Shown here one piece after another: positions 1 through 50,031 of a stretch of DNA of 50,031 nucleotides (position 1 is the first letter of the stretch; every line of letters begins with the position of its first letter). The notes under the pieces are model-generated. The model was not told where the DNA came from. It saw only the letters and a list, made by a program, of their open reading frames with translations, and did no database searches. The translations under genes and the position numbers were made by a program. Source of the DNA: Candidatus Rokuibacteriota bacterium (GTDB taxonomy: Bacteria > Methylomirabilota > Methylomirabilia > Rokubacteriales > CSP1-6); the NCBI GenBank assembly GCA_003221515.1, contig QHSI01000135.1, forward strand, positions 1 to 50,031, in the 5' to 3' direction.

Positions 1-1111
1 GTATTTCGTCCGAGCCTTCACCGGTCAGCACCACCTTGTACCCGTGCTCCCGCACGAGTCGTGACAGTCGGAACAGCGGTGCGGGGGCGGTCCGTAAGAT
101 GGGCGTCTCGGTGTGCCAGATGACGTCGGGGAACTCCCGTCCGATGTCCTCCGTCGAGCACTGGACCGCCTGGTGCTCGGTTCCCAGTCGTCTGACCGTC
201 TCGTTCTGAAAGACGCTCTCGTCGAGCTCCGGGTCTTCGAAGGTGATCGAGAAGGTCTTCAGCGGCGTGTCGTTGACCTTCCTGGTGAACGCCGCGACCA
301 CCGCTGAATCCAGCCCCCCGCTCAGGTGCGCGGCGACCGGGACGTCGGCGCGCAAGCGCAGCCGGGTTGCATCCAGCAACAGGCCGCGCAGCTGTTCGGC
401 GCACGCCCCCACGTCGGCGTGGCCGTTGGGCTCGATGCCGAACTCGATCTGCCAGTGCCGCCGCACGGCGATGTCTCCCCGTTCCACCGTCAGTGAGTGT
501 CCGGGGGGCAGCTCCAGCACGTCCTGAAAGATGCTGCGCGGCGGCAGGCACCACCAAAACGTGAAGATCTGGCTCAGCGCGACCAGGTCGAGCCGGCGCT
601 CGACACCTGGATGCATCAGGAGCGACTTGATTTCCGAGCCGAAGACGAAGGTCCGAGCCGTCCGGGCGTAGAACAACGGCCGGATTCCCAGCCGGTCGCG
701 CGAGAGGAACAGCCTCCGCTTCCGCGCATCCCAGATGGCAAACGCCCACTGGCCGTTGAAGTGCCGTACGCAGTCCTCGCCGGCTTCGGCGTACATGTGC
801 AGGATGACCTCGGTGTCCGAGGTCGTGGCGAATACGTGGCCTTTGCGCGCGAGCGTCTCGCGCAGCTCGACGTGGTTGAAAATCTCCCCGTTGAAGGTGA
901 TCCACAGGCTGCCGTCGGCGTTCTTCATGGGCTGGTGGCCGGAGGAGAGGTCGACGATGCTCAAGCGCGCATGAGCCAGGCCAACGGCGGCGTCGGCGTA
1001 CACCCCGTTGTCGTCCGGGCCGCGATGCCTGAGCACCTGGATCATGCCGCGCAGCAGACTCGCCTCGGCCGGCGCACCGTCCAGATTCAGGATTCCTGCT
1101 ATGCCGCACAT
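1..1111 (-). CDS. asnB: Asparagine synthetase (glutamine-hydrolysing), 5' part
   Basis: The first 370 codons are present; the gene runs off the left edge of the window. The protein starts Met-Cys-Gly-Ile-Ala-Gly, so Cys2 would be the class II glutamine amidotransferase nucleophile after Met removal. The N-terminal half keeps the RHRGPD, NGEIFN and SDTEV motifs of the glutaminase domain. The second half carries the ATP-pyrophosphatase loop SGGLDSA and a later TGEGSDE motif, as in AsnB. It should convert aspartate to asparagine with glutamine and ATP, although family members also amidate exopolysaccharide or peptide substrates. It lies 186 bp downstream of murQ on the same strand. The AT-rich stretch just before the ATG (TATCGATAAAAA) could be part of its own promoter. 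Confidence 0.93.
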   Translation of the reverse strand, partial: MCGIAGILNLDGAPAEASLLRGMIQVLRHRGPDDNGVYADAAVGLAHARLSIVDLSSGHQPMKNADGSLWITFNGEIFNHVELRETLARKGHVFATTSDTEVILHMYAEAGEDCVRHFNGQWAFAIWDARKRRLFLSRDRLGIRPLFYARTARTFVFGSEIKSLLMHPGVERRLDLVALSQIFTFWWCLPPRSIFQDVLELPPGHSLTVERGDIAVRRHWQIEFGIEPNGHADVGACAEQLRGLLLDATRLRLRADVPVAAHLSGGLDSAVVAAFTRKVNDTPLKTFSITFEDPELDESVFQNETVRRLGTEHQAVQCSTEDIGREFPDVIWHTETPILRTAPAPLFRLSRLVREHGYKVVLTGEGSDEI

Positions 1112-1297
1112 TTTTTATCGATAGGACGACGATTGCGGACGACCGCGGCCGACCCGCGCGACCCTCGCACCCTCAGCCGAGCATATTCATCTTCGCATGT
1201 TCGCGCAGGGTTCTAGCCCCACAATCGCGGATTCCGGAAGCCGTCGGCCCGACCAGGAATTCCGGCCGGTTAGGGGGCGTTCCGAAGGGGACTACCG
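1112..1297. other. Intergenic spacer between murQ and asnB
   Basis: A 186-bp spacer separates the murQ stop from the asnB start, both on the minus strand. I see no reading frame with family features and no clear hairpin followed by a T tract. Its length suggests asnB is transcribed separately from murQ, but that is inference. Confidence 0.4.
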
Positions 1298-2248
1298 CTA
1301 CGTCCTCGGGAGGTTTTGAAGGGCAGTGCGGAGGGAGCCGCCGGCCGTGGCGAGGGCGCGCAACGCCTCGACGGCGGTGAGGCCGCTGCGGGCCATCACG
1401 ATCGCGAGGCGCACGTTCCGACGCGACGCGTTCAGCGCCGCGCGCGCGCGAGGGCGCGAGACGCCACCGAGCTCGGCGACGAGCCGCAGCGCTCGCTCGC
1501 GAAGCTTCGCGGAGCGGGGCTGCAGGTCGACCATGCGGTTGCCGTAGACCCGCCCGAGTCCTGTCATGCTCGCGGTCGTCAAGGTGTTCAAGACGAGCTT
1601 GGTCGCGGTGCCGGCCTTGAGGCGCGTGGAGCCGGCCAGCACCTCGGGACCTGTCGCCGGCGAGATCCGGACCTGCGGCTTCCGTGGGCCCGAGCCTGAA
1701 CTGCGTCCGAGGCGCTCGGCGGCCGCCGGGCCGGCGTTGCACGCGACGAGGACGGTGGCGGCGCCGCGCTGGCGCGACGCCGCGAGCGCCGCGAGTACGA
1801 ACGGGGTCACGCCGCTCGCGGAGACGCCGACGACGACGTCACCGGCGCGGACCCGGGCGCGCACCGCCCGCCGCGCGGCGCGCGCGTCGTCCTCGGCGCC
1901 CTCGCGCGAGCGGAACACGGAGCCGCGCCCGCCGGCGATGATCGCCTGCACGAGACGGGGCGGCGTGCCGAAGGTCGGAGGGCACTCGGCCGCCTCCAGC
2001 ACGCCGAGGCGGCCGCTGGTGCCGGCGCCCACGAAGAACAAACGGCCGCCGCGCCGGAGAGACGCGACGATCAGCTGCACCGCGTCGGCGATCTGGCGCG
2101 CCACGCGCGCCACCGCCAGGACCGCGCGGCGGTCCTCGCGGTTCATCAGCGTCGCGATCTCCCGCGGCGTCATCCGATCGAGCGCATGGCTCCTTGGATT
2201 CGCGCGCTCGGTGCCGAGGCGCGCGTAGCGGATTCGTCTCGTCGCCAC
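1298..2248 (-). CDS. murQ: N-acetylmuramic acid 6-phosphate etherase
   Basis: A 316-residue SIS-fold protein that should cleave the lactyl ether of MurNAc-6-phosphate to give GlcNAc-6-phosphate and D-lactate in cytoplasmic cell-wall recycling. The signature VGAGTSGRLGVLEAAECPPTF spans about residues 73-93, with the family glutamate in ECPPTF (Glu88), and REGAEDD follows at 115-121. A C-terminal region LTAVEALRAL resembles the usual UBA-like end. Length is close to the usual 300. The GTG start at 2248 is favoured because a TAGCAT hexamer lies six bases upstream. It is divergent from the namZ-like gene (41-bp gap) and near nagZ and a sugar kinase, which supports the assignment. No murP-type transporter is seen next to it. 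Confidence 0.95.
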   Translation of the reverse strand: MATRRIRYARLGTERANPRSHALDRMTPREIATLMNREDRRAVLAVARVARQIADAVQLIVASLRRGGRLFFVGAGTSGRLGVLEAAECPPTFGTPPRLVQAIIAGGRGSVFRSREGAEDDARAARRAVRARVRAGDVVVGVSASGVTPFVLAALAASRQRGAATVLVACNAGPAAAERLGRSSGSGPRKPQVRISPATGPEVLAGSTRLKAGTATKLVLNTLTTASMTGLGRVYGNRMVDLQPRSAKLRERALRLVAELGGVSRPRARAALNASRRNVRLAIVMARSGLTAVEALRALATAGGSLRTALQNLPRT

Positions 2249-2254
2249 GCCCGC

Positions 2255-2260
2255 ATGCTA
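2255..2260 (-). promoter_or_regulatory. Candidate -10 element of murQ (leaderless)
   Basis: TAGCAT on the minus strand ends six bases before the murQ GTG. No Shine-Dalgarno fits between. This spacing would put the transcript start on or next to the start codon. It is one of seven such placements in the window. No convincing -35 is visible. Confidence 0.4.
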
Positions 2261-2261
2261 C

Positions 2262-2289
2262 TACTATCGAACGCGTACTATCGAACGCG
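2262..2289. repeat. Perfect 14-bp tandem direct repeat in the murQ/namZ divergent promoter
   Basis: TACTATCGAACGCG occurs twice head to tail at 2262-2275 and 2276-2289, ending directly against the namZ ATG at 2290. Each copy starts with a TANNNT hexamer. It fills most of the 41-bp gap between two divergent genes of one pathway, so it could be an operator or a duplicated promoter core. Which of the two it is cannot be told from sequence. Confidence 0.6.
2276..2281 (+). promoter_or_regulatory. Candidate -10 element of the namZ-like gene (leaderless)
   Basis: TACTAT ends eight bases before the ATG at 2290, within the second copy of the 14-bp repeat. An identical hexamer in the first copy (2262-2267) could serve as an alternative promoter giving a longer leader. 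No Shine-Dalgarno sequence is present. Confidence 0.4.
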
Positions 2290-3462
2290 ATGCCTTCCGT
2301 CGAATCGGGTCTCGAGGTGCTCGTCCGTCGGCGGCCGGCGCTCATGCGCGGCCGGCGGATCGGCCTGCTCGCGCACCAGGCGTCGGTCGACCGTCGTCTG
2401 GCGCACGCGGCCGACCTCCTGGGCGATTTGCGTGGGGTAAAGCTCGCGGCGCTCCTGGCGCCGGAGCACGGACTGTGGGGCGCCCCGCAGGATCACGCGC
2501 GGGTGGCCGGCACGCGCGACGCGGCGACCGGACTGCCGGTGTGGAGCCTCTACGGCGAGCGACGCGAACCGACCGTCGCGATGCTCCGCGGACTCGACGT
2601 GCTCGTCGTCGACCTGCAGGACGTCGGCTCTCGCTACTACACCTACAACTGGACGATGGCCCTCGCCATGCGCGTGTGCGCGAGCGTGGGCGTGCGGGTC
2701 GTCGTGCTCGATCGGCCAAACCCGCTCGGTGGCGTCGTCGTCGAGGGCAACGTGGGCGATCCGGCGTTCGCGTCCTTCGTCGGCCTCTACCCGCTCGCCG
2801 TGCGACACGGGATGACGATCGGCGAGCTCGCGAGCTACCTGAACCGCGAGCACGCGATCGGCGCCGATCTCACGGTCGTCCCGATGACGGGTTGGCGGCG
2901 CTGGATGCTCTGGGAGGACACGGGGCTTCCGTGGGTGGCGCCCTCTCCCAACATGCCGACGCCCGACACCGCGCGCGTCTATCCCGGCGGCTGCCTCATC
3001 GAAGCCACGAACCTCTCGGAGGGCCGCGGCACGACGCGGCCGTTCGAGTGGATCGGCGCGCCCTATCTCGACGCGCACCGGTACGCGGCCGCGCTCGAGC
3101 GACTGCGGTTACCGGGCGTGCGGTTTCGTCCCGCGCGCTTTCTCCCCACGTTCCAGAAGTGGGCGGGCCGGCTCTGCGGGGGGGTGCAGGTGCACGTGAC
3201 CGACCGGGCGCGCTTCAAGCCGTTCCTGACGGGGCTCGCGGAGATCGCCGTCGCGCGCCGACTGGCGCCGCGGCAGTTCGCGTGGCGTCGACCGCCCTAC
3301 GAGTTCGAGAAGCGTCTGCTGCCGATCGACATCCTGTGCGGCACCGACGGAGTCCGAAAGGCGATCGAGGGTCGGCGGCCGCTTTCAGCGATCGAGCGCG
3401 CCTGGCGGCGCGAGCTCGAGCGCTGGAAGCGGCGACGACAGACCTATCTGCGGTACCGCTAG
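2290..3462 (+). CDS. namZ: DUF1343/NamZ-type exo-beta-N-acetylmuramidase
   Basis: A 390-residue protein of the DUF1343 family, whose characterised members (NamZ) release terminal MurNAc from cell-wall fragments. Family motifs seen are LLAPEHGLWG, VVDLQDVGSRYYTYNWTM, VVLDRPNPLGG, HGMTIGELA, PSPNMPTPDTARVYPGGCLIEATNLSEGRGTTRPFE and the C-terminal IDILCGTDGVRKAIE. ATG 2290 is chosen because a promoter-like hexamer lies just upstream and more upstream starts would run into the murQ promoter. No signal peptide is visible at this start, so the protein may act in the cytoplasm, unlike many secreted NamZ enzymes. It is divergent from murQ and near nagZ, and together they would break down MurNAc-GlcNAc chains. 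Its stop codon overlaps that of the convergent gene within CTAG. Confidence 0.9.
   Translation: MPSVESGLEVLVRRRPALMRGRRIGLLAHQASVDRRLAHAADLLGDLRGVKLAALLAPEHGLWGAPQDHARVAGTRDAATGLPVWSLYGERREPTVAMLRGLDVLVVDLQDVGSRYYTYNWTMALAMRVCASVGVRVVVLDRPNPLGGVVVEGNVGDPAFASFVGLYPLAVRHGMTIGELASYLNREHAIGADLTVVPMTGWRRWMLWEDTGLPWVAPSPNMPTPDTARVYPGGCLIEATNLSEGRGTTRPFEWIGAPYLDAHRYAAALERLRLPGVRFRPARFLPTFQKWAGRLCGGVQVHVTDRARFKPFLTGLAEIAVARRLAPRQFAWRRPPYEFEKRLLPIDILCGTDGVRKAIEGRRPLSAIERAWRRELERWKRRRQTYLRYR
3459..3462. other. Shared CTAG stop palindrome, site 1
   Basis: The TAG of the namZ-like gene (3460-3462, plus strand) and the TAG of the convergent exported-protein gene (3461-3459, minus strand) are read from the same CTAG. 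No terminator hairpin lies between the genes. The same arrangement recurs at 28895 and 47839. Confidence 0.9.
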
Positions 3463-3797
3463 CCTCCGAACAGATTCGAGAAGAAGCTCTTCACGCTGTG
3501 GCCGAAGTCCACCGTGCCGTCGCGCACGCTTTCCCAGGCGCTCTTGGCCTTCGGCTCGGCGGCCTTGCCCGATTCCTTGAGCTTCGCGCCCGAGTACTTC
3601 GCGCCCTCGACCACGGTGTTGCCGATGCCCTTGGCCGTTTCTTCGACGCCCTCACCGACCTTGCCGGCGCCGATCTTCTTGGCGCCGGTGTCGACCTGCT
3701 GTGTCGCGGACTTCACCTTCGAATCGTCGGCGGCGAACGCGGGCACCGCCCAGACGGCGAGCATGACGCACGCGAGTACGGTCACGAGCACTTTCAT
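3459..3797 (-). CDS. Small exported Lys/Gly-rich protein
   Basis: A 112-residue protein of unknown function. The start is fixed by a perfect AGGAGG about seven bases before ATG 3797. The N-terminus MKVLVTVLACVMLAVWAVPAFAA is a clear signal peptide with an AFA-A cleavage site. The mature part is rich in Lys, Gly, Ala and Val and is probably helical (KVGEGVEETAKGIGNTVVEGAKYSG), somewhat like amphipathic stress-type periplasmic proteins. It ends in FFSNLFGG. It is the last of four same-strand genes for small envelope proteins (5251 to 3459), 44 bp after the glycine-zipper gene. I do not recognise a named family. Confidence 0.8.
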   Translation of the reverse strand: MKVLVTVLACVMLAVWAVPAFAADDSKVKSATQQVDTGAKKIGAGKVGEGVEETAKGIGNTVVEGAKYSGAKLKESGKAAEPKAKSAWESVRDGTVDFGHSVKSFFSNLFGG

Positions 3798-3841
3798 ACT
3801 CCACCTCCTGATACCCATCGTATCAGGCGCACGCGGGTGCG

Positions 3842-4375
3842 CTACCCGGCGTAGCCCTTGGACCGCATGCAGCCCGCGTAAGCTTCCTTGTACCGCTCGT
3901 CGTGCTTCTTGTTCTCGTTGAGGCCGTAGAGCGTGCCGCCGCCGGCGCCCACGAGGCCGCCGATCGCCGCGCCCTTGCCGGCGCCCTTGCCACCACCGGC
4001 CATGGCGCCACCGGCGGCACCGACCGCGGCGCCGACCACGGCGCCGATCGTGGCGTCCTTCACGACCTCGGTCGTCTTGTTCTGGTCGCCGGCCTGCCCG
4101 GCGGCGTACCGGTTACACGCGTTGATGACGTCCTGAGTCGGGACTGCCGGAGTCGCCGGCGCCTGCGCCACGCGAGGGGCGGGCGCCGCGGACGGGGCCG
4201 TGGCGACCCGATTCGGTGCCGCCGGCCGACTCGCCGGCGACGTAGCCGCCTTCTGCTCCGCCGCGTCCTGGCTCGTGCCCGACCAGTTCGCGACGACCAG
4301 CCCCGTGATGAGCGCCGTCGCCATGACGAGGACCAGGCCCAATGCCGTCACCTTCCAGGGATTCCACTTGTCCAT
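3842..4375 (-). CDS. Glycine-zipper membrane-anchored protein
   Basis: A 177-residue protein. ATG 4375 is preferred over the GTG just before it because AGGAGG lies six bases upstream. Residues about 8-30 form one transmembrane helix (VTALGLVLVMATALITGLVVA) followed by an Ala/Pro-rich linker. Near residues 105-150 comes a glycine zipper (IGAVVGAAVGAAGGAMAGGGKGAGKGAAIGGLVGAGGGTLYG), typical of outer-membrane or inner-membrane glycine-zipper proteins. Two cysteines (NACNRYAAG and YAGCMRSKGY) flank the zipper and could form a disulfide. The start overlaps the previous stop as TGATG, so translation is coupled. The exact role is unknown. Confidence 0.82.
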   Translation of the reverse strand: MDKWNPWKVTALGLVLVMATALITGLVVANWSGTSQDAAEQKAATSPASRPAAPNRVATAPSAAPAPRVAQAPATPAVPTQDVINACNRYAAGQAGDQNKTTEVVKDATIGAVVGAAVGAAGGAMAGGGKGAGKGAAIGGLVGAGGGTLYGLNENKKHDERYKEAYAGCMRSKGYAG

Positions 4376-4791
4376 CACTTGCCTCCTTTGCTACTGCCAT
4401 GAGCCGCAATGCCGCCGGAGTTGTTCGACGCTCCGAAGGCGTGACCGTTGCCGTTGCTCTCCTTCGCGTTGGTGGAAAGGTTGTACTTGCTGACCACCTG
4501 CCCGAGGTTCTTCTCCTGCACGAGCCCTTGCGCCTGCATGCTCTTGAAGACCTCGCCCCATCCCTTGCCGCTCTGCTTCTTCGCCGCGATCTCGTCCAGG
4601 GTGAGCGGCGTGGACGTCGAGCCGCTCTGCGCCTGGAACAGCGCCGAGGCGACCTTCTGGTTCCCGATCGAGAGCTTGTCGAACGCTCCGGTCGTGGTCG
4701 AGGCCGGCTTTTGCGCGTAGACGACCGACCCGGTCGCGAGTCCGAGTGCGACGATCCCGATGACGCTCGACGCGATGCCAACACGCGCCAT
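4375..4791 (-). CDS. Small secreted protein with signal peptide
   Basis: A 138-residue protein of unknown function. Its N-terminus (MARVGIASSVIGIVALGLATGSVVYAQK) is a signal peptide with a VYA-Q cleavage site. The mature part includes a conserved-looking stretch LTLDEIAAKKQSGKGWGEVFKSMQAQGLVQEKNLGQVVSKYN and a Ser/Gly/Asn-rich tail ending in Lys-Gly-Gly-Lys. It is ten bases downstream of the DUF3568-like gene and overlaps the glycine-zipper gene by one base of TGATG, so all are likely co-transcribed. Proteins with this kind of central motif occur in soil and subsurface Proteobacteria as unnamed periplasmic proteins. Confidence 0.8.
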   Translation of the reverse strand: MARVGIASSVIGIVALGLATGSVVYAQKPASTTTGAFDKLSIGNQKVASALFQAQSGSTSTPLTLDEIAAKKQSGKGWGEVFKSMQAQGLVQEKNLGQVVSKYNLSTNAKESNGNGHAFGASNNSGGIAAHGSSKGGK

Positions 4792-4801
4792 CGTGTCCCT
4801 C

Positions 4802-5251
4802 CTACTTTCCCTTCTGGGTGACGGTGGGCAGCAGGTCGACGCTGTGCTCGGTCTGCGCGATGATCTCGCCCGCCGTCGCGCGGTCGCGGAAGATCCACCC
4901 GTGCTTCACGGACACGCGCATGCGCGTCGTCCGCGCGGTCAGGCGCTCGAGCTCGATGTCGACCGCTCGGTCGCCGGCCTGCGCCACGAAATGCCGGCCG
5001 TCCGGCGCGGCCTCGTCGGTCTGGACCTTGATGTCCATGCGCTTGAGCGCCGACAGCGTCGCGCGGCGCATGTCGTCGGACGACATCGTGAACGTGCGGT
5101 ACGCGACCGAGTCCAGCGTGTACGACGTGCCGGTGCCGCCGGCGACTCCAGCTCCGGCTCCGAACGCCGACAACCCGACGGCCGCGCATCCTTGAGTCGC
5201 GAGCAGGATTCCGCCGGAGAGAGCCAGGACCTTCAACCCGTGGCTGGGCAT
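4802..5251 (-). CDS. DUF3568-like putative lipoprotein
   Basis: A 149-residue protein and first gene of the envelope operon. ATG 5251 has AAGGAGG nine to ten bases upstream, so the longer frame to 5293 is not used. The leader MPSHGLKVLALSGGILLATQGCAAVG ends in a Cys that could be lipidated, but TQGC is a poor lipobox. The body (SYTLDSVAYRTFTMSSDDMRRATLSALKRMDIKVQTDEA, then DIELERLTARTTRMRVSVKHGWIFRDRATAGEIIAQTEHSV) fits the DUF3568 family of small lipoproteins. Its role would be in the cell envelope; the partner genes downstream are all exported. Confidence 0.8.
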   Translation of the reverse strand: MPSHGLKVLALSGGILLATQGCAAVGLSAFGAGAGVAGGTGTSYTLDSVAYRTFTMSSDDMRRATLSALKRMDIKVQTDEAAPDGRHFVAQAGDRAVDIELERLTARTTRMRVSVKHGWIFRDRATAGEIIAQTEHSVDLLPTVTQKGK

Positions 5252-5447
5252 GGCGGTGCCCTCCTTCTGACACATATAGATTGCAGGCGCCATGCCAGCG
5301 CCCGGCCCGCGTGAACCTACGATTTTTTACATGGTTCCGATGCGCACGGCGCGTCACATCCCTCGCCTGGCGTCAGCCCCCTGACAGTGCCGTCGCCCGC
5401 TCCGTAAGGTCTGCTGGCCCGTGGGTGACGCGCCCTATAATCGCGTT
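5252..5447. promoter_or_regulatory. Divergent control region of the envelope operon and nagZ
   Basis: About 196 bp separate the envelope operon start (minus) and nagZ (plus). Near the operon side there is an A/T-rich patch (CACATATAGATTG at 5271) and another at 5318 (GATTTTTTACATGG), unusual for this GC content; these are probable promoter parts. On the nagZ side lies TATAAT at 5436. Confidence 0.45.
5436..5441 (+). promoter_or_regulatory. Consensus -10 element of nagZ (leaderless)
   Basis: A perfect TATAAT ends six bases before the GTG at 5448. This placement predicts that the transcript starts at or next to the GTG. No Shine-Dalgarno sequence precedes either possible GTG. No TTGACA-like -35 is seen at the normal spacing. 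Confidence 0.5.
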
Positions 5448-6965
5448 GTGGCCGACTTCCAAGACCTCGTCGGCGAGCGGCTCGTGTTCGGGCTCCGCGG
5501 ACCCAAGCTCACCGACGAAGACATCCGCCTCTTCCGCGAGACCCGCGCCGGCGGGCTCATCCTCTATCGGAGGAACTTCGAGACCCCCGAGCAGCACCTT
5601 CACCTGCTGACCGAGCTCGAGTCCGCGCTGGGCCGACGGCTCCTCGTCGCCACCGATCACGAGGGCGGCCGCATCGTGATGCTGGGTCGCGCCACGACGA
5701 TCTTCCCCGACAACCTGGCCGCCGGCACGGCGGGCGAAGAGGCGTTCGCGTACCGCCAGGGCCTCTTCGAGGCGCGCGAGCTGCGCCGTCTCGGCGTGGA
5801 CGTGAACTTCGCTCCGGTACTCGACGTCCTCACGGACCGGTACAGCCCCAACATCGGGATCCGCTCGTACGGCAAGGATCCTCACGTGGTCACGCGCTAC
5901 GGCATCGCGCGGATCAAGGGCATGCAGCAGGGCGGCGTCTCGGCGTGCGCCAAGCATTTCCCGGGCAAGGGCCACTCGCCTCTCGACGCTCACCTGCGCC
6001 TGCCCACCATCGACTCGAGCTGGGACGAGATGCGCGCGACGCATCTCCCGCCCTTCGTGGCGGCCGTCGCCGAAGGCGTCGACTGTTTGATGACGAGCCA
6101 TCCGGTCTATCCGAATCTCGACCCGGCGCGGATCCCGGCGACGTTCTCGCGGCGCATCGTCCACGATCACCTGCGCGTGGAGATGGGATTCTCCGGCGTG
6201 ATCGTCTCGGACGATCTCGAGATGGGAGCGATCGGCGAGGCGTGCCCGATCGGTGAGGCCGTGGTGAAGACGGCAGCCGCCGGCCACGATCTCCTGCTCG
6301 TGTGTCACACCGAGCCGGCGCAGCGTGCCGCGGCGGCGGCGCTGCTCGACGCGTGTCGGTCCGGTGCGCTCGCGCGGCGCGAGCACGACGCGGCCGTCGA
6401 GCGCGTGCGCCGCCTCCGCGCGCGCCGGCCGACCCGGTTCGAGGGCGGCGCGCCCGCGACGGAGCCCGACGCGGGGCCGCTGGCGCGCGCGATCGCGACG
6501 CGCGCGGTCACCGTCGTGGCGCCCGGGCGACCCGACCTCCGGCGCGCGCTCAACGGGCGCGTCGCCGTCGTCTTCCCGCGCTTCTCGGATCTGGCGCCGC
6601 GGATCACGATCGAGCCGGAGATCGCGGCCGAGACCGTCTACGTCGCCGACGCGTTCGCGCCGGCAGGGGTCGTGCCCGAGACTCGATTGGTTGGGATCGA
6701 GCCGACGGACGACGAGATCGCGCGCGCGGCCGAGCTGGCGTCGGCGTGCGACGCGACCGTCCTGTTCCTGTTCGACGCCCACCTCTACGCGTCGAACGCC
6801 CGACTGCTCGCCGAGCTCCAGACGCGGGCGCGCGCGCTCGCCGTCGTACTGCTCCGCGATCCGTACGACGCGGCGCTGCTGGCGCCCGAGGTGCTCGGCA
6901 TCACCGCGTTCGGCTTCCGGAAGTGCCAGCTCGACGCGGTGATCGCTCGCCTGCTCCACGCGTGA
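5448..6965 (+). CDS. nagZ: Beta-N-acetylhexosaminidase (GH3, NagZ)
   Basis: A 505-residue glycoside hydrolase family 3 protein that removes GlcNAc from muropeptides or muro-oligosaccharides. Seen in order: ATDHEGGRI near 68-75, FAPVLDV near 121-127, KHFPGKGHSPLDAH at 169-182 and VIVSDDLEMGA at 251-261. In NagZ enzymes the Asp-x-His pair of the flexible loop (here Asp180, His182) is the acid/base dyad and an aspartate of SDDLEM is the nucleophile. The extra C-terminal region (from about 330) matches the longer Bacillus-type NagZ. GTG 5448 is chosen from the TATAAT just upstream; GTG 5421 would add nine residues but lies before it. No signal peptide is visible, so it is probably cytoplasmic. 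The stop overlaps the next start as GTGA. Confidence 0.93.
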   Translation: MADFQDLVGERLVFGLRGPKLTDEDIRLFRETRAGGLILYRRNFETPEQHLHLLTELESALGRRLLVATDHEGGRIVMLGRATTIFPDNLAAGTAGEEAFAYRQGLFEARELRRLGVDVNFAPVLDVLTDRYSPNIGIRSYGKDPHVVTRYGIARIKGMQQGGVSACAKHFPGKGHSPLDAHLRLPTIDSSWDEMRATHLPPFVAAVAEGVDCLMTSHPVYPNLDPARIPATFSRRIVHDHLRVEMGFSGVIVSDDLEMGAIGEACPIGEAVVKTAAAGHDLLLVCHTEPAQRAAAAALLDACRSGALARREHDAAVERVRRLRARRPTRFEGGAPATEPDAGPLARAIATRAVTVVAPGRPDLRRALNGRVAVVFPRFSDLAPRITIEPEIAAETVYVADAFAPAGVVPETRLVGIEPTDDEIARAAELASACDATVLFLFDAHLYASNARLLAELQTRARALAVVLLRDPYDAALLAPEVLGITAFGFRKCQLDAVIARLLHA

Positions 6966-7855
6966 CGGGGCCGGGCGCGCGGCCCGGCGAGATCCTCGCG
7001 ATCGACTGGGGCGCCACCCCGGCCAAGCGCCAGCTGTGCCGCGCGGTGCTGCGTCGCGGGAGCTACGTGGTGGCCCCGCCGCGCCCGGTCGAGGACGTCG
7101 GCGCGCTCGAGCTGGCGCCGGACGCGCTCGTCGCCTTCGACTGCCCCATCGGCCTTCCCGACGTCTACGCGGCGAAGGCCGGGCTTCCCTCGTTTCGCGC
7201 CGCGCTGCGCACGTTCGGCGCGGGACGATTCGATCGCTTCTACGACTTCGCGGGTGCCCCCGCCGAGATCGCGATCGAGCGTCCGTTTTATCCGCGGCGC
7301 GGGATCAAGGGCACCACGCGGGACCATCTGCGGGCCGCGCTCGGCGACGCGGCGTTCATGCCGCGCGCGTGCGACCGGCAGGCGGGGGCGGGACCGATCT
7401 TTTGGCTGGTCGGCCCTCGGCAGGTCGGACGATCCGCGGCGTGCGTGTGGCGTGAGATCCTCACGCCGAGGCTCGACCGGCTGGCGCTCTGGCCGTTCGA
7501 CGGGACGCTCGCGGAGCTGATCGGCGCCGGCCGCCCGATCGTGGCGGAGATGTACCCGGCGTTCCTGCTCCGGACGCTGTCGGTCACGGTCACCCGCAAG
7601 TCGGACGGGGCCGCGCGCGCCGCCTGCGGGCGAGCGATCCTCCGCCGCCTCGACGCCGATCCCCGGCTCGACCTCGGCGCCGTCCGCGCGCTTCTCCGCG
7701 GCGGCTTCGGGGCGTCGCGCGCGGGCGAGGATCCCTTCGACGCGACGACCGCGTGCATCGCGCTGGCCAGGCTCGTCCTCGACGGGGCCGTGCCGGAAGC
7801 GCCCGACGCCGCGCGCGCCGTGGAAGGCTGGATCCTCGGACTCGCTTCGTCCTAA
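6962..7855 (+). CDS. DUF429-like protein (RNase H-fold, function unknown)
   Basis: A 297-residue protein starting with GTG 6962, overlapping the nagZ stop by four bases, so translation is coupled. The start EILAIDWGATPAKRQL and the following VAFDCPIGLPD are the two acidic motifs that mark DUF429-type proteins, which are predicted to have an RNase H-like fold. Further conserved-looking parts are FYPRRGIKG, FWLVGPRQVG, VAEMYPAFLLR and DPFDATTACIALAR, the last with acidic residues that could complete a metal site. No role in wall recycling is known for this family; the link to nagZ may only be co-transcription. Confidence 0.72.
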   Translation: MTGPGARPGEILAIDWGATPAKRQLCRAVLRRGSYVVAPPRPVEDVGALELAPDALVAFDCPIGLPDVYAAKAGLPSFRAALRTFGAGRFDRFYDFAGAPAEIAIERPFYPRRGIKGTTRDHLRAALGDAAFMPRACDRQAGAGPIFWLVGPRQVGRSAACVWREILTPRLDRLALWPFDGTLAELIGAGRPIVAEMYPAFLLRTLSVTVTRKSDGAARAACGRAILRRLDADPRLDLGAVRALLRGGFGASRAGEDPFDATTACIALARLVLDGAVPEAPDAARAVEGWILGLASS

Positions 7856-7997
7856 CGGCGACCGCCCTCCACGTCACGGGCAGACTCTGAGAGCCCAACG
7901 ACACCGGCCTCCACGCTCCGAAAGCCCGCAGGACTGAGGACAGGACCGAGGACGAAGAACCCGAAGACCGCAAGGACGGGGACGACGTCGAGTTTCA

Positions 7998-8018
7998 CGC
8001 CGCAGGAAGCCTGCGGCG
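7998..8018. terminator. 9-bp stem hairpin after the DUF429-like gene
   Basis: CGCCGCAGG at 7998-8006 pairs with CCTGCGGCG at 8010-8018 across a 3-base loop. No T tract follows, so it would not be a textbook intrinsic terminator. It could stabilise the 3' end of the nagZ transcript. Confidence 0.35.
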
Positions 8019-8054
8019 CGGCGCTAAGGTCTGGAGCTCAGCGGGGAACCGTGA

Positions 8055-8200
8055 CGGGTGGCGCCGGCGGAGGAGGTGGGCTCCCCTCCGCCAGGCTGTG
8101 TAGAGAACCGAATCTCGCCTCGAGCCCGGGCACAATCCGCAAAGCTCCGAGTCTCGCAGCCTGGCGGAGGGGAGCCCACCTCCTCCGCCGGCGCCACCCG
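8055..8200. repeat. 44-bp perfect inverted repeat with 58-nt loop
   Basis: Bases 8055-8098 are the exact reverse complement of 8157-8200. The arms carry the core GGCGGAGGAGGTGGGCTCCC. The 58-nt loop (8099-8156) contains a further short pairing candidate, GAGA-ACCGAA-TCTC, at 8103-8116. The element ends 12 bp before the mlaC stop, so it lies at the 3' ends of two convergent genes. It could be a bidirectional terminator, a mobile-element remnant with long terminal inverted repeats, or an RNA hairpin. No target-site duplication is visible at its ends. Confidence 0.9.
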
Positions 8201-8212
8201 CCCCAGAGCGAG

Positions 8213-8836
8213 CTAGAGCTTCTTGCCGCCGCGCTCCGCAACGGTGGCTTCGAAGCTCTTTTTGCGCATGCGCTCGAGCAGCGCCGCATAGGACTCCGAC
8301 TGGATGATCCGATCGAACTGGCTGCGATAGGTCGAGACGAAGCTCACACCGTCGATCTGGAGGTCGTAGATACGCCAGCGACCCTCCCGGAGGTGCAGGC
8401 GATAGTCGAGCGCGATCTCGGTGCGCCGCTGAGTCTGCACCTTCGACCGCACCGTGGCGAAGCCCGCGTCGATGGCCTCGCCCGGATAGGAGATGTTCTC
8501 ACCCGCATACGCCTCGACCCGGTTCACGTACGAGCGCTCGAGCAGGTCGGTGAAGAGCGCAACGAACTCGGCGCGTTCCTCGGGGGAGCGGGCCGCCCAG
8601 TGGCGGGACAGCGTGCGTCGAGTCACCTCCTCGAAATCGAAGAGGTCCCGCGCGACCTTCCGGATCTCCATCCGCCGATCGGCCTGCTGCTTGGCCGGCG
8701 CGGTGGACGCGTCATCTACATCCTGGAGGAGTGCGATCACGCGAGTGACCGCGGTCTCCACGGTATCTCGCGGCCCCATCGCAGGCGCCGCGACCGCGCC
8801 AGCCATCATGATCCATGCGGCAAGTGCCTTGCCCAT
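8213..8836 (-). CDS. mlaC: MlaC/Ttg2D-family periplasmic phospholipid-binding protein
   Basis: A 207-residue protein with a signal peptide (MGKALAAWIMMAGAVAAPAMG). The body has the MlaC pattern: FDFEEVTRRTLSRHWAARSPEERAEFVALFTDLLERSYVNRVEAYAGE, then VRSKVQTQRRTEIALDYRLHLREGRWRIYDLQIDGVSFVSTYRSQFDRIIQ. MlaC shuttles phospholipids across the periplasm between MlaFEDB and the outer-membrane MlaA complex. ATG 8836 has GGAGG eight bases upstream. No mlaA, B, D, E or F lies in this window, so it is an orphan copy; relatives of this type also occur in hopanoid or other lipid loci. It implies an outer membrane. Confidence 0.88.
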   Translation of the reverse strand: MGKALAAWIMMAGAVAAPAMGPRDTVETAVTRVIALLQDVDDASTAPAKQQADRRMEIRKVARDLFDFEEVTRRTLSRHWAARSPEERAEFVALFTDLLERSYVNRVEAYAGENISYPGEAIDAGFATVRSKVQTQRRTEIALDYRLHLREGRWRIYDLQIDGVSFVSTYRSQFDRIIQSESYAALLERMRKKSFEATVAERGGKKL

Positions 8837-9014
8837 TGCGAGATCCTCCGGCCCTCAAGCCGAGCATCCGCCATGCCAGCGCTGAATAGACGGAAAGCTC
8901 GTCATTTCAAACCCCTCCGAAACACCCGAGGGGCCCATAATGGACAGAGTGGCAATCCTGTTCGCGCTTCGACACGACGGCACAGGACGCCGGGAACGTC
9001 CGAGCACAAGATGA

Positions 9015-9030
9015 CCCCCCGTTCGGGGGG
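9015..9030 (+). promoter_or_regulatory. C6/G6 hairpin just upstream of the sugar kinase
   Basis: Six C (9015-9020) and six G (9025-9030) enclose GTTC, giving a stable stem nine bases before the GTG at 9040. Only short non-T sequence follows, so termination is unlikely. It could cover the ribosome site of the kinase. The rest of 8837-9014 (divergent from mlaC) shows a CATAAT at 8935 but no clear promoter. Confidence 0.4.
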
Positions 9031-9039
9031 CCTCAATCA

Positions 9040-9987
9040 GTGATACACCGGAGGCGGCAGCCGGGAAAGCACGTTTCGATCCGGACAGCTAGGCCACCGG
9101 CCGCGGCTCCCGTGTACGTGGGGGCCGATGTCGGCGGGACCTGGATCCGCATCGCGACCATACGCGGCGGACGCGTCGCGACCGAAACGATCCGCGCCGA
9201 CCGAGACCTGAGAAAGCTCGCCGCGCGCCTGCAACCGGTGTGGCGCCGCCACGGGTGGAGCCGCCGTCGCGTCGAGGTGCTGGTCGTGGCCTCGCGCGGG
9301 CTCTGGACCGCGCGCGAGCGTCGAACGCTTGCGAGGAGCCTCCGGGAGCTCGCCCGCCGCGTCGAGGTAATCTCCGACGCCCAGGCCGCGCTGCTCGGCG
9401 CGATCGGGAATCGCCCGGGCGTGCTCGTGCTGTCGGGCACCGGATCGATCCTGGTCGGCTACGATGGCGACGGCCGCTGGGCGCGTGCCGGAGGCCTGGG
9501 ACCGCTCGTTGGCGACGAAGGCTCTGGCTTCTGGCTGGGGCGCGAATGGCTCCGGTCGAGGGCGCAGCACGGGAGCTTGTCCAGCACGCTCCGGCTGGTT
9601 CACGCCGCGGATCCGATCGCGGCGATCGCCGCGCTGGCGCCAACCGTCCTGGCGCGCGCGCGACGCGGCGACCTGGTCGCACGCCGCCTCGTGAGAGACG
9701 GCCAGCGCCACCTGGCGGCGAGCATTCGCCAGGTCGCCCGCGGGCTCGCGCTCCGCGCCCCGATCGACGCGAGCTGGGCGGGCAGCGTGCTCGGCAATCG
9801 ATGGTTCCGCACGGGCGTGATGCGCGCGACAGCCCGCGCCGGCCTGCGGGCTCGGTGGCACGCGCCCGCCGAGGCGCCGGTCGCGGCAGCGGCCCGGCTG
9901 GCCGAGACGCTGGCGCGCCGTGGTGCGGGCCGCTGGCTGTCGCGAGGCCGGGGCCCCGCGAGCCGAGGCTCGGATACACACCGATGA
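9040..9987 (+). CDS. BadF/BadG-type N-acetylglucosamine or muramic acid kinase
   Basis: A 315-residue ASKHA-fold kinase. The phosphate-1 motif is YVGADVGGTWIRIA, and LSGTGSILVGYDGDGRWARAGGLGPLVGDEGSGFWLG holds the adenosine and phosphate-2 segments typical of the BadF/BadG/BcrA/BcrD and NagK/MurK group. With murQ, a NamZ-like enzyme and nagZ nearby it most likely phosphorylates GlcNAc and/or MurNAc at C6, which would supply the MurQ substrate. The GTG at 9040 is uncertain: GTG 9112 directly precedes the conserved VGADVGG and gives a more usual N-terminus. The gene overlaps the next by ATGA. Confidence 0.8.
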   Translation: MIHRRRQPGKHVSIRTARPPAAAPVYVGADVGGTWIRIATIRGGRVATETIRADRDLRKLAARLQPVWRRHGWSRRRVEVLVVASRGLWTARERRTLARSLRELARRVEVISDAQAALLGAIGNRPGVLVLSGTGSILVGYDGDGRWARAGGLGPLVGDEGSGFWLGREWLRSRAQHGSLSSTLRLVHAADPIAAIAALAPTVLARARRGDLVARRLVRDGQRHLAASIRQVARGLALRAPIDASWAGSVLGNRWFRTGVMRATARAGLRARWHAPAEAPVAAAARLAETLARRGAGRWLSRGRGPASRGSDTHR

Positions 9988-10337
9988 CTCCGCGGAGGCT
10001 CGTGATCACCGTATGTCCCCGCGAGCGCGGCATCGTGGTGCTGCCGATCGTGCGCGGGAAGAGGGCGGTCCGGCTCGACGCGGTGGCGATCCTGCGCCGT
10101 CTCGAAGAGCTCGTGGCCGAGCGGGGCCTCGCCGATCGGGTGAGGCTCCGCGAGGGGTGCGCCGGCGGCTGCTCGGGGCCGGGGCCCAACGTGTCCGTCG
10201 AGATCTTCCCGATGCCTCGCCCCGGCGAGCGGCCCGACCACGTCGCGGTCGGCTGGAAGACGTACGTCTACTCGATCGGGTCTCTCGAGTGCCTGGCGAC
10301 GGTCATCGACGAAAACCTCGGCCGGGTCCGGCGGTGA
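9984..10337 (+). CDS. Small four-cysteine protein, thioredoxin-like ferredoxin/DUF1636 type
   Basis: A 117-residue protein whose ATG overlaps the kinase stop. It has four cysteines: Cys11 (ITVCPRERG), Cys59 and Cys63 (EGCAGGCSGPGPNVSVEI) and Cys103 (SLECLATVI). The Cys-x3-Cys followed by Gly-Pro and a beta strand matches the second half of thioredoxin-like [2Fe-2S] ferredoxins and DUF1636 metal proteins. The usual first-half pair is reduced to a single Cys11. It could bind an Fe-S cluster or another metal. I cannot name its partner; a function in sugar recycling is not implied by the family. Confidence 0.65.
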   Translation: MTPRRLVITVCPRERGIVVLPIVRGKRAVRLDAVAILRRLEELVAERGLADRVRLREGCAGGCSGPGPNVSVEIFPMPRPGERPDHVAVGWKTYVYSIGSLECLATVIDENLGRVRR

Positions 10338-10343
10338 GCCGGC

Positions 10344-11321
10344 TCAGAGCCAGCCGGAGCGCTTGAACTTGTAATAGAGGAACCCGCAGGCGCCGAGCAT
10401 GAGCCCCATCACCAGCGGGTAGCCCAGGTGCCACTCGAGCTCGGGCATGAACTTGAAATTCATGCCGTAGACGCCCGCGATCATCGTCGGCACCGCGAAG
10501 ATCGCCGCCCAGCCCGCCAGCCGCTTCATCGCCTCGTTCTGCGAGACCGAGATCAGCGACAGGTTCGCCTCGAGGGCGGTCGTCAGGAGCTCGCGCAGGG
10601 TGTCGATCATCTCGTTGATCCGGATCACGTGGTCGTAGACGTCCCGGAAGTAGGGGCGCACGTCCTCGGGGATCAGCGTCATGTCGGTGCGGACGAGGCG
10701 GTTGCACATGTCGACCAGCGGCGCGATCGCCCGCTTCACCTCGAGCAGGTCGCGCTTGAGCTGGTAGATGCGCTCGGTCGTGGCGCGGTCGAAGGACTTG
10801 CCGAAGATCTCGCCCTCGAGCGCCTCGAGCTTGTCCTCGAACGCGTCGAGGACCGGGAAGTACTGGTCGACAACGAAGTCCATCAGCGAGTAGAGGACGA
10901 AGCCCGGGCCGCGCGCCAGGAGCGGCGGGCTCGCCTCGCAGCGCGAGCGCACCTCGACGTACGGCAGCGACGGCCCGTGCCGGACCGAGACGACGTACGC
11001 GGGCCCGACGAAGAGGTGAGTTTCGCCGAAGTCGATGCCGCCGGACTCGCGGTCGAGGTGGGCGGTGCGCAGCACCACGAACAGCGACTCGCCGTAGCGC
11101 TCCAGCTTGGGCCGCTGGTGGGCGCGCGCGGCGTCCTCGATGGCGAGGTCGTGGAGCCCGAACTCCCCCTGGACCTCGGCGAGCAGCGATGCGTCGGGCT
11201 CGTGGAGGCCGATCCACACGAACCGGTCGGACAGCTTGAGCACCTCGCTGATGTCGGCGATGGCGACCTCGCCGACCCGACGGCCTCCCGCGTACGCGAC
11301 GCTGTTGACCACGGCGCTCAT
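10344..11321 (-). CDS. corA: CorA-family magnesium/cobalt channel
   Basis: A 325-residue protein. The N-terminal cytoplasmic domain has FVWIGLHEPDASLLAEVQ and the long helix RVYQLKRDLLEVKRAIAPL-like region; two C-terminal transmembrane helices follow. The first helix ends in YGMNFKFMPE, the GMN motif that forms the Mg2+ selectivity filter, and the protein ends with a basic tail FKRSGWL. It should form a pentameric inner-membrane Mg2+ channel. The ATG overlaps the permease stop as ATGA, so it is the last gene of a four-gene operon. The convergent 117-residue gene ends six bases away. Confidence 0.94.
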   Translation of the reverse strand: MSAVVNSVAYAGGRRVGEVAIADISEVLKLSDRFVWIGLHEPDASLLAEVQGEFGLHDLAIEDAARAHQRPKLERYGESLFVVLRTAHLDRESGGIDFGETHLFVGPAYVVSVRHGPSLPYVEVRSRCEASPPLLARGPGFVLYSLMDFVVDQYFPVLDAFEDKLEALEGEIFGKSFDRATTERIYQLKRDLLEVKRAIAPLVDMCNRLVRTDMTLIPEDVRPYFRDVYDHVIRINEMIDTLRELLTTALEANLSLISVSQNEAMKRLAGWAAIFAVPTMIAGVYGMNFKFMPELEWHLGYPLVMGLMLGACGFLYYKFKRSGWL

Positions 11322-12631
11322 GCCCGACCCTCCCCGGCCAGCGTAGCGCGCCGGGCGAGCACGAGGTACGCCAGGGGCCCGGTGAGCGCGGCCACGACGC
11401 CGGCGATGGTATTGGTCCACCCCGCGGTCGCGATCGAGCCGACGCAGAAGAGCGTGGGGAACACGACGACGGCGATCGCGCCCCCGTAGCCTCCGGGGAC
11501 CTGCCACGGCCGGTTCATCTCGGGGGCGGTGACCCGCAGCCGGATGAACGCGGCGAGCTCGACGAGGAGGCTGATCGAGTAGAGCCACACGTCGAGGACG
11601 ATCAGCTCCTTGAACGAGAAGACGGCGAACGCCGCGTACAGCGCGGCGGAGACGACGACCGCCGTCCACGGCGTGCCGGAGCGCGGATCGACCGCGCCGA
11701 GCCACGCCGGCATCGCTCGGGCGCGCGCCAGCACGTAGGGCAGCCGCGAGTTCGTCAGCAAGAGCGACGAGAAGAGCCCGGCGGTGCTCACGACCGCGCC
11801 CGCCGCCACCGCGTGGCCGAGCCAGTCGCCGCCGACCGCCCGCGCGACCGTGGGCAGCGATCCCGTCGTCCACTGGCTCCACTCGAGCACGCCGGTCGCC
11901 AGCGACGCGCCCATCGGTAGCAGATACGCGGCCGCGAGCACGGGCAGCGCCACGAACGACGCCACGCGGAACGCGCGCTCGGGCGCGCGGGTCTCACCGA
12001 GCACCGTCGTCGGCGTGTCCCAGCCCGCGTAGTTCCACATGAGCACCGCGAGGCCGAAGCCGAGGGCCTCGAGACCCTGGCCCTCGGGCGCCAGCGGCTC
12101 CCACGGGGCGATGCGCGGCCCGGTGAGCGCGACCACGGTCAGCGCCGCGACCGGCAGGAGGGTCAGGACCGCGAGCGCCACCGTGACGTGGCCCGTGGGA
12201 CGGACGCCGAGCAGGTTGAGGCCGGTCAGCGCGACGATGAAGGTGACGACCAGCAACCAACGCTCGGCCGAGGTCATCCCCGGCCGCCAGAAGCGCAGGT
12301 ACTCCACGAACAGCGCCGGGTAGACCGCGACGTCGACGAAGCCGTCGATCCAGCTCCACCAGCCGACCATGAACGCCCAGCGCGGCCCGAAGGCCCGGCG
12401 CGTCCACGTCACGTAGCCGCCCTCCTCGGGCATGGCCCCCGCGAGCTCCGCCATCACGAGCGCGACCGGCAGGCTCCAGAAGAGCGGGGTCAGTATCAGC
12501 AAGATCAGCGTCATGCCCGGGCCGAGGGTGGGAACGGTGTCCTCGATTCCGTAGGGCCCGCCGCTGACGCAGAAGAACGTGATCGCCGCGAGCGGGACGA
12601 CCCCGAGCCCGCGCTTGAGGCCGGACGTCAG
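11318..12631 (-). CDS. APC-superfamily amino acid permease, likely CTG start
   Basis: About 437 residues with 12 predicted helices. ATG 12514 would be the first ATG, but upstream codons in the same frame encode LKRGLGVVPLAAITFFCVSGGPYGIEDTVPTLGPG, which is the conserved first transmembrane segment of APC permeases. The only initiator-like codon in that stretch is CTG at 12631-12629; an in-frame TGA lies a few codons further up. I therefore propose a CTG start, directly after the stop of the 74-residue gene. Other features are AELAGAMPEEGGYVTWTRRAFG (helix 2) and GWDTPTTVLGETRAPER (helix 6 region). The substrate is unknown; the adjacent Ldh-type dehydrogenase may use the imported compound. Confidence 0.85.
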   Translation of the reverse strand: MTSGLKRGLGVVPLAAITFFCVSGGPYGIEDTVPTLGPGMTLILLILTPLFWSLPVALVMAELAGAMPEEGGYVTWTRRAFGPRWAFMVGWWSWIDGFVDVAVYPALFVEYLRFWRPGMTSAERWLLVVTFIVALTGLNLLGVRPTGHVTVALAVLTLLPVAALTVVALTGPRIAPWEPLAPEGQGLEALGFGLAVLMWNYAGWDTPTTVLGETRAPERAFRVASFVALPVLAAAYLLPMGASLATGVLEWSQWTTGSLPTVARAVGGDWLGHAVAAGAVVSTAGLFSSLLLTNSRLPYVLARARAMPAWLGAVDPRSGTPWTAVVVSAALYAAFAVFSFKELIVLDVWLYSISLLVELAAFIRLRVTAPEMNRPWQVPGGYGGAIAVVVFPTLFCVGSIATAGWTNTIAGVVAALTGPLAYLVLARRATLAGEGRA

Positions 12632-12632
12632 G

Positions 12633-12857
12633 TCACTTCCCCTGTGCCGCGGCGATCAGCCGTGGAAGCTCCGAGAGCCACTCCGGGAAGGGCTGCTCGG
12701 CATCGACGGTGATCTCGAGCTTGCCGCTCGGCAAACGGCGGACGCGGCCGGGCCGGGCCGTCCCGAGCGGAATCACCAGCGCCTCGCGGTGGACGCCGAG
12801 CGCGTCGGTCACCTCGAAGATCGCGTCGATCTCCTTCATCGTCACGACCTCAAGCAT
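12633..12857 (-). CDS. Conserved hypothetical 74-residue protein
   Basis: A small acidic-to-neutral protein (KEIDAIFEVTDALGVHREALVIPLGTARPGRVRRLPSGKLEITVDAEQPFPEWLSELPRLIAAAQGK). ATG 12857 overlaps the dehydrogenase stop by eight bases; the in-frame ATG at 12839 is an alternative, and both have a GAGGT 7-8 bases upstream. It has no signal peptide or membrane helix. The predicted beta hairpins resemble a small substrate- or nucleic-acid-independent helper, but no family is recognised. It sits between a dehydrogenase and a permease, so a role with them is possible. Confidence 0.65.
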   Translation of the reverse strand: MLEVVTMKEIDAIFEVTDALGVHREALVIPLGTARPGRVRRLPSGKLEITVDAEQPFPEWLSELPRLIAAAQGK

Positions 12858-13884
12858 CGACGCCGACCTCGACCGCGCACTCCTTGATCTGCCGCCACGT
12901 CTCGTCGTCGATCGGGACGCCGCCGTCGCGGCGCTCGCGCGACGTGCGCGCCTCGGGCTCGCCCGGGATCAGGATCTCCTCGGCGCCGGCGGCCAGCGGC
13001 GCCGAGCGCACGAAGCCGAAGAGGGCGCCGACCTGCGCATGGAAGTCGGCGGCGGGCAGGAACCGCCCGGGGTCGATGCAGAGCATCAGGACGCCGTTGG
13101 CCACCGGGCCCTTGCCCTCGCGCGCGGCGCCCGTGCCCGAGAGGATGCCGCCGAGGATCTCGACGGCGAGCGCCAGGCCGTAGCCCTTGTGCTGGCCCGC
13201 GGTGATCAGCGAGCCCGGCGGGTCCGTGTAGTACTCGCGAGGATCGGTCGAGGGCTGGCCGCGGCCGTCGAGCATGATGCCGGGCGCGACCTTCTCGCCG
13301 CGGTTGAACTTCACCTTCAGCTTGCCCTCGGCGACGACGCTGGTCGCGAAGTCGTGCGACATCGCCACGGAGCCGTTCGGTCCCGGGATCGCGACCGCGT
13401 GCGGGTTGGTGCCGAGCCGCCGAGCCGCGCCGCCCCACGGCGCCACGTTCAGCGCGGTGGGCGCGTTCACCCACAGCATCCCGAGCAGCCCCTGGGCCGC
13501 CGCCATCTCGGCGTAGTCCGCGAGCCGCCCCACGTGGTTCGTCTGTTTGAGCGTGACCGCCGACAGCCCCTGCGCGCGGGCCTTGTCGATCGCGAGCGTG
13601 ATCCCGCGCCGGGCCACGACCTGGCCGAATCCCTTGTCGCCGTCGATCTGCGCGATGGTGGGCGTTTCCGACTCGATCGTGATCGACGGGTTCGGGTTCA
13701 CCTCGCCCGCCTTGATCGCGCGGACGTAGTGGGGAATGCGGATCACACCGTGCGAGTCGTGACCGCGCAGGTTGGCGCGCACCAGCAGGGTCGCGATCCA
13801 CGTCGCGTCCTCCCGCGGCGTTTTCCAGCCGGCGAAGATGTCCCGCGTGATCCGTTCGAGCGTCTCGGCGGCGACCATTCGCAT
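12850..13884 (-). CDS. Ldh-family (malate/L-lactate dehydrogenase-like) oxidoreductase
   Basis: A 344-residue NAD(P)-dependent enzyme of the Ldh_2 superfamily, which is unrelated to classical lactate dehydrogenases. Seen are RANLRGHDSHGVIRIPHYV (catalytic His region, near 37-55), TNHVGRLADYAEMAAAQGLLGMLWVNAP, GTNPHAVAIPGP, MLDGRGQPSTDP and GGQHKGYGLALAVEILGGILSGT-like text near the C-terminus. Members reduce or oxidise 2-hydroxy acids such as malate, sulfolactate, ureidoglycolate or 2,3-diketogulonate, and the substrate cannot be fixed here. ATG 13884 has GGGAGG eight bases upstream. First gene of an operon with a small protein, an APC permease and corA. Confidence 0.9.
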   Translation of the reverse strand: MRMVAAETLERITRDIFAGWKTPREDATWIATLLVRANLRGHDSHGVIRIPHYVRAIKAGEVNPNPSITIESETPTIAQIDGDKGFGQVVARRGITLAIDKARAQGLSAVTLKQTNHVGRLADYAEMAAAQGLLGMLWVNAPTALNVAPWGGAARRLGTNPHAVAIPGPNGSVAMSHDFATSVVAEGKLKVKFNRGEKVAPGIMLDGRGQPSTDPREYYTDPPGSLITAGQHKGYGLALAVEILGGILSGTGAAREGKGPVANGVLMLCIDPGRFLPAADFHAQVGALFGFVRSAPLAAGAEEILIPGEPEARTSRERRDGGVPIDDETWRQIKECAVEVGVDA

Positions 13885-13919
13885 CGGTTCGTCCTCCCCT
13901 TCCGGTGTCGACCGCCTGC

Positions 13920-13926
13920 TAGACTA
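13920..13926. promoter_or_regulatory. Symmetric -10 (TAGACTA) between two divergent genes
   Basis: TAGACT (13920-13925) reads as a -10 for the CoA-transferase gene, and TAGTCT (13926-13921) reads as a -10 for the dehydrogenase operon on the other strand. The overlap would make one element drive both directions, giving leaders of roughly 55 and 30 bases. Both genes have Shine-Dalgarno sites, which fits real leaders. No -35 is recognised. Confidence 0.3.
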
Positions 13927-13987
13927 ATGGACCGATTGCGCGAAGGCGAGCCCCAAAGACGCGCGGGGCTCGAACGAAGGAGACCGC

Positions 13988-15202
13988 ATGCCCGTACCCG
14001 ATCAGGCGCTCCTCGCCGGCCTCACCGTCCTGGACTTCACGCGCGTGCTCGCCGGCCCGTACTGCACGCGCCTCCTCGCCGATCTCGGCGCGCGGGTCAT
14101 CAAGGTCGAGCGGCCGGGCGAGGGCGACGAGACGCGACGCGGCTACGTGCAGGTCGAGGACGGCCGCACCGACCAGGCGACGTACTTCATCCGGGTCAAC
14201 GCCGGCAAGGAGAGCGTCGCGATCGACCTGTCACATCCGAAGGGGCGCGCGGTGGTGCTGGACCTGGCGCGTCACGCCGACGTCGCCGTCGAGAACTTCG
14301 TGCCGGGCGTCGTCGCGAAGCTCGGCTGCGACCACCCGGCGCTCTCGGCCGTGAAGCCGGATCTCGTGTACTGCTCGATCTCGGGCTTCGGCCAGACCGG
14401 GCCGCTGCGCCAGCAGCCGGCGTTCGCCCACATCATCAATGCGATCTCCGGCATGATGCACCTCGAGCAGGGTGCCGACCCGGCGCCGCGCGTCGCCTAC
14501 ATCCAGGCGGCGGACGTGCTGGCCGGCTCGCACGCGTTCGGCGCCATCATGGCCGCGCTCTGGCGCCGGGGGCACACCGGCCAGGGCGCCTATCTGGACG
14601 TGTCGATGCTCGAGTGTCTCGTGGCGGCCGAGGACATCACGTACGGCGCCCTGATGAACGGCGGTGTCGAGTACCGCGGCCCGCGACCGGGGATGATCGT
14701 CCACGGCATCGGCGGCCGCTACCTGGCGCTGCAGACCGTCGGCGCCCCGCAACTCTGGGCGCGGCTGGCCGCCCTGATGGAGCGGCCCGAGCTCGCCGAC
14801 GACCCTCGATTCGCGACGCCAGCGGGGCGTCGCGAGAACTGGCTCGAGCTGCAAGCGCTCATCTGCGCCTGGGTCGAGAAGAAGTTCGACAGCGTCGACG
14901 CGGCGGTGAGCGCGCTGACGGCGGCGCGCGTTCCCGCGGTGCCGGTCCTGTCACCCCTCGAGGTCGTGGCTCACCCGCACCTGGCCGAGCGTCACGGGTT
15001 TCCCTCGATCGACCACCCGACGCGGCGCGCGGTGCGGGTCACCGCGACGCCGTTCCACGTCGACGGCCGACCACTGGCGCCCCGTGGCGCCGCGCCCTAT
15101 CGCGTCGGCGAGCACACCCGCGACGTCCTGACCGAGGTGCTGGGTTACTCGCCGGAGCGCATCGAGGAGCTACGGAAGCTCGGCGCCGTCGAGACGGTCT
15201 GA
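13988..15202 (+). CDS. Family III CoA-transferase (CaiB/BaiF)
   Basis: A 404-residue protein with the family pattern GLTVLDFTRVLAGPYCTRLLADLGARVIKVERPGEGDETR at the N-terminus, VENFVPGVVAKLGCD, LVYCSISGFGQTGP and YLDVSMLE. The aspartate of LDVSMLE (near residue 204) matches the catalytic Asp that forms the acyl-anhydride/CoA intermediate. It should move CoA between a carboxylic acid and an acyl-CoA such as succinyl- or formyl-CoA; the acid is unknown. ATG 13988 has AAGGAGA six bases upstream. The last 33 bases overlap the 3' end of the convergent hemY, with both reading frames fully used. Confidence 0.93.
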   Translation: MPVPDQALLAGLTVLDFTRVLAGPYCTRLLADLGARVIKVERPGEGDETRRGYVQVEDGRTDQATYFIRVNAGKESVAIDLSHPKGRAVVLDLARHADVAVENFVPGVVAKLGCDHPALSAVKPDLVYCSISGFGQTGPLRQQPAFAHIINAISGMMHLEQGADPAPRVAYIQAADVLAGSHAFGAIMAALWRRGHTGQGAYLDVSMLECLVAAEDITYGALMNGGVEYRGPRPGMIVHGIGGRYLALQTVGAPQLWARLAALMERPELADDPRFATPAGRRENWLELQALICAWVEKKFDSVDAAVSALTAARVPAVPVLSPLEVVAHPHLAERHGFPSIDHPTRRAVRVTATPFHVDGRPLAPRGAAPYRVGEHTRDVLTEVLGYSPERIEELRKLGAVETV

Positions 15203-16606
15203 CGGCGGGGGCGAGCCGCCGAGCGCGCGCTCCGCGGCCGCCTCGCCAGACCTGACGCAATCCGCGATCCCGACGCCTCGATAGGCGCCGCCGGCCAGAT
15301 GGAGGCCGGGCAGCGCCGCGGCGCAGCGCTCGATGGCTTCCACGCGGCCGAGGTGCCCCACGTGGTACTGCGGCATCGCCTTCGGCCAGCGGTGGACACG
15401 CGTGAGGAGCGGCTCGGCGGTGACGCCGAGCGCCTGGCGCAGCTCCTCGCGGGCGGTGGCGATCAGCGTCGCGTCGTCGGAATCGAGCGCGCCCTCGTTC
15501 AGCGCACCGCCGACGAAGCACCGCAGCAGCACCCGGCCCGCCGGCGCGCGGCCCGGATACTTCACGCTCGAGAACGTGCACGCGAGCACAGTGCGCCCCT
15601 CGCTGCGCGGCACCACGAAGCCGAAGCCGTCGAGCGCGTGCGGGACGTCACCGCGCCGATAGCCGACGCTGATCGTCGCCGACGAGGCGTAGGCGATCTC
15701 GCCGAGCAGTGCGGCGAGCGCTGGATCGACGTACCGCAACAGGCGGCCGGCCGCGTGCGCTTCGGTCGTGACGATGACGCGATCGGCCTCGAGCGCCGTG
15801 CCGTCGTCGGTCGTGACACGCCAGCCCTGGCCTGCTCGCTCGATCCCGCGCCCGCGTTGCCCGAGACGAACCGCGCCCGGCGGAAGCCGTGACGCCAGCC
15901 TCAGCACCATCTCGCCCATGCCGTCCTTGAACGTCACGAACAGACTCCAGCGCCCCCCGCGCGTTCCGCCTCGACGCGCCCTGCGGCTCGCCCGCCAGAG
16001 CCCGAGGATCAGCGAGCGCTCACGCCGCTCCAGCTCGAGGAACCGCGGCATCGTCGCCGCCAGCGAGAGATCGTCCGGATCGGCGGTGTAGATCCCGGCC
16101 ACCAGCGGCTGCGCCACGCGCTCGAGCGCCTGCGCGCCGAGGCGCCGCCGCACGAACGCGCCGAGGCTCTCGTCGTCGACGACCGAACGCGGCCGGACGA
16201 GGTCGAGCGCCATGCGCAGCTTGCCGCCCCAGGAGAAGAGATCCGACGAGAGAAAGGGGCCGAGCTTCGTCGGCGCCAGGAGCTGGAACCCGTCGGGCAG
16301 CGGATGGAGGCGACCGTGGCGCCAGACGAAGACCTTGCGGAATCGATCGTCGGTCCGCACCAGGCGGTCCGCGACGCCGAGCCGGCGGCAGAGCCCGAGC
16401 GCCCACGGCTTCTCCGAAAGGAACGAATCGGGGCCCGCCTCGATCAGGCACCCGTCGGCGCGCTCGGTCGCGATCGTGCCGCCGAGGCGGTCGCGCGCTT
16501 CGACCACGGTGAGGTCGATGGCCAGGGACCGCTCCCGCGCCAGCTCGACGGCGCGATGGGCCGCGGCGAGGCCCGTGATACCGGCGCCGATGACGACGAG
16601 CTTCAC
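15170..16606 (-). CDS. hemY: Oxygen-dependent protoporphyrinogen/coproporphyrinogen oxidase
   Basis: A 478-residue flavoprotein. The N-terminus VVIGAGITGLAAAHRA is the FAD dinucleotide fold, followed by VVEARDRLGGTIATERADGCLIEAGPDSFLSEKP. Near the C-terminus LHLAGGAYRGVGIADCVRSGEAAAERAL is the second FAD motif of HemY. It oxidises protoporphyrinogen IX, or coproporphyrinogen III if the lineage uses the coproporphyrin route; both are the same family. GTG 16606 shares one base with the hemH stop (TAGTG). Order hemE-hemH-hemY is the same as in Bacillus. Use of O2 indicates at least microaerobic life. Confidence 0.94.
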   Translation of the reverse strand: MKLVVIGAGITGLAAAHRAVELARERSLAIDLTVVEARDRLGGTIATERADGCLIEAGPDSFLSEKPWALGLCRRLGVADRLVRTDDRFRKVFVWRHGRLHPLPDGFQLLAPTKLGPFLSSDLFSWGGKLRMALDLVRPRSVVDDESLGAFVRRRLGAQALERVAQPLVAGIYTADPDDLSLAATMPRFLELERRERSLILGLWRASRRARRGGTRGGRWSLFVTFKDGMGEMVLRLASRLPPGAVRLGQRGRGIERAGQGWRVTTDDGTALEADRVIVTTEAHAAGRLLRYVDPALAALLGEIAYASSATISVGYRRGDVPHALDGFGFVVPRSEGRTVLACTFSSVKYPGRAPAGRVLLRCFVGGALNEGALDSDDATLIATAREELRQALGVTAEPLLTRVHRWPKAMPQYHVGHLGRVEAIERCAAALPGLHLAGGAYRGVGIADCVRSGEAAAERALGGSPPPSDRLDGAELP

Positions 16607-17529
16607 TAGCCGCCCGCGGCTCGCACGAGCTCGGCGAGCATCTTGACGAACTCCGGATGATCGTTGACGGCGGCGGCGCGGTGGAGCGTGAGCCCCTGCG
16701 CGCCCGCGCGCTGGCGCGCCTCGACGTCGAGGTCGTAGAGCACCTCGACGTGATCGACCACGAAGCCGATCGGCACCACCACCGCGTGGCGCTCGCCCTC
16801 GGCGGCGAAGCGATCGAGGACGTCGCCGACGTCGGGCTCGAGCCACGGATCGCCCGGGCTCCCGCTCCGGCTCTGATAGGCGATCGACCAGTGCGCATGC
16901 TGCAGGCGCGTCGCCACCGCCTGCGCCGCCGCCGTGAGATCGGCGACGTACGGCGACGCGGCGGCCATCGCCACGGGGATGCTGTGCGCGGTGAACACCA
17001 GGGGCGTCCGCGCCCGCGCGGCCGCGGGAACCTCGCCGAGCGCCGCCCGCGCACGATCGGCGACCGCCGCGGCGTAGCGTGGCCGCATGGACCACGCCGG
17101 CGCGAACGTCACGTCCGGCGCGCTGGCGACCTTCGTCCGCGCCTCGGCGACGTCGTGCACGTAGCGGTCCCACGAGGCTTCGGTGCGAAGCGGCGAGAGG
17201 ATGACGCCGAGCGCCCGCTGCACGCCCTTGCCCGCCATCTCGGCGAGGGTCTCGTGGACGAACGGATGCCAGTTGCGCATGCCCACGAACACGGGGAGCG
17301 CAGGCCCCCAACGGGCGAGGGAATCTTGAAGGCCGCGCGCCTGCGCGGCGGTCAGCTCGTTGAGCGGCGAGCGGCCGCCCGCCATCTGCTCGTAGTGATG
17401 CGCGACCTCTTCGAGCCGTGACGCCGGGATGCTGCGGCCGCGCGCGACGATCTCGAGAAACGGCCGGATCTCGTGAGGCGCCGTCGGACCGCCGAACGCG
17501 ATCAGCAGCACCGCGTCGAGGGCGCTCAT
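16606..17529 (-). CDS. hemH: Ferrochelatase
   Basis: A 307-residue protein that inserts Fe2+ into the porphyrin. It begins VLLIAFGGPTAPHEIRPFLEIVARGRSIP, has SPLNELTAAQA, PVFVGMRNWHPFV, and the VFTAHSIPVAM motif with the catalytic His. GDPWLEPDVGDVL and VPIGFVVDHVEVLYDLDVEA near the C-terminus carry the conserved Glu and metal-site residues. Length is that of soluble bacterial ferrochelatases, without a [2Fe-2S] extension. ATG 17529 overlaps the hemE stop as ATGA. Whether the true substrate is protoporphyrin or coproporphyrin cannot be decided here; no hemQ is in the window. Confidence 0.94.
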   Translation of the reverse strand: MSALDAVLLIAFGGPTAPHEIRPFLEIVARGRSIPASRLEEVAHHYEQMAGGRSPLNELTAAQARGLQDSLARWGPALPVFVGMRNWHPFVHETLAEMAGKGVQRALGVILSPLRTEASWDRYVHDVAEARTKVASAPDVTFAPAWSMRPRYAAAVADRARAALGEVPAAARARTPLVFTAHSIPVAMAAASPYVADLTAAAQAVATRLQHAHWSIAYQSRSGSPGDPWLEPDVGDVLDRFAAEGERHAVVVPIGFVVDHVEVLYDLDVEARQRAGAQGLTLHRAAAVNDHPEFVKMLAELVRAAGG

Positions 17530-18563
17530 CGCCGCGCCGACATCTCGTGCACCATCTCGACCAGCGCCTTCACGTGCTCCACCGGCGTCTGCGGCAGCAC
17601 GCCATGGCCGAGATTGAAGATGTGGCCGGGCCGGCCACCGGCGCGGCCGAGAATGTCCTTCACCCGCCGGCGGATGTGCGCGGGCTTCGTCAGCAACACC
17701 GCGGGGTCGAGGTTGCCCTGCACCGCGACGTCGTGGCCTACCATCGCCCACGCGGTATCGAGATCGACGCGCCAGTCCAGGCCGATCACGTCGCCGCCCG
17801 CCGCCCGCATGTGCGGCAGGAGCGACGCGGTGCCGGTGCCGAAGTGGATGACGGGCGTCCCCGGCGTCAGCGCGCGGATCAGCGCCTGCGTGTGCGGCAT
17901 CACGAAGGCGCGATAGTCGTCGGGCGCCAGCACGCCGACCCACGAGTCGAAGATCTGCACGGCCTCGGCGCCGGCCGCGATCTGGGCGTTGAGGTAGCGC
18001 GCGGTTGCCGCGACCAGGATCCCCATGAGGCGGGCCCAGCCCTCGGGCTCCTCGTACATCAGCCGCTTGGTGTGGAGGTAATCACGCGAAGGCCCGCCCT
18101 CGACGACGTAGGACGCGACCGTGAACGGCGCGCCCGCGAAGCCGATGAGCGGCACTTTTCCGCCGAGCGCCTGCTTCACTCGCCGCACCGCCTCGAACAC
18201 GAACGGCACCGCGGCGTCGACGTCGATCGCGTCGAGCCGAGCGACCTGCGCCTCGCTGCGAACGGGACGATGGATGACGGGCCCTTCGCCCTTCGCGAAC
18301 TCGAGGCCGACACCGAGCGGCTCGACGATCAGAAGGATGTCGGCGAAGAGGATCGCCGCATCGACGCCGAGGCGGTCGACGGGCTGCAGCGTGACTTCGG
18401 CCGCCGCCTCCGGGTTCCGGGCAAGCTCGAGGAATCCGTACCGCTCGCGCATCGCCCGATACTCCGGCAGATAGCGGCCGGCCTGCCGCATGAGCCAGAT
18501 GGGAGTGTACGGCGTCGGCGCCCGGCGCGCGGCGCGCAGCAAGAGTGCATCTGAGGCCGGCAC
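17526..18563 (-). CDS. hemE: Uroporphyrinogen decarboxylase
   Basis: A 345-residue protein that decarboxylates uroporphyrinogen III to coproporphyrinogen III. It has the signature PIWLMRQAGRYLPEYRAMRERYGF near the N-terminus, LFADILLIVEPLGVGLEF with the conserved Asp, and GFAGAPFTVASYVVEGG, followed by IFDSWVGVLAP and VIHFGTG. GTG 18563 is chosen: it gives the usual N-terminal length before the RQAGRYLPEYR motif, and a TAAGCT hexamer ends seven bases upstream. It heads the overlapping hemE-hemH-hemY operon. Its first 235 bases overlap the C-terminal frame of the upstream membrane-protein gene, which is unexpected. Confidence 0.95.
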   Translation of the reverse strand: MPASDALLLRAARRAPTPYTPIWLMRQAGRYLPEYRAMRERYGFLELARNPEAAAEVTLQPVDRLGVDAAILFADILLIVEPLGVGLEFAKGEGPVIHRPVRSEAQVARLDAIDVDAAVPFVFEAVRRVKQALGGKVPLIGFAGAPFTVASYVVEGGPSRDYLHTKRLMYEEPEGWARLMGILVAATARYLNAQIAAGAEAVQIFDSWVGVLAPDDYRAFVMPHTQALIRALTPGTPVIHFGTGTASLLPHMRAAGGDVIGLDWRVDLDTAWAMVGHDVAVQGNLDPAVLLTKPAHIRRRVKDILGRAGGRPGHIFNLGHGVLPQTPVEHVKALVEMVHEMSARR

Positions 18564-18931
18564 GCCGGCAAGCTTAGCAGAGCGGGTGGCCGATCGGTGC
18601 CTCGGCTCGATATGCCGGGCATCTGATGGTCGGCGCTGAAGTAGTCGAGGACCAGCGGAGTGGACAGTATCGCGAACCCTACGAAGATCGATCTGGTCCA
18701 CCATGTGGTGGTCTCGTTCGGAACAACGTTCGTGACAACCGCGAGGCCCGCAAAGAAGAGGACGCACACTGCGCCTGTGATCAACGTGCTTGGTGGGTGC
18801 GTCAGTCGGCGAGCGTGCGAGATTGGCCGAGCCTGGACGCGACTCTTGGTGAGCCAGCCCATGACTAGGGAGATGAGGAGGCTCCATATCGTCCACTGAA
18901 GTGCGGTGACCCACCATGACTTGTCGCTCAT
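18329..18931 (-). CDS. Hypothetical membrane protein with doubtful C-terminus
   Basis: The first ~105 residues look real: MSDKSWWVTALQWTIWSLLISLVMGWLTKS contains one transmembrane helix, and STLITGAVCVLFFAGLAVVTNVVP plus TRSIFVGFAILSTPLVLDYFSADH add two more. After DYFSADHQMPG the frame continues for about 80 residues into hemE with composition unlike a membrane protein (rich in Arg, Ser, Cys). I suspect that the true end is near 18610 and that the tail is read-through from a lost stop, a frameshift or a sequencing error. It lies 68 bp downstream of another membrane-protein gene. The local base composition is less GC-rich than its neighbours, a possible sign of transfer. No family recognised. 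Confidence 0.55.
   Translation of the reverse strand: MSDKSWWVTALQWTIWSLLISLVMGWLTKSRVQARPISHARRLTHPPSTLITGAVCVLFFAGLAVVTNVVPNETTTWWTRSIFVGFAILSTPLVLDYFSADHQMPGISSRGTDRPPALLSLPACRPQMHSCCAPRAGRRRRTLPSGSCGRPAAICRSIGRCASGTDSSSLPGTRRRRPKSRCSPSTASASMRRSSSPTSF
18571..18576 (-). promoter_or_regulatory. Candidate -10 element of the hemEHY operon (leaderless)
   Basis: TAAGCT on the minus strand ends seven bases before the hemE GTG. There is no Shine-Dalgarno before that GTG. The element lies inside the open frame of the upstream membrane-protein gene. Confidence 0.4.
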
Positions 18932-18999
18932 GGCGTCGGCCCGTCCCGATTGCCGTGGAGCCTCCGACTCGCCTGCTAGGGCTCGACGCTCGCCCGCAC

Positions 19000-19605
19000 C
19001 TACAACTGCCGCGAGGCGGCGTAGCCCCGGCCGATCATCACCAGCGCGAAGGCGTGGAAGCCCACGCTGACCCAGTGCTGGATCAGCAGGAAGATCACGC
19101 CGTCGAGGGCATACAGCACCATGCCAGCGATGAACGCCCAGCCGCGCCCCTTGGTCGCCTGGTAGCCGAAGAACGCGAAGAGCCCGATCACGGCCAGGCT
19201 CACGAGGCCGGCGGTCACGTCCGCCGACGGCCCGGACCGGTGCGAGAGCTCCTGGACCACCTGCGTGACGCCGAGACCGAGGATGAAGCGCCACTGCGCG
19301 CCGGTGAGCGCGACCACGCAATTGATCAGCGAGAGCGCGGCCACCCAGTAGAACCACTGGGCGCCGTTGCGCCGCTGGGACTCCAGCGCCTTGCGCGCTT
19401 CGTCGATGGTGCCGGCGCCCACGCCGGCCGGACTTGCCGGCAAGGGCGCGGCGTTGGCGCCGCGAGGGCGCGCCGCGCTCGGCGCGGCGACGGGTGCGCG
19501 ATCGTACATGGAAACCGGCTTGGGCTGAGGAGGACGACTGAACGGACTCGGGCCGCCGACGCTCGCTCCAACGCCGGGTCTGCTATTGGTGGCCTCGCTC
19601 GCCAT
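19000..19605 (-). CDS. Hypothetical membrane protein with proline-rich N-terminus
   Basis: A 201-residue protein. ATG 19605 has GGGAGG five bases upstream. Residues 1-65 are disordered, rich in Pro, Ala and Ser. Four hydrophobic helices follow: FYWVAALSLINCVVALTGAQW, AGLVSLAVIGLFAFFGYQA, WAFIAGMVLYALDGVIFLLI and VGFHAFALVMIGRGYAA. The 122-bp stretch upstream contains no gene. No enzyme motif is visible and I do not recognise a family with a known role. The next same-strand gene starts 68 bp downstream. Confidence 0.75.
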   Translation of the reverse strand: MASEATNSRPGVGASVGGPSPFSRPPQPKPVSMYDRAPVAAPSAARPRGANAAPLPASPAGVGAGTIDEARKALESQRRNGAQWFYWVAALSLINCVVALTGAQWRFILGLGVTQVVQELSHRSGPSADVTAGLVSLAVIGLFAFFGYQATKGRGWAFIAGMVLYALDGVIFLLIQHWVSVGFHAFALVMIGRGYAASRQL

Positions 19606-19727
19606 GGTGGCCTCCCTGTCACTCCGCCCGTGTCAATTTGTGCGAGCTCCCCGTTTCTCGGAAGCCCAACGGGCGTCTGGGAGAGGTAGGGGCAATGTCC
19701 GTGCCAGGGCGCCTTACGCTCGGCCGG

Positions 19728-21707
19728 TCACGGCAGACTCAGCGCGAGCAGCTCGGCGGGAAGGTTGGCGCCGCCGACAGGGACGACGATGTACTGCTTG
19801 CCATCCGCGAAGTAGGTCATCAGCGCGCCCGTCGCGTTCTCCGGAAGCGCGATCTTCGTGATCAGCTCGCCGCTCGCCTTGTCGAAGGCCAGCAGCGCGG
19901 GATCGTCGCTGACGAGCCGCGGAACGAGGACCCAGGGACGGTCGGTGGCCGGCCGCGGCGGCCCCGCCGACCCCGCCTGCGCGACGAAGAGCAACGTTCG
20001 CGTCACGAGCGGAAAGCTCCGGCGGTTCCAGCCGAGCCTTCCGAGCTGGAGCGGCTCGAGCAGCGGATGGCGCCGCGGCCCTTCGCCGACTGGCATCACC
20101 CACGCGTGCTCACCGGAGTTCAGATCGATGGCGGTGAGGCGACCGAACGGAGGCTTGAGCAGCGGCAAGCCTTGGGGTCCCGTCAGACGCTGCGAGCGCC
20201 CGACGTACCGATCGCTGATCGAGCTCCCGGCAGGCGGAGCACTCAGGCTGACGACGTTGGGAGACGTGACCGACGTCACGTACAGCCGTCCGGTGTCGGG
20301 ATCGAAGGCCGCACCCGCCCAGCTCGCGCCGCCGCCGATCCCTGGGACGAGCACCGTCCCTCGCTCGCTGGGCGGCGTGAACAACGGGCCGTAGTCGTAC
20401 TGGCCGAGGATCGCGAGCGCCTCGGCGCGAAGCTCCGGCGTGAAGTCGATGACGTCGGCCGTCGCAATTCCCTGGCGCTCGAACGGCGGGGGCTTCGTCG
20501 GGAAGGGCTGGCTCGTGGCCGTCTTCTCTCCCGCGATCGCGGACTGCGGCACTGGACGATCCTCGATGGGCCAGACCGGTTGGCCCGTCGCGCGATCGAA
20601 CACGTAGACGAACCCTTGCTTGGTGACCTGCGCCACGGCGCGAACCCGCCGGCCGTCCACCGTGATGTCGACGAGATTCGGCGCGGCCGGGAGGTCGTAG
20701 TCCCAGAGCCCGTGGCGAACGAGCTGGAAGTGCCACACGCGCCGGCCGGTGGCCGCCTCGAGGCAGACGAGGCTCTCGGCGAACAGGTTGCTGCCGGGAC
20801 GCTCGCCGCCGTAGTAGTCGTTCGCCGCCGGGCTGAACGGCAGATAGACGTAACCGAGCTCCTCGTCGGCGCTCATGACCGTCCACACGTTCACGCCGCC
20901 GACCGTGTCCGCGGAGCCGTTGTGCCACGTGTCGTAGCCAAAGTCGCCGGCGCGGGGAATGGAGTGGAAGGTCCAACGCAGCGCGCCGGAGCGCACGTCG
21001 AATGCCCGGACGTGGCCGGGCGGCATGTCGGCGCGCATCGGCCAGCCCTGGATCGAAGAGCCGACGATCACGAGGTCGCGGACGACGAGAGGCGGGGACG
21101 TGACCGAGTACCAGCGACGGTCGACCGGCCGCCCCAGGCCCTCGACGAGGTCGACGCGTCCGTGCTGGCCAAAGCTCGCGTTGGGCGTCCCGGTCCGCGC
21201 GTCGAGCGAGAGCAGATAGCCATTCCCCGTCCCGACGAAGAGTCGCGCGCCGCTGGCGTCAGCCCAGTGGGCGACGCCGCGATGCACGTAGCCGAAGTTG
21301 GCTGGCGTGCCGTGGATCCAGATCTTGGGGTCGTGGACCCATAGCGTCCGGCCGGTTCTCGCGTCGATGGCGGCGACCTGGCTCGCCGACGTGCTGACGT
21401 ACAGGACGCCACCCACCATCACTGGCGTCGCCTCGTTGGCCCAGGTCCGCATTTCCGGCCGCGAGGCCATCAGCTCGCGATCGGGCGACACCCAGCGCCA
21501 GACGATGCGGAGCTGCTTGACGTTGTCGCGGGTGATCTGGTCGAGCGAAGAGTAGTGGGCGTTCGCGTGCGTGCCGCCGTATGTCGGCCACTCGCCGCGC
21601 GCCGGCACCGGCGACGCCCCGCGGGCGATCAGCGCCCAGCCGGTCGCCCCGACTGTCACGACCGCGATGAGCGATGCGACGGCACGCGCCCGGTGGTCGA
21701 TGATCAT
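19728..21707 (-). CDS. PQQ-binding beta-propeller dehydrogenase, glucose-dehydrogenase type
   Basis: A 659-residue quinoprotein. One N-terminal membrane or signal helix (AVASLIAVVTVGATGWALIA) precedes the eight-bladed propeller, which starts EWPTYGGTHANAHYSSLDQITRDNVKQL. Propeller W-motifs include IDARTGRTLWVHDP, FDVRSGALRWTF and LEAATGRRVWHFQ. The stretch QLVRHGLWDYDLPAAPNLVDI is typical of the membrane or sorbosone/glucose dehydrogenase branch, and it ends with GALMTYFADGKQYIVVPVGG. It should oxidise a sugar or alcohol in the periplasm and pass electrons to a cytochrome or quinone. There is no adjacent Cys-Cys pair as in the other quinoprotein. A cytochrome c gene lies directly upstream on the same strand. 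Confidence 0.88.
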   Translation of the reverse strand: MIIDHRARAVASLIAVVTVGATGWALIARGASPVPARGEWPTYGGTHANAHYSSLDQITRDNVKQLRIVWRWVSPDRELMASRPEMRTWANEATPVMVGGVLYVSTSASQVAAIDARTGRTLWVHDPKIWIHGTPANFGYVHRGVAHWADASGARLFVGTGNGYLLSLDARTGTPNASFGQHGRVDLVEGLGRPVDRRWYSVTSPPLVVRDLVIVGSSIQGWPMRADMPPGHVRAFDVRSGALRWTFHSIPRAGDFGYDTWHNGSADTVGGVNVWTVMSADEELGYVYLPFSPAANDYYGGERPGSNLFAESLVCLEAATGRRVWHFQLVRHGLWDYDLPAAPNLVDITVDGRRVRAVAQVTKQGFVYVFDRATGQPVWPIEDRPVPQSAIAGEKTATSQPFPTKPPPFERQGIATADVIDFTPELRAEALAILGQYDYGPLFTPPSERGTVLVPGIGGGASWAGAAFDPDTGRLYVTSVTSPNVVSLSAPPAGSSISDRYVGRSQRLTGPQGLPLLKPPFGRLTAIDLNSGEHAWVMPVGEGPRRHPLLEPLQLGRLGWNRRSFPLVTRTLLFVAQAGSAGPPRPATDRPWVLVPRLVSDDPALLAFDKASGELITKIALPENATGALMTYFADGKQYIVVPVGGANLPAELLALSLP

Positions 21708-21736
21708 GCCGGCGGCCTACCCCGATGGGCCAGCTC

Positions 21737-22084
21737 TCAACGCTTCTCGCCGGCCACGACGTAGGCCCAGAGCGCGTCGATCTCGTCGGCGCCGAACAGC
21801 CCGCCCAACGGAGGCATGGCGTTCTTGCCCCTCATCAGCACGTTGACGAAGCGGGGTTTCTCGTCCGACGGGAACTTCCGAAGGTCGAAGGCGCTCTGCG
21901 GATCGACCATGCGTGGGCCGTGGCAGGGCGCGCAGTTCCGCGCGAAAAGGGCCGCTCCCCGGCTGATCTGCTCCGGCTCGAAGCGACCGTCCGTTCCCTG
22001 GGCGGCGACGCTCGCGCCGTAGAGCGCGAGCGCGCCGCCGAGCCACCGGATTCGTCTTCTCAGTCCAGCAGCGCGAACGTCCAC
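21737..22084 (-). CDS. Periplasmic c-type cytochrome
   Basis: A 115-residue protein with one heme motif, Cys-Ala-Pro-Cys-His, in GAALFARNCAPCHGPRM, and a distal Met in KNAMPPLGGLFGADEIDALWAYV, so His/Met ligation is likely. RRRIRWLGGALALYGASVAAQG is its signal peptide. No ATG precedes it in frame; GTG 22084 overlaps the end of the upstream dehydrogenase by 25 bases, and a CTG at 22063 is an alternative. The position between two PQQ dehydrogenases suggests that it accepts their electrons, as XoxG does for XoxF. Confidence 0.88.
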   Translation of the reverse strand: MDVRAAGLRRRIRWLGGALALYGASVAAQGTDGRFEPEQISRGAALFARNCAPCHGPRMVDPQSAFDLRKFPSDEKPRFVNVLMRGKNAMPPLGGLFGADEIDALWAYVVAGEKR

Positions 22085-23739
22085 ACCGATCCGCCCTGCG
22101 GAATATTGCCGAGCTTCTGGCGATTCACGATCTCTCCCAGTCCGCCGAGGCCGGAGAGCACCGTGACGTACTGCTTGCCGTTGAGGGTCCAGGTGATCGG
22201 CTGCGCGTTGATGCCCGAGCCCGTCTTGAATTGCCAGAGGAGCTTGCCGGTGTCGGCGTCGATGGCCAGGAACTCGCCGGTCATCTTGCCGGTGAACAGG
22301 AGCCCGCCGCCGGTCGCCAGCATCGCGCCCCAGTGGGGGAAGTCCGGCAGCGGCATCCGCCAACGCGGCTGCGCGGTCATCGGATCGAGCGCGTTGACGT
22401 GTCCGACCGGCAGGTCCGCCGGACGATTCTCCGGATCCTTGGCCTCCATGAACATGTAGCGCTGTCCGGCTTTGAACGGCTCGACGGGAAGCAGGCGATA
22501 CATGCGCGCCGCGTGCATCGTGTTGGCGTAGAGGAGACCCGTGTTGGGATTGAAGGCGGCGTGCGGCCAGTTCTTCGCGCCGCGGGTCCCGGGCCACTTC
22601 TCGATCCACTCACCCGCCCGCACCTTCTGCCCGAGCTCCGACTCGACGGGCCGCCCGGTGTTCATGTCGACGTGCGTCGCCCAGGTGACCTTTTCGAATG
22701 GCTTGGCCGATAGCAGCTTGCCGGTCGCGCGATCGAGCACGTACAGGAAGCCGTTGCGGTTGAGCTGCATCACCACCTTACGGTTCTGGCCGTCGACCTT
22801 GACGTCGCCGAGGATCAGCTCCCAGCACGCGTCGTAGTCGTACGGGTCGTTCGGCGTCGCCTGATAGTGCCAGACGAGCTCACCCGTCTTGGGCCGGATC
22901 GCCAGGATCGAGGCGACGTAGAGGTTGTCGCCGGGCCGAGGCTCCGGATTCCACGGTCCGGCATTGCCGGTGCCCCAGTACACGAGGTCGAGCGCGGGAT
23001 CGTAGGAACCGGTGATCCAGGTCGAAGCGCCGCCGTGCTTGTACGCGTCGCCGGGGCCCCAGGTATCACCCCCGGGCTCGCCGGGCGCCGCCGTCGTGTA
23101 GCGCCGCCACAGGTGCCGGCCAGTGTCCGGGTCCCAGCCGTCGATGAAGCCGCGAATACCGTACTCGGCGCCGGAGATTCCGGTGAGCAGAACGCCGTTG
23201 GCCACCAGTGGGGCCACGGTCATCGAATAGCCTTCGGTCCAGTCGGCGGCCTTCGACTTCCAGAGCTGCTTGCCGGTCTTCTGATCGAGCGCGACCACGA
23301 ATGCGTCCAACGTGGTGCGGAACACCTTGCCGTTGTAGAGGGCCGGGCCCTTGTTCGACACGCCGCAGCACACCACCCGCGGCGTCTCGGGCAACCAGTC
23401 GACCTCCGTACGCCAGATCTGCTGGCCGGTGGCGACGTCGATGGCGACCGTCCATCTGGCGTTGGTGACGTACATCACGCCGTTGTACACGAGCGGTTGC
23501 GCCTGCTCACCCCAGCGGTTGTCGAGCGACAGGTTCCATACCGGCACCAGACGCTTCACCGTCCCCTTGTTGATCTGGTCGAGCGCACTGTAGCGATTCA
23601 GGTGGTAGCCCATCCCGTAGGTCAGCACGTTGTCCGTGTTCTTGCCGTCGTTCCGGAGGTCGTCCAGGGTTTGCGCCGATACCCCGCCGGCGCAGGTGAC
23701 GAAGAGCAGGAACCCGAGACTCCACAGGTAGCGCGTCAT
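22060..23739 (-). CDS. PQQ-dependent alcohol dehydrogenase with lanthanide-type Asp-Tyr-Asp motif
   Basis: A 559-residue periplasmic quinoprotein with a signal peptide (LWSLGFLLFVTCAGGVSAQ). The vicinal cysteines Cys124-Cys125 (RVVCCGVSNKG) form the disulfide ring over PQQ in type I alcohol dehydrogenases. Glu192 (GAEYG) and an Asn of GTGNAGPWN are the metal ligands of the family. The catalytic Asp301 is followed by Tyr and Asp303 (NDPYDYDACWE); in XoxF and PedH this second Asp is the extra ligand for a lanthanide, while calcium enzymes have Ala or Ser. ATG 23739 has AGGAGG seven bases upstream. Substrate may be methanol, ethanol or another alcohol. A cytochrome c and a second quinoprotein follow on the same strand. 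Confidence 0.92.
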   Translation of the reverse strand: MTRYLWSLGFLLFVTCAGGVSAQTLDDLRNDGKNTDNVLTYGMGYHLNRYSALDQINKGTVKRLVPVWNLSLDNRWGEQAQPLVYNGVMYVTNARWTVAIDVATGQQIWRTEVDWLPETPRVVCCGVSNKGPALYNGKVFRTTLDAFVVALDQKTGKQLWKSKAADWTEGYSMTVAPLVANGVLLTGISGAEYGIRGFIDGWDPDTGRHLWRRYTTAAPGEPGGDTWGPGDAYKHGGASTWITGSYDPALDLVYWGTGNAGPWNPEPRPGDNLYVASILAIRPKTGELVWHYQATPNDPYDYDACWELILGDVKVDGQNRKVVMQLNRNGFLYVLDRATGKLLSAKPFEKVTWATHVDMNTGRPVESELGQKVRAGEWIEKWPGTRGAKNWPHAAFNPNTGLLYANTMHAARMYRLLPVEPFKAGQRYMFMEAKDPENRPADLPVGHVNALDPMTAQPRWRMPLPDFPHWGAMLATGGGLLFTGKMTGEFLAIDADTGKLLWQFKTGSGINAQPITWTLNGKQYVTVLSGLGGLGEIVNRQKLGNIPQGGSVWTFALLD

Positions 23740-23790
23740 GATGGCTCCTCCTGGGTGCGTTGTGCGCCGCGGCTCGGCCGTCGGGCGCCG

Positions 23791-23796
23791 ATATTA
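23791..23796 (-). promoter_or_regulatory. Candidate -10 of the PQQ dehydrogenase operon
   Basis: TAATAT on the minus strand, about 51 bases before the ATG, in a locally AT-rich patch (23790-23830). The expected leader of about 45 bases includes the AGGAGG site. No firm -35 is seen. Confidence 0.35.
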
Positions 23797-23864
23797 GCTC
23801 CAATCTGAAATCCGTGACCGGAGAAAACTACATCCAGTCGTAGCGCGTGATCGGAGCGCCGGGA

Positions 23865-24884
23865 TCAGGCGAGTCGCGGGAGCACGCCCTCGGCGAATCG
23901 GCGCATCGAGGCGAGGATCCGGTCGTGCGGGACGCGCGAGCCGACGTTCATCCAGACGCAGAGCTTCGTGGCGCCGATGGCCTCGCGCAAGTCCAGCAGT
24001 CGGTCGGTGACCGACTCGGGCGTGCCGTAAATGGTGTACTCGCGGACGACCTCGTCGAAGCTCATGCGGCGGAGCCGCTCGCCGACCGCGCGGCGCGGCC
24101 CGGCCAGCAGCGCGTCGCCGACCGAGCGGTAGAAGTGCATGGCGCTGGCCTCGGTGTCTTCACGCGCCTTCCGCTCGGTGTCGGCGACGTAGACCGGTAC
24201 GATCACGCCGACCTCGCCGCGGCCGGGATGGCCGGCCTCCCGCCAGCCGGCGTGATAGCCGCCGACGTATCGCTTGAGCTCGCTGATACTCGACGTCCGC
24301 ACCGCGAGGAAGACCGGCAACCCCATCCGCCCGACCGCGGGGTACGTCTCCTCGGTCACCGCCGCGACGCGAAGCGGCGGGTGCGGCTTCTGGTAGGGCT
24401 TGGGCACCGCGCACACGTCGTGGAACTGGAAGTACTTGCCCTGGTGCGTGAACCGATCCTCCCGCCACGCCTTGAGGATGACCTCGAGCGTTTCGTTGAA
24501 CCGCGCCTGGCTCTCCTCGAGCGGGATGTTGAAGCCGGCGTACTGGCTCGGGAGCCCGCTTCGCCCCACGCCGAAGTCGAGCCGTCCCTTGCTCAGGTGA
24601 TCGAGCGTCGCCACGTCCTCGGCCAGGCGCAGAGGATGGCTCAGGGGTAGGATCTGGACGGCGAGGCCGATCCTCACGCGCTTGGTGCGCGCGGCGATCG
24701 CCGCGCCGACGACGAGGGGCGAGGACAGGACGGAGCGCTCCTTCTGGAAGTGCAGCTCGGCGAGCCACACGGCGTCGTAACCGAGCTCCTCCGCCGCGGT
24801 CACCTGCGCGAGCGAGTCGTCGAAGGCCTGCCCCTCGCTGGCCCCGGGGCGCCATTCGAATTCGGTGAAGAACCCGATCTCCAC
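23865..24884 (-). CDS. LLM-class flavin-dependent oxidoreductase
   Basis: A 339-residue (beta/alpha)8 protein of the bacterial luciferase-like monooxygenase group. Motifs include MEIGFFTEFEWRPGASEGQAFDDSLAQVTAAEELGYDAVWLAELHF, LAVQILPLSHPLRLAEDVATLDHLSKGRLDFGVGRSG and the C-terminal YGTPESVTDRLLDLREAIG. Such enzymes use FMNH2 or F420H2; neither the flavin nor the substrate can be read from the sequence. The start is GTG 24884 with no clear ribosome site. It is 33 bp downstream of the CCG-domain gene and likely in the operon of the acyl-CoA synthetase. Confidence 0.9.
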   Translation of the reverse strand: MEIGFFTEFEWRPGASEGQAFDDSLAQVTAAEELGYDAVWLAELHFQKERSVLSSPLVVGAAIAARTKRVRIGLAVQILPLSHPLRLAEDVATLDHLSKGRLDFGVGRSGLPSQYAGFNIPLEESQARFNETLEVILKAWREDRFTHQGKYFQFHDVCAVPKPYQKPHPPLRVAAVTEETYPAVGRMGLPVFLAVRTSSISELKRYVGGYHAGWREAGHPGRGEVGVIVPVYVADTERKAREDTEASAMHFYRSVGDALLAGPRRAVGERLRRMSFDEVVREYTIYGTPESVTDRLLDLREAIGATKLCVWMNVGSRVPHDRILASMRRFAEGVLPRLA

Positions 24885-24917
24885 GACGGCTTCGCGAGCG
24901 GTCGCGGGACGCGGCGG

Positions 24918-25904
24918 CTAGGAGGCCGGCGCGTTGCCCTCGGCCGGTGCCTTCGTGGTGCGCCCGAACGTTTTCTGGATCAGCTCACGCGCGCGTGACG
25001 GGTCGACGCCGTTCGCCTGCTGGCAGGGCGTCGTCTCCGCCAGCACGCGCTCGGGATCCTCCCAGAGACGGAACGTCTTGTACCGGTCCTCGAACTCGAT
25101 CCCGAGCCCGCGCGCGAAGACGGAGAGGTAGTGCTCGATGGCGAGCGCGCCCTCCGCCTCGAAGCCGCAGATGAGTCGCTGGCATCCGTGGTAGACCGTC
25201 GCGAGGATTTCGGCGCCCCCGGCCCGGGCCCGGCCGATCTCGTCGCGGATCAGCGCGTCCCACACGTCCTGGCCGAGCTGCGCCTGCACGTCGACGGTGC
25301 AGAGCCGCCCGAACCGCGGCTCCGCCTCGACCTCGACGTAGCGGAGGCCGGGCACCGCCTCGAGCAGGCGGCGGGCCGCGGCGCCCTCGCGCCGGCGAGG
25401 CTCGCTCTGCGAGTGATAGTGGAGCGCGACGGACGCGTCGACCCGGTGCGTGAAGTCGAGCGCCGGAAGCCGATCGGCCAGGAATTCCGTGGCGTGGCGC
25501 ACCGGGAACGGCCACGGGAATTTCTGGATCTCGTCGTAGAAGTACATGCACGACGGGCACCACATCACGACCTCTTCGGGCTGGTAGCGCTGGAACAGCT
25601 CGACGGTGCGCTTGTTCATGCCGTCGGAGGCCGCGGTGTCGCCGTTGCGGTGATGCACGATGCCGCAGCAGTAGGTCGGGCCACCGACGGCCACGTAGTC
25701 GAGCTCGAGCCGGTCGAAGATGGCGGTGACGGTGCGGACCATGTGCGAGGTGCGCAGGACATTGCAGCCCAGGTAGAGGACGATCCGGTGAGGCTGCGGC
25801 TCCTTCTCGGGCGCCGCCAGGCGCCACGTGCGCTCTTCGGGAAGCGTGGTGAGGTCCTGCGTCAGCGTGATCTCACCGAAGTGCTTGCGGTAGTCGTAGC
25901 CCAT
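24918..25904 (-). CDS. CCG-domain (heterodisulfide reductase B-like) protein with degenerate second domain
   Basis: A 328-residue protein. The first cysteine-rich domain is normal for the HdrB/GlpC/LutA type: LYLGCNVLRTSH, then GPTYCCGIVHHRNGDTAAS, with the CPSC of MWCPSCMYFYDEIQ. The second domain should repeat this pattern, but its place is taken by LHYHSQSEPRRREG and RLCTVDVQAQ, without the CCG motif, followed by TVYHGCQRLICG. It could thus hold one cluster site instead of two. The likely role is electron transfer between a quinone or ferredoxin and a dehydrogenase. It starts two bases after the acyl-CoA synthetase stop and precedes the LLM oxidoreductase. Confidence 0.82.
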   Translation of the reverse strand: MGYDYRKHFGEITLTQDLTTLPEERTWRLAAPEKEPQPHRIVLYLGCNVLRTSHMVRTVTAIFDRLELDYVAVGGPTYCCGIVHHRNGDTAASDGMNKRTVELFQRYQPEEVVMWCPSCMYFYDEIQKFPWPFPVRHATEFLADRLPALDFTHRVDASVALHYHSQSEPRRREGAAARRLLEAVPGLRYVEVEAEPRFGRLCTVDVQAQLGQDVWDALIRDEIGRARAGGAEILATVYHGCQRLICGFEAEGALAIEHYLSVFARGLGIEFEDRYKTFRLWEDPERVLAETTPCQQANGVDPSRARELIQKTFGRTTKAPAEGNAPAS

Positions 25905-25905
25905 C

Positions 25906-27555
25906 TCACGCTCCCTGGCGCCGTTGCCGCTCGAGCTGTCGGAGATCGGCGCGCTTCACCTTGCCCGTCGTGGTCACGGGCAACGCCTCGATGAATTCTA
26001 TCTCACGTGGATACTCGTGCGCCGACAAACGCGTGCGCACGTGGGCCTGGAGCTCGCGCGCCAGGACGAGCGTGCCGGGGACCCCGTCGCGGAGCTGGAC
26101 GAACGCCTTGACCACCTCGCCGCGCACGGGATCGGGCGCGCCGACGGCGGCGGCGAGCGCGACGGCCGGGTGGCCCTGCAGGCAGTCCTCGATCTCGCTC
26201 GGGCCGATGCGGTAGCCGCCGCTCGAGATCACGTCGTCCTTGCGCCCGACGAACCAGAAGTAGCCGTCGCCGTCCTTGCGCGCCAGGTCGCCGGTGAGCG
26301 CCCAGTCGCCGACGAACTTGTCGCGCGTCGCCCGCTCGTCGTTCCAGTACCGGAGAAACATCACCGGATCGGGGCGGCGCACCGCCACCTCGCCGACCTC
26401 ACCGTCGGGCACGGGACGCCCGGCGTCATCCAGCACGTCGACCACGTGGCCCGGAACCGGGCGCCCCATCGAGCCCGGCTTCACCGGCATCAGCAGGGAG
26501 CAGTTGCCGAGCACCAGGTTGACCTCGGTCTGGCCGAAGCCCTCGTTCGGCGTGACGCCGAGCGCCTCGCGCGCCCAGCGGATCACCTCCTCGCCGACCG
26601 CCTCGCCGCCCGTGAACATCGAGCGCAGCTCGAGGTTCCAGCGCCCGCGCGGGTCGCCGACCGCGCGCATCATCTTGAGCATGGTCGGCACCAGGAACGT
26701 GTTGCGGACGCGATGGCGCGCCAGCACGTCGAACGCGCGCTCGGCGTCGAACTTCTTCGGCCGGTGCGCGATCACGGTCACGCCGTAGTGCCAGCTCGGG
26801 AGCAGCACGTCGAGGAGCCCGCCGGCCCACGCCCAGTCCGCCGGGCTCCAGTGGCGGTCCCCGGGCTTCGGGAAGTACTCGTGATAGAACTCGATCGACG
26901 GCAGGTGGCCCAGCAGCACGCGATGCGCGTGTAACGCGCCCTTCGGCGGCCCCGTGGTGCCCGACGTATAGATGAGGAGCGCGGGGTCCTCCGCCGCCGT
27001 CGCAACGGGCTCGAGCGAGTCGGAAACGCCGTCGATGGCCTTCGCGTATTCCACCACGCCGTCGGCGTCGGCGCGGTCCACGCAGACGACGCCGACCAGC
27101 GCCGGACGCCCCTTGGCGACGGCCAGCACTCGCTCGAGGTTTTCGCCGTCGGTGACGACGACCTTCGCGCCGGCGTCCCGCAGCCGGTACTCGAGCGCGT
27201 CCGGGCCGAAGAGCGTCGACAGCGGCAGCGCCACGGCGCCGAGCTTGTAGGCGGCCAGGTGCGCGACCGCCGTCTCCGGGCGCTGCGGCAGCACGATCCC
27301 GACGCGGTCGCCCCGCGCGACGCCGAGCGTCGTCAGTGCGCGCGCGAACTGATTCGAGCGCGCGCGAAACTCCGCGAAGGTGTGCTCGCTGACGCACCCG
27401 GCGTCGTCCTCGTAGACGAGCGCCACTCGCGAGCGGTCGGTCGCGTGACGGTCGCAAACGTCGACGGCGATGTTGTAGGCGCTCGGGATCGGCCAGCGGA
27501 AGCGGGCGTAGACATCCGCGTAGCTCTCGCCCCGGGGCAGCAGCGTGTCCGTCAT
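25906..27555 (-). CDS. Acyl-CoA synthetase (AMP-forming), medium-chain/ACSM-like
   Basis: A 549-residue adenylate-forming enzyme. LLIYTSGTTGPPKGALHAH is the ATP-binding P-loop, NEGFGQTEVNLVLGN the substrate/adenylate motif, WALTGDLARKDGDGYFWFVGRKDDVISSGGYRIGPSEIED the hinge region and TTTGKVKRADLR contains the catalytic Lys near the C-terminus. It should activate a carboxylic acid to its acyl-CoA in the cytoplasm. ATG 27555 has a TAGGCT hexamer eight bases upstream and no ribosome site, so the longer frame to 27633 is rejected. It heads an operon with the CCG-domain protein and the LLM oxidoreductase and is divergent from the YcaQ gene (68-bp gap). Confidence 0.94.
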   Translation of the reverse strand: MTDTLLPRGESYADVYARFRWPIPSAYNIAVDVCDRHATDRSRVALVYEDDAGCVSEHTFAEFRARSNQFARALTTLGVARGDRVGIVLPQRPETAVAHLAAYKLGAVALPLSTLFGPDALEYRLRDAGAKVVVTDGENLERVLAVAKGRPALVGVVCVDRADADGVVEYAKAIDGVSDSLEPVATAAEDPALLIYTSGTTGPPKGALHAHRVLLGHLPSIEFYHEYFPKPGDRHWSPADWAWAGGLLDVLLPSWHYGVTVIAHRPKKFDAERAFDVLARHRVRNTFLVPTMLKMMRAVGDPRGRWNLELRSMFTGGEAVGEEVIRWAREALGVTPNEGFGQTEVNLVLGNCSLLMPVKPGSMGRPVPGHVVDVLDDAGRPVPDGEVGEVAVRRPDPVMFLRYWNDERATRDKFVGDWALTGDLARKDGDGYFWFVGRKDDVISSGGYRIGPSEIEDCLQGHPAVALAAAVGAPDPVRGEVVKAFVQLRDGVPGTLVLARELQAHVRTRLSAHEYPREIEFIEALPVTTTGKVKRADLRQLERQRRQGA

Positions 27556-27563
27556 GGCCCGGT

Positions 27564-27569
27564 AGCCTA
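27564..27569 (-). promoter_or_regulatory. Candidate -10 of the acyl-CoA synthetase operon (leaderless)
   Basis: TAGGCT on the minus strand ends eight bases before the ATG at 27555. No Shine-Dalgarno sequence lies between. It shares a 68-bp divergent gap with the YcaQ -10 element. Confidence 0.4.
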
Positions 27570-27609
27570 CCACCCCCGGGCACGAGGCCGCGATCGGGCC
27601 CGCAAATGG

Positions 27610-27615
27610 TAATCT
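27610..27615 (+). promoter_or_regulatory. Candidate -10 of the YcaQ-type gene (leaderless)
   Basis: TAATCT ends eight bases before the GTG at 27624. This supports that GTG over the ATG at 27606, which would lie upstream of the transcript start. No ribosome site is present. Confidence 0.42.
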
Positions 27616-27623
27616 GCCCTTCC

Positions 27624-28898
27624 GTGGCGTCACGTCCCGTCTTCTCTTCCCGCGCGGTCACGGCCCTCTTCCTCGAGCGCCAGCACCTCGCGCGACCGCG
27701 CGCGGCCCGGCTGACGCCGCGGCGCCTGTGTCGCTTCGTCGAGGACGTCGGCGGGCTCCAGATGGACTCGATCAACGTCCTCGACCGCGCCCACTATCTG
27801 ACCGTCTGGAGCCGGTTCGGCCCCTATGACCGTCGGCACCTCGACGGGCTCGTCTACCGCCGCCGCCTGCTCTTCGAGTACTGGGCGCACGCCGCGTGCC
27901 TCGTGCCGACGGCGGCGCTGCCGTGGTGGCGGCGCGCCATGCTCGACTACCGCGGCCGCAACACCGGCTGGTCGAGCTGGCTGCGCCGGAACGCGAAGGT
28001 GGTGAGCCGGGTGCGGGAGGCGGTGACGGCCAACGGGCCGATGGCCAACGCCGACTTCGAGGGGCGGCGGCCGGCCGGCGGCGGCGGCTGGTGGGACTGG
28101 AAGCCCGTTCAGCACGCCCTGCACCACCTCTGGATGACCGGCGCGTTCGCCATCCATTCGCGCCGCCACTTCCAGAAGCACTACGATCTGCTAGAGCGCG
28201 CGCTGCCCGACGCGCACGCCTGCGAGCCGGTCTCGCGGGAGGAGTTCCAGCGCTGGCACGTCGAGCGGTCGCTGCACGGCATGGGCGCGGCGACCGAGCT
28301 CGACCTGGCCTGGTACCTGACGTTCCCGCGGCACCAGGGAACCGCTCGGCGCGCAGCGCTCCGCTCGATGCTCGAGCGCGGCGAGATCACCGAGATCGAG
28401 GTGGCAGGTTCGTCGGCCCGGTGGCTGGCGCTGACCCGCGATCTGCCCGCGCTGGCGACCGCCGGGCGGCGTCACGCGCCCTCACGCGGGACGACGCTGC
28501 TGGCGCCCTTCGACTCGCTGCTGTGGTATCGCAACCGCGTGACACGCCTGTTCGGCTTCGACTACCGCATCGAGGTCTACACGCCCGGCCCCAAGCGCGT
28601 GCACGGCTACTACACGCTGCCGATCCTCCACGACGGCCGCCTGATCGGCCGGGTCGACGCCAAAGCCCATCGCGTCGAGCGGAAGCTGGAGATCCGTCAC
28701 GTCCACCTCGAGCCGTGGTTCGCGCAAGGGCTGACGCCGCCCTGCGGCTGGGGCAGCGTGGATCGGGACGAGGGGCTGGCCGGCCTCGGCGAGGCGCTGC
28801 GATCGCTCGCGGTCTTCGTGGGGGCCGACGCCGTGAAGCTCGTCCGGGTGACCCCGCGCCGGCTGCGGGCGCCGATGGCGCGCGCCATTCCGTCCTAG
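27624..28898 (+). CDS. ycaQ: YcaQ/AlkX-type interstrand-crosslink DNA glycosylase
   Basis: A 424-residue protein of the winged-helix HTH_42 family. N-terminal ALFLERQHLARPRAARLTPRRLCRFVEDVGGLQMDSINVLDRAHYLTVWSRFG carries the Gln-Met-Asp triplet equivalent to the catalytic QxD motif of Escherichia coli YcaQ. FEYWAHAACLVP, WKPVQHALHHLWMTGAFAIHSRRHFQKHYDLLERALP and LLAPFDSLLWYRNRVTRLFGFDYRIEVYTPGPKRVHGYYTLPILHDGRLIGRVDAK are all family-typical. It should excise bulky alkylated bases and unhook interstrand crosslinks. GTG 27624 is chosen from the -10 just upstream. Its stop shares CTAG with the convergent membrane-protein gene. Confidence 0.92.
   Translation: MASRPVFSSRAVTALFLERQHLARPRAARLTPRRLCRFVEDVGGLQMDSINVLDRAHYLTVWSRFGPYDRRHLDGLVYRRRLLFEYWAHAACLVPTAALPWWRRAMLDYRGRNTGWSSWLRRNAKVVSRVREAVTANGPMANADFEGRRPAGGGGWWDWKPVQHALHHLWMTGAFAIHSRRHFQKHYDLLERALPDAHACEPVSREEFQRWHVERSLHGMGAATELDLAWYLTFPRHQGTARRAALRSMLERGEITEIEVAGSSARWLALTRDLPALATAGRRHAPSRGTTLLAPFDSLLWYRNRVTRLFGFDYRIEVYTPGPKRVHGYYTLPILHDGRLIGRVDAKAHRVERKLEIRHVHLEPWFAQGLTPPCGWGSVDRDEGLAGLGEALRSLAVFVGADAVKLVRVTPRRLRAPMARAIPS
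28895..28898. other. Shared CTAG stop palindrome, site 2
   Basis: The TAG of the YcaQ gene (28896-28898, plus) and that of the convergent membrane-protein gene (28897-28895, minus) are read from one CTAG. No hairpin separates the genes. Confidence 0.9.
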
Positions 28899-29431
28899 GC
28901 GGGCGAGCGCTTGAAGACTCCGCCGACCCCCTTGCGAACGAACAGGTAGAGGCCGACGATCAGTCCGAGCAGCGCCGTCACTCCGCCCTTCAGCGTCAGG
29001 AACTGAAAGCCGTTGACGGTGAACGTCGCCGATACCGAGAATGCCTCGGCGACGTTGCGCATCCCCTGCGACCAGTGATCCTTCGAAACGAGGTAGAGGC
29101 TCTCACCCAGGACCGCGCAGGCCAGCGCCACCACGAGCCAGATGATGGGCTGGCACCACAGACGAAACGCTTCCCCCCACTGCGCGGAATCGCCGGGCGA
29201 CCGCCAGGGCACGAGGTAGAGGGCGAGCGCCAGCAGCGGGAGCCCCGCGAGGAGGGCGAGCCCGACGCGTGGAAGATTCAGCGACCCCGCGGGGATCTGA
29301 AGCGTGACCGTGACCGCGGCGATGCGGGTGCAGCTGGGGCAGGCGGTCGACACGACGTAGTGATCGACGACGAGCGCGATGGCCAGCCACAGGCAGAGCG
29401 CAACGAGCACAACGCCCATCGGCACGCGCAT
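28895..29431 (-). CDS. Hypothetical four-helix membrane protein
   Basis: A 178-residue protein of unknown function. Helices are near residues 3-24 (PMGVVLVALCLWLAIALVVDHYV), 52-73, 92-113 and 150-168. A Cys-Pro-Ser-Cys motif (VSTACPSCTRIA) lies just after the first helix and is likely periplasmic; it could be a redox or metal site. ATG 29431 has a TACTTT hexamer eight bases upstream and no ribosome site. An in-frame ATG four codons later is an alternative. It is divergent from the citrate synthase gene. Confidence 0.72.
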   Translation of the reverse strand: MRVPMGVVLVALCLWLAIALVVDHYVVSTACPSCTRIAAVTVTLQIPAGSLNLPRVGLALLAGLPLLALALYLVPWRSPGDSAQWGEAFRLWCQPIIWLVVALACAVLGESLYLVSKDHWSQGMRNVAEAFSVSATFTVNGFQFLTLKGGVTALLGLIVGLYLFVRKGVGGVFKRSPA

Positions 29432-29439
29432 TCACTACG

Positions 29440-29445
29440 AAAGTA
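29440..29445 (-). promoter_or_regulatory. Candidate -10 of the four-helix membrane protein (leaderless)
   Basis: TACTTT on the minus strand ends eight bases before ATG 29431, with no Shine-Dalgarno sequence between. Confidence 0.38.
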
Positions 29446-29563
29446 GACGAACGCGTCGCCCTTCGCAATCCATGAGTGCGAGCTCCGGCTTCCGCCGGGC
29501 GAGGTGGGCGGCCGCCCGGAATCCTGCTACCATCCAGCTACCTTAGCTCTACCGAGGCACGGA

Positions 29564-30703
29564 ATGGACAAGGAAGGCACCCAGCTCATCCGCGGGCTCG
29601 AAGGCGTCGTCGCCGCCGAGACCGCGCTCTGCGACCTCGACGGCAAGAACGGCCGGCTCGCCTATCGCGGGTACGACATCGAAGATCTGGCCCGGCGCGC
29701 GAGCTTCGAGGAGGTCTGCCACCTCCTCTGGTACGGCGAGCTGCCGACGGCGGCGCAGCTCGACAAGACCACACTGGGGCTGATCGCGGCGCGCGACGTT
29801 CCGGCCGAGCTGGTCCAGGCGCTCCGCCTCATGCCGAAGGACACGGACCCGATGCGCGTGCTCCAGTCGGTGGTCGCGATGCTGGGGATGCGCGATCCCG
29901 ACGCGACCGACAACTCGCGCGAGGCCAATTTTCGGAAGGCGGTGCGGCTCACGAGCCAGATCGCGTCGGCGATCTGCGTCCACCATCGCGTCCGCAGCGG
30001 GCTCGAGCCCATCCGACCGGCGCCCGACCTCTCGCTGGCCGCGAACTTCCTCTACATGCTCACCGGCAAGCGGCCGAGCGGCGTCGTGGCGAAGGCGTTC
30101 GACGCGAGCCTCACGCTCTACGCGGAGCACGAGCTGAACGCGTCCACCTTCACGACGCGGGTCATCGTGTCGACGCAGTCCGACATGCACTCGGCGGTCG
30201 CCGGCGGCGTCGGCGCGCTCAAGGGGCCGCTCCACGGCGGCGCCGGCGAGGCGGTGATGCGGACGCTCATGGAGATCGGCGAGGTCGCCAACGTGGACGC
30301 CTTCGTCGCGAAGGCGCTCGGCGAGCGGCGGCGGCTCATGGGCATGGGCCACCGCGTGTACAAGGCGGGCGATCCGCGGGCGGCGATCCTCAAGGGCATG
30401 GCGGAGGACGCGTGCCGGCAGTCGGGCCAGTTCACGTGGTACGAGATGGCGGTGAAGCTCCACGCCCGCGTCAACGAGGCGAAGAAGCTCATCCCGAACG
30501 TCGACTTCTACTCGGCGCCGCTCTTCTACTCGCTCGGGATCCCGGTCGACCTGTTCACGCCGGTCATCGCGGCGGGACGGATCGCGGGCTGGACGGCGAA
30601 CATCATCGAGCAGCACGAGGACAACCGGTTGATCCGGCCGCGCGGCGACTACATCGGGCCGGCCCGGCGCGCGTTCGTCCCGGTGGACCGCCGTGGGGCG
30701 TAG
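29564..30703 (+). CDS. Citrate/2-methylcitrate synthase
   Basis: A 379-residue citrate-synthase-fold enzyme. It begins RGLEGVVAAETALCDLDGKNGRLAYRGYDIEDLA, the start pattern of the short Gram-positive and PrpC type. The catalytic residues are in the usual places: His in ALKGPLHGGAGE, His in MGMGHRVYKAGDPRA and Asp in NVDFYSAPLFYSLGIP. The acceptor could be oxaloacetate with acetyl-CoA or propionyl-CoA. The aconitase- and PrpF-like genes that follow favour the 2-methylcitrate cycle. ATG 29564 has a weak GAGG six bases upstream. It overlaps the aconitase gene by 11 bases. Confidence 0.9.
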   Translation: MDKEGTQLIRGLEGVVAAETALCDLDGKNGRLAYRGYDIEDLARRASFEEVCHLLWYGELPTAAQLDKTTLGLIAARDVPAELVQALRLMPKDTDPMRVLQSVVAMLGMRDPDATDNSREANFRKAVRLTSQIASAICVHHRVRSGLEPIRPAPDLSLAANFLYMLTGKRPSGVVAKAFDASLTLYAEHELNASTFTTRVIVSTQSDMHSAVAGGVGALKGPLHGGAGEAVMRTLMEIGEVANVDAFVAKALGERRRLMGMGHRVYKAGDPRAAILKGMAEDACRQSGQFTWYEMAVKLHARVNEAKKLIPNVDFYSAPLFYSLGIPVDLFTPVIAAGRIAGWTANIIEQHEDNRLIRPRGDYIGPARRAFVPVDRRGA

Positions 30704-32612
30704 CCTCGCCCGGCAGCTGATCGAGTCGCACCTGGTCACCGGCAAGGCGGTGGCCGGCGAGGAGATCGGCATCACGGTCGACCAGGTGCTCCTGACCGAC
30801 ACCAACGGCATCATGTCCTGGCTCCAGTTCGAGGCGATGGGCCTGACGCGCGCGATGCCGGGCCGGGTCGTGAGCTACGCGGACCATCAGGTCTACCAGG
30901 TCGACTCGCGCAACTCCGACGACCATCGCTACATGCAGGCGGTCTCGCGGAAGTACGGCGCGGTCTTCTCCAAGCCCGGCAACGGCATCTGCCATCAGGT
31001 GCACATGGAGAGCTTCTCGGTGCCGGGCCAGACGCTGCTCGGCAGCGACAGCCACACGCCGCTCTGCGGCGCGGCGGGCATGCTGGCGATCGGCGCCGGC
31101 GGCCTCGACGTGGCGGTGGCGCTCGGCGGCGGCCCGTACTTCTTCACGATGCCGAAGGTCGTCCACGTGCGGCTCACCGGCGCGCTCCAGCCCTGGGTGA
31201 CCGCTAAGGACGTCATCCTGGAACTGCTTCGCCGCCTGACCGTCAATGGTGGGACCGGCAAGATCTTCGAGTACGGCGGGCCCGGCCTCCGGAGCCTCCA
31301 GGCCGCGCAGCGGATGACGATCGCCAACATGGGCGCCGAGCTTGGATTGACGACGAGCATCTTCCCGAGCGACGAGATCACGCGCTCGTTCCTCACGCGT
31401 CTGGGCCGCGGCGACGACTGGCGGCCGGCGGCGCCCGACGACGACGCCACGTACGACGACCAGATCGAGCTCGACCTCTCGACGCTGACGCCGCTGGTGG
31501 CGCTCCCCGGCTCGCCGGATCGCGTCGTCCCCGTCGAGGAAGTCGCGGGCACCCAGGTCGAGCAGGTGATGGTGGGCTCCTGCACCAACGGCTCGTGGTA
31601 CGACATGGCGTCGGTGACGGACGTCATCAGGGGCCGTCGCGTGCACCCGTCGGTGTCGTTCGTCCTGTTTCCGGGCAGCCACAAGATCCTCGAGACCATG
31701 GCGCGCGAAGGGCTGCTGACCGACCTGCTCGCCGCCGGCGCGACCGTGTCGGAGTCGACGTGCGGCTCATGCGCGGGCATCGGCCACGTGCCGGCGGCCG
31801 GCGTGAAGAGCCTCCGCGCCTTCAACCGGAACTTCCCGGGCCGCAGCGGCGTCAAGGACGACGAAGTGTATCTCTGCTCGTCGCTGGTGGCGGCGGCCTC
31901 GGCGCTCACCGGCGTCATCACCGACCCGCGCACCCTCGGCGCCCAGGCGGCCACCGCGTTGCTGCCGCGCTTCGCCACCTCGACCGTGGGGTTCGTCGAA
32001 TCCGACGGCCAGGGCGAGATCCCGCGCGGCCCGAACATCAAGCCTGTGCCGCTCGGCGAGCCGGTGCCGGAGACGCTCGAAGCGCCCGTGGTGATCAAGC
32101 TCGGCGACAAGATCTCCACGGACGACATCTCGCCGGCCGGCTCGGCCGTGCTGGTGTTCCGGTCGAACATCCCGGCGATCTCCGAGTTCACGTTCAAGTA
32201 CGTCGACGGAGAGTTCGCGACGCGCGCGCGGGCGGCCGGGCGGAGCGTCATCGTGGCCGGCGAGCTCTACGGTCAGGGATCGTCGCGCGAGGCGGCGGCG
32301 ACGGGGCCGATGTACCTCGGCGTCCGCGCGGTCATCGTGAAGTCGTTCGCGCGCATCCACCGGTCGAACCTGATCAACTGGGGCATCGTCCCCCTCGTCT
32401 TCGACGACCCGGCGTCGCTCGGCCCGATCGAGCGCGACGACCGGCTGCGCCTGCCCGGCCTGCGCGCGGCGCTGGCGGCCGGCGAGCGGGTGACGGTGGT
32501 GAACGAGCGCACGGGAGCCCGCTTCACCGCGTCGTGCGTGCTGACGGCGCGCGAGCGTGACATCCTCCTCGCCGGCGGGCTCCTCGCGCACACACGCGGA
32601 GGCCGATCATGA
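30693..32612 (+). CDS. Aconitase-family hydratase, probable 2-methylcitrate dehydratase
   Basis: A 639-residue [4Fe-4S] enzyme of the short, archaeal-like aconitase type. LGSDSHTPLCGAAGMLAIGAGGLDVA is the substrate motif. Cluster ligands are Cys297 (VGSCTNGS), Cys357 and Cys360 (STCGSCAG). The swivel domain has KISTDDISPAG, GELYGQGSSREAAATGP and FARIHRSNLINWG. It could act in the TCA cycle (citrate to isocitrate), but adjacency to a PrpF homologue is typical for AcnD-like 2-methylcitrate dehydratase. GTG 30693 overlaps the synthase; the stop overlaps the next start by ATGA. Confidence 0.92.
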   Translation: MGRSLARQLIESHLVTGKAVAGEEIGITVDQVLLTDTNGIMSWLQFEAMGLTRAMPGRVVSYADHQVYQVDSRNSDDHRYMQAVSRKYGAVFSKPGNGICHQVHMESFSVPGQTLLGSDSHTPLCGAAGMLAIGAGGLDVAVALGGGPYFFTMPKVVHVRLTGALQPWVTAKDVILELLRRLTVNGGTGKIFEYGGPGLRSLQAAQRMTIANMGAELGLTTSIFPSDEITRSFLTRLGRGDDWRPAAPDDDATYDDQIELDLSTLTPLVALPGSPDRVVPVEEVAGTQVEQVMVGSCTNGSWYDMASVTDVIRGRRVHPSVSFVLFPGSHKILETMAREGLLTDLLAAGATVSESTCGSCAGIGHVPAAGVKSLRAFNRNFPGRSGVKDDEVYLCSSLVAAASALTGVITDPRTLGAQAATALLPRFATSTVGFVESDGQGEIPRGPNIKPVPLGEPVPETLEAPVVIKLGDKISTDDISPAGSAVLVFRSNIPAISEFTFKYVDGEFATRARAAGRSVIVAGELYGQGSSREAAATGPMYLGVRAVIVKSFARIHRSNLINWGIVPLVFDDPASLGPIERDDRLRLPGLRAALAAGERVTVVNERTGARFTASCVLTARERDILLAGGLLAHTRGGRS

Positions 32613-33706
32613 GCCAGCAGAAGATCCGCGCGGTCTACATGCGCGGCGGCACCAGCCGCTGTCTCGTCTTCCACCAGGACGACCTCCCGCCGGCCGGCGC
32701 CGCGCGCGACCGGGTGCTCTCGGCGGCGCTCGGCAGCCCCGATTCCTACGGCCGCCAGCTCGACGGCCTCGGCGGCGGCATCTCGTCCCTGTCGAAGGCG
32801 TGCATCATTGGCCCGCCGACCCTGCTCGGCGCCGACGTCGACTACACGTTCGCCCAGGTGGACATTCGATCGCCGGTCGTCGACTACCAGGGCAACTGCG
32901 GCAACTGCTCGTCGGCGGTCGGCCCCTTCGCGATCGACGAGCGGCTGGTGAAGGCGGCCGACGGCAAGACGATCGTGCGCATCCACAACACCAACACCAA
33001 GAAGCTGATCGTGGCCCACGTGCCCGTGCGCGACGGCGACGCCGTCGTCGACGGCGACTTCGAGCTGGCCGGCGTCGCCGGCCGCGGGGCGCGGATCACG
33101 CTCGACTTCCTCGAGCCGGGCGGCGCCGGCACCGGCCGGTTGCTGCCGACAGGCAAGGCGCGTGAGCTGATCGAAGGCGTCGAAGCGTCGCTGGTCGACG
33201 CCACCAACCCGATGGTCTTCGTGCGCGCCAAGGACCTCGGGCTCACCGGCACCGAGACGCCCCAGGAGATCGACGGCGACCGTGAGCTCTCCTCCCGGCT
33301 CGAGGCGATCCGCGTCGAGGCCGGCCAGCGCATGGGCGTCCCGGGCAGCGCCGCGGTCCCGAAGATCGCGATGGTCGCGCCGCCCCTTCCCTTCACGGCG
33401 CTCGACGGCGCCCACTACAAGGGCGACGCGGTGGACATCGTCGCGCGCGTGATCTCGATGGGGACCTGCCATCGGGCGTCCCCGCTGACCACCGCGATGT
33501 GCCTGGCCGTCGCGGCGCGCATCGACGGCACCGTGGTGCGCGAGTGCGCGGGCGACGCGGCGGGCGACCTGCGCCTGGGCCACCCCTCGGGCATGCTGCC
33601 GATCGACGCCGGCGTGAAGCTGCGCGACGGAGCGCCGTGGGCCGAGCGCGTCACCGTCTACCGGACGGCGCGCCGGCTCATGGAAGGCTTCGTCCGCATT
33701 CCGTGA
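32609..33706 (+). CDS. prpF: PrpF-family aconitate isomerase/tautomerase
   Basis: A 365-residue protein of the diaminopimelate-epimerase-fold PrpF group. Seen are VYMRGGTSRCLVFHQDDLP, LDGLGGGISSLSKACIIGPP, DYQGNCGNCSSAVGPFAIDERLV and VISMGTCHRASPLTTAMCLAVAARI. In PrpF proteins a lysine (here in SSLSKACI) acts as base. PrpF isomerises trans- to cis-2-methylaconitate after AcnD; relatives isomerise oxalomesaconate or itaconate-type acids. Together with the two upstream genes it makes a methylcitrate module, but 2-methylisocitrate lyase (prpB) is not in this window. Both ends overlap neighbours by 4 bases. Confidence 0.9.
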   Translation: MSQQKIRAVYMRGGTSRCLVFHQDDLPPAGAARDRVLSAALGSPDSYGRQLDGLGGGISSLSKACIIGPPTLLGADVDYTFAQVDIRSPVVDYQGNCGNCSSAVGPFAIDERLVKAADGKTIVRIHNTNTKKLIVAHVPVRDGDAVVDGDFELAGVAGRGARITLDFLEPGGAGTGRLLPTGKARELIEGVEASLVDATNPMVFVRAKDLGLTGTETPQEIDGDRELSSRLEAIRVEAGQRMGVPGSAAVPKIAMVAPPLPFTALDGAHYKGDAVDIVARVISMGTCHRASPLTTAMCLAVAARIDGTVVRECAGDAAGDLRLGHPSGMLPIDAGVKLRDGAPWAERVTVYRTARRLMEGFVRIP

Positions 33707-34257
33707 GCCGGCTGTACCTGACGACCGCACGCGACGAGATCGCGCGGCGCCGGCCGCTCGTGCCCAAGGGACGCGTGGTCGAGGCGTGGGTCGACCACCA
33801 CGACGGCAACGCGGTCTGGATCGGCGACGAGACGAAAACGCTGCTCGACGAGGCCGGTGGCGCGTTCAAGGTCGACCTGTCCCTGCCGTCTGAACGCTTG
33901 CCCGTGTACTACGGTCCAAAGGTTTGCGATCTCGAGTCGATGCCCCGCGAGGAGTCGCTGAAGGCGCGGGTGCTCTCCGCGCACGGGATCGCCGTGGCCT
34001 GGATCACGCTCGACCGCTTCGGTGAGCGCGCGTCCTACGAGCCGCCGTCGCCCACCGATCCGGTCTTCCACCTGCGACGGGTCGGCGGCGGCGCCGGCCA
34101 CATCTGGCGGCTCTTCCAGACCCGGCGCGAGGCGATCGTCTACATGGCCGAGTCGTTCGGTCCGGACTCCGAGGGCGCCGAGTGGGCCCAGGGCCTCGAG
34201 GTGAGCGACTTCGAAGACCTCGTGAGGCGCTTCGCCCGGCCCGAGACCTCTCGGTGA
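33703..34257 (+). CDS. Hypothetical protein in the methylcitrate operon
   Basis: A 184-residue protein of unknown function, read from GTG 33703 that overlaps the prpF stop. It starts SRLYLTTARDEIARRRPLVPKGRVVEAWVDHHDGNAVWIGDETKTLLDEAGG. It is soluble, without signal peptide. The segment AGHIWRLFQTRREAIVYMAESFGPDSEGAEWAQGLEVSDFEDLVRRF near the end looks like a folded helical domain. No nucleotide or metal motif is visible. Full coupling on both sides suggests it is co-expressed with prpF and the acyltransferase. Confidence 0.68.
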   Translation: MSRLYLTTARDEIARRRPLVPKGRVVEAWVDHHDGNAVWIGDETKTLLDEAGGAFKVDLSLPSERLPVYYGPKVCDLESMPREESLKARVLSAHGIAVAWITLDRFGERASYEPPSPTDPVFHLRRVGGGAGHIWRLFQTRREAIVYMAESFGPDSEGAEWAQGLEVSDFEDLVRRFARPETSR

Positions 34258-35660
34258 CCGCCACGCTCGCGACGGGCGCGCGCCCCGACACGCTGGACGG
34301 CTTCTATCGCGCGGTACGCGCCATCGGGCGCTTCTGGCTCTGGTTCTTCTTTCGCTCGGTGGACGTGCGCCACCCCGAGCGCGTGCCCGCCGCCGGGCCC
34401 GTGCTCCTCTGCATCAACCACCCCAACAACTTCATCGACTCGCTGCTGGTGGGGGGCGCGCTCCGGCGCAAGGTCCATTACCTGGCCACCGCCGCGCTCT
34501 TCCGCAACGCGCTCGTCGCGCGCTTCCTCCGGGCGTGCGGCGCGATCCCCGTCTACCGGCGGCAGGACGACCCGGACAAGATGGACCACAACGCCTCCAC
34601 GTTCGAGGCGTGCTACAAGGCCTTCGCCGATGGGCGGCTCATCGCGATTTATCCCGAGGGGACGACGCACGCCGAGGTGCGCGTGCAGCGGATCAAGACC
34701 GGCGCGGCGCGGCTGGCGCTCGGCTGGGAGGCCGAGCGTCCCGGCGAGCTCCGCCTGATCCCGGTCGGGCTCAACTTCGACGCGCGCAAGTCGTTCCGGG
34801 GCCGCGTGCTGGTCTCGTTCGGGTCCCCGGTGCCGGTCACGCCGTACCTCGACGCCTACCGGGCAGATCCCCTGAAAGCGGTCGCGGAGCTGACCAGCGC
34901 GATCCAGTGGGGGATGGAGTCGGAGGTCGTCCACGTCGAACGCATCGACGAGAGCCAGCTCGTCCGAGCCGTCCAGGATCTGTACCGCGCCGAGCTGGTC
35001 CGCGAGCTGAAGGAAGAGCGTGGCCTCGCCGAGCGCCAGATCGATCTGGTCCGCCTCTCGCGCGCGATCGTGGATTCGACCAGCTACTTCAAGACGCGCG
35101 ACCCCGAGCGGGTCGAGCGGATCTGGCAGCGCATCCAGAGCTATCGGGCGCTGCTTACCGAGTTCCACGTCAAGGACGAGGCGGTGCGCGCGCGGCTCGA
35201 GCGGCGCCGCCCGCGCCAGCGCATCCGGCGCGGCTGGGAGGCGATCGCCGGGTTTCCGTTCTTCGTCTACGGCGCCACGGTGAACTTCCTCCCCTACTGG
35301 ATCCCGCGCTGGCTGGCGCGCCACATGTCGCGCAAGGAGACCGACTACGCGACGTGGCGGCTCCTGGCGGGGATGGTCGCGTGCCCGCTCTTCTGGGGGC
35401 TCGAGACCTGGCTCGTCGCGCGGCTGGCCGGCGGCGTGGCCGCGCTGGTGTTCGCGCTCTCGCTCCCGACCTCCGGCGTGATCGCCTATCGGTACTGGGT
35501 CGGGGCCGGCCGCCTGCGGAGCCGGCTGCGCTTCGGCGCCCTCGCCCTCACCCGGGAGCAGGCGGCCCGCCGGCTGATTGCCGAGCGGCAGGAGCTGATC
35601 ACCGAGCTCGAGCGAGCCAAGAACGACTACCTCACCGCGACCAAGGGGAGCTCCTTTTGA
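34254..35660 (+). CDS. PlsC-type glycerolipid acyltransferase
   Basis: A 468-residue membrane-associated acyltransferase. The catalytic block is CINHPNNFIDSL with His56 and Asp62, a His-x5-Asp spacing as in Gpt2/Gat1-type glycerol-3-phosphate or dihydroxyacetone-phosphate acyltransferases. YPEGTTHAE (Glu135-Gly-Thr) is the substrate motif. The middle (about 220-340) is helical and charged; two hydrophobic helices near 375-425 (FPFFVYGATVNFLPYWIP and VACPLFWGLETWLVARLAGGVAALVFAL) anchor it. It should acylate glycerol-3-phosphate or lysophosphatidate in phospholipid synthesis. GTG 34254 overlaps the previous stop, and the stop overlaps a TTG start. Confidence 0.87.
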   Translation: MTATLATGARPDTLDGFYRAVRAIGRFWLWFFFRSVDVRHPERVPAAGPVLLCINHPNNFIDSLLVGGALRRKVHYLATAALFRNALVARFLRACGAIPVYRRQDDPDKMDHNASTFEACYKAFADGRLIAIYPEGTTHAEVRVQRIKTGAARLALGWEAERPGELRLIPVGLNFDARKSFRGRVLVSFGSPVPVTPYLDAYRADPLKAVAELTSAIQWGMESEVVHVERIDESQLVRAVQDLYRAELVRELKEERGLAERQIDLVRLSRAIVDSTSYFKTRDPERVERIWQRIQSYRALLTEFHVKDEAVRARLERRRPRQRIRRGWEAIAGFPFFVYGATVNFLPYWIPRWLARHMSRKETDYATWRLLAGMVACPLFWGLETWLVARLAGGVAALVFALSLPTSGVIAYRYWVGAGRLRSRLRFGALALTREQAARRLIAERQELITELERAKNDYLTATKGSSF

Positions 35661-36685
35661 GTGTCCATCTGCTGGAGGAAATGTCCTCGCCGGCGCTCGA
35701 CGCGCTCGACCGGGCGCGCACCGCCGTCATCCTGACCGTGAGCCCCCTCGAGGAGCACGGACCGCACCTGCCAGTTGGCGTCGACGCGATCACTGCACGC
35801 TACTTCGCCGAGACGCTCGGCAAGCGGCTGGCCGGCGCGCGGCCGGACTGGAGCGTGCTGCTGGCCCCCACGCTCCACATCGGCTCCTTCACGTTCCACG
35901 CCGCGGGCACCGTGAGCGTGCGGCAGCGCGTCGTGCGCGACACGCTCGTCGACTACGGCGGCTCGCTGGCGCGCGCCGGGTTCCGCTACATCCTGATCGC
36001 CAACGGCCACGGCGGGCCCGGCCACCTCACCGCGCTCGAAGAAGCCGCGGCGATCGTCTCGCGACGGCATCGCGTGACGATGGCGTCGTTCACCGGCCAT
36101 CTCGCCTGGCAGTTCCTGCGCGGCCGCTATCTCGAGAAGATCGGGGCCGCGCTCGGACGGCCGCTCTCCGACGACGAGCGCACGGCGTTCGCCGAGGACG
36201 CCCACGGCGGCTGGTGGGAGACCTCGCTGATGCTGCTGCTGCGGCCGGACCTCGTCGACGACTCCTACCGCACGCTGCCGCCGGCGCGGTACTCGCTGGC
36301 CGACCGCGTCGTGCCGAACTACCCGCTGCGGAACGGGGGGCGCGGCTACGTCGGCCATCCCGCGCTGGCCGATCGGGCATTTGCGACCGCGGCGACCGAC
36401 GTGCTGATGACGGAGGCCATGGACCTGGTCGAGGGCTTGCTGGACAGGCGCATCCGGCCCGCCGACCGCCGTTCGCCCTTCTTCCCGTTCTTCCGGACGG
36501 GCTTCTGGACCGTGGCGCTCGGGGCAACGGCGGGTCTGGCGCTCGGGACCGTCACCTATCTCACCCTGGCCGCCCTCGGGCGCGGGGGTACGCGCCGCAG
36601 GCCGTCGCGGGGCTGGGGCCCCGCCGGCCGAGGTGCGCCGACAATTGATCCAGCGGACGGTCGCGGTGCCGATCACCGAGCTTGA
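35657..36685 (+). CDS. Creatininase-family metal hydrolase with C-terminal membrane helix
   Basis: A 342-residue protein starting from TTG 35657 (TTGA overlap with the acyltransferase stop). VILTVSPLEEHGPHLPVGVDAITARYFAE carries the Glu, His and Asp metal ligands of creatininase; ILIANGHGGPGH and EDAHGGWWETSLML complete the binuclear site. Relatives include creatinine amidohydrolase, MftE peptidase and the deformylase of archaeal riboflavin synthesis, so the substrate is open. Unusual for the family is a C-terminal helix FWTVALGATAGLALGTVTYLTLAALG that would tie the enzyme to the membrane, followed by a basic tail. The end overlaps the enoyl-CoA hydratase by 53 bases. Confidence 0.85.
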   Translation: MSVHLLEEMSSPALDALDRARTAVILTVSPLEEHGPHLPVGVDAITARYFAETLGKRLAGARPDWSVLLAPTLHIGSFTFHAAGTVSVRQRVVRDTLVDYGGSLARAGFRYILIANGHGGPGHLTALEEAAAIVSRRHRVTMASFTGHLAWQFLRGRYLEKIGAALGRPLSDDERTAFAEDAHGGWWETSLMLLLRPDLVDDSYRTLPPARYSLADRVVPNYPLRNGGRGYVGHPALADRAFATAATDVLMTEAMDLVEGLLDRRIRPADRRSPFFPFFRTGFWTVALGATAGLALGTVTYLTLAALGRGGTRRRPSRGWGPAGRGAPTIDPADGRGADHRA

Positions 36686-37412
36686 AGCCGCGGACGGCGT
36701 CGCCTGGCTCCGGCTCAACCGGCCGGAGGCTCTCAACGCGCTGAACCGAGAGCTGACCGCCGCGCTCGAGCAAGAGCTCGAGCGCGTCGCGACGATGGAC
36801 GAGGTGCGCGTCCTCGTCGTCGCCGGCCGCGGGCGCGCGTTCTGCGCGGGCAACGACATCAAGGAGATGCAGACGGTCACGGGCGACGAGGCCGCGGCGC
36901 TCGCCCGGCGGCAGGCGGCGCTCATGCACCGGTTCTCCACCCTGCCTCAAGTCACCGTTGCCGCCGTGGATGGTTGGGCCCTCGGGGGCGGGCTCATGCT
37001 GGCGGCCGCCCAGGATCTACGGGTCGCCTCGGACCGCGCAAGGTTCGGGCTCCCGGAGGTCACGCTCGGCTTCAACCCGGGCTACGGCATTGCGCGCCTG
37101 TTCGACGTCGTGGCCGGCGGTCACGCGCGCGACCTGCTCCTCACCGGCCGGACGATCCATGCGACCGAAGCGCTGCGGATGGGGCTGGTCAATCGCGTCG
37201 TCGCGCCACCGACGCTCGAGGCGAGCGTCGCCACGTTCGCGGCGGAGATCGCGCGCTCGCCGCGCGGCGGTCTGGCGGCGACGAAGGAGATCGTGGCGGC
37301 GATTCGCGCCGGGGCGCGCGGCCGCGAGGCCGAGGGCTACGGCGACGCGCTCAGGACGAGCGCCGAGGCGCGCGAGCGGATCCGGGAGTTCGCGAGCCGG
37401 CGAAGACGGTAG
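36633..37412 (+). CDS. Enoyl-CoA hydratase/isomerase family protein
   Basis: A 259-residue crotonase-fold protein. LRLNRPEALNALNRELTAAL, AGRGRAFCAGNDIKEMQ (first oxyanion part, 87-103) and VDGWALGGGLMLAAAQDLRVASDRARFGLPEVTLGFNPGYG (second oxyanion part) are typical. The glutamate of LPEVTLGF matches the second catalytic acid. The first glutamate of true hydratases (usual GGCELA) is replaced by GLM here, so its chemistry may be isomerisation or another crotonase reaction. GTG 36633 gives a 53-base overlap; GTG 36666 is possible. The convergent fusion gene ends four bases away. Confidence 0.88.
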   Translation: MRRQLIQRTVAVPITELEAADGVAWLRLNRPEALNALNRELTAALEQELERVATMDEVRVLVVAGRGRAFCAGNDIKEMQTVTGDEAAALARRQAALMHRFSTLPQVTVAAVDGWALGGGLMLAAAQDLRVASDRARFGLPEVTLGFNPGYGIARLFDVVAGGHARDLLLTGRTIHATEALRMGLVNRVVAPPTLEASVATFAAEIARSPRGGLAATKEIVAAIRAGARGREAEGYGDALRTSAEARERIREFASRRRR

Positions 37413-37416
37413 CTGG

Positions 37417-39660
37417 CTACTGCCGGCGGCGCAGCATGTCCTGGTCGGCCTCGCGCAGCATATCTTCCGCCGTCTCGGGCGGCGCCTGCGCGTAGACGAT
37501 CCCGACGTTGCACCGGATCGGGGTGGGGATCCCGCGCTTGACCGAGAGCGTGGTGATCCGCTCGAGGACGCGGTTGACCACCGTATCGGCGTCACCCCCG
37601 CCGGCGTCCGGGAGGAACACCACGAACTCGTCGCCCCCATGGCGGCCGATCAGGTCGGTGGTCCGCGTGGCCTCGACGAGGGCGTCGGCCACTGTCCGGA
37701 GCACGTCGTCCCCCACGCCGTAGCCGAGGCGGTCGTTGATCGCCCGGAGCTGGACGACGTCGAGGACGAGCAGGAGCGCGCCCGTCTTCCGGCGGCGCGC
37801 GACCGCGGCCAGGCGACGGTATTGATCGTGGAACGCGCGGCGGCCCACCAGGCCCGTGACCGGGTCCGGCGCGTACCGGGACAACCGGCGGTCGGTCTCG
37901 TACAGGCGCCCGGCGAGCGTCCGGAGCAGCGACACCGCCATCTCGGTCGAGTTCTGGAGCACCTTCAGGAACTCGTTCTGGTGGAGCATGAGGCAGTGCG
38001 TGCGCTCGACCGCGACGACCGTGGCCGACCGGGGCTGGTTCCGGAGCACCCCGAGCTCGCCGATGATCTGGCCCTCCCCCAGCTCGCCTACGATCAGCTC
38101 CAGCGACGAGTCGGGCGCGACCTCGAGGACGCGGACGCGGCCGGAAAGGATCACGAAGAGGCGATCGGGCGGCTCGTTCTCGCGGACCAGCACCTGACCG
38201 GGCGCGAAGCTCTGCTCGGCTGCGCTGTCGAGGAGCAGATCGCGCTGCTCGCTGGTGAGGTGGCGGAAGAGCGGGACGGTGGCCAGGAGGTTCGCGCACC
38301 GGCCCCGGTTGTCGGTCGCGCTGCGCACCGGCCCCTGGATGACTGTTGTCGGTTCCGTCGGATCGAAGACCATCAGCGTGCGGGCGAGCCAGGCGCGGAC
38401 GCGGGCGCGCAGCATCGGCGGGCTGAACGGCTTGGCCAGATAGTCGGTCGACGACGCTTCACCCCGATACACCGCGTCGGACGGGATCGTGCTGTCGGCG
38501 AGTACGATGATCGGCAGGTTCCGCCGGCCGAGCCGCTCGCGCAGCGTAACCAGTCCCGCGTCGCCGTCGAGGGCCTCGCGGTCGACGATCGCGATGTCCG
38601 GCAGGAGCTCGGCGCCGCGCGCGAGCGCCGCGTTGACGTCGGACTGGCGCAGGAACTGGAGCCCGTCCTCGCCGAGGATCTCCTCGATCTCGTTCTCGTT
38701 CGCGCTGATCACCAGCACGCGGCCGCCGGCGATCTGCCGGTGCTGCAGCGCGGACGCTTCGGCCACGTCGAGCGTGACGCTGCCGCTGCCCTGCACGTGC
38801 AGCTCGAGCCCTTCCCGGGCCGCGAGCACGTCCAGCGCCTGGCCGCGACTGGCGACCTGGGCGCGCGCCGTGGTCTCCATCTGCTCGAGGATCGCGTCGT
38901 CGTGGGCCGGGTCGTGATGGAACAGCACCAGACGCTCCACCCCCGCGGCCAGGGCCACGTCGACGGCGTACTCGATGCTGCTGTGTCCCCAGCCGACCTT
39001 GTCGAGATACTCCTCGGCCGTGTACTGCGCGTCGTGGATGACGAGGTTCGCGCCCTTCAAGAACGCGATGTGGCGCTCGTCACCCGGATGCTGGGAGACC
39101 CGGCCCGGCGCGCTCCAGAACGGCTCGTGGTCGGTGACGTAGGCGATGCTCGCTCCGTCGCTGGTCATGCGGTAGGCGACGGTCGGCGCGGTGTGGTTCA
39201 GGTACTGCGTCTCGACCAGCACCTCGCCCACGCGAAAGAATCCCTCGTCGAGCTCGTTGAAGTGGATGCGCGAGCGCAAGTCGCGCAGCTTCACCGGGAA
39301 GTACGCGTACTCCATCTGGCCCGCCATCGCCTCCTCGAGCCCGCGCTGGAAGCCCATTGGCGCGTAGATGTTCAGCTCGGATCCGGGCAGGAACGCCGGG
39401 ACGAAGAAGGGGAAGCCCTGGATGTGATCCCAGTGCGTGTGGCCGATGAAGAGGTGGAGGCGCATCGGCTGCGGGACGGTCTGCGCCAGGTGCATGCCGA
39501 GCTCGCGGGCGCCGGTGCCGCAGTCGAGGATGATCACGGTTCCGTCGGAGGCGCGCACCTCCACGCACGAGGTATTGCCCCCGTAGCGCGCGGTGTGCGG
39601 GCCCGGCGCGGCGATCGACCCACGAGTCCCCCAGATGCGAGCGAGCATGGCGACTTGCAT
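37417..39660 (-). CDS. MBL-fold hydrolase / receiver / cNMP-binding / GGDEF fusion
   Basis: A 747-residue soluble protein with four domains. Residues 5-290 form a metallo-beta-lactamase domain with HTHWDH at 74-79, His156, Asp177 and His248/249, close to the RNase Z and class II cyclic-nucleotide phosphodiesterase type. Residues 313-425 form a receiver domain with Asp360 as likely phospho-acceptor and Lys410 (YLAKPF). Residues 455-585 are a CRP-like cNMP domain with phosphate cassette GELGVLRNQPRSATVV at 534-549. Residues 598-745 are a GGDEF domain with intact GGDEF at 675-679 and inhibitory RTTD at 666-669, five residues before it. So it may hydrolyse one nucleotide, sense one and make c-di-GMP. 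ATG 39660 lies two bases after a TATGAT, so ATG 39648 is an alternative start. Divergent from an acyl-CoA dehydrogenase. Confidence 0.92.
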   Translation of the reverse strand: MQVAMLARIWGTRGSIAAPGPHTARYGGNTSCVEVRASDGTVIILDCGTGARELGMHLAQTVPQPMRLHLFIGHTHWDHIQGFPFFVPAFLPGSELNIYAPMGFQRGLEEAMAGQMEYAYFPVKLRDLRSRIHFNELDEGFFRVGEVLVETQYLNHTAPTVAYRMTSDGASIAYVTDHEPFWSAPGRVSQHPGDERHIAFLKGANLVIHDAQYTAEEYLDKVGWGHSSIEYAVDVALAAGVERLVLFHHDPAHDDAILEQMETTARAQVASRGQALDVLAAREGLELHVQGSGSVTLDVAEASALQHRQIAGGRVLVISANENEIEEILGEDGLQFLRQSDVNAALARGAELLPDIAIVDREALDGDAGLVTLRERLGRRNLPIIVLADSTIPSDAVYRGEASSTDYLAKPFSPPMLRARVRAWLARTLMVFDPTEPTTVIQGPVRSATDNRGRCANLLATVPLFRHLTSEQRDLLLDSAAEQSFAPGQVLVRENEPPDRLFVILSGRVRVLEVAPDSSLELIVGELGEGQIIGELGVLRNQPRSATVVAVERTHCLMLHQNEFLKVLQNSTEMAVSLLRTLAGRLYETDRRLSRYAPDPVTGLVGRRAFHDQYRRLAAVARRRKTGALLLVLDVVQLRAINDRLGYGVGDDVLRTVADALVEATRTTDLIGRHGGDEFVVFLPDAGGGDADTVVNRVLERITTLSVKRGIPTPIRCNVGIVYAQAPPETAEDMLREADQDMLRRRQ

Positions 39661-39694
39661 CTATCATAGCGCGCACCGGCCGCCGTTTTTCTCT

Positions 39695-39700
39695 TACAAT
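39695..39700 (+). promoter_or_regulatory. Candidate -10 of the acyl-CoA dehydrogenase operon
   Basis: TACAAT lies 11 bases before ATG 39712, following a T5 run. It would leave only a few untranslated bases. On the other strand TATGAT (39668-39663) could serve the fusion gene. Confidence 0.35.
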
Positions 39701-39711
39701 TCCTGAAGCTG

Positions 39712-40869
39712 ATGGGTGGTCAGGCCGTGTTCTCGGGCGAGCACGAGCAGCTCCGCAAGGCGGTCCGCGCCTTCGTGGAGAAGGAAGTGACGCCGTGCGT
39801 CGCGGCCTGGGAGACGGCGGGGCGGATCCCGCGCACGTTCTGGCGCCGCCTCGGCGAGCTCGGGCTCCTGGGGCTCGACTTTCCGGTGGCGTACGGTGGC
39901 TCGGGCGGTGATTTCCTGTCGAGCGTCGTGCTCGGCGAGGAGATGGCGCGGTGCCGGTCGGGCGGCGTGGCCTTCAGCGTGCTCGTCCACACCGACATGT
40001 CCTCGCCGTGGCTCGTCCGCTACGGCACGGAGGCGCAGAAGCGGCGGTACCTTCCGCGAGTCTTGAGCGGCGAGACGGTCTGCGCGCTCGCCATCACCGA
40101 GCCGGGCGCCGGGTCGGACATGGCCGCGCTGGCCACGCGCGCCGAGCGGCGTGGCGATCACTACGTGCTCACGGGCCGCAAGATCTTCATCACCAACGGC
40201 GTCCACGGCGACCTCTACTTCGTCGCGGCCCGCACGGGGCCGGCCACGGCCGAGCGCCGCCACGACGGGCTCTCGATGTTCCTGGTCGAGCGCGGGCTTC
40301 CCGGATTCGAGGTGAGCCGCACGCTCGACAAGATGGGCATGCGCGCCTCCGACACCGCCGAACTCGCCTTCGACGGCTACGCCGTCCCCGCTGAGAGCCT
40401 GCTGGGCGTCGAGGGCCGCGGCTTCCAGCAGCTCGCGGCCGGGCTCCAGCGCGAGCGGACGATGGTGGCGGTGCTGGCGCTCTCGGGCGCCGCCCAGGCG
40501 CTCGAGGACACCATCGCGTACCTGCGCGAGCGGCAGGCGTTCGGCGAGCCGCTGGCCGCGCGCCAGGTGCTGCGCCATCGCGTCGCCGAGCTCGCGACCG
40601 ACCTCGAAGCGGCCCGGCAGCTCGTCTACCACGCCGCGCGGCTCCACGCCGCCGGCGAGGAGTGCGTGCGGGAGGTCTCGATGGCCAAGCTCCTGGCCAC
40701 CGAGGTCGCGAACCGGGTCGCCTACCACGCGGTGCAGCTGCACGGCGGCTACGGCTACATGCGCGAGTTCCCCGTCGAGGGGTTCTTCCGCGACGTGCGC
40801 CTGTGGACGATCGCGTCCGGAACGTCGGAGATCATGCGCGAGATCATTGCCAAGCGGTTGCCCCTCTGA
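39712..40869 (+). CDS. Acyl-CoA dehydrogenase
   Basis: A 385-residue FAD enzyme. FSGEHEQLRKAVRAFVEKEV starts the N-terminal helical domain; CALAITEPGAGSDMAAL and GRKIFITNGVHGDLY are the FAD and substrate signatures; AVQLHGGYGYMREFPVEGFFRDVRLWTIASGTSEIMREII ends it. In medium-chain enzymes the catalytic Glu precedes Gly-Thr near the C-terminus, but here that position is Ser (IASGT). A glutamate in LQRERTMVAV matches the place of the catalytic Glu in isovaleryl-CoA and long-chain dehydrogenases. A branched or long acyl-CoA is thus more likely. The MetE-core gene follows after 13 bases. Confidence 0.93.
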   Translation: MGGQAVFSGEHEQLRKAVRAFVEKEVTPCVAAWETAGRIPRTFWRRLGELGLLGLDFPVAYGGSGGDFLSSVVLGEEMARCRSGGVAFSVLVHTDMSSPWLVRYGTEAQKRRYLPRVLSGETVCALAITEPGAGSDMAALATRAERRGDHYVLTGRKIFITNGVHGDLYFVAARTGPATAERRHDGLSMFLVERGLPGFEVSRTLDKMGMRASDTAELAFDGYAVPAESLLGVEGRGFQQLAAGLQRERTMVAVLALSGAAQALEDTIAYLRERQAFGEPLAARQVLRHRVAELATDLEAARQLVYHAARLHAAGEECVREVSMAKLLATEVANRVAYHAVQLHGGYGYMREFPVEGFFRDVRLWTIASGTSEIMREIIAKRLPL

Positions 40870-40882
40870 TAAACAACTGCCG

Positions 40883-41920
40883 GTGACCGCTCCGCTGCCG
40901 CCGATCCCGACGCACGTGATGGGGAGCCACGGGTTTCCCGGCTGGTTCTGGACCGCGCTCGACAAGATCAAGGCCGGCGACTACGGCCAGACCGACGCGC
41001 GGGAGACCTTCGACGACGCGACCCAGCTCGCGATCCGCGACCAGGAGCGGGCGGGCGTCGACGTGATCTGCGACGGCGAGATGCGGCGCTTCTTCTTCGT
41101 GCAGACCTTCTACGCGAAGATGGAAGGCCTCGAGCCGATCGAGCCGCTCCGCAAGACCGGCCTCTACGCGTACGACTCGGCGCCGCGCTACCGCCCCCTC
41201 CAGCGCGTGAAGGTGCCGCATGGCCTCGGCGTCGTCGAGGAGTTCCGGTATCTGAAGACGCAGACCGATCGGCCCGTGAAGGCCACCTGCCCCGGGCCGG
41301 TGACGCTGTCGATCCACGTCCAGCTCCGCCCCGGCGACGTCTACGCCAACGACCGGCTCGCCCTCTGCTGGGACTTCGTGCCCGCCATCAACGCGGAGCT
41401 GCGCGCCCTGGTCGAGGCCGGCGCCGACTACATCCAGGTCGACGAGCCGTCGGCCGCCATCGTGCCGGGGCAGATCGGCGAGTACGTGAAGATGTTCAAC
41501 GCCTGCGTGGAGGGCGTGCGCGCGCGCATCGCCTATCACGTGTGCTTCGGCAATCTCCTGTCGCGGCCGCGTGGCAAGCGGTCGTATCGCTGGATGTTCC
41601 CGGCGCTGTTCGACACGAAGTGCCAGCAGTTCGTGTTCGAGTACGCGAATCGCGAGATGGCCGAGATCGAGCACTGGAAGGAGATCGGCGTCGACCGCGA
41701 CGTGGCCTGCGGCGTCGTCGACGTGAAGTCGTTCTACATGGAGACGCCGGAGGACGTCGCCGAGCGGCTGGCGCTCTGCGCGAAGTACATCCCCGTCGCG
41801 CGCCTCTCCGCGGTGCCGGACTGCGGCTTCTTCGCGGTGCCGCGCTGGGTCGCCTTCGAGAAGCTCAAGCGCCTGGTGGCGGGCACGAAGCTCGCGCGCC
41901 AGCGGCTGGGCCTCGTATGA
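40883..41920 (+). CDS. Cobalamin-independent MetE-core methyltransferase, copy 1
   Basis: A 345-residue protein equal to the C-terminal catalytic half of MetE (UROD/MetE-like fold). It starts PTHVMGSHGFPGWFW. The zinc ligands of MetE are present: His and Cys in AYHVCFGN, Glu in FVFEYANRE, and Cys in PDCGFFAVPRW. YIQVDEPS holds the conserved Asp-Glu. There is no N-terminal folate-binding half, as in archaeal core MetE enzymes, so the methyl donor may be a corrinoid protein or another carrier. GTG 40883 is chosen because the extra upstream codons overlap the dehydrogenase. The stop overlaps an ATG of the SBP frame. A paralogue lies at 46817 on the other side of the liv genes. Confidence 0.88.
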   Translation: MTAPLPPIPTHVMGSHGFPGWFWTALDKIKAGDYGQTDARETFDDATQLAIRDQERAGVDVICDGEMRRFFFVQTFYAKMEGLEPIEPLRKTGLYAYDSAPRYRPLQRVKVPHGLGVVEEFRYLKTQTDRPVKATCPGPVTLSIHVQLRPGDVYANDRLALCWDFVPAINAELRALVEAGADYIQVDEPSAAIVPGQIGEYVKMFNACVEGVRARIAYHVCFGNLLSRPRGKRSYRWMFPALFDTKCQQFVFEYANREMAEIEHWKEIGVDRDVACGVVDVKSFYMETPEDVAERLALCAKYIPVARLSAVPDCGFFAVPRWVAFEKLKRLVAGTKLARQRLGLV

Positions 41921-41931
41921 AAGCGCGTGAT

Positions 41932-42018
41932 TGGAGGACTCTCACGATGCGGCACCTATCTCAGGCCACCCGCGAACTGCTCCGTGCTCACGGCCCCCGC
42001 TACAACAGCCCCCGCTAC
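41932..42018 (+). repeat. Duplicated SBP-leader DNA, copy 1
   Basis: This ~87-bp segment starts TGGAGGACTCTCACGATG and matches 46713-46799 at high identity by eye, including the ribosome site and first codons. Here it begins the intact substrate-binding protein gene. Confidence 0.85.
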
Positions 42019-43275
42019 GACCGCCGACAGATCCTCGGGCTCGCCGGCGCCGCCGCCGCGGCGGCCGCCCTGCGCTTCGACGTCGCCCCGGCGCAGGCAC
42101 AGGGCGAGCCCGTGAAGCTCGGCGTCGTCGCCATCCGCGCCGGCATCGCGGCCCCGGTCGGCGCCGCCGGGCTGCGTGCCACCGAGTGGTGGGCGGAGCG
42201 CGTGAACAAGGCCGGCGGCATCCTCGGGCGTCCCGTCCAGCTCGTCGTCGAGGAGGAGTCGAACCCGAAGGACACCGTCGAGCGCTATCGCAAGCTCGTG
42301 CTTCAAGATAAGGTCGAGGCGGTGCTGGGCGGAATCTCCACCGGCGTGACGCTCGCCCTCGGTCCGGTGGCCGAGGACCTCGCCACGCCGTGGCTCTCAT
42401 GGGACGGCACGACCCAGAAGGGCGTCGAGGAGACGATGCCCAACCCCAAATGGGCCTTCAAGAGCGTCGACAACGAGGTCGAGGCGATCGTGGCCGGCAT
42501 CCTCACCCCGAAGTACTTCAAGGGCATCAAGACCGTGGCCGGCATCGGCAACGACTACTCCTACGGCCACGACTGCTGGCAGTCGTACCAGGCGGTGCTC
42601 AAGCGCTACGTCCCCGACGTGAAGTTCGTGCTCGAGCTCTTCCCCAAGCTCGGCGTCACCGATTTCACGTCGCACATCGCGGCCATCCAGCAGTCGAAGG
42701 CCGATCTGCTCATGTGCTCGTTCTGGTCCGGCGACGCGACGATCATCATGAAGCAGGCGGCGGCGGTCGGCCTGTTCAAGACGATGAAGGGCGTCTTCAC
42801 GACGGCCGGCGGCGTCCACGACTCGCTGAAGAAGGAGTTCACGCCGGAGGGGCTGCTGCTCGGCTACAACACGATGTACTTCGACGATCCCAAGGGCGGC
42901 CCGCTCCTCAAGCAGTTCGTCCGCGAGTACAAGGCCAAGCACAACGAGTACCCGCCGTACGAGTGCGACCACGCCTTCTTCAACGCCGAGTCGTACAAGG
43001 CGGCGGTCGAGAAGGCGGCGCGGGGCGGCCGGCAGTGGCCCGAGAAGGCGGCGGTGGTCAAGGCGCTCGAGGGCCTCGAGGTCGAGTCACTCTCCGGGCG
43101 GCGTAGCTGGCGCGAGGACCACGTCCAGATGTGCAACTTCTACCAGGGGATCACGACGCACAAGAACAGCTACGATTTCGTGACCATCAGCCCGGTCGAG
43201 GTCGTGTCCACCAAGCAGGCGATGAAGCCGGCGGGCGCGAAGCTGTTCGACTGGATCAACGGCTGGAAGATCTAG
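41947..43275 (+). CDS. livK: Branched-chain amino acid-type ABC transporter, Tat-exported substrate-binding protein
   Basis: A 442-residue periplasmic binding protein. The start is ATG 41947, with GGAGG nine bases before; ATG 41917, which overlaps the MetE-like stop, would add ten residues. An unusually long N-terminus (about 25 residues, MRHLSQATRELLRAHGPRYNSPRYD) precedes a twin-arginine type signal RRQILGLAGAAAAAAALRFDVAPAQAQ. The mature body follows LivK: VKLGVVAIRAGIAAPVGAAGLRATEWWAERVNKAGGILGRPVQLVVEEESNPKDTVERYRKLVLQDKVEAVLGG. Ligands of this class range from branched amino acids to aromatic acids and amides. It precedes livH-M-G-F. Confidence 0.92.
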   Translation: MRHLSQATRELLRAHGPRYNSPRYDRRQILGLAGAAAAAAALRFDVAPAQAQGEPVKLGVVAIRAGIAAPVGAAGLRATEWWAERVNKAGGILGRPVQLVVEEESNPKDTVERYRKLVLQDKVEAVLGGISTGVTLALGPVAEDLATPWLSWDGTTQKGVEETMPNPKWAFKSVDNEVEAIVAGILTPKYFKGIKTVAGIGNDYSYGHDCWQSYQAVLKRYVPDVKFVLELFPKLGVTDFTSHIAAIQQSKADLLMCSFWSGDATIIMKQAAAVGLFKTMKGVFTTAGGVHDSLKKEFTPEGLLLGYNTMYFDDPKGGPLLKQFVREYKAKHNEYPPYECDHAFFNAESYKAAVEKAARGGRQWPEKAAVVKALEGLEVESLSGRRSWREDHVQMCNFYQGITTHKNSYDFVTISPVEVVSTKQAMKPAGAKLFDWINGWKI

Positions 43276-43309
43276 CGGGGCGCGCGCTCACCGCTCCGCC
43301 GACCGCCGG

Positions 43310-44197
43310 ATGAGCCAGCACGTCGTCAACGTCCTGCTCAGCGGCGTCTTTCACGCCTCGATCCTCTTCCTGGTCGCCGCCGGTCTTCAAGTAATCTTCG
43401 GTGTGCAGAAGATCTTCAACCTCGCCTGCGGATCGTTCTACGCGCTCGGCGCCTATGTCGGCGTCTCCGCCGTCGGCTGGTACACCGCCGCCGGCGGGCC
43501 CCCCGCGCTGTTCATCGTCCCGCTGGCCCTGGCGGGGCTGGCGGTCGGTGCCGTCGGCCTGGTGGTCGAGCGCGGCTTGCTCAGCTTCGTCTACGAGCGC
43601 GACGAGACGTTCCAGCTCCTGCTGACGTTCGCGGTCGTCCTCATGATGGAGGACGCGATCCGGCTGACGTGGGGCGCCGCGCCGCGCTCGACCGCGGGCC
43701 TCTATCTCGTCTACGGACAGACGCACCTGCTCGGCGCGACCGTGCCCGTCTACAACCTGATCGTCATCGCCGCCAGCCTCGCGATCGCCGTCGCGATCGG
43801 CTGGCTGCTCACCCGCACCACGTTCGGGCGGATCGTACGCGCCACCGCCGACAACCGCGAGATGGCGGCGGCCCTCGGCGTCGACCTCCGGCGGGTCTAC
43901 GCCAAGGTGTTCACGCTGGGCACCGCACTCGGCACGCTCGGCGGCGCGCTGGTCATTCCGGCGACGGCGACCATGAGCGAGATGGGCATCGAACTGATCG
44001 TCGAGGCGTTCGCGGTGGTGGTGATCGGCGGCCTCGGCTCGATGCGCGGCGCCTTCGTCGGCGCGCTGGTGGTCGGCATCCTCCGCTCGATTGCGATCTC
44101 GACCTACCCGGAGCTCGAGATGCTGCTGATCTACCTGATCGTGATCGCGGTGCTGGTGCTGCGGCCGCGTGGGCTCTTCGGCGGAGCCGCGGTGTGA
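43310..44197 (+). CDS. livH: Branched-chain amino acid-type ABC transporter permease LivH
   Basis: A 295-residue permease with eight predicted helices. The N-terminus LLSGVFHASILFLVAAGLQVIFGVQKIFNLACGSFYALGAYVGV matches LivH, and TTFGRIVRATADNREMAAALGVDLRRVYAKVFTLGTALGTLGGAL contains the cytoplasmic coupling loop (EAA-like) that docks to the ATPases. It ends LVLRPRGLFGG, a LivH hallmark. Starts 34 bases after the SBP gene and overlaps livM as GTGA. Confidence 0.94.
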   Translation: MSQHVVNVLLSGVFHASILFLVAAGLQVIFGVQKIFNLACGSFYALGAYVGVSAVGWYTAAGGPPALFIVPLALAGLAVGAVGLVVERGLLSFVYERDETFQLLLTFAVVLMMEDAIRLTWGAAPRSTAGLYLVYGQTHLLGATVPVYNLIVIAASLAIAVAIGWLLTRTTFGRIVRATADNREMAAALGVDLRRVYAKVFTLGTALGTLGGALVIPATATMSEMGIELIVEAFAVVVIGGLGSMRGAFVGALVVGILRSIAISTYPELEMLLIYLIVIAVLVLRPRGLFGGAAV

Positions 44198-45144
44198 CGG
44201 GGCGGCTCCTGGTGGCGGCGGCGGCCGCCGCGATTGCCGTGGCGCCGCTCGTCGCCTCGACCTACCACGTGCTGCTCATGCTGCCGTTCATGGCCTACGC
44301 CGTCGTCCTGCTCGGGCTGAATTTGTTGTTCGGCTACGCCGGCCTGGTCTCGTTCGGCCACGCGCTGTTCATCGGGATCGGCGCCTACACCGGCGCGTTC
44401 CTCACGAGCCACTGCAAGATCCGCTCGCTCGAGGTGATCCTGATCGCGGCGGCGGCCCTCGGCGCCCTCGTGGCGGCGCCGGTCGGCGCGCTCTGCGTGC
44501 GCTACGTGAAGATCTACTTCGGCATGCTCACGCTGGCCTTCGGCATGGTGTTCCACACGTTCGTCCTCAAGTTCTACCGGCTCACCGGCGGCGACGAGGG
44601 GACGCCGTTCCTGCGCCCGTCGCTCCTCGGGCGGAGCCTCGAGGCGATGCCGAAGATCGACTACCTCGTGGGCCCGTACTATTACTACTCGCTCGCCGTG
44701 CTCGTCCTCGCCACGCTCTGCATGTGGCGCATCGTCCACTCGCCGTTCGGCCTGTGCCTGAAGACGATCCGCGACAACCCGGCCAAGGCCGAGACGCTCG
44801 GCATCGGCGTCACCCGCTATCGCTTCCACGCCTTCGTGATCTCGGCGGTCTATGCCGCCGTCGGCGGCGCGCTGCTCGGTCCGCCGATCGGCAACGTCGA
44901 TCCGACGCTCGCCTACTGGACGCACTCGGGGAACATCGTCTTCATGACGCTGCTCGGCGGGTTCACGAGCTTCTTCGGCCCCGTCGTCGGCGCCTTCGTC
45001 TTCATCTATCTCCAACATTGGGTGATGTCGGTCGTCCCGTACTGGCGGCTGATCTTCGGCGCCATCCTCGCCGCCATCGTCATCTTCGCGCCGGGCGGGC
45101 TCCTGGGACTCCTCGAGCCCCGGCGCGCAGCGGTGCGGCTGTAA
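44194..45144 (+). CDS. livM: Branched-chain amino acid-type ABC transporter permease LivM
   Basis: A 316-residue permease. LLFGYAGLVSFGHALFIGIGAYTGAFL is the LivM signature near the N-terminus. SPFGLCLKTIRDNPAKAETLGIGVTRYRFHAFVISAVYAAVGGALLGP is the ATPase-coupling loop. The end APGGLLGLLEPRR is typical. GTG 44194 overlaps the livH stop, so both subunits are coupled and should form the heterodimeric channel. Confidence 0.94.
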   Translation: MTGRLLVAAAAAAIAVAPLVASTYHVLLMLPFMAYAVVLLGLNLLFGYAGLVSFGHALFIGIGAYTGAFLTSHCKIRSLEVILIAAAALGALVAAPVGALCVRYVKIYFGMLTLAFGMVFHTFVLKFYRLTGGDEGTPFLRPSLLGRSLEAMPKIDYLVGPYYYYSLAVLVLATLCMWRIVHSPFGLCLKTIRDNPAKAETLGIGVTRYRFHAFVISAVYAAVGGALLGPPIGNVDPTLAYWTHSGNIVFMTLLGGFTSFFGPVVGAFVFIYLQHWVMSVVPYWRLIFGAILAAIVIFAPGGLLGLLEPRRAAVRL

Positions 45145-45164
45145 ACAATGGACGCATCGCGGAC

Positions 45165-45923
45165 ATGATCCTGGTCGCCGAGGGGCTCCGGAAGCTCTAC
45201 GGCGAGTTCTGCGCCCTCGACGGGGTGAGCCTCGGCGTCGCCGCCGGCGAGTTCGTCTCGATCATCGGCCCCAACGGCGCCGGCAAGTCCACGCTGATCA
45301 ACATCCTGACCGGGCTCACGCCGCCCAGCGCCGGCACGGTGCGCTTCAAGGAGCGGGAGATCCACGGGCTCGGGCCGGTGCGGCTCGCTCGGCTCGGCAT
45401 GGCCCGCTCGTTCCAGTTGGTCCACATCTTCCCGGACCTCACGGTGCTCGAGACCCTGCAGGCCGCCGTCGTCGCCCGGCTCGGGCGCGGCACCCGACTG
45501 TTCGCGTCGCTCGCGCGCGACCGCGACGTGCAGCGCGAGGCGCTCGAGGTCGCCGAGCTGTTTCGCCTGAGCGACAAACTCGGCGCCCTCGCCCGACACC
45601 TGCCGCAGGGCGACAAGAAGCTGCTCGACGTCGCGTCGGCGTTCGCGCTGCGGCCCGAGATCATCCTGCTCGACGAGCCGACGTCGGGCGTGAGCACCGC
45701 GGACAAGACCGCGGTCATGGAAACGCTGGTGGCGGCGTCCAGGCGCATCGGGCTCCAGGCCATCATCCAGGTCGAGCACGACATGGACATCGTCTTCGCC
45801 TACTCCGATCGCATCATCGCCCTCCACCAGGGCAAGGTCCTGGCCGACGGCGCGCCTTCGTCCATCCAGGCGGACCAGCGCGTCATCGACACCGTGATCG
45901 GCCGGCGCGCGAGGGCCCGCTGA
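45165..45923 (+). CDS. livG: Branched-chain amino acid-type ABC transporter ATPase LivG, with altered signature motif
   Basis: A 252-residue ATPase. Walker A is GPNGAGKST, Walker B is IILLDEPTSGVS and the switch His is in VEHDMDIV. The ABC signature, normally LSxGxxR in LivG, reads LPQGDKK: the serine is replaced by proline. Because that serine contacts the gamma-phosphate in ABC dimers, activity may be asymmetric or depend on LivF (signature MSGGERK is normal). ATG 45165 follows livM after 20 bases. The last seven codons and the stop lie in a 24-bp unit that is repeated exactly after the stop. Confidence 0.92.
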   Translation: MILVAEGLRKLYGEFCALDGVSLGVAAGEFVSIIGPNGAGKSTLINILTGLTPPSAGTVRFKEREIHGLGPVRLARLGMARSFQLVHIFPDLTVLETLQAAVVARLGRGTRLFASLARDRDVQREALEVAELFRLSDKLGALARHLPQGDKKLLDVASAFALRPEIILLDEPTSGVSTADKTAVMETLVAASRRIGLQAIIQVEHDMDIVFAYSDRIIALHQGKVLADGAPSSIQADQRVIDTVIGRRARAR

Positions 45924-45948
45924 GGCCGGCGCGCGAGGGCCCGCTGAG
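45901..45948. repeat. Exact 24-bp tandem duplication at the livG stop
   Basis: GCCGGCGCGCGAGGGCCCGC plus TGAG occurs at 45901-45924 and again at 45925-45948. The first copy codes for the livG end (Arg/Ala-rich) and the TGA; the second copy, in the same phase, repeats the stop. Each copy has GC-only palindromic parts (GGGCCC). A slippage event is the likely origin. Confidence 0.92.
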
Positions 45949-45957
45949 CACTCGACG

Positions 45958-46665
45958 ATGCTGAGCGTCCGGGAGATCGACGTCTTCATCCAGGCGAGCC
46001 ACATCCTGCGAGCGGTCTCGCTCGAGGTCGGCGCGCGCGAGGTCGTCTGCCTCGTCGGCCGGAACGGCGCCGGCAAGTCGACGACGCTCAGGACGATCAT
46101 GGGCTATCTGCGCCCGCGAGCCGGGCGCGTGGAGCTTCGAGGACAACCGATCCACGGCCGCCGCACCCACGAGATCGCCGCGCTCGGCCTCGGCTGGGCG
46201 CCCGAGGACAGCGGGATCTTCACCGACCTGACCGTCGCCGAGAACATCGAGATCGCGACGTGGACACGGCGGGGCGGCCGCCCGGCCGCCGAGCGGCTCG
46301 AGCTGGCCTACGGCGTGTTCCCCGTGCTCCGCACGTACATGGCGCGCAAGGGCCCGGAGATGAGCGGCGGCGAGCGCAAGATGCTCTCCATCGCGCGGGC
46401 GCTGGCGCTCGACCCGCAGATGCTGCTGCTCGACGAGCCGTTCGAGGGCCTCTCGCCCGCGATCATCCCGGCGGTGAGCGACGGCATCGCCCAGATCACG
46501 CGGCTCGGCCACGCCGTCCTGCTCGCCGAGTCCAACATCCACCACGTCCCCGAGTACACGACACGCCTCTACGTCATCGAGCGCGGCGAGATCGTCTTCG
46601 CCGGCACGCCCGACGACGCCTGGCGCGACACCACGGTCTTGCGCATAATCGGTGGCACCCGATGA
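45958..46665 (+). CDS. livF: Branched-chain amino acid-type ABC transporter ATPase LivF
   Basis: A 235-residue ATPase. Walker A is GRNGAGKST, the signature EMSGGERKMLSIARAL, Walker B MLLLDEPFEGLSP, followed by LLAESNIHHVPEY, where family members usually have EQN. GLGWAPEDSGIFTDLTVAENI is the Q-loop area of LivF (usual VPE). The start follows the 24-bp tandem repeat after 9 bases. The stop overlaps an ATG that opens the 52-codon leader remnant. Confidence 0.92.
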   Translation: MLSVREIDVFIQASHILRAVSLEVGAREVVCLVGRNGAGKSTTLRTIMGYLRPRAGRVELRGQPIHGRRTHEIAALGLGWAPEDSGIFTDLTVAENIEIATWTRRGGRPAAERLELAYGVFPVLRTYMARKGPEMSGGERKMLSIARALALDPQMLLLDEPFEGLSPAIIPAVSDGIAQITRLGHAVLLAESNIHHVPEYTTRLYVIERGEIVFAGTPDDAWRDTTVLRIIGGTR

Positions 46666-46820
46666 CGAAATACCAGAAGGCGGACCATGAAAAGCCCCGT
46701 CACGCGTACGAGTGGAGGACCCTCACGATGCAGCGCCTATCTCAGGCCACCCCCGACCCGCTCCGTGCTCACGGCACCCGCGACAACAATCCCGGCTCCA
46801 ACGCCGCCAGCTGCCGATGA
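46662..46820 (+). pseudogene. 52-codon remnant of an SBP leader ORF
   Basis: The frame from ATG 46662 encodes a 52-residue peptide whose second half (EWRTLTMQRLSQATPDPLRAHG) matches the SBP leader (DWRTLTMRHLSQATRELLRAHG) in the same frame. After NNPGSNAASCR it stops at TGA 46818, before any twin-arginine motif or mature domain. It overlaps the livF stop at its start and the second MetE-like ATG at its end (ATGA). The simplest reading is that a second SBP gene was deleted and only its first codons remain. It could still couple translation of the MetE-like gene. Confidence 0.75.
46713..46799 (+). repeat. Duplicated SBP-leader DNA, copy 2
   Basis: Matches 41932-42018, including GGAGG and ATG (46729) with the same nine-base spacing. 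Differences are mostly single-base substitutions. Similarity fades after about 46800, so the duplication, or what is left of it, covers the leader only. Confidence 0.85.
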
Positions 46821-47842
46821 CCCTACCTCTAATTCCTAGTGCGGTAATTGGCTCGCACGGAAAACCAGGTTGGTGGTTCGCCGCCGTCAAAGCGTCGGAG
46901 GCCGGTGAGTTCGGCCCCGGCGACCTCGAGGAGATGTTCGACGACGCGGCCGACACCGCCATCCGCGACATGGAGACGGCGGGCGTCGACATCATCACCG
47001 ACGGCGAGGTGCGCCGCCTGGACGGCTACGTCGACTCCTACTACGCGATCATCAAGGGCATCGAGCCGCTGCCGATCCGGCGCAAAGCGGGTCCGTGGGG
47101 CTACGACCAGCAGACGCGCTACGAGGCAGTCGGCCGCATCGAGACGCCGCCCGGCGGTCTCGGGATCGTCAAGGAGTTCACGTACCTCAAGACGCGCACG
47201 ACGCGACACACCAAGGCGACCTGCGCGGGCCCGCTCACGTTCGGCTCGCGGATCCATCCGGGCAAGCTCTACAAAGGTGTCGTCGACGTTGCCGAGCGCT
47301 TCGCCGAAGTCATCAACGCAGAGCTCCGCGGACTCGTGACCGCCGGCGCCGACTTCATCCAGCTGGACGAGCCGGCTCGCGGCAACGTCTCCGGTGAGGA
47401 GATGGCCCGGCTGTTCAACCTGGCCACCGAGGGCGTCAAGGCGCGGCTCGCGTTCCACATCTGCTTCGGCAACCGCTTCGGCCGCTCGCGCTTCAACCGG
47501 ACCTACGCGCCGTATTTCCCCGGCGTGCTCAAGGCTCGTGCCGAGCAGTTCGTCCTCGAGTTCACCAGCCGCGAGCTCAGCGAGCTCGATCTGTGGAAGC
47601 GCTACGGCGAGGGGCGCGAACTGGGCGCGGGCGTGGTGGACGTGAAGGGGTTCAGCCAGGACACGCCCGAGGACGTAGCCGGACGGATCCGGCGCGTGCT
47701 CCAGGTGTGCCCGGCCGAGCGGTTGACCGTGAATCCCGACTGCGGCTTCGGCTGGTCCCCGCGCTACATGTGCAATCAGAAGCTCACGGCCCTCGCGGCG
47801 GGCGCGGCGCTCGTGCGCAAGGAGCTCGCCGGCCAGCGCTAG
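46817..47842 (+). CDS. Cobalamin-independent MetE-core methyltransferase, copy 2
   Basis: A 341-residue paralogue of the protein at 40883. It starts LPLIPSAVIGSHGKPGWWFAAV and keeps the MetE zinc ligands: His and Cys in AFHICFGN, Glu in FVLEFTSRE, and Cys in NPDCGFGWSPRYM. FIQLDEPA is the conserved acid motif. It differs from copy 1 across most of the chain, so they are old paralogues with perhaps different substrates. ATG overlaps the leader-remnant stop. The stop shares CTAG with the convergent MBL gene. The position between two liv gene sets suggests that it acts on the imported compound or its methyl group, which is inference. Confidence 0.88.
   Translation: MTLPLIPSAVIGSHGKPGWWFAAVKASEAGEFGPGDLEEMFDDAADTAIRDMETAGVDIITDGEVRRLDGYVDSYYAIIKGIEPLPIRRKAGPWGYDQQTRYEAVGRIETPPGGLGIVKEFTYLKTRTTRHTKATCAGPLTFGSRIHPGKLYKGVVDVAERFAEVINAELRGLVTAGADFIQLDEPARGNVSGEEMARLFNLATEGVKARLAFHICFGNRFGRSRFNRTYAPYFPGVLKARAEQFVLEFTSRELSELDLWKRYGEGRELGAGVVDVKGFSQDTPEDVAGRIRRVLQVCPAERLTVNPDCGFGWSPRYMCNQKLTALAAGAALVRKELAGQR
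47839..47842. other. Shared CTAG stop palindrome, site 3
   Basis: The TAG of the second MetE-like gene (47840-47842, plus) and that of the MBL hydrolase gene (47841-47839, minus) are read from one CTAG, with no terminator hairpin between. Confidence 0.9.
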
Positions 47843-48795
47843 ACGCAGGCGTGGTCCAGTCGCGCGCCGCGCAGGCGTTCCATCCCCTGGAGCATGCGCG
47901 GCAGGTCCATCGGCTGGTCGAGCTCGTCCCGGAACTCCTGATAGCAGCGCATGACGTTCGGCAGGATGCGCTCGGCGTCGCTCCACGACGCGTACACCCC
48001 GAGCTTGATGTCGCCGGCCGCCGCCGACGCCGGCATGCCGGCGTCGAATCGCACCTTCGCCTCGCGTTGCACCAGCGCCAGGTAGTCGCGCATGCGCTTG
48101 AGGTCCTGCTTGGTGCCGACGGGCCCGTGGCCCGGCACGATCACGTCCGCGTCGTAGCGCATCAGGCGGTCGGCCGCCTTGATCCAGTTGCCGACGTGGC
48201 CCTGGAACGCGAGCGGCGTCACGTAGTGGAACGCGATGTCGCCCGCGAACAGGATGCGCTCCTTCGGCAGATACGCGACGGAATCGCCGACGGTGTGCGC
48301 GGCGAAGCCCGGATGCCAGAGCTGGATCTCGCGGTCGCCGTCGTGCAGCACCATGCGGCTCTCGAACGTCACCGTTGGCAGGACCACTTTGAGCTTCGGG
48401 AACTCCGCGGCGAATCGCGGCATGAAGCGCCGCAGCATCGACACCGGTGGGAAGCCCGGCGCCAGCGCCTCGCGGCACTTCGCGCTGGCGACGATGGTCG
48501 CGGCGCGGAAGAATCGGTTGCCGCCAGTGTGATCGAGGTGGTGGTGCGTGTTGATGAGCCGGGCGACCGGCTTGCGCGTGGTCTTCTTGATCGCCGCGAC
48601 GAGCCGGCGGGTCATCGACGGCACCATGAGCGCGTCCACCGCCACCGCGGCCTCGGCGCCGACGATCAGCCCCGAGTTTGCCACGCCGGTGTCGCCGCGC
48701 GGATCGATGCCCGACGCCTGGACGTACGCGAAGATCCGGGGGCCGATCTCGATCATGCCGCTCTTCCAGCGCGTGGGAACCACGTGACGTGCCAT
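47839..48795 (-). CDS. MBL-fold metallo-hydrolase
   Basis: A 318-residue metallo-beta-lactamase-fold protein. RLINTHHHLDHTGGNRFF holds the HxHxDH zinc motif; HPGFAAHTVGDSVAYLPKERILFAGD adds His and Asp and VIVPGHGPVGTKQDLKRM adds the last His. This pattern is that of the glyoxalase II/quinoprotein relay-type and lactamase-like hydrolases that often sit in degradation loci. ATG 48795 has GGGAGG five bases upstream, so the longer frame to 48867 is not used. A TATGGT hexamer lies about 28 bases upstream as a possible -10. Substrate unknown. Confidence 0.88.
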   Translation of the reverse strand: MARHVVPTRWKSGMIEIGPRIFAYVQASGIDPRGDTGVANSGLIVGAEAAVAVDALMVPSMTRRLVAAIKKTTRKPVARLINTHHHLDHTGGNRFFRAATIVASAKCREALAPGFPPVSMLRRFMPRFAAEFPKLKVVLPTVTFESRMVLHDGDREIQLWHPGFAAHTVGDSVAYLPKERILFAGDIAFHYVTPLAFQGHVGNWIKAADRLMRYDADVIVPGHGPVGTKQDLKRMRDYLALVQREAKVRFDAGMPASAAAGDIKLGVYASWSDAERILPNVMRCYQEFRDELDQPMDLPRMLQGMERLRGARLDHACV

Positions 48796-48881
48796 GGCGT
48801 CCTCCCGAGAGAGTGCGTCGCACCATAGCACACCGCGCGAATGCCTTGACACTCCCGACGCCGCCAATGCACTCTCGCGCC

Positions 48882-49627
48882 ATGCCCGACGCCGTTCTGC
48901 TGCGCACCGAGGGGCTCACCCGCGCGTACGGCAGCCTGATCGCGGTGGCCGGCGTCGACGTCAGCGTCAAGCGCGGTGAGCTGCGCTCGATCATCGGTCC
49001 CAATGGCGCCGGCAAGACCACGTTCTTCCGCCTGATCTCCGGCGAGACGGCGCCGAGCTCCGGCCGCATCTGGTTCGACGGCAAGGAAATCACGGGGCTG
49101 CCCCAGCACGAGACCGCGCGCCTCGGCATCGCGAAGTCCTACCAGATCACCAACGTCTTCCCGCACCTCTCCGTGCTCGAGAACGTGCGGGTCGCTGTGC
49201 AGGGCCACGCGCGGTCCTTCAACTTCTGGTCGCGCTCCGATCGCCTCACCGACGTGCGCGAGCGGGCCGTGAAGATCCTCGAATCGATCGGGCTGGCCGC
49301 CAAGCTCGACAGGGTCGCGGCGCATCTCTCGCACGGTGAGAAGCGCCACCTCGAACTCGGCATCGCGCTCGCGTCCGATCCGGCGCTGCTCCTGCTCGAC
49401 GAGCCCACCGCCGGCATGAGCCCCGAGGAGACCGACGCGACCATGCTGCTGATCCGGGAGCTCGCCACCGGGCGCACGGTCGTGCTCGTGGAGCACAAGA
49501 TGAAGGTCGTCATGCGGATCTCCGACCGCATCACCGTGCTCCACCAGGGCCAGGTGCTGGCGGAGGGCACGCCGGAAGAGATCCGCACCAACGAGCGCGT
49601 CCAGCAGACCTATCTGGGGGCGAGCCG

Positions 49628-49631
<4 letters not shown>
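48882..49631 (+). CDS. livG: Second liv-type ABC transporter ATPase LivG
   Basis: A 249-residue ATPase. Walker A is GPNGAGKTT, the signature is the normal LSHGEKR, Walker B is LLLLDEPTAGMSP, and VEHKMKVV contains the switch His. ATG 48882 is used; ATG 48867, in frame, is an alternative. It is more typical of LivG than the copy at 45165 and is not a recent duplicate of it. It is divergent from the MBL gene by 86 bases. Its permease and binding-protein genes are expected beyond the right edge. Confidence 0.92.

Positions 49632-50031
<400 letters not shown>

Follow-up and report, generated by a model that had tools for sequence, protein, structure and literature searches.

A four-domain protein of Candidatus Rokubacteria that may couple cyclic-nucleotide sensing to cyclic di-GMP synthesis

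Can a single polypeptide sense one nucleotide second messenger, destroy it, and make another? The question is raised by a gene of a soil bacterium, carried on the 50,031-nucleotide stretch of Candidatus Rokuibacteriota DNA analysed here, which we call the window (assembly GCA_003221515.1, contig QHSI01000135.1). An earlier note on this DNA had placed at 37417-39660 one protein with a possible phosphodiesterase, a receiver, a cyclic-nucleotide sensor and a diguanylate cyclase, and had proposed that it might degrade cAMP or a similar nucleotide, sense it, integrate a phospho-signal and make c-di-GMP. The interval was correctly drawn. It is filled by a single intact open reading frame of 747 codons plus stop, a monocistronic gene on the minus strand (ATG at 39660, stop at 37417), as are all features of the protein given below. 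Most relatives begin four residues later than Met1, so that Met5 is probably the true start. A 903-residue frame overlying the gene on the plus strand was rejected as a GC-rich shadow.

On one side a gene for an acyl-CoA dehydrogenase (39712) is read divergently, with 51 bp in between; on the other, a gene for an enoyl-CoA hydratase converges on it and ends at 37412. Conservation of the neighbours, which encode the enoyl-CoA hydratase, a creatininase and an acyltransferase, does not extend beyond Rokubacteria, and beside the Nitrospirota copies of the gene none of these was found. The neighbourhood therefore gives no clue to function, and operon logic was set aside on the same ground; none of the gene neighbours ties the gene to a cyclase.

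The domain content was established by Pfam search. Three families scored above their cut-offs: PF12706 (Lactamase_B_2) at residues 43-249 (about 58-60.5 bits, cut-off 27), PF00027 (cNMP_binding) at residues 483-570 (80 bits, cut-off 27.5) and PF00990 (GGDEF) at residues 599-744 (100 bits, cut-off 23.8). PF00072 (Response_reg), at residues 323-422, stayed below threshold with 22 bits against 30.2. The domain search suggested with the earlier note thus bore out the MBL-fold, cyclic-nucleotide-binding (CNB) and GGDEF domains and left the receiver short of its cut-off. An orthologue from a Nitrospirota MAG (L042) passes the PF00072 cut-off with 36.3 bits, and the assignment of residues 313-430 to a receiver stands for this reason. 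An AlphaFold2 model built from the aligned sequences of 37 relatives shows four folded units (mean pLDDT 85), whose relative placement is uncertain (pTM 0.61). No helix-turn-helix or membrane domain was found in the Pfam search, in agreement with the earlier reading of a protein with no DNA-binding or membrane part.

The case for sensing begins with the CRP/PKA-like CNB domain (residues 453-571; 37948..38304), the nearest PDB sequences to which are PKG, PKA-R and CRP/GlxR. A CRP-like phosphate-binding cassette had been noticed at this place and was confirmed at residues 534-548 (GELGVLRNQPRSATV; 38017..38061), where E535 is present in 37/37 orthologues, R544 in 36/37 and Ser or Thr at position 545 in 35/37. 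The helix that follows, the C-helix (residues 572-598; 37867..37947), carries the base-capping pair R585-L586 in all 37. The ribose, phosphate and base-capping contacts of cAMP have been described for CRP and for Bd1971 of Bdellovibrio, in which they involve E58, R67, S68 and R108 (PMC6717892). Every cAMP contact that was checked is kept here, E535, R544, S545 and R585 being equivalent to E72, R82, S83 and R123 of CRP. The domain therefore combines a PF00027 score above the cut-off with the cassette Glu and Arg-Ser and the capping residue of the C-helix. CNB families can bind other cyclic mononucleotides, or none. A PADLOC match of the domain to Pycsar CNB-TIR effectors makes cUMP or cCMP a possible ligand; a role in defence was rejected, since these matches reflect generic CNB similarity.

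A single helix (residues 572-596) connects the two domains in the model. It leaves the CNB domain and leads without a break to DP-TGL, where the GGDEF domain starts, and would be the expected route for allosteric control of the cyclase.

The GGDEF domain itself (residues 599-747; 37420..37866) has the signature motif and the residues of a diguanylate cyclase. The metal ligand D634 and the guanine contacts N642 and D651 are present in 37/37 orthologues, and D677, E678 and F679 in 36/37, with one row gapped. The RTTD I-site described earlier is genuine (R666 in 37/37, D669 in 36/37) and together with the GGDEF signature occupies residues 666-679 (37624..37665). At the selectivity position, Hypr GGDEF enzymes, which form cGAMP, have Ser or Thr instead of Asp (PMC6456294). 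D651 is kept throughout, so that c-di-GMP is the product to be expected, and cGAMP output was rejected. The domain ends at profile position 153 of 161, about eight residues early, and it does so across the whole family: Lys or Arg is found at position 746 in 31 of the 33 rows with a letter, and the SGRN-type segment that would follow is absent throughout. In PleD the missing part holds a phosphate-contacting Arg, which leaves the catalytic strength of the domain uncertain; the shortening could lower or even abolish activity.

Residues, structure and precedent all give good support to the earlier proposal that cyclic-nucleotide sensing is linked to c-di-GMP, and we consider the link from sensor to cyclase likely, at slightly better than an even chance. 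We infer ligand, direction of control, feedback and hydrolase substrate as follows. A cyclic nucleotide, most likely cAMP, would bind the CNB domain; the C-helix of the CNB dimer would then move and, being continuous with the GGDEF domain, would determine how the GGDEF dimer is arranged and thereby how fast c-di-GMP is made. The product would feed back at the I-site. The MBL domain, a putative two-metal phosphodiesterase, would probably hydrolyse the same or a related cyclic nucleotide, by which the protein would limit its own input signal, and the receiver would be what is left of a phospho-regulated ancestor, with a role in structure or in protein docking. The complete reading, a soluble, one-component, cyclic-nucleotide-gated diguanylate cyclase with a built-in and probably cyclic-nucleotide-degrading MBL domain, is offered tentatively, at somewhat less than an even chance.

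There are precedents for CNB control of c-di-GMP enzymes and for cAMP control of GGDEF domains. In Bd1971 a CNB domain with the Glu, Arg, Ser and capping Arg-Leu contacts seen here directly controls a c-di-GMP enzyme (PMC6717892), but the enzyme is an EAL phosphodiesterase rather than a GGDEF cyclase, so that the sign is opposite; in addition, its CNB domain is N-terminal, and there is no MBL domain or receiver. Lcd1 of Leptospira is a cAMP-dependent diguanylate cyclase in which cAMP controls the GGDEF domain of the same chain (PMC8846402); it senses cAMP through a GAF rather than a CNB domain, and no MBL domain or receiver has been reported in it. If our reading is true, then, as far as the literature search shows, no diguanylate cyclase gated by a CRP-type domain has been described before, nor one that carries its own cyclic-nucleotide-degrading domain, and direct conversion of a cAMP signal to a c-di-GMP signal could be tested in one purified protein.

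What the MBL domain (residues 1-292; 38785..39660; pLDDT 87) might degrade is less easily decided. On its residues it is phosphodiesterase-like, with a two-metal site: H74, H76, D78, H79, H156, D177 and H248/H249, and a GWGH motif, are invariant in 37 orthologues, and the intact site described earlier is confirmed. The HTHWDH motif lies at residues 74-79 (39424..39441). Across all related architectures the metal ligands are kept with one exception, H248S. Class II phosphodiesterases comprise typical enzymes with PF02112 and atypical ones with PF12706, such as Rv1339, YhfI and CpdA (PMC9293780), and YhfI prefers cAMP and cGMP (PMC9117128). The query domain has the marks of the atypical class, with a PF12706 score of 60.5 against 27 bits and the HxHxDH, His, Asp and His ligands, although PF12706 is broad and also takes in RNase Z-like proteins. 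A cyclic-nucleotide substrate is reasonable because the domain carries PF12706. The same family, fold and HxHxDH two-metal site are found in Rv1339, YhfI and C. glutamicum CpdA (PMC9293780, PMC9117128). These, however, are stand-alone enzymes, and with 36.4 bits the query lies far below the 400-bit cut-off of NF041851, the equivalog for cyclic-mononucleotide phosphodiesterases.

An alternative keeps the CNB domain as the gate of the cyclase and gives the MBL domain another substrate: RNA 3' ends, a 2',3'-cyclic phosphate or another phosphodiester. In that case c-di-GMP output would be coupled to an unrelated hydrolytic activity. By sequence the domain matches RNase Z best (E 1e-9 with the single sequence, 1.6e-18 with a profile), and HEAT-like (HDAQ, residues 209-212) and HST-like (GHSS; the GWGHS motif is at residues 223-227) motifs are common to both. 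Among structures, Foldseek ranked BA1088 (1zkp), RNase Z (1y44), YhfI (6kns) and a PhnP-family diphosphatase at the top, with yeast PDE1 and Apyc1 lower, and stand-alone MBL-receiver proteins exist without any cyclic-nucleotide domain. Against these points, the match to the RNase Z equivalog TIGR02651 reached 84.6 bits against a cut-off of 292.95 and was broken in two, while NF041851 matched in one piece. Between the two aligned pieces there are 31 profile positions compared with 66 chain residues in 2cbn, about 35 residues fewer. The shortened stretch is where the tRNA-binding exosite arm of RNase Z lies, and the insertion that bears it is absent. The fusion to a nucleotide sensor also fits a cyclic mononucleotide better. 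We give this alternative appreciable weight, though we think it rather less than probable.

At E<=1, there was no match to PF02112 or to PF23023 (Apyc1), the latter despite Apyc1 being a fold neighbour, and the PhnP equivalog TIGR03307 gave 20.4 bits against 272.25. Membership in the typical class II phosphodiesterases, Apyc1, PhnP and tRNase Z was rejected on the family cut-offs. Degradation of cAMP by this domain, as first proposed, is accordingly plausible: YhfI, PDE1 and Apyc1 are among its neighbours, but so are RNase Z and PhnP, and no curated equivalog cut-off was reached. A firm grouping with a non-nucleotide branch, named at the time as the result that would count against the proposal, did not emerge; the branch is phosphodiesterase-like, and tRNase-type and cyclic-mononucleotide-type enzymes are inseparable by sequence within it. 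In our estimate a cyclic-nucleotide substrate has at best an about even chance. Elsewhere the genome encodes one more MBL protein of this general type (HPHWDHVMGFPFF), which is shorter and in which no fused domains were seen (L132:1240-2148, plus strand; G000:C91), and another MBL-superfamily match (PF12706, 29.9 bits) lies in the window at 48145-48588 on the minus strand.

The direction of control could also be reversed, with the MBL domain as output and the GGDEF domain as a weak or dead sensor, binding of a cyclic nucleotide or GTP downstream tuning the hydrolase. Tuning of an MBL hydrolase in this way is known from GbpA and GbpB of Dictyostelium, class IIb phosphodiesterases activated by cyclic-nucleotide binding, in which an MBL catalytic domain is likewise followed by CNB domains (PMC11988041). 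The comparison, made by description, also shows differences, in that these eukaryotic proteins have two CNB domains instead of one and neither receiver nor GGDEF domain. Among the four folded domains, conservation and selection are both strongest in the MBL domain, the C-terminus of the GGDEF domain is shortened throughout the family, and MBL-REC-CNB relatives without GGDEF exist. On the other hand, the catalytic residues and I-site of the GGDEF domain are invariant, and degenerate sensor GGDEFs usually lose them. We therefore regard this reversed arrangement as unlikely.

The preferred reading, in which the CNB domain gates the cyclase, fits a cell in which cAMP and c-di-GMP are both likely in use, as judged from the class III cyclase (13), GGDEF (7, in 6 frames), PilZ (7) and HD-GYP (5) matches in the source genome. 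There are also five CNB matches; no EAL match was found in the genome or in the four-domain protein. The idea that the MBL domain substitutes for a missing c-di-GMP phosphodiesterase was rejected, since five HD-GYP domains are present. Outside the window the genome encodes a 731-residue fusion of CHASE2, class III nucleotidyl cyclase and PilZ domains (L117:1132-3327, plus strand; G000:C29:111631-113826) with an RxxxR...DxSxxG motif, a candidate for a c-di-GMP-regulated cAMP cyclase, that is, for the reverse direction. With a limit of E<=1e-150, relatives of this protein occur in 43 of the order's 59 genomes, some of the matches lacking PilZ coverage. Its co-occurrence with the four-domain gene is not evidence of a joint function, because shared ancestry explains it. 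An extended form of our reading would have the CNB domain sense cAMP and switch on c-di-GMP synthesis, the MBL domain of the same chain then destroy cAMP to give a self-limiting c-di-GMP pulse, and the CHASE2-cyclase-PilZ protein supply the reverse arrow of a two-way loop. We consider this extension doubtful. In the same region (L117:5095-7359, minus strand; G000:C29) is a frame that reads as a trypsin-like protease joined to a rhodanese-like part, with a CNB domain at its C-terminus, a further unusual combination with a cyclic-nucleotide-binding domain.

The phospho-signal of the original proposal has not fared as well. Residues 313-430 (38371..38724) are modelled as the alternating strands and helices of a receiver, and the Asp360 and Lys410 seen earlier are indeed present, being kept in 33/37 and 28/37 relatives. 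The Mg2+-binding acidic pair, however, is replaced by Ser319-Ala320 (38701..38706), and the Ser/Thr position is Ala388. Of the DD, D, T and K of a phosphorylatable receiver, the DD and T are thus gone. No orthologue among the 37 has the acidic pair, and a single acidic residue is found there in only two. A receiver lacking any one of five active-site residues is a pseudo-receiver by the published definition (PMC12632262), and on its residues this domain is one. Integration of a phospho-signal is contradicted by the absence of the metal-binding pair from all relatives of the four-domain type.

For a true response regulator, still controlled by phosphorylation or acetyl phosphate, speak the retention of D360 and K410 and the stand-alone forms of ancestral type (L060, L080 and L087) that are encoded beside hybrid kinases with Hpt domains. 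With at most one acidic residue at the pair, and that in two orthologues, and with Ala at position 388, phosphorylation is very unlikely. PleD also contains a pseudo-receiver and ends in a GGDEF domain with an I-site (PMC12632262); unlike the present protein, it is driven by a second, phosphorylated receiver and has no CNB or MBL domain.

As had been suggested as a check, the same domain order was sought in related genomes, and it recurs. Of 60 genomes searched in the order (Candidatus Rokubacteria), about 33 encode an MBL-REC-CNB-GGDEF protein. The gene is complete or nearly so in 28 copies; the rest are truncated or have disrupted frames, and several of these lie where a contig ends. Two copies with frame changes (L048:6001-8269 and L126, G010:C65) are assembly errors or pseudogenes. 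At E<=1e-150 the protein was missing from all 35 genomes that belong to other orders of the phylum. MAGs with the labels Nitrospirota, Acidobacteriota and Chloroflexi contain relatives with all four domains and 51-60% identity. By a simple Nei-Gojobori count dN/dS is well below 1 in every domain, with the lowest values in the MBL domain (0.10-0.18) and the C-helix (0.03-0.13), which indicates purifying selection on all of them. Since the four domains recur together and each of them is under selection, the fusion is not a chance one. Its parts are known from GbpA/GbpB, Bd1971 and Lcd1; the four-domain combination is new, real and conserved. A literature search confined to papers available without subscription returned no paper with all four domain terms together, which is weak evidence of novelty, and a review of c-di-GMP sensory systems makes no mention of a lactamase-type domain.

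The history of the family bears on the question of what pseudo-receivers are for. In an unrooted tree of the MBL domains of 81 proteins, obtained by a quick search without bootstrap, the MBL-REC-CNB-GGDEF proteins form one side of a branch (SH-aLRT 98, starred) and join the MBL-REC-CNB proteins (SH-aLRT 97, starred). MBL-REC-GAF proteins form another group (SH-aLRT 87, not starred), and the stand-alone MBL-REC proteins are split between two positions, each close to one of the fused groups. The acidic pair is present in 20/23 stand-alone MBL-REC proteins, in 0/36 of those fused to GAF and in 0/18 of those with CNB-GGDEF. The simplest reading of this pattern is that the ancestor was a phospho-regulated response regulator with an MBL domain, and that its phosphorylation site was lost on two occasions, each time when a ligand-binding domain was gained; the family would then be a clean evolutionary case of such loss in both lineages. 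The three stand-alone genes that adjoin hybrid histidine kinases have canonical receivers, and their MBL domains are candidates for phospho-controlled output domains. Proteins with an MBL domain, a degenerate receiver and a GAF domain are widespread in Pseudomonadota, Verrucomicrobiota, Cyanobacteriota and Actinomycetota (L054, L057, L084, L100, L102 and others), and the same invariant MBL site is found in them.
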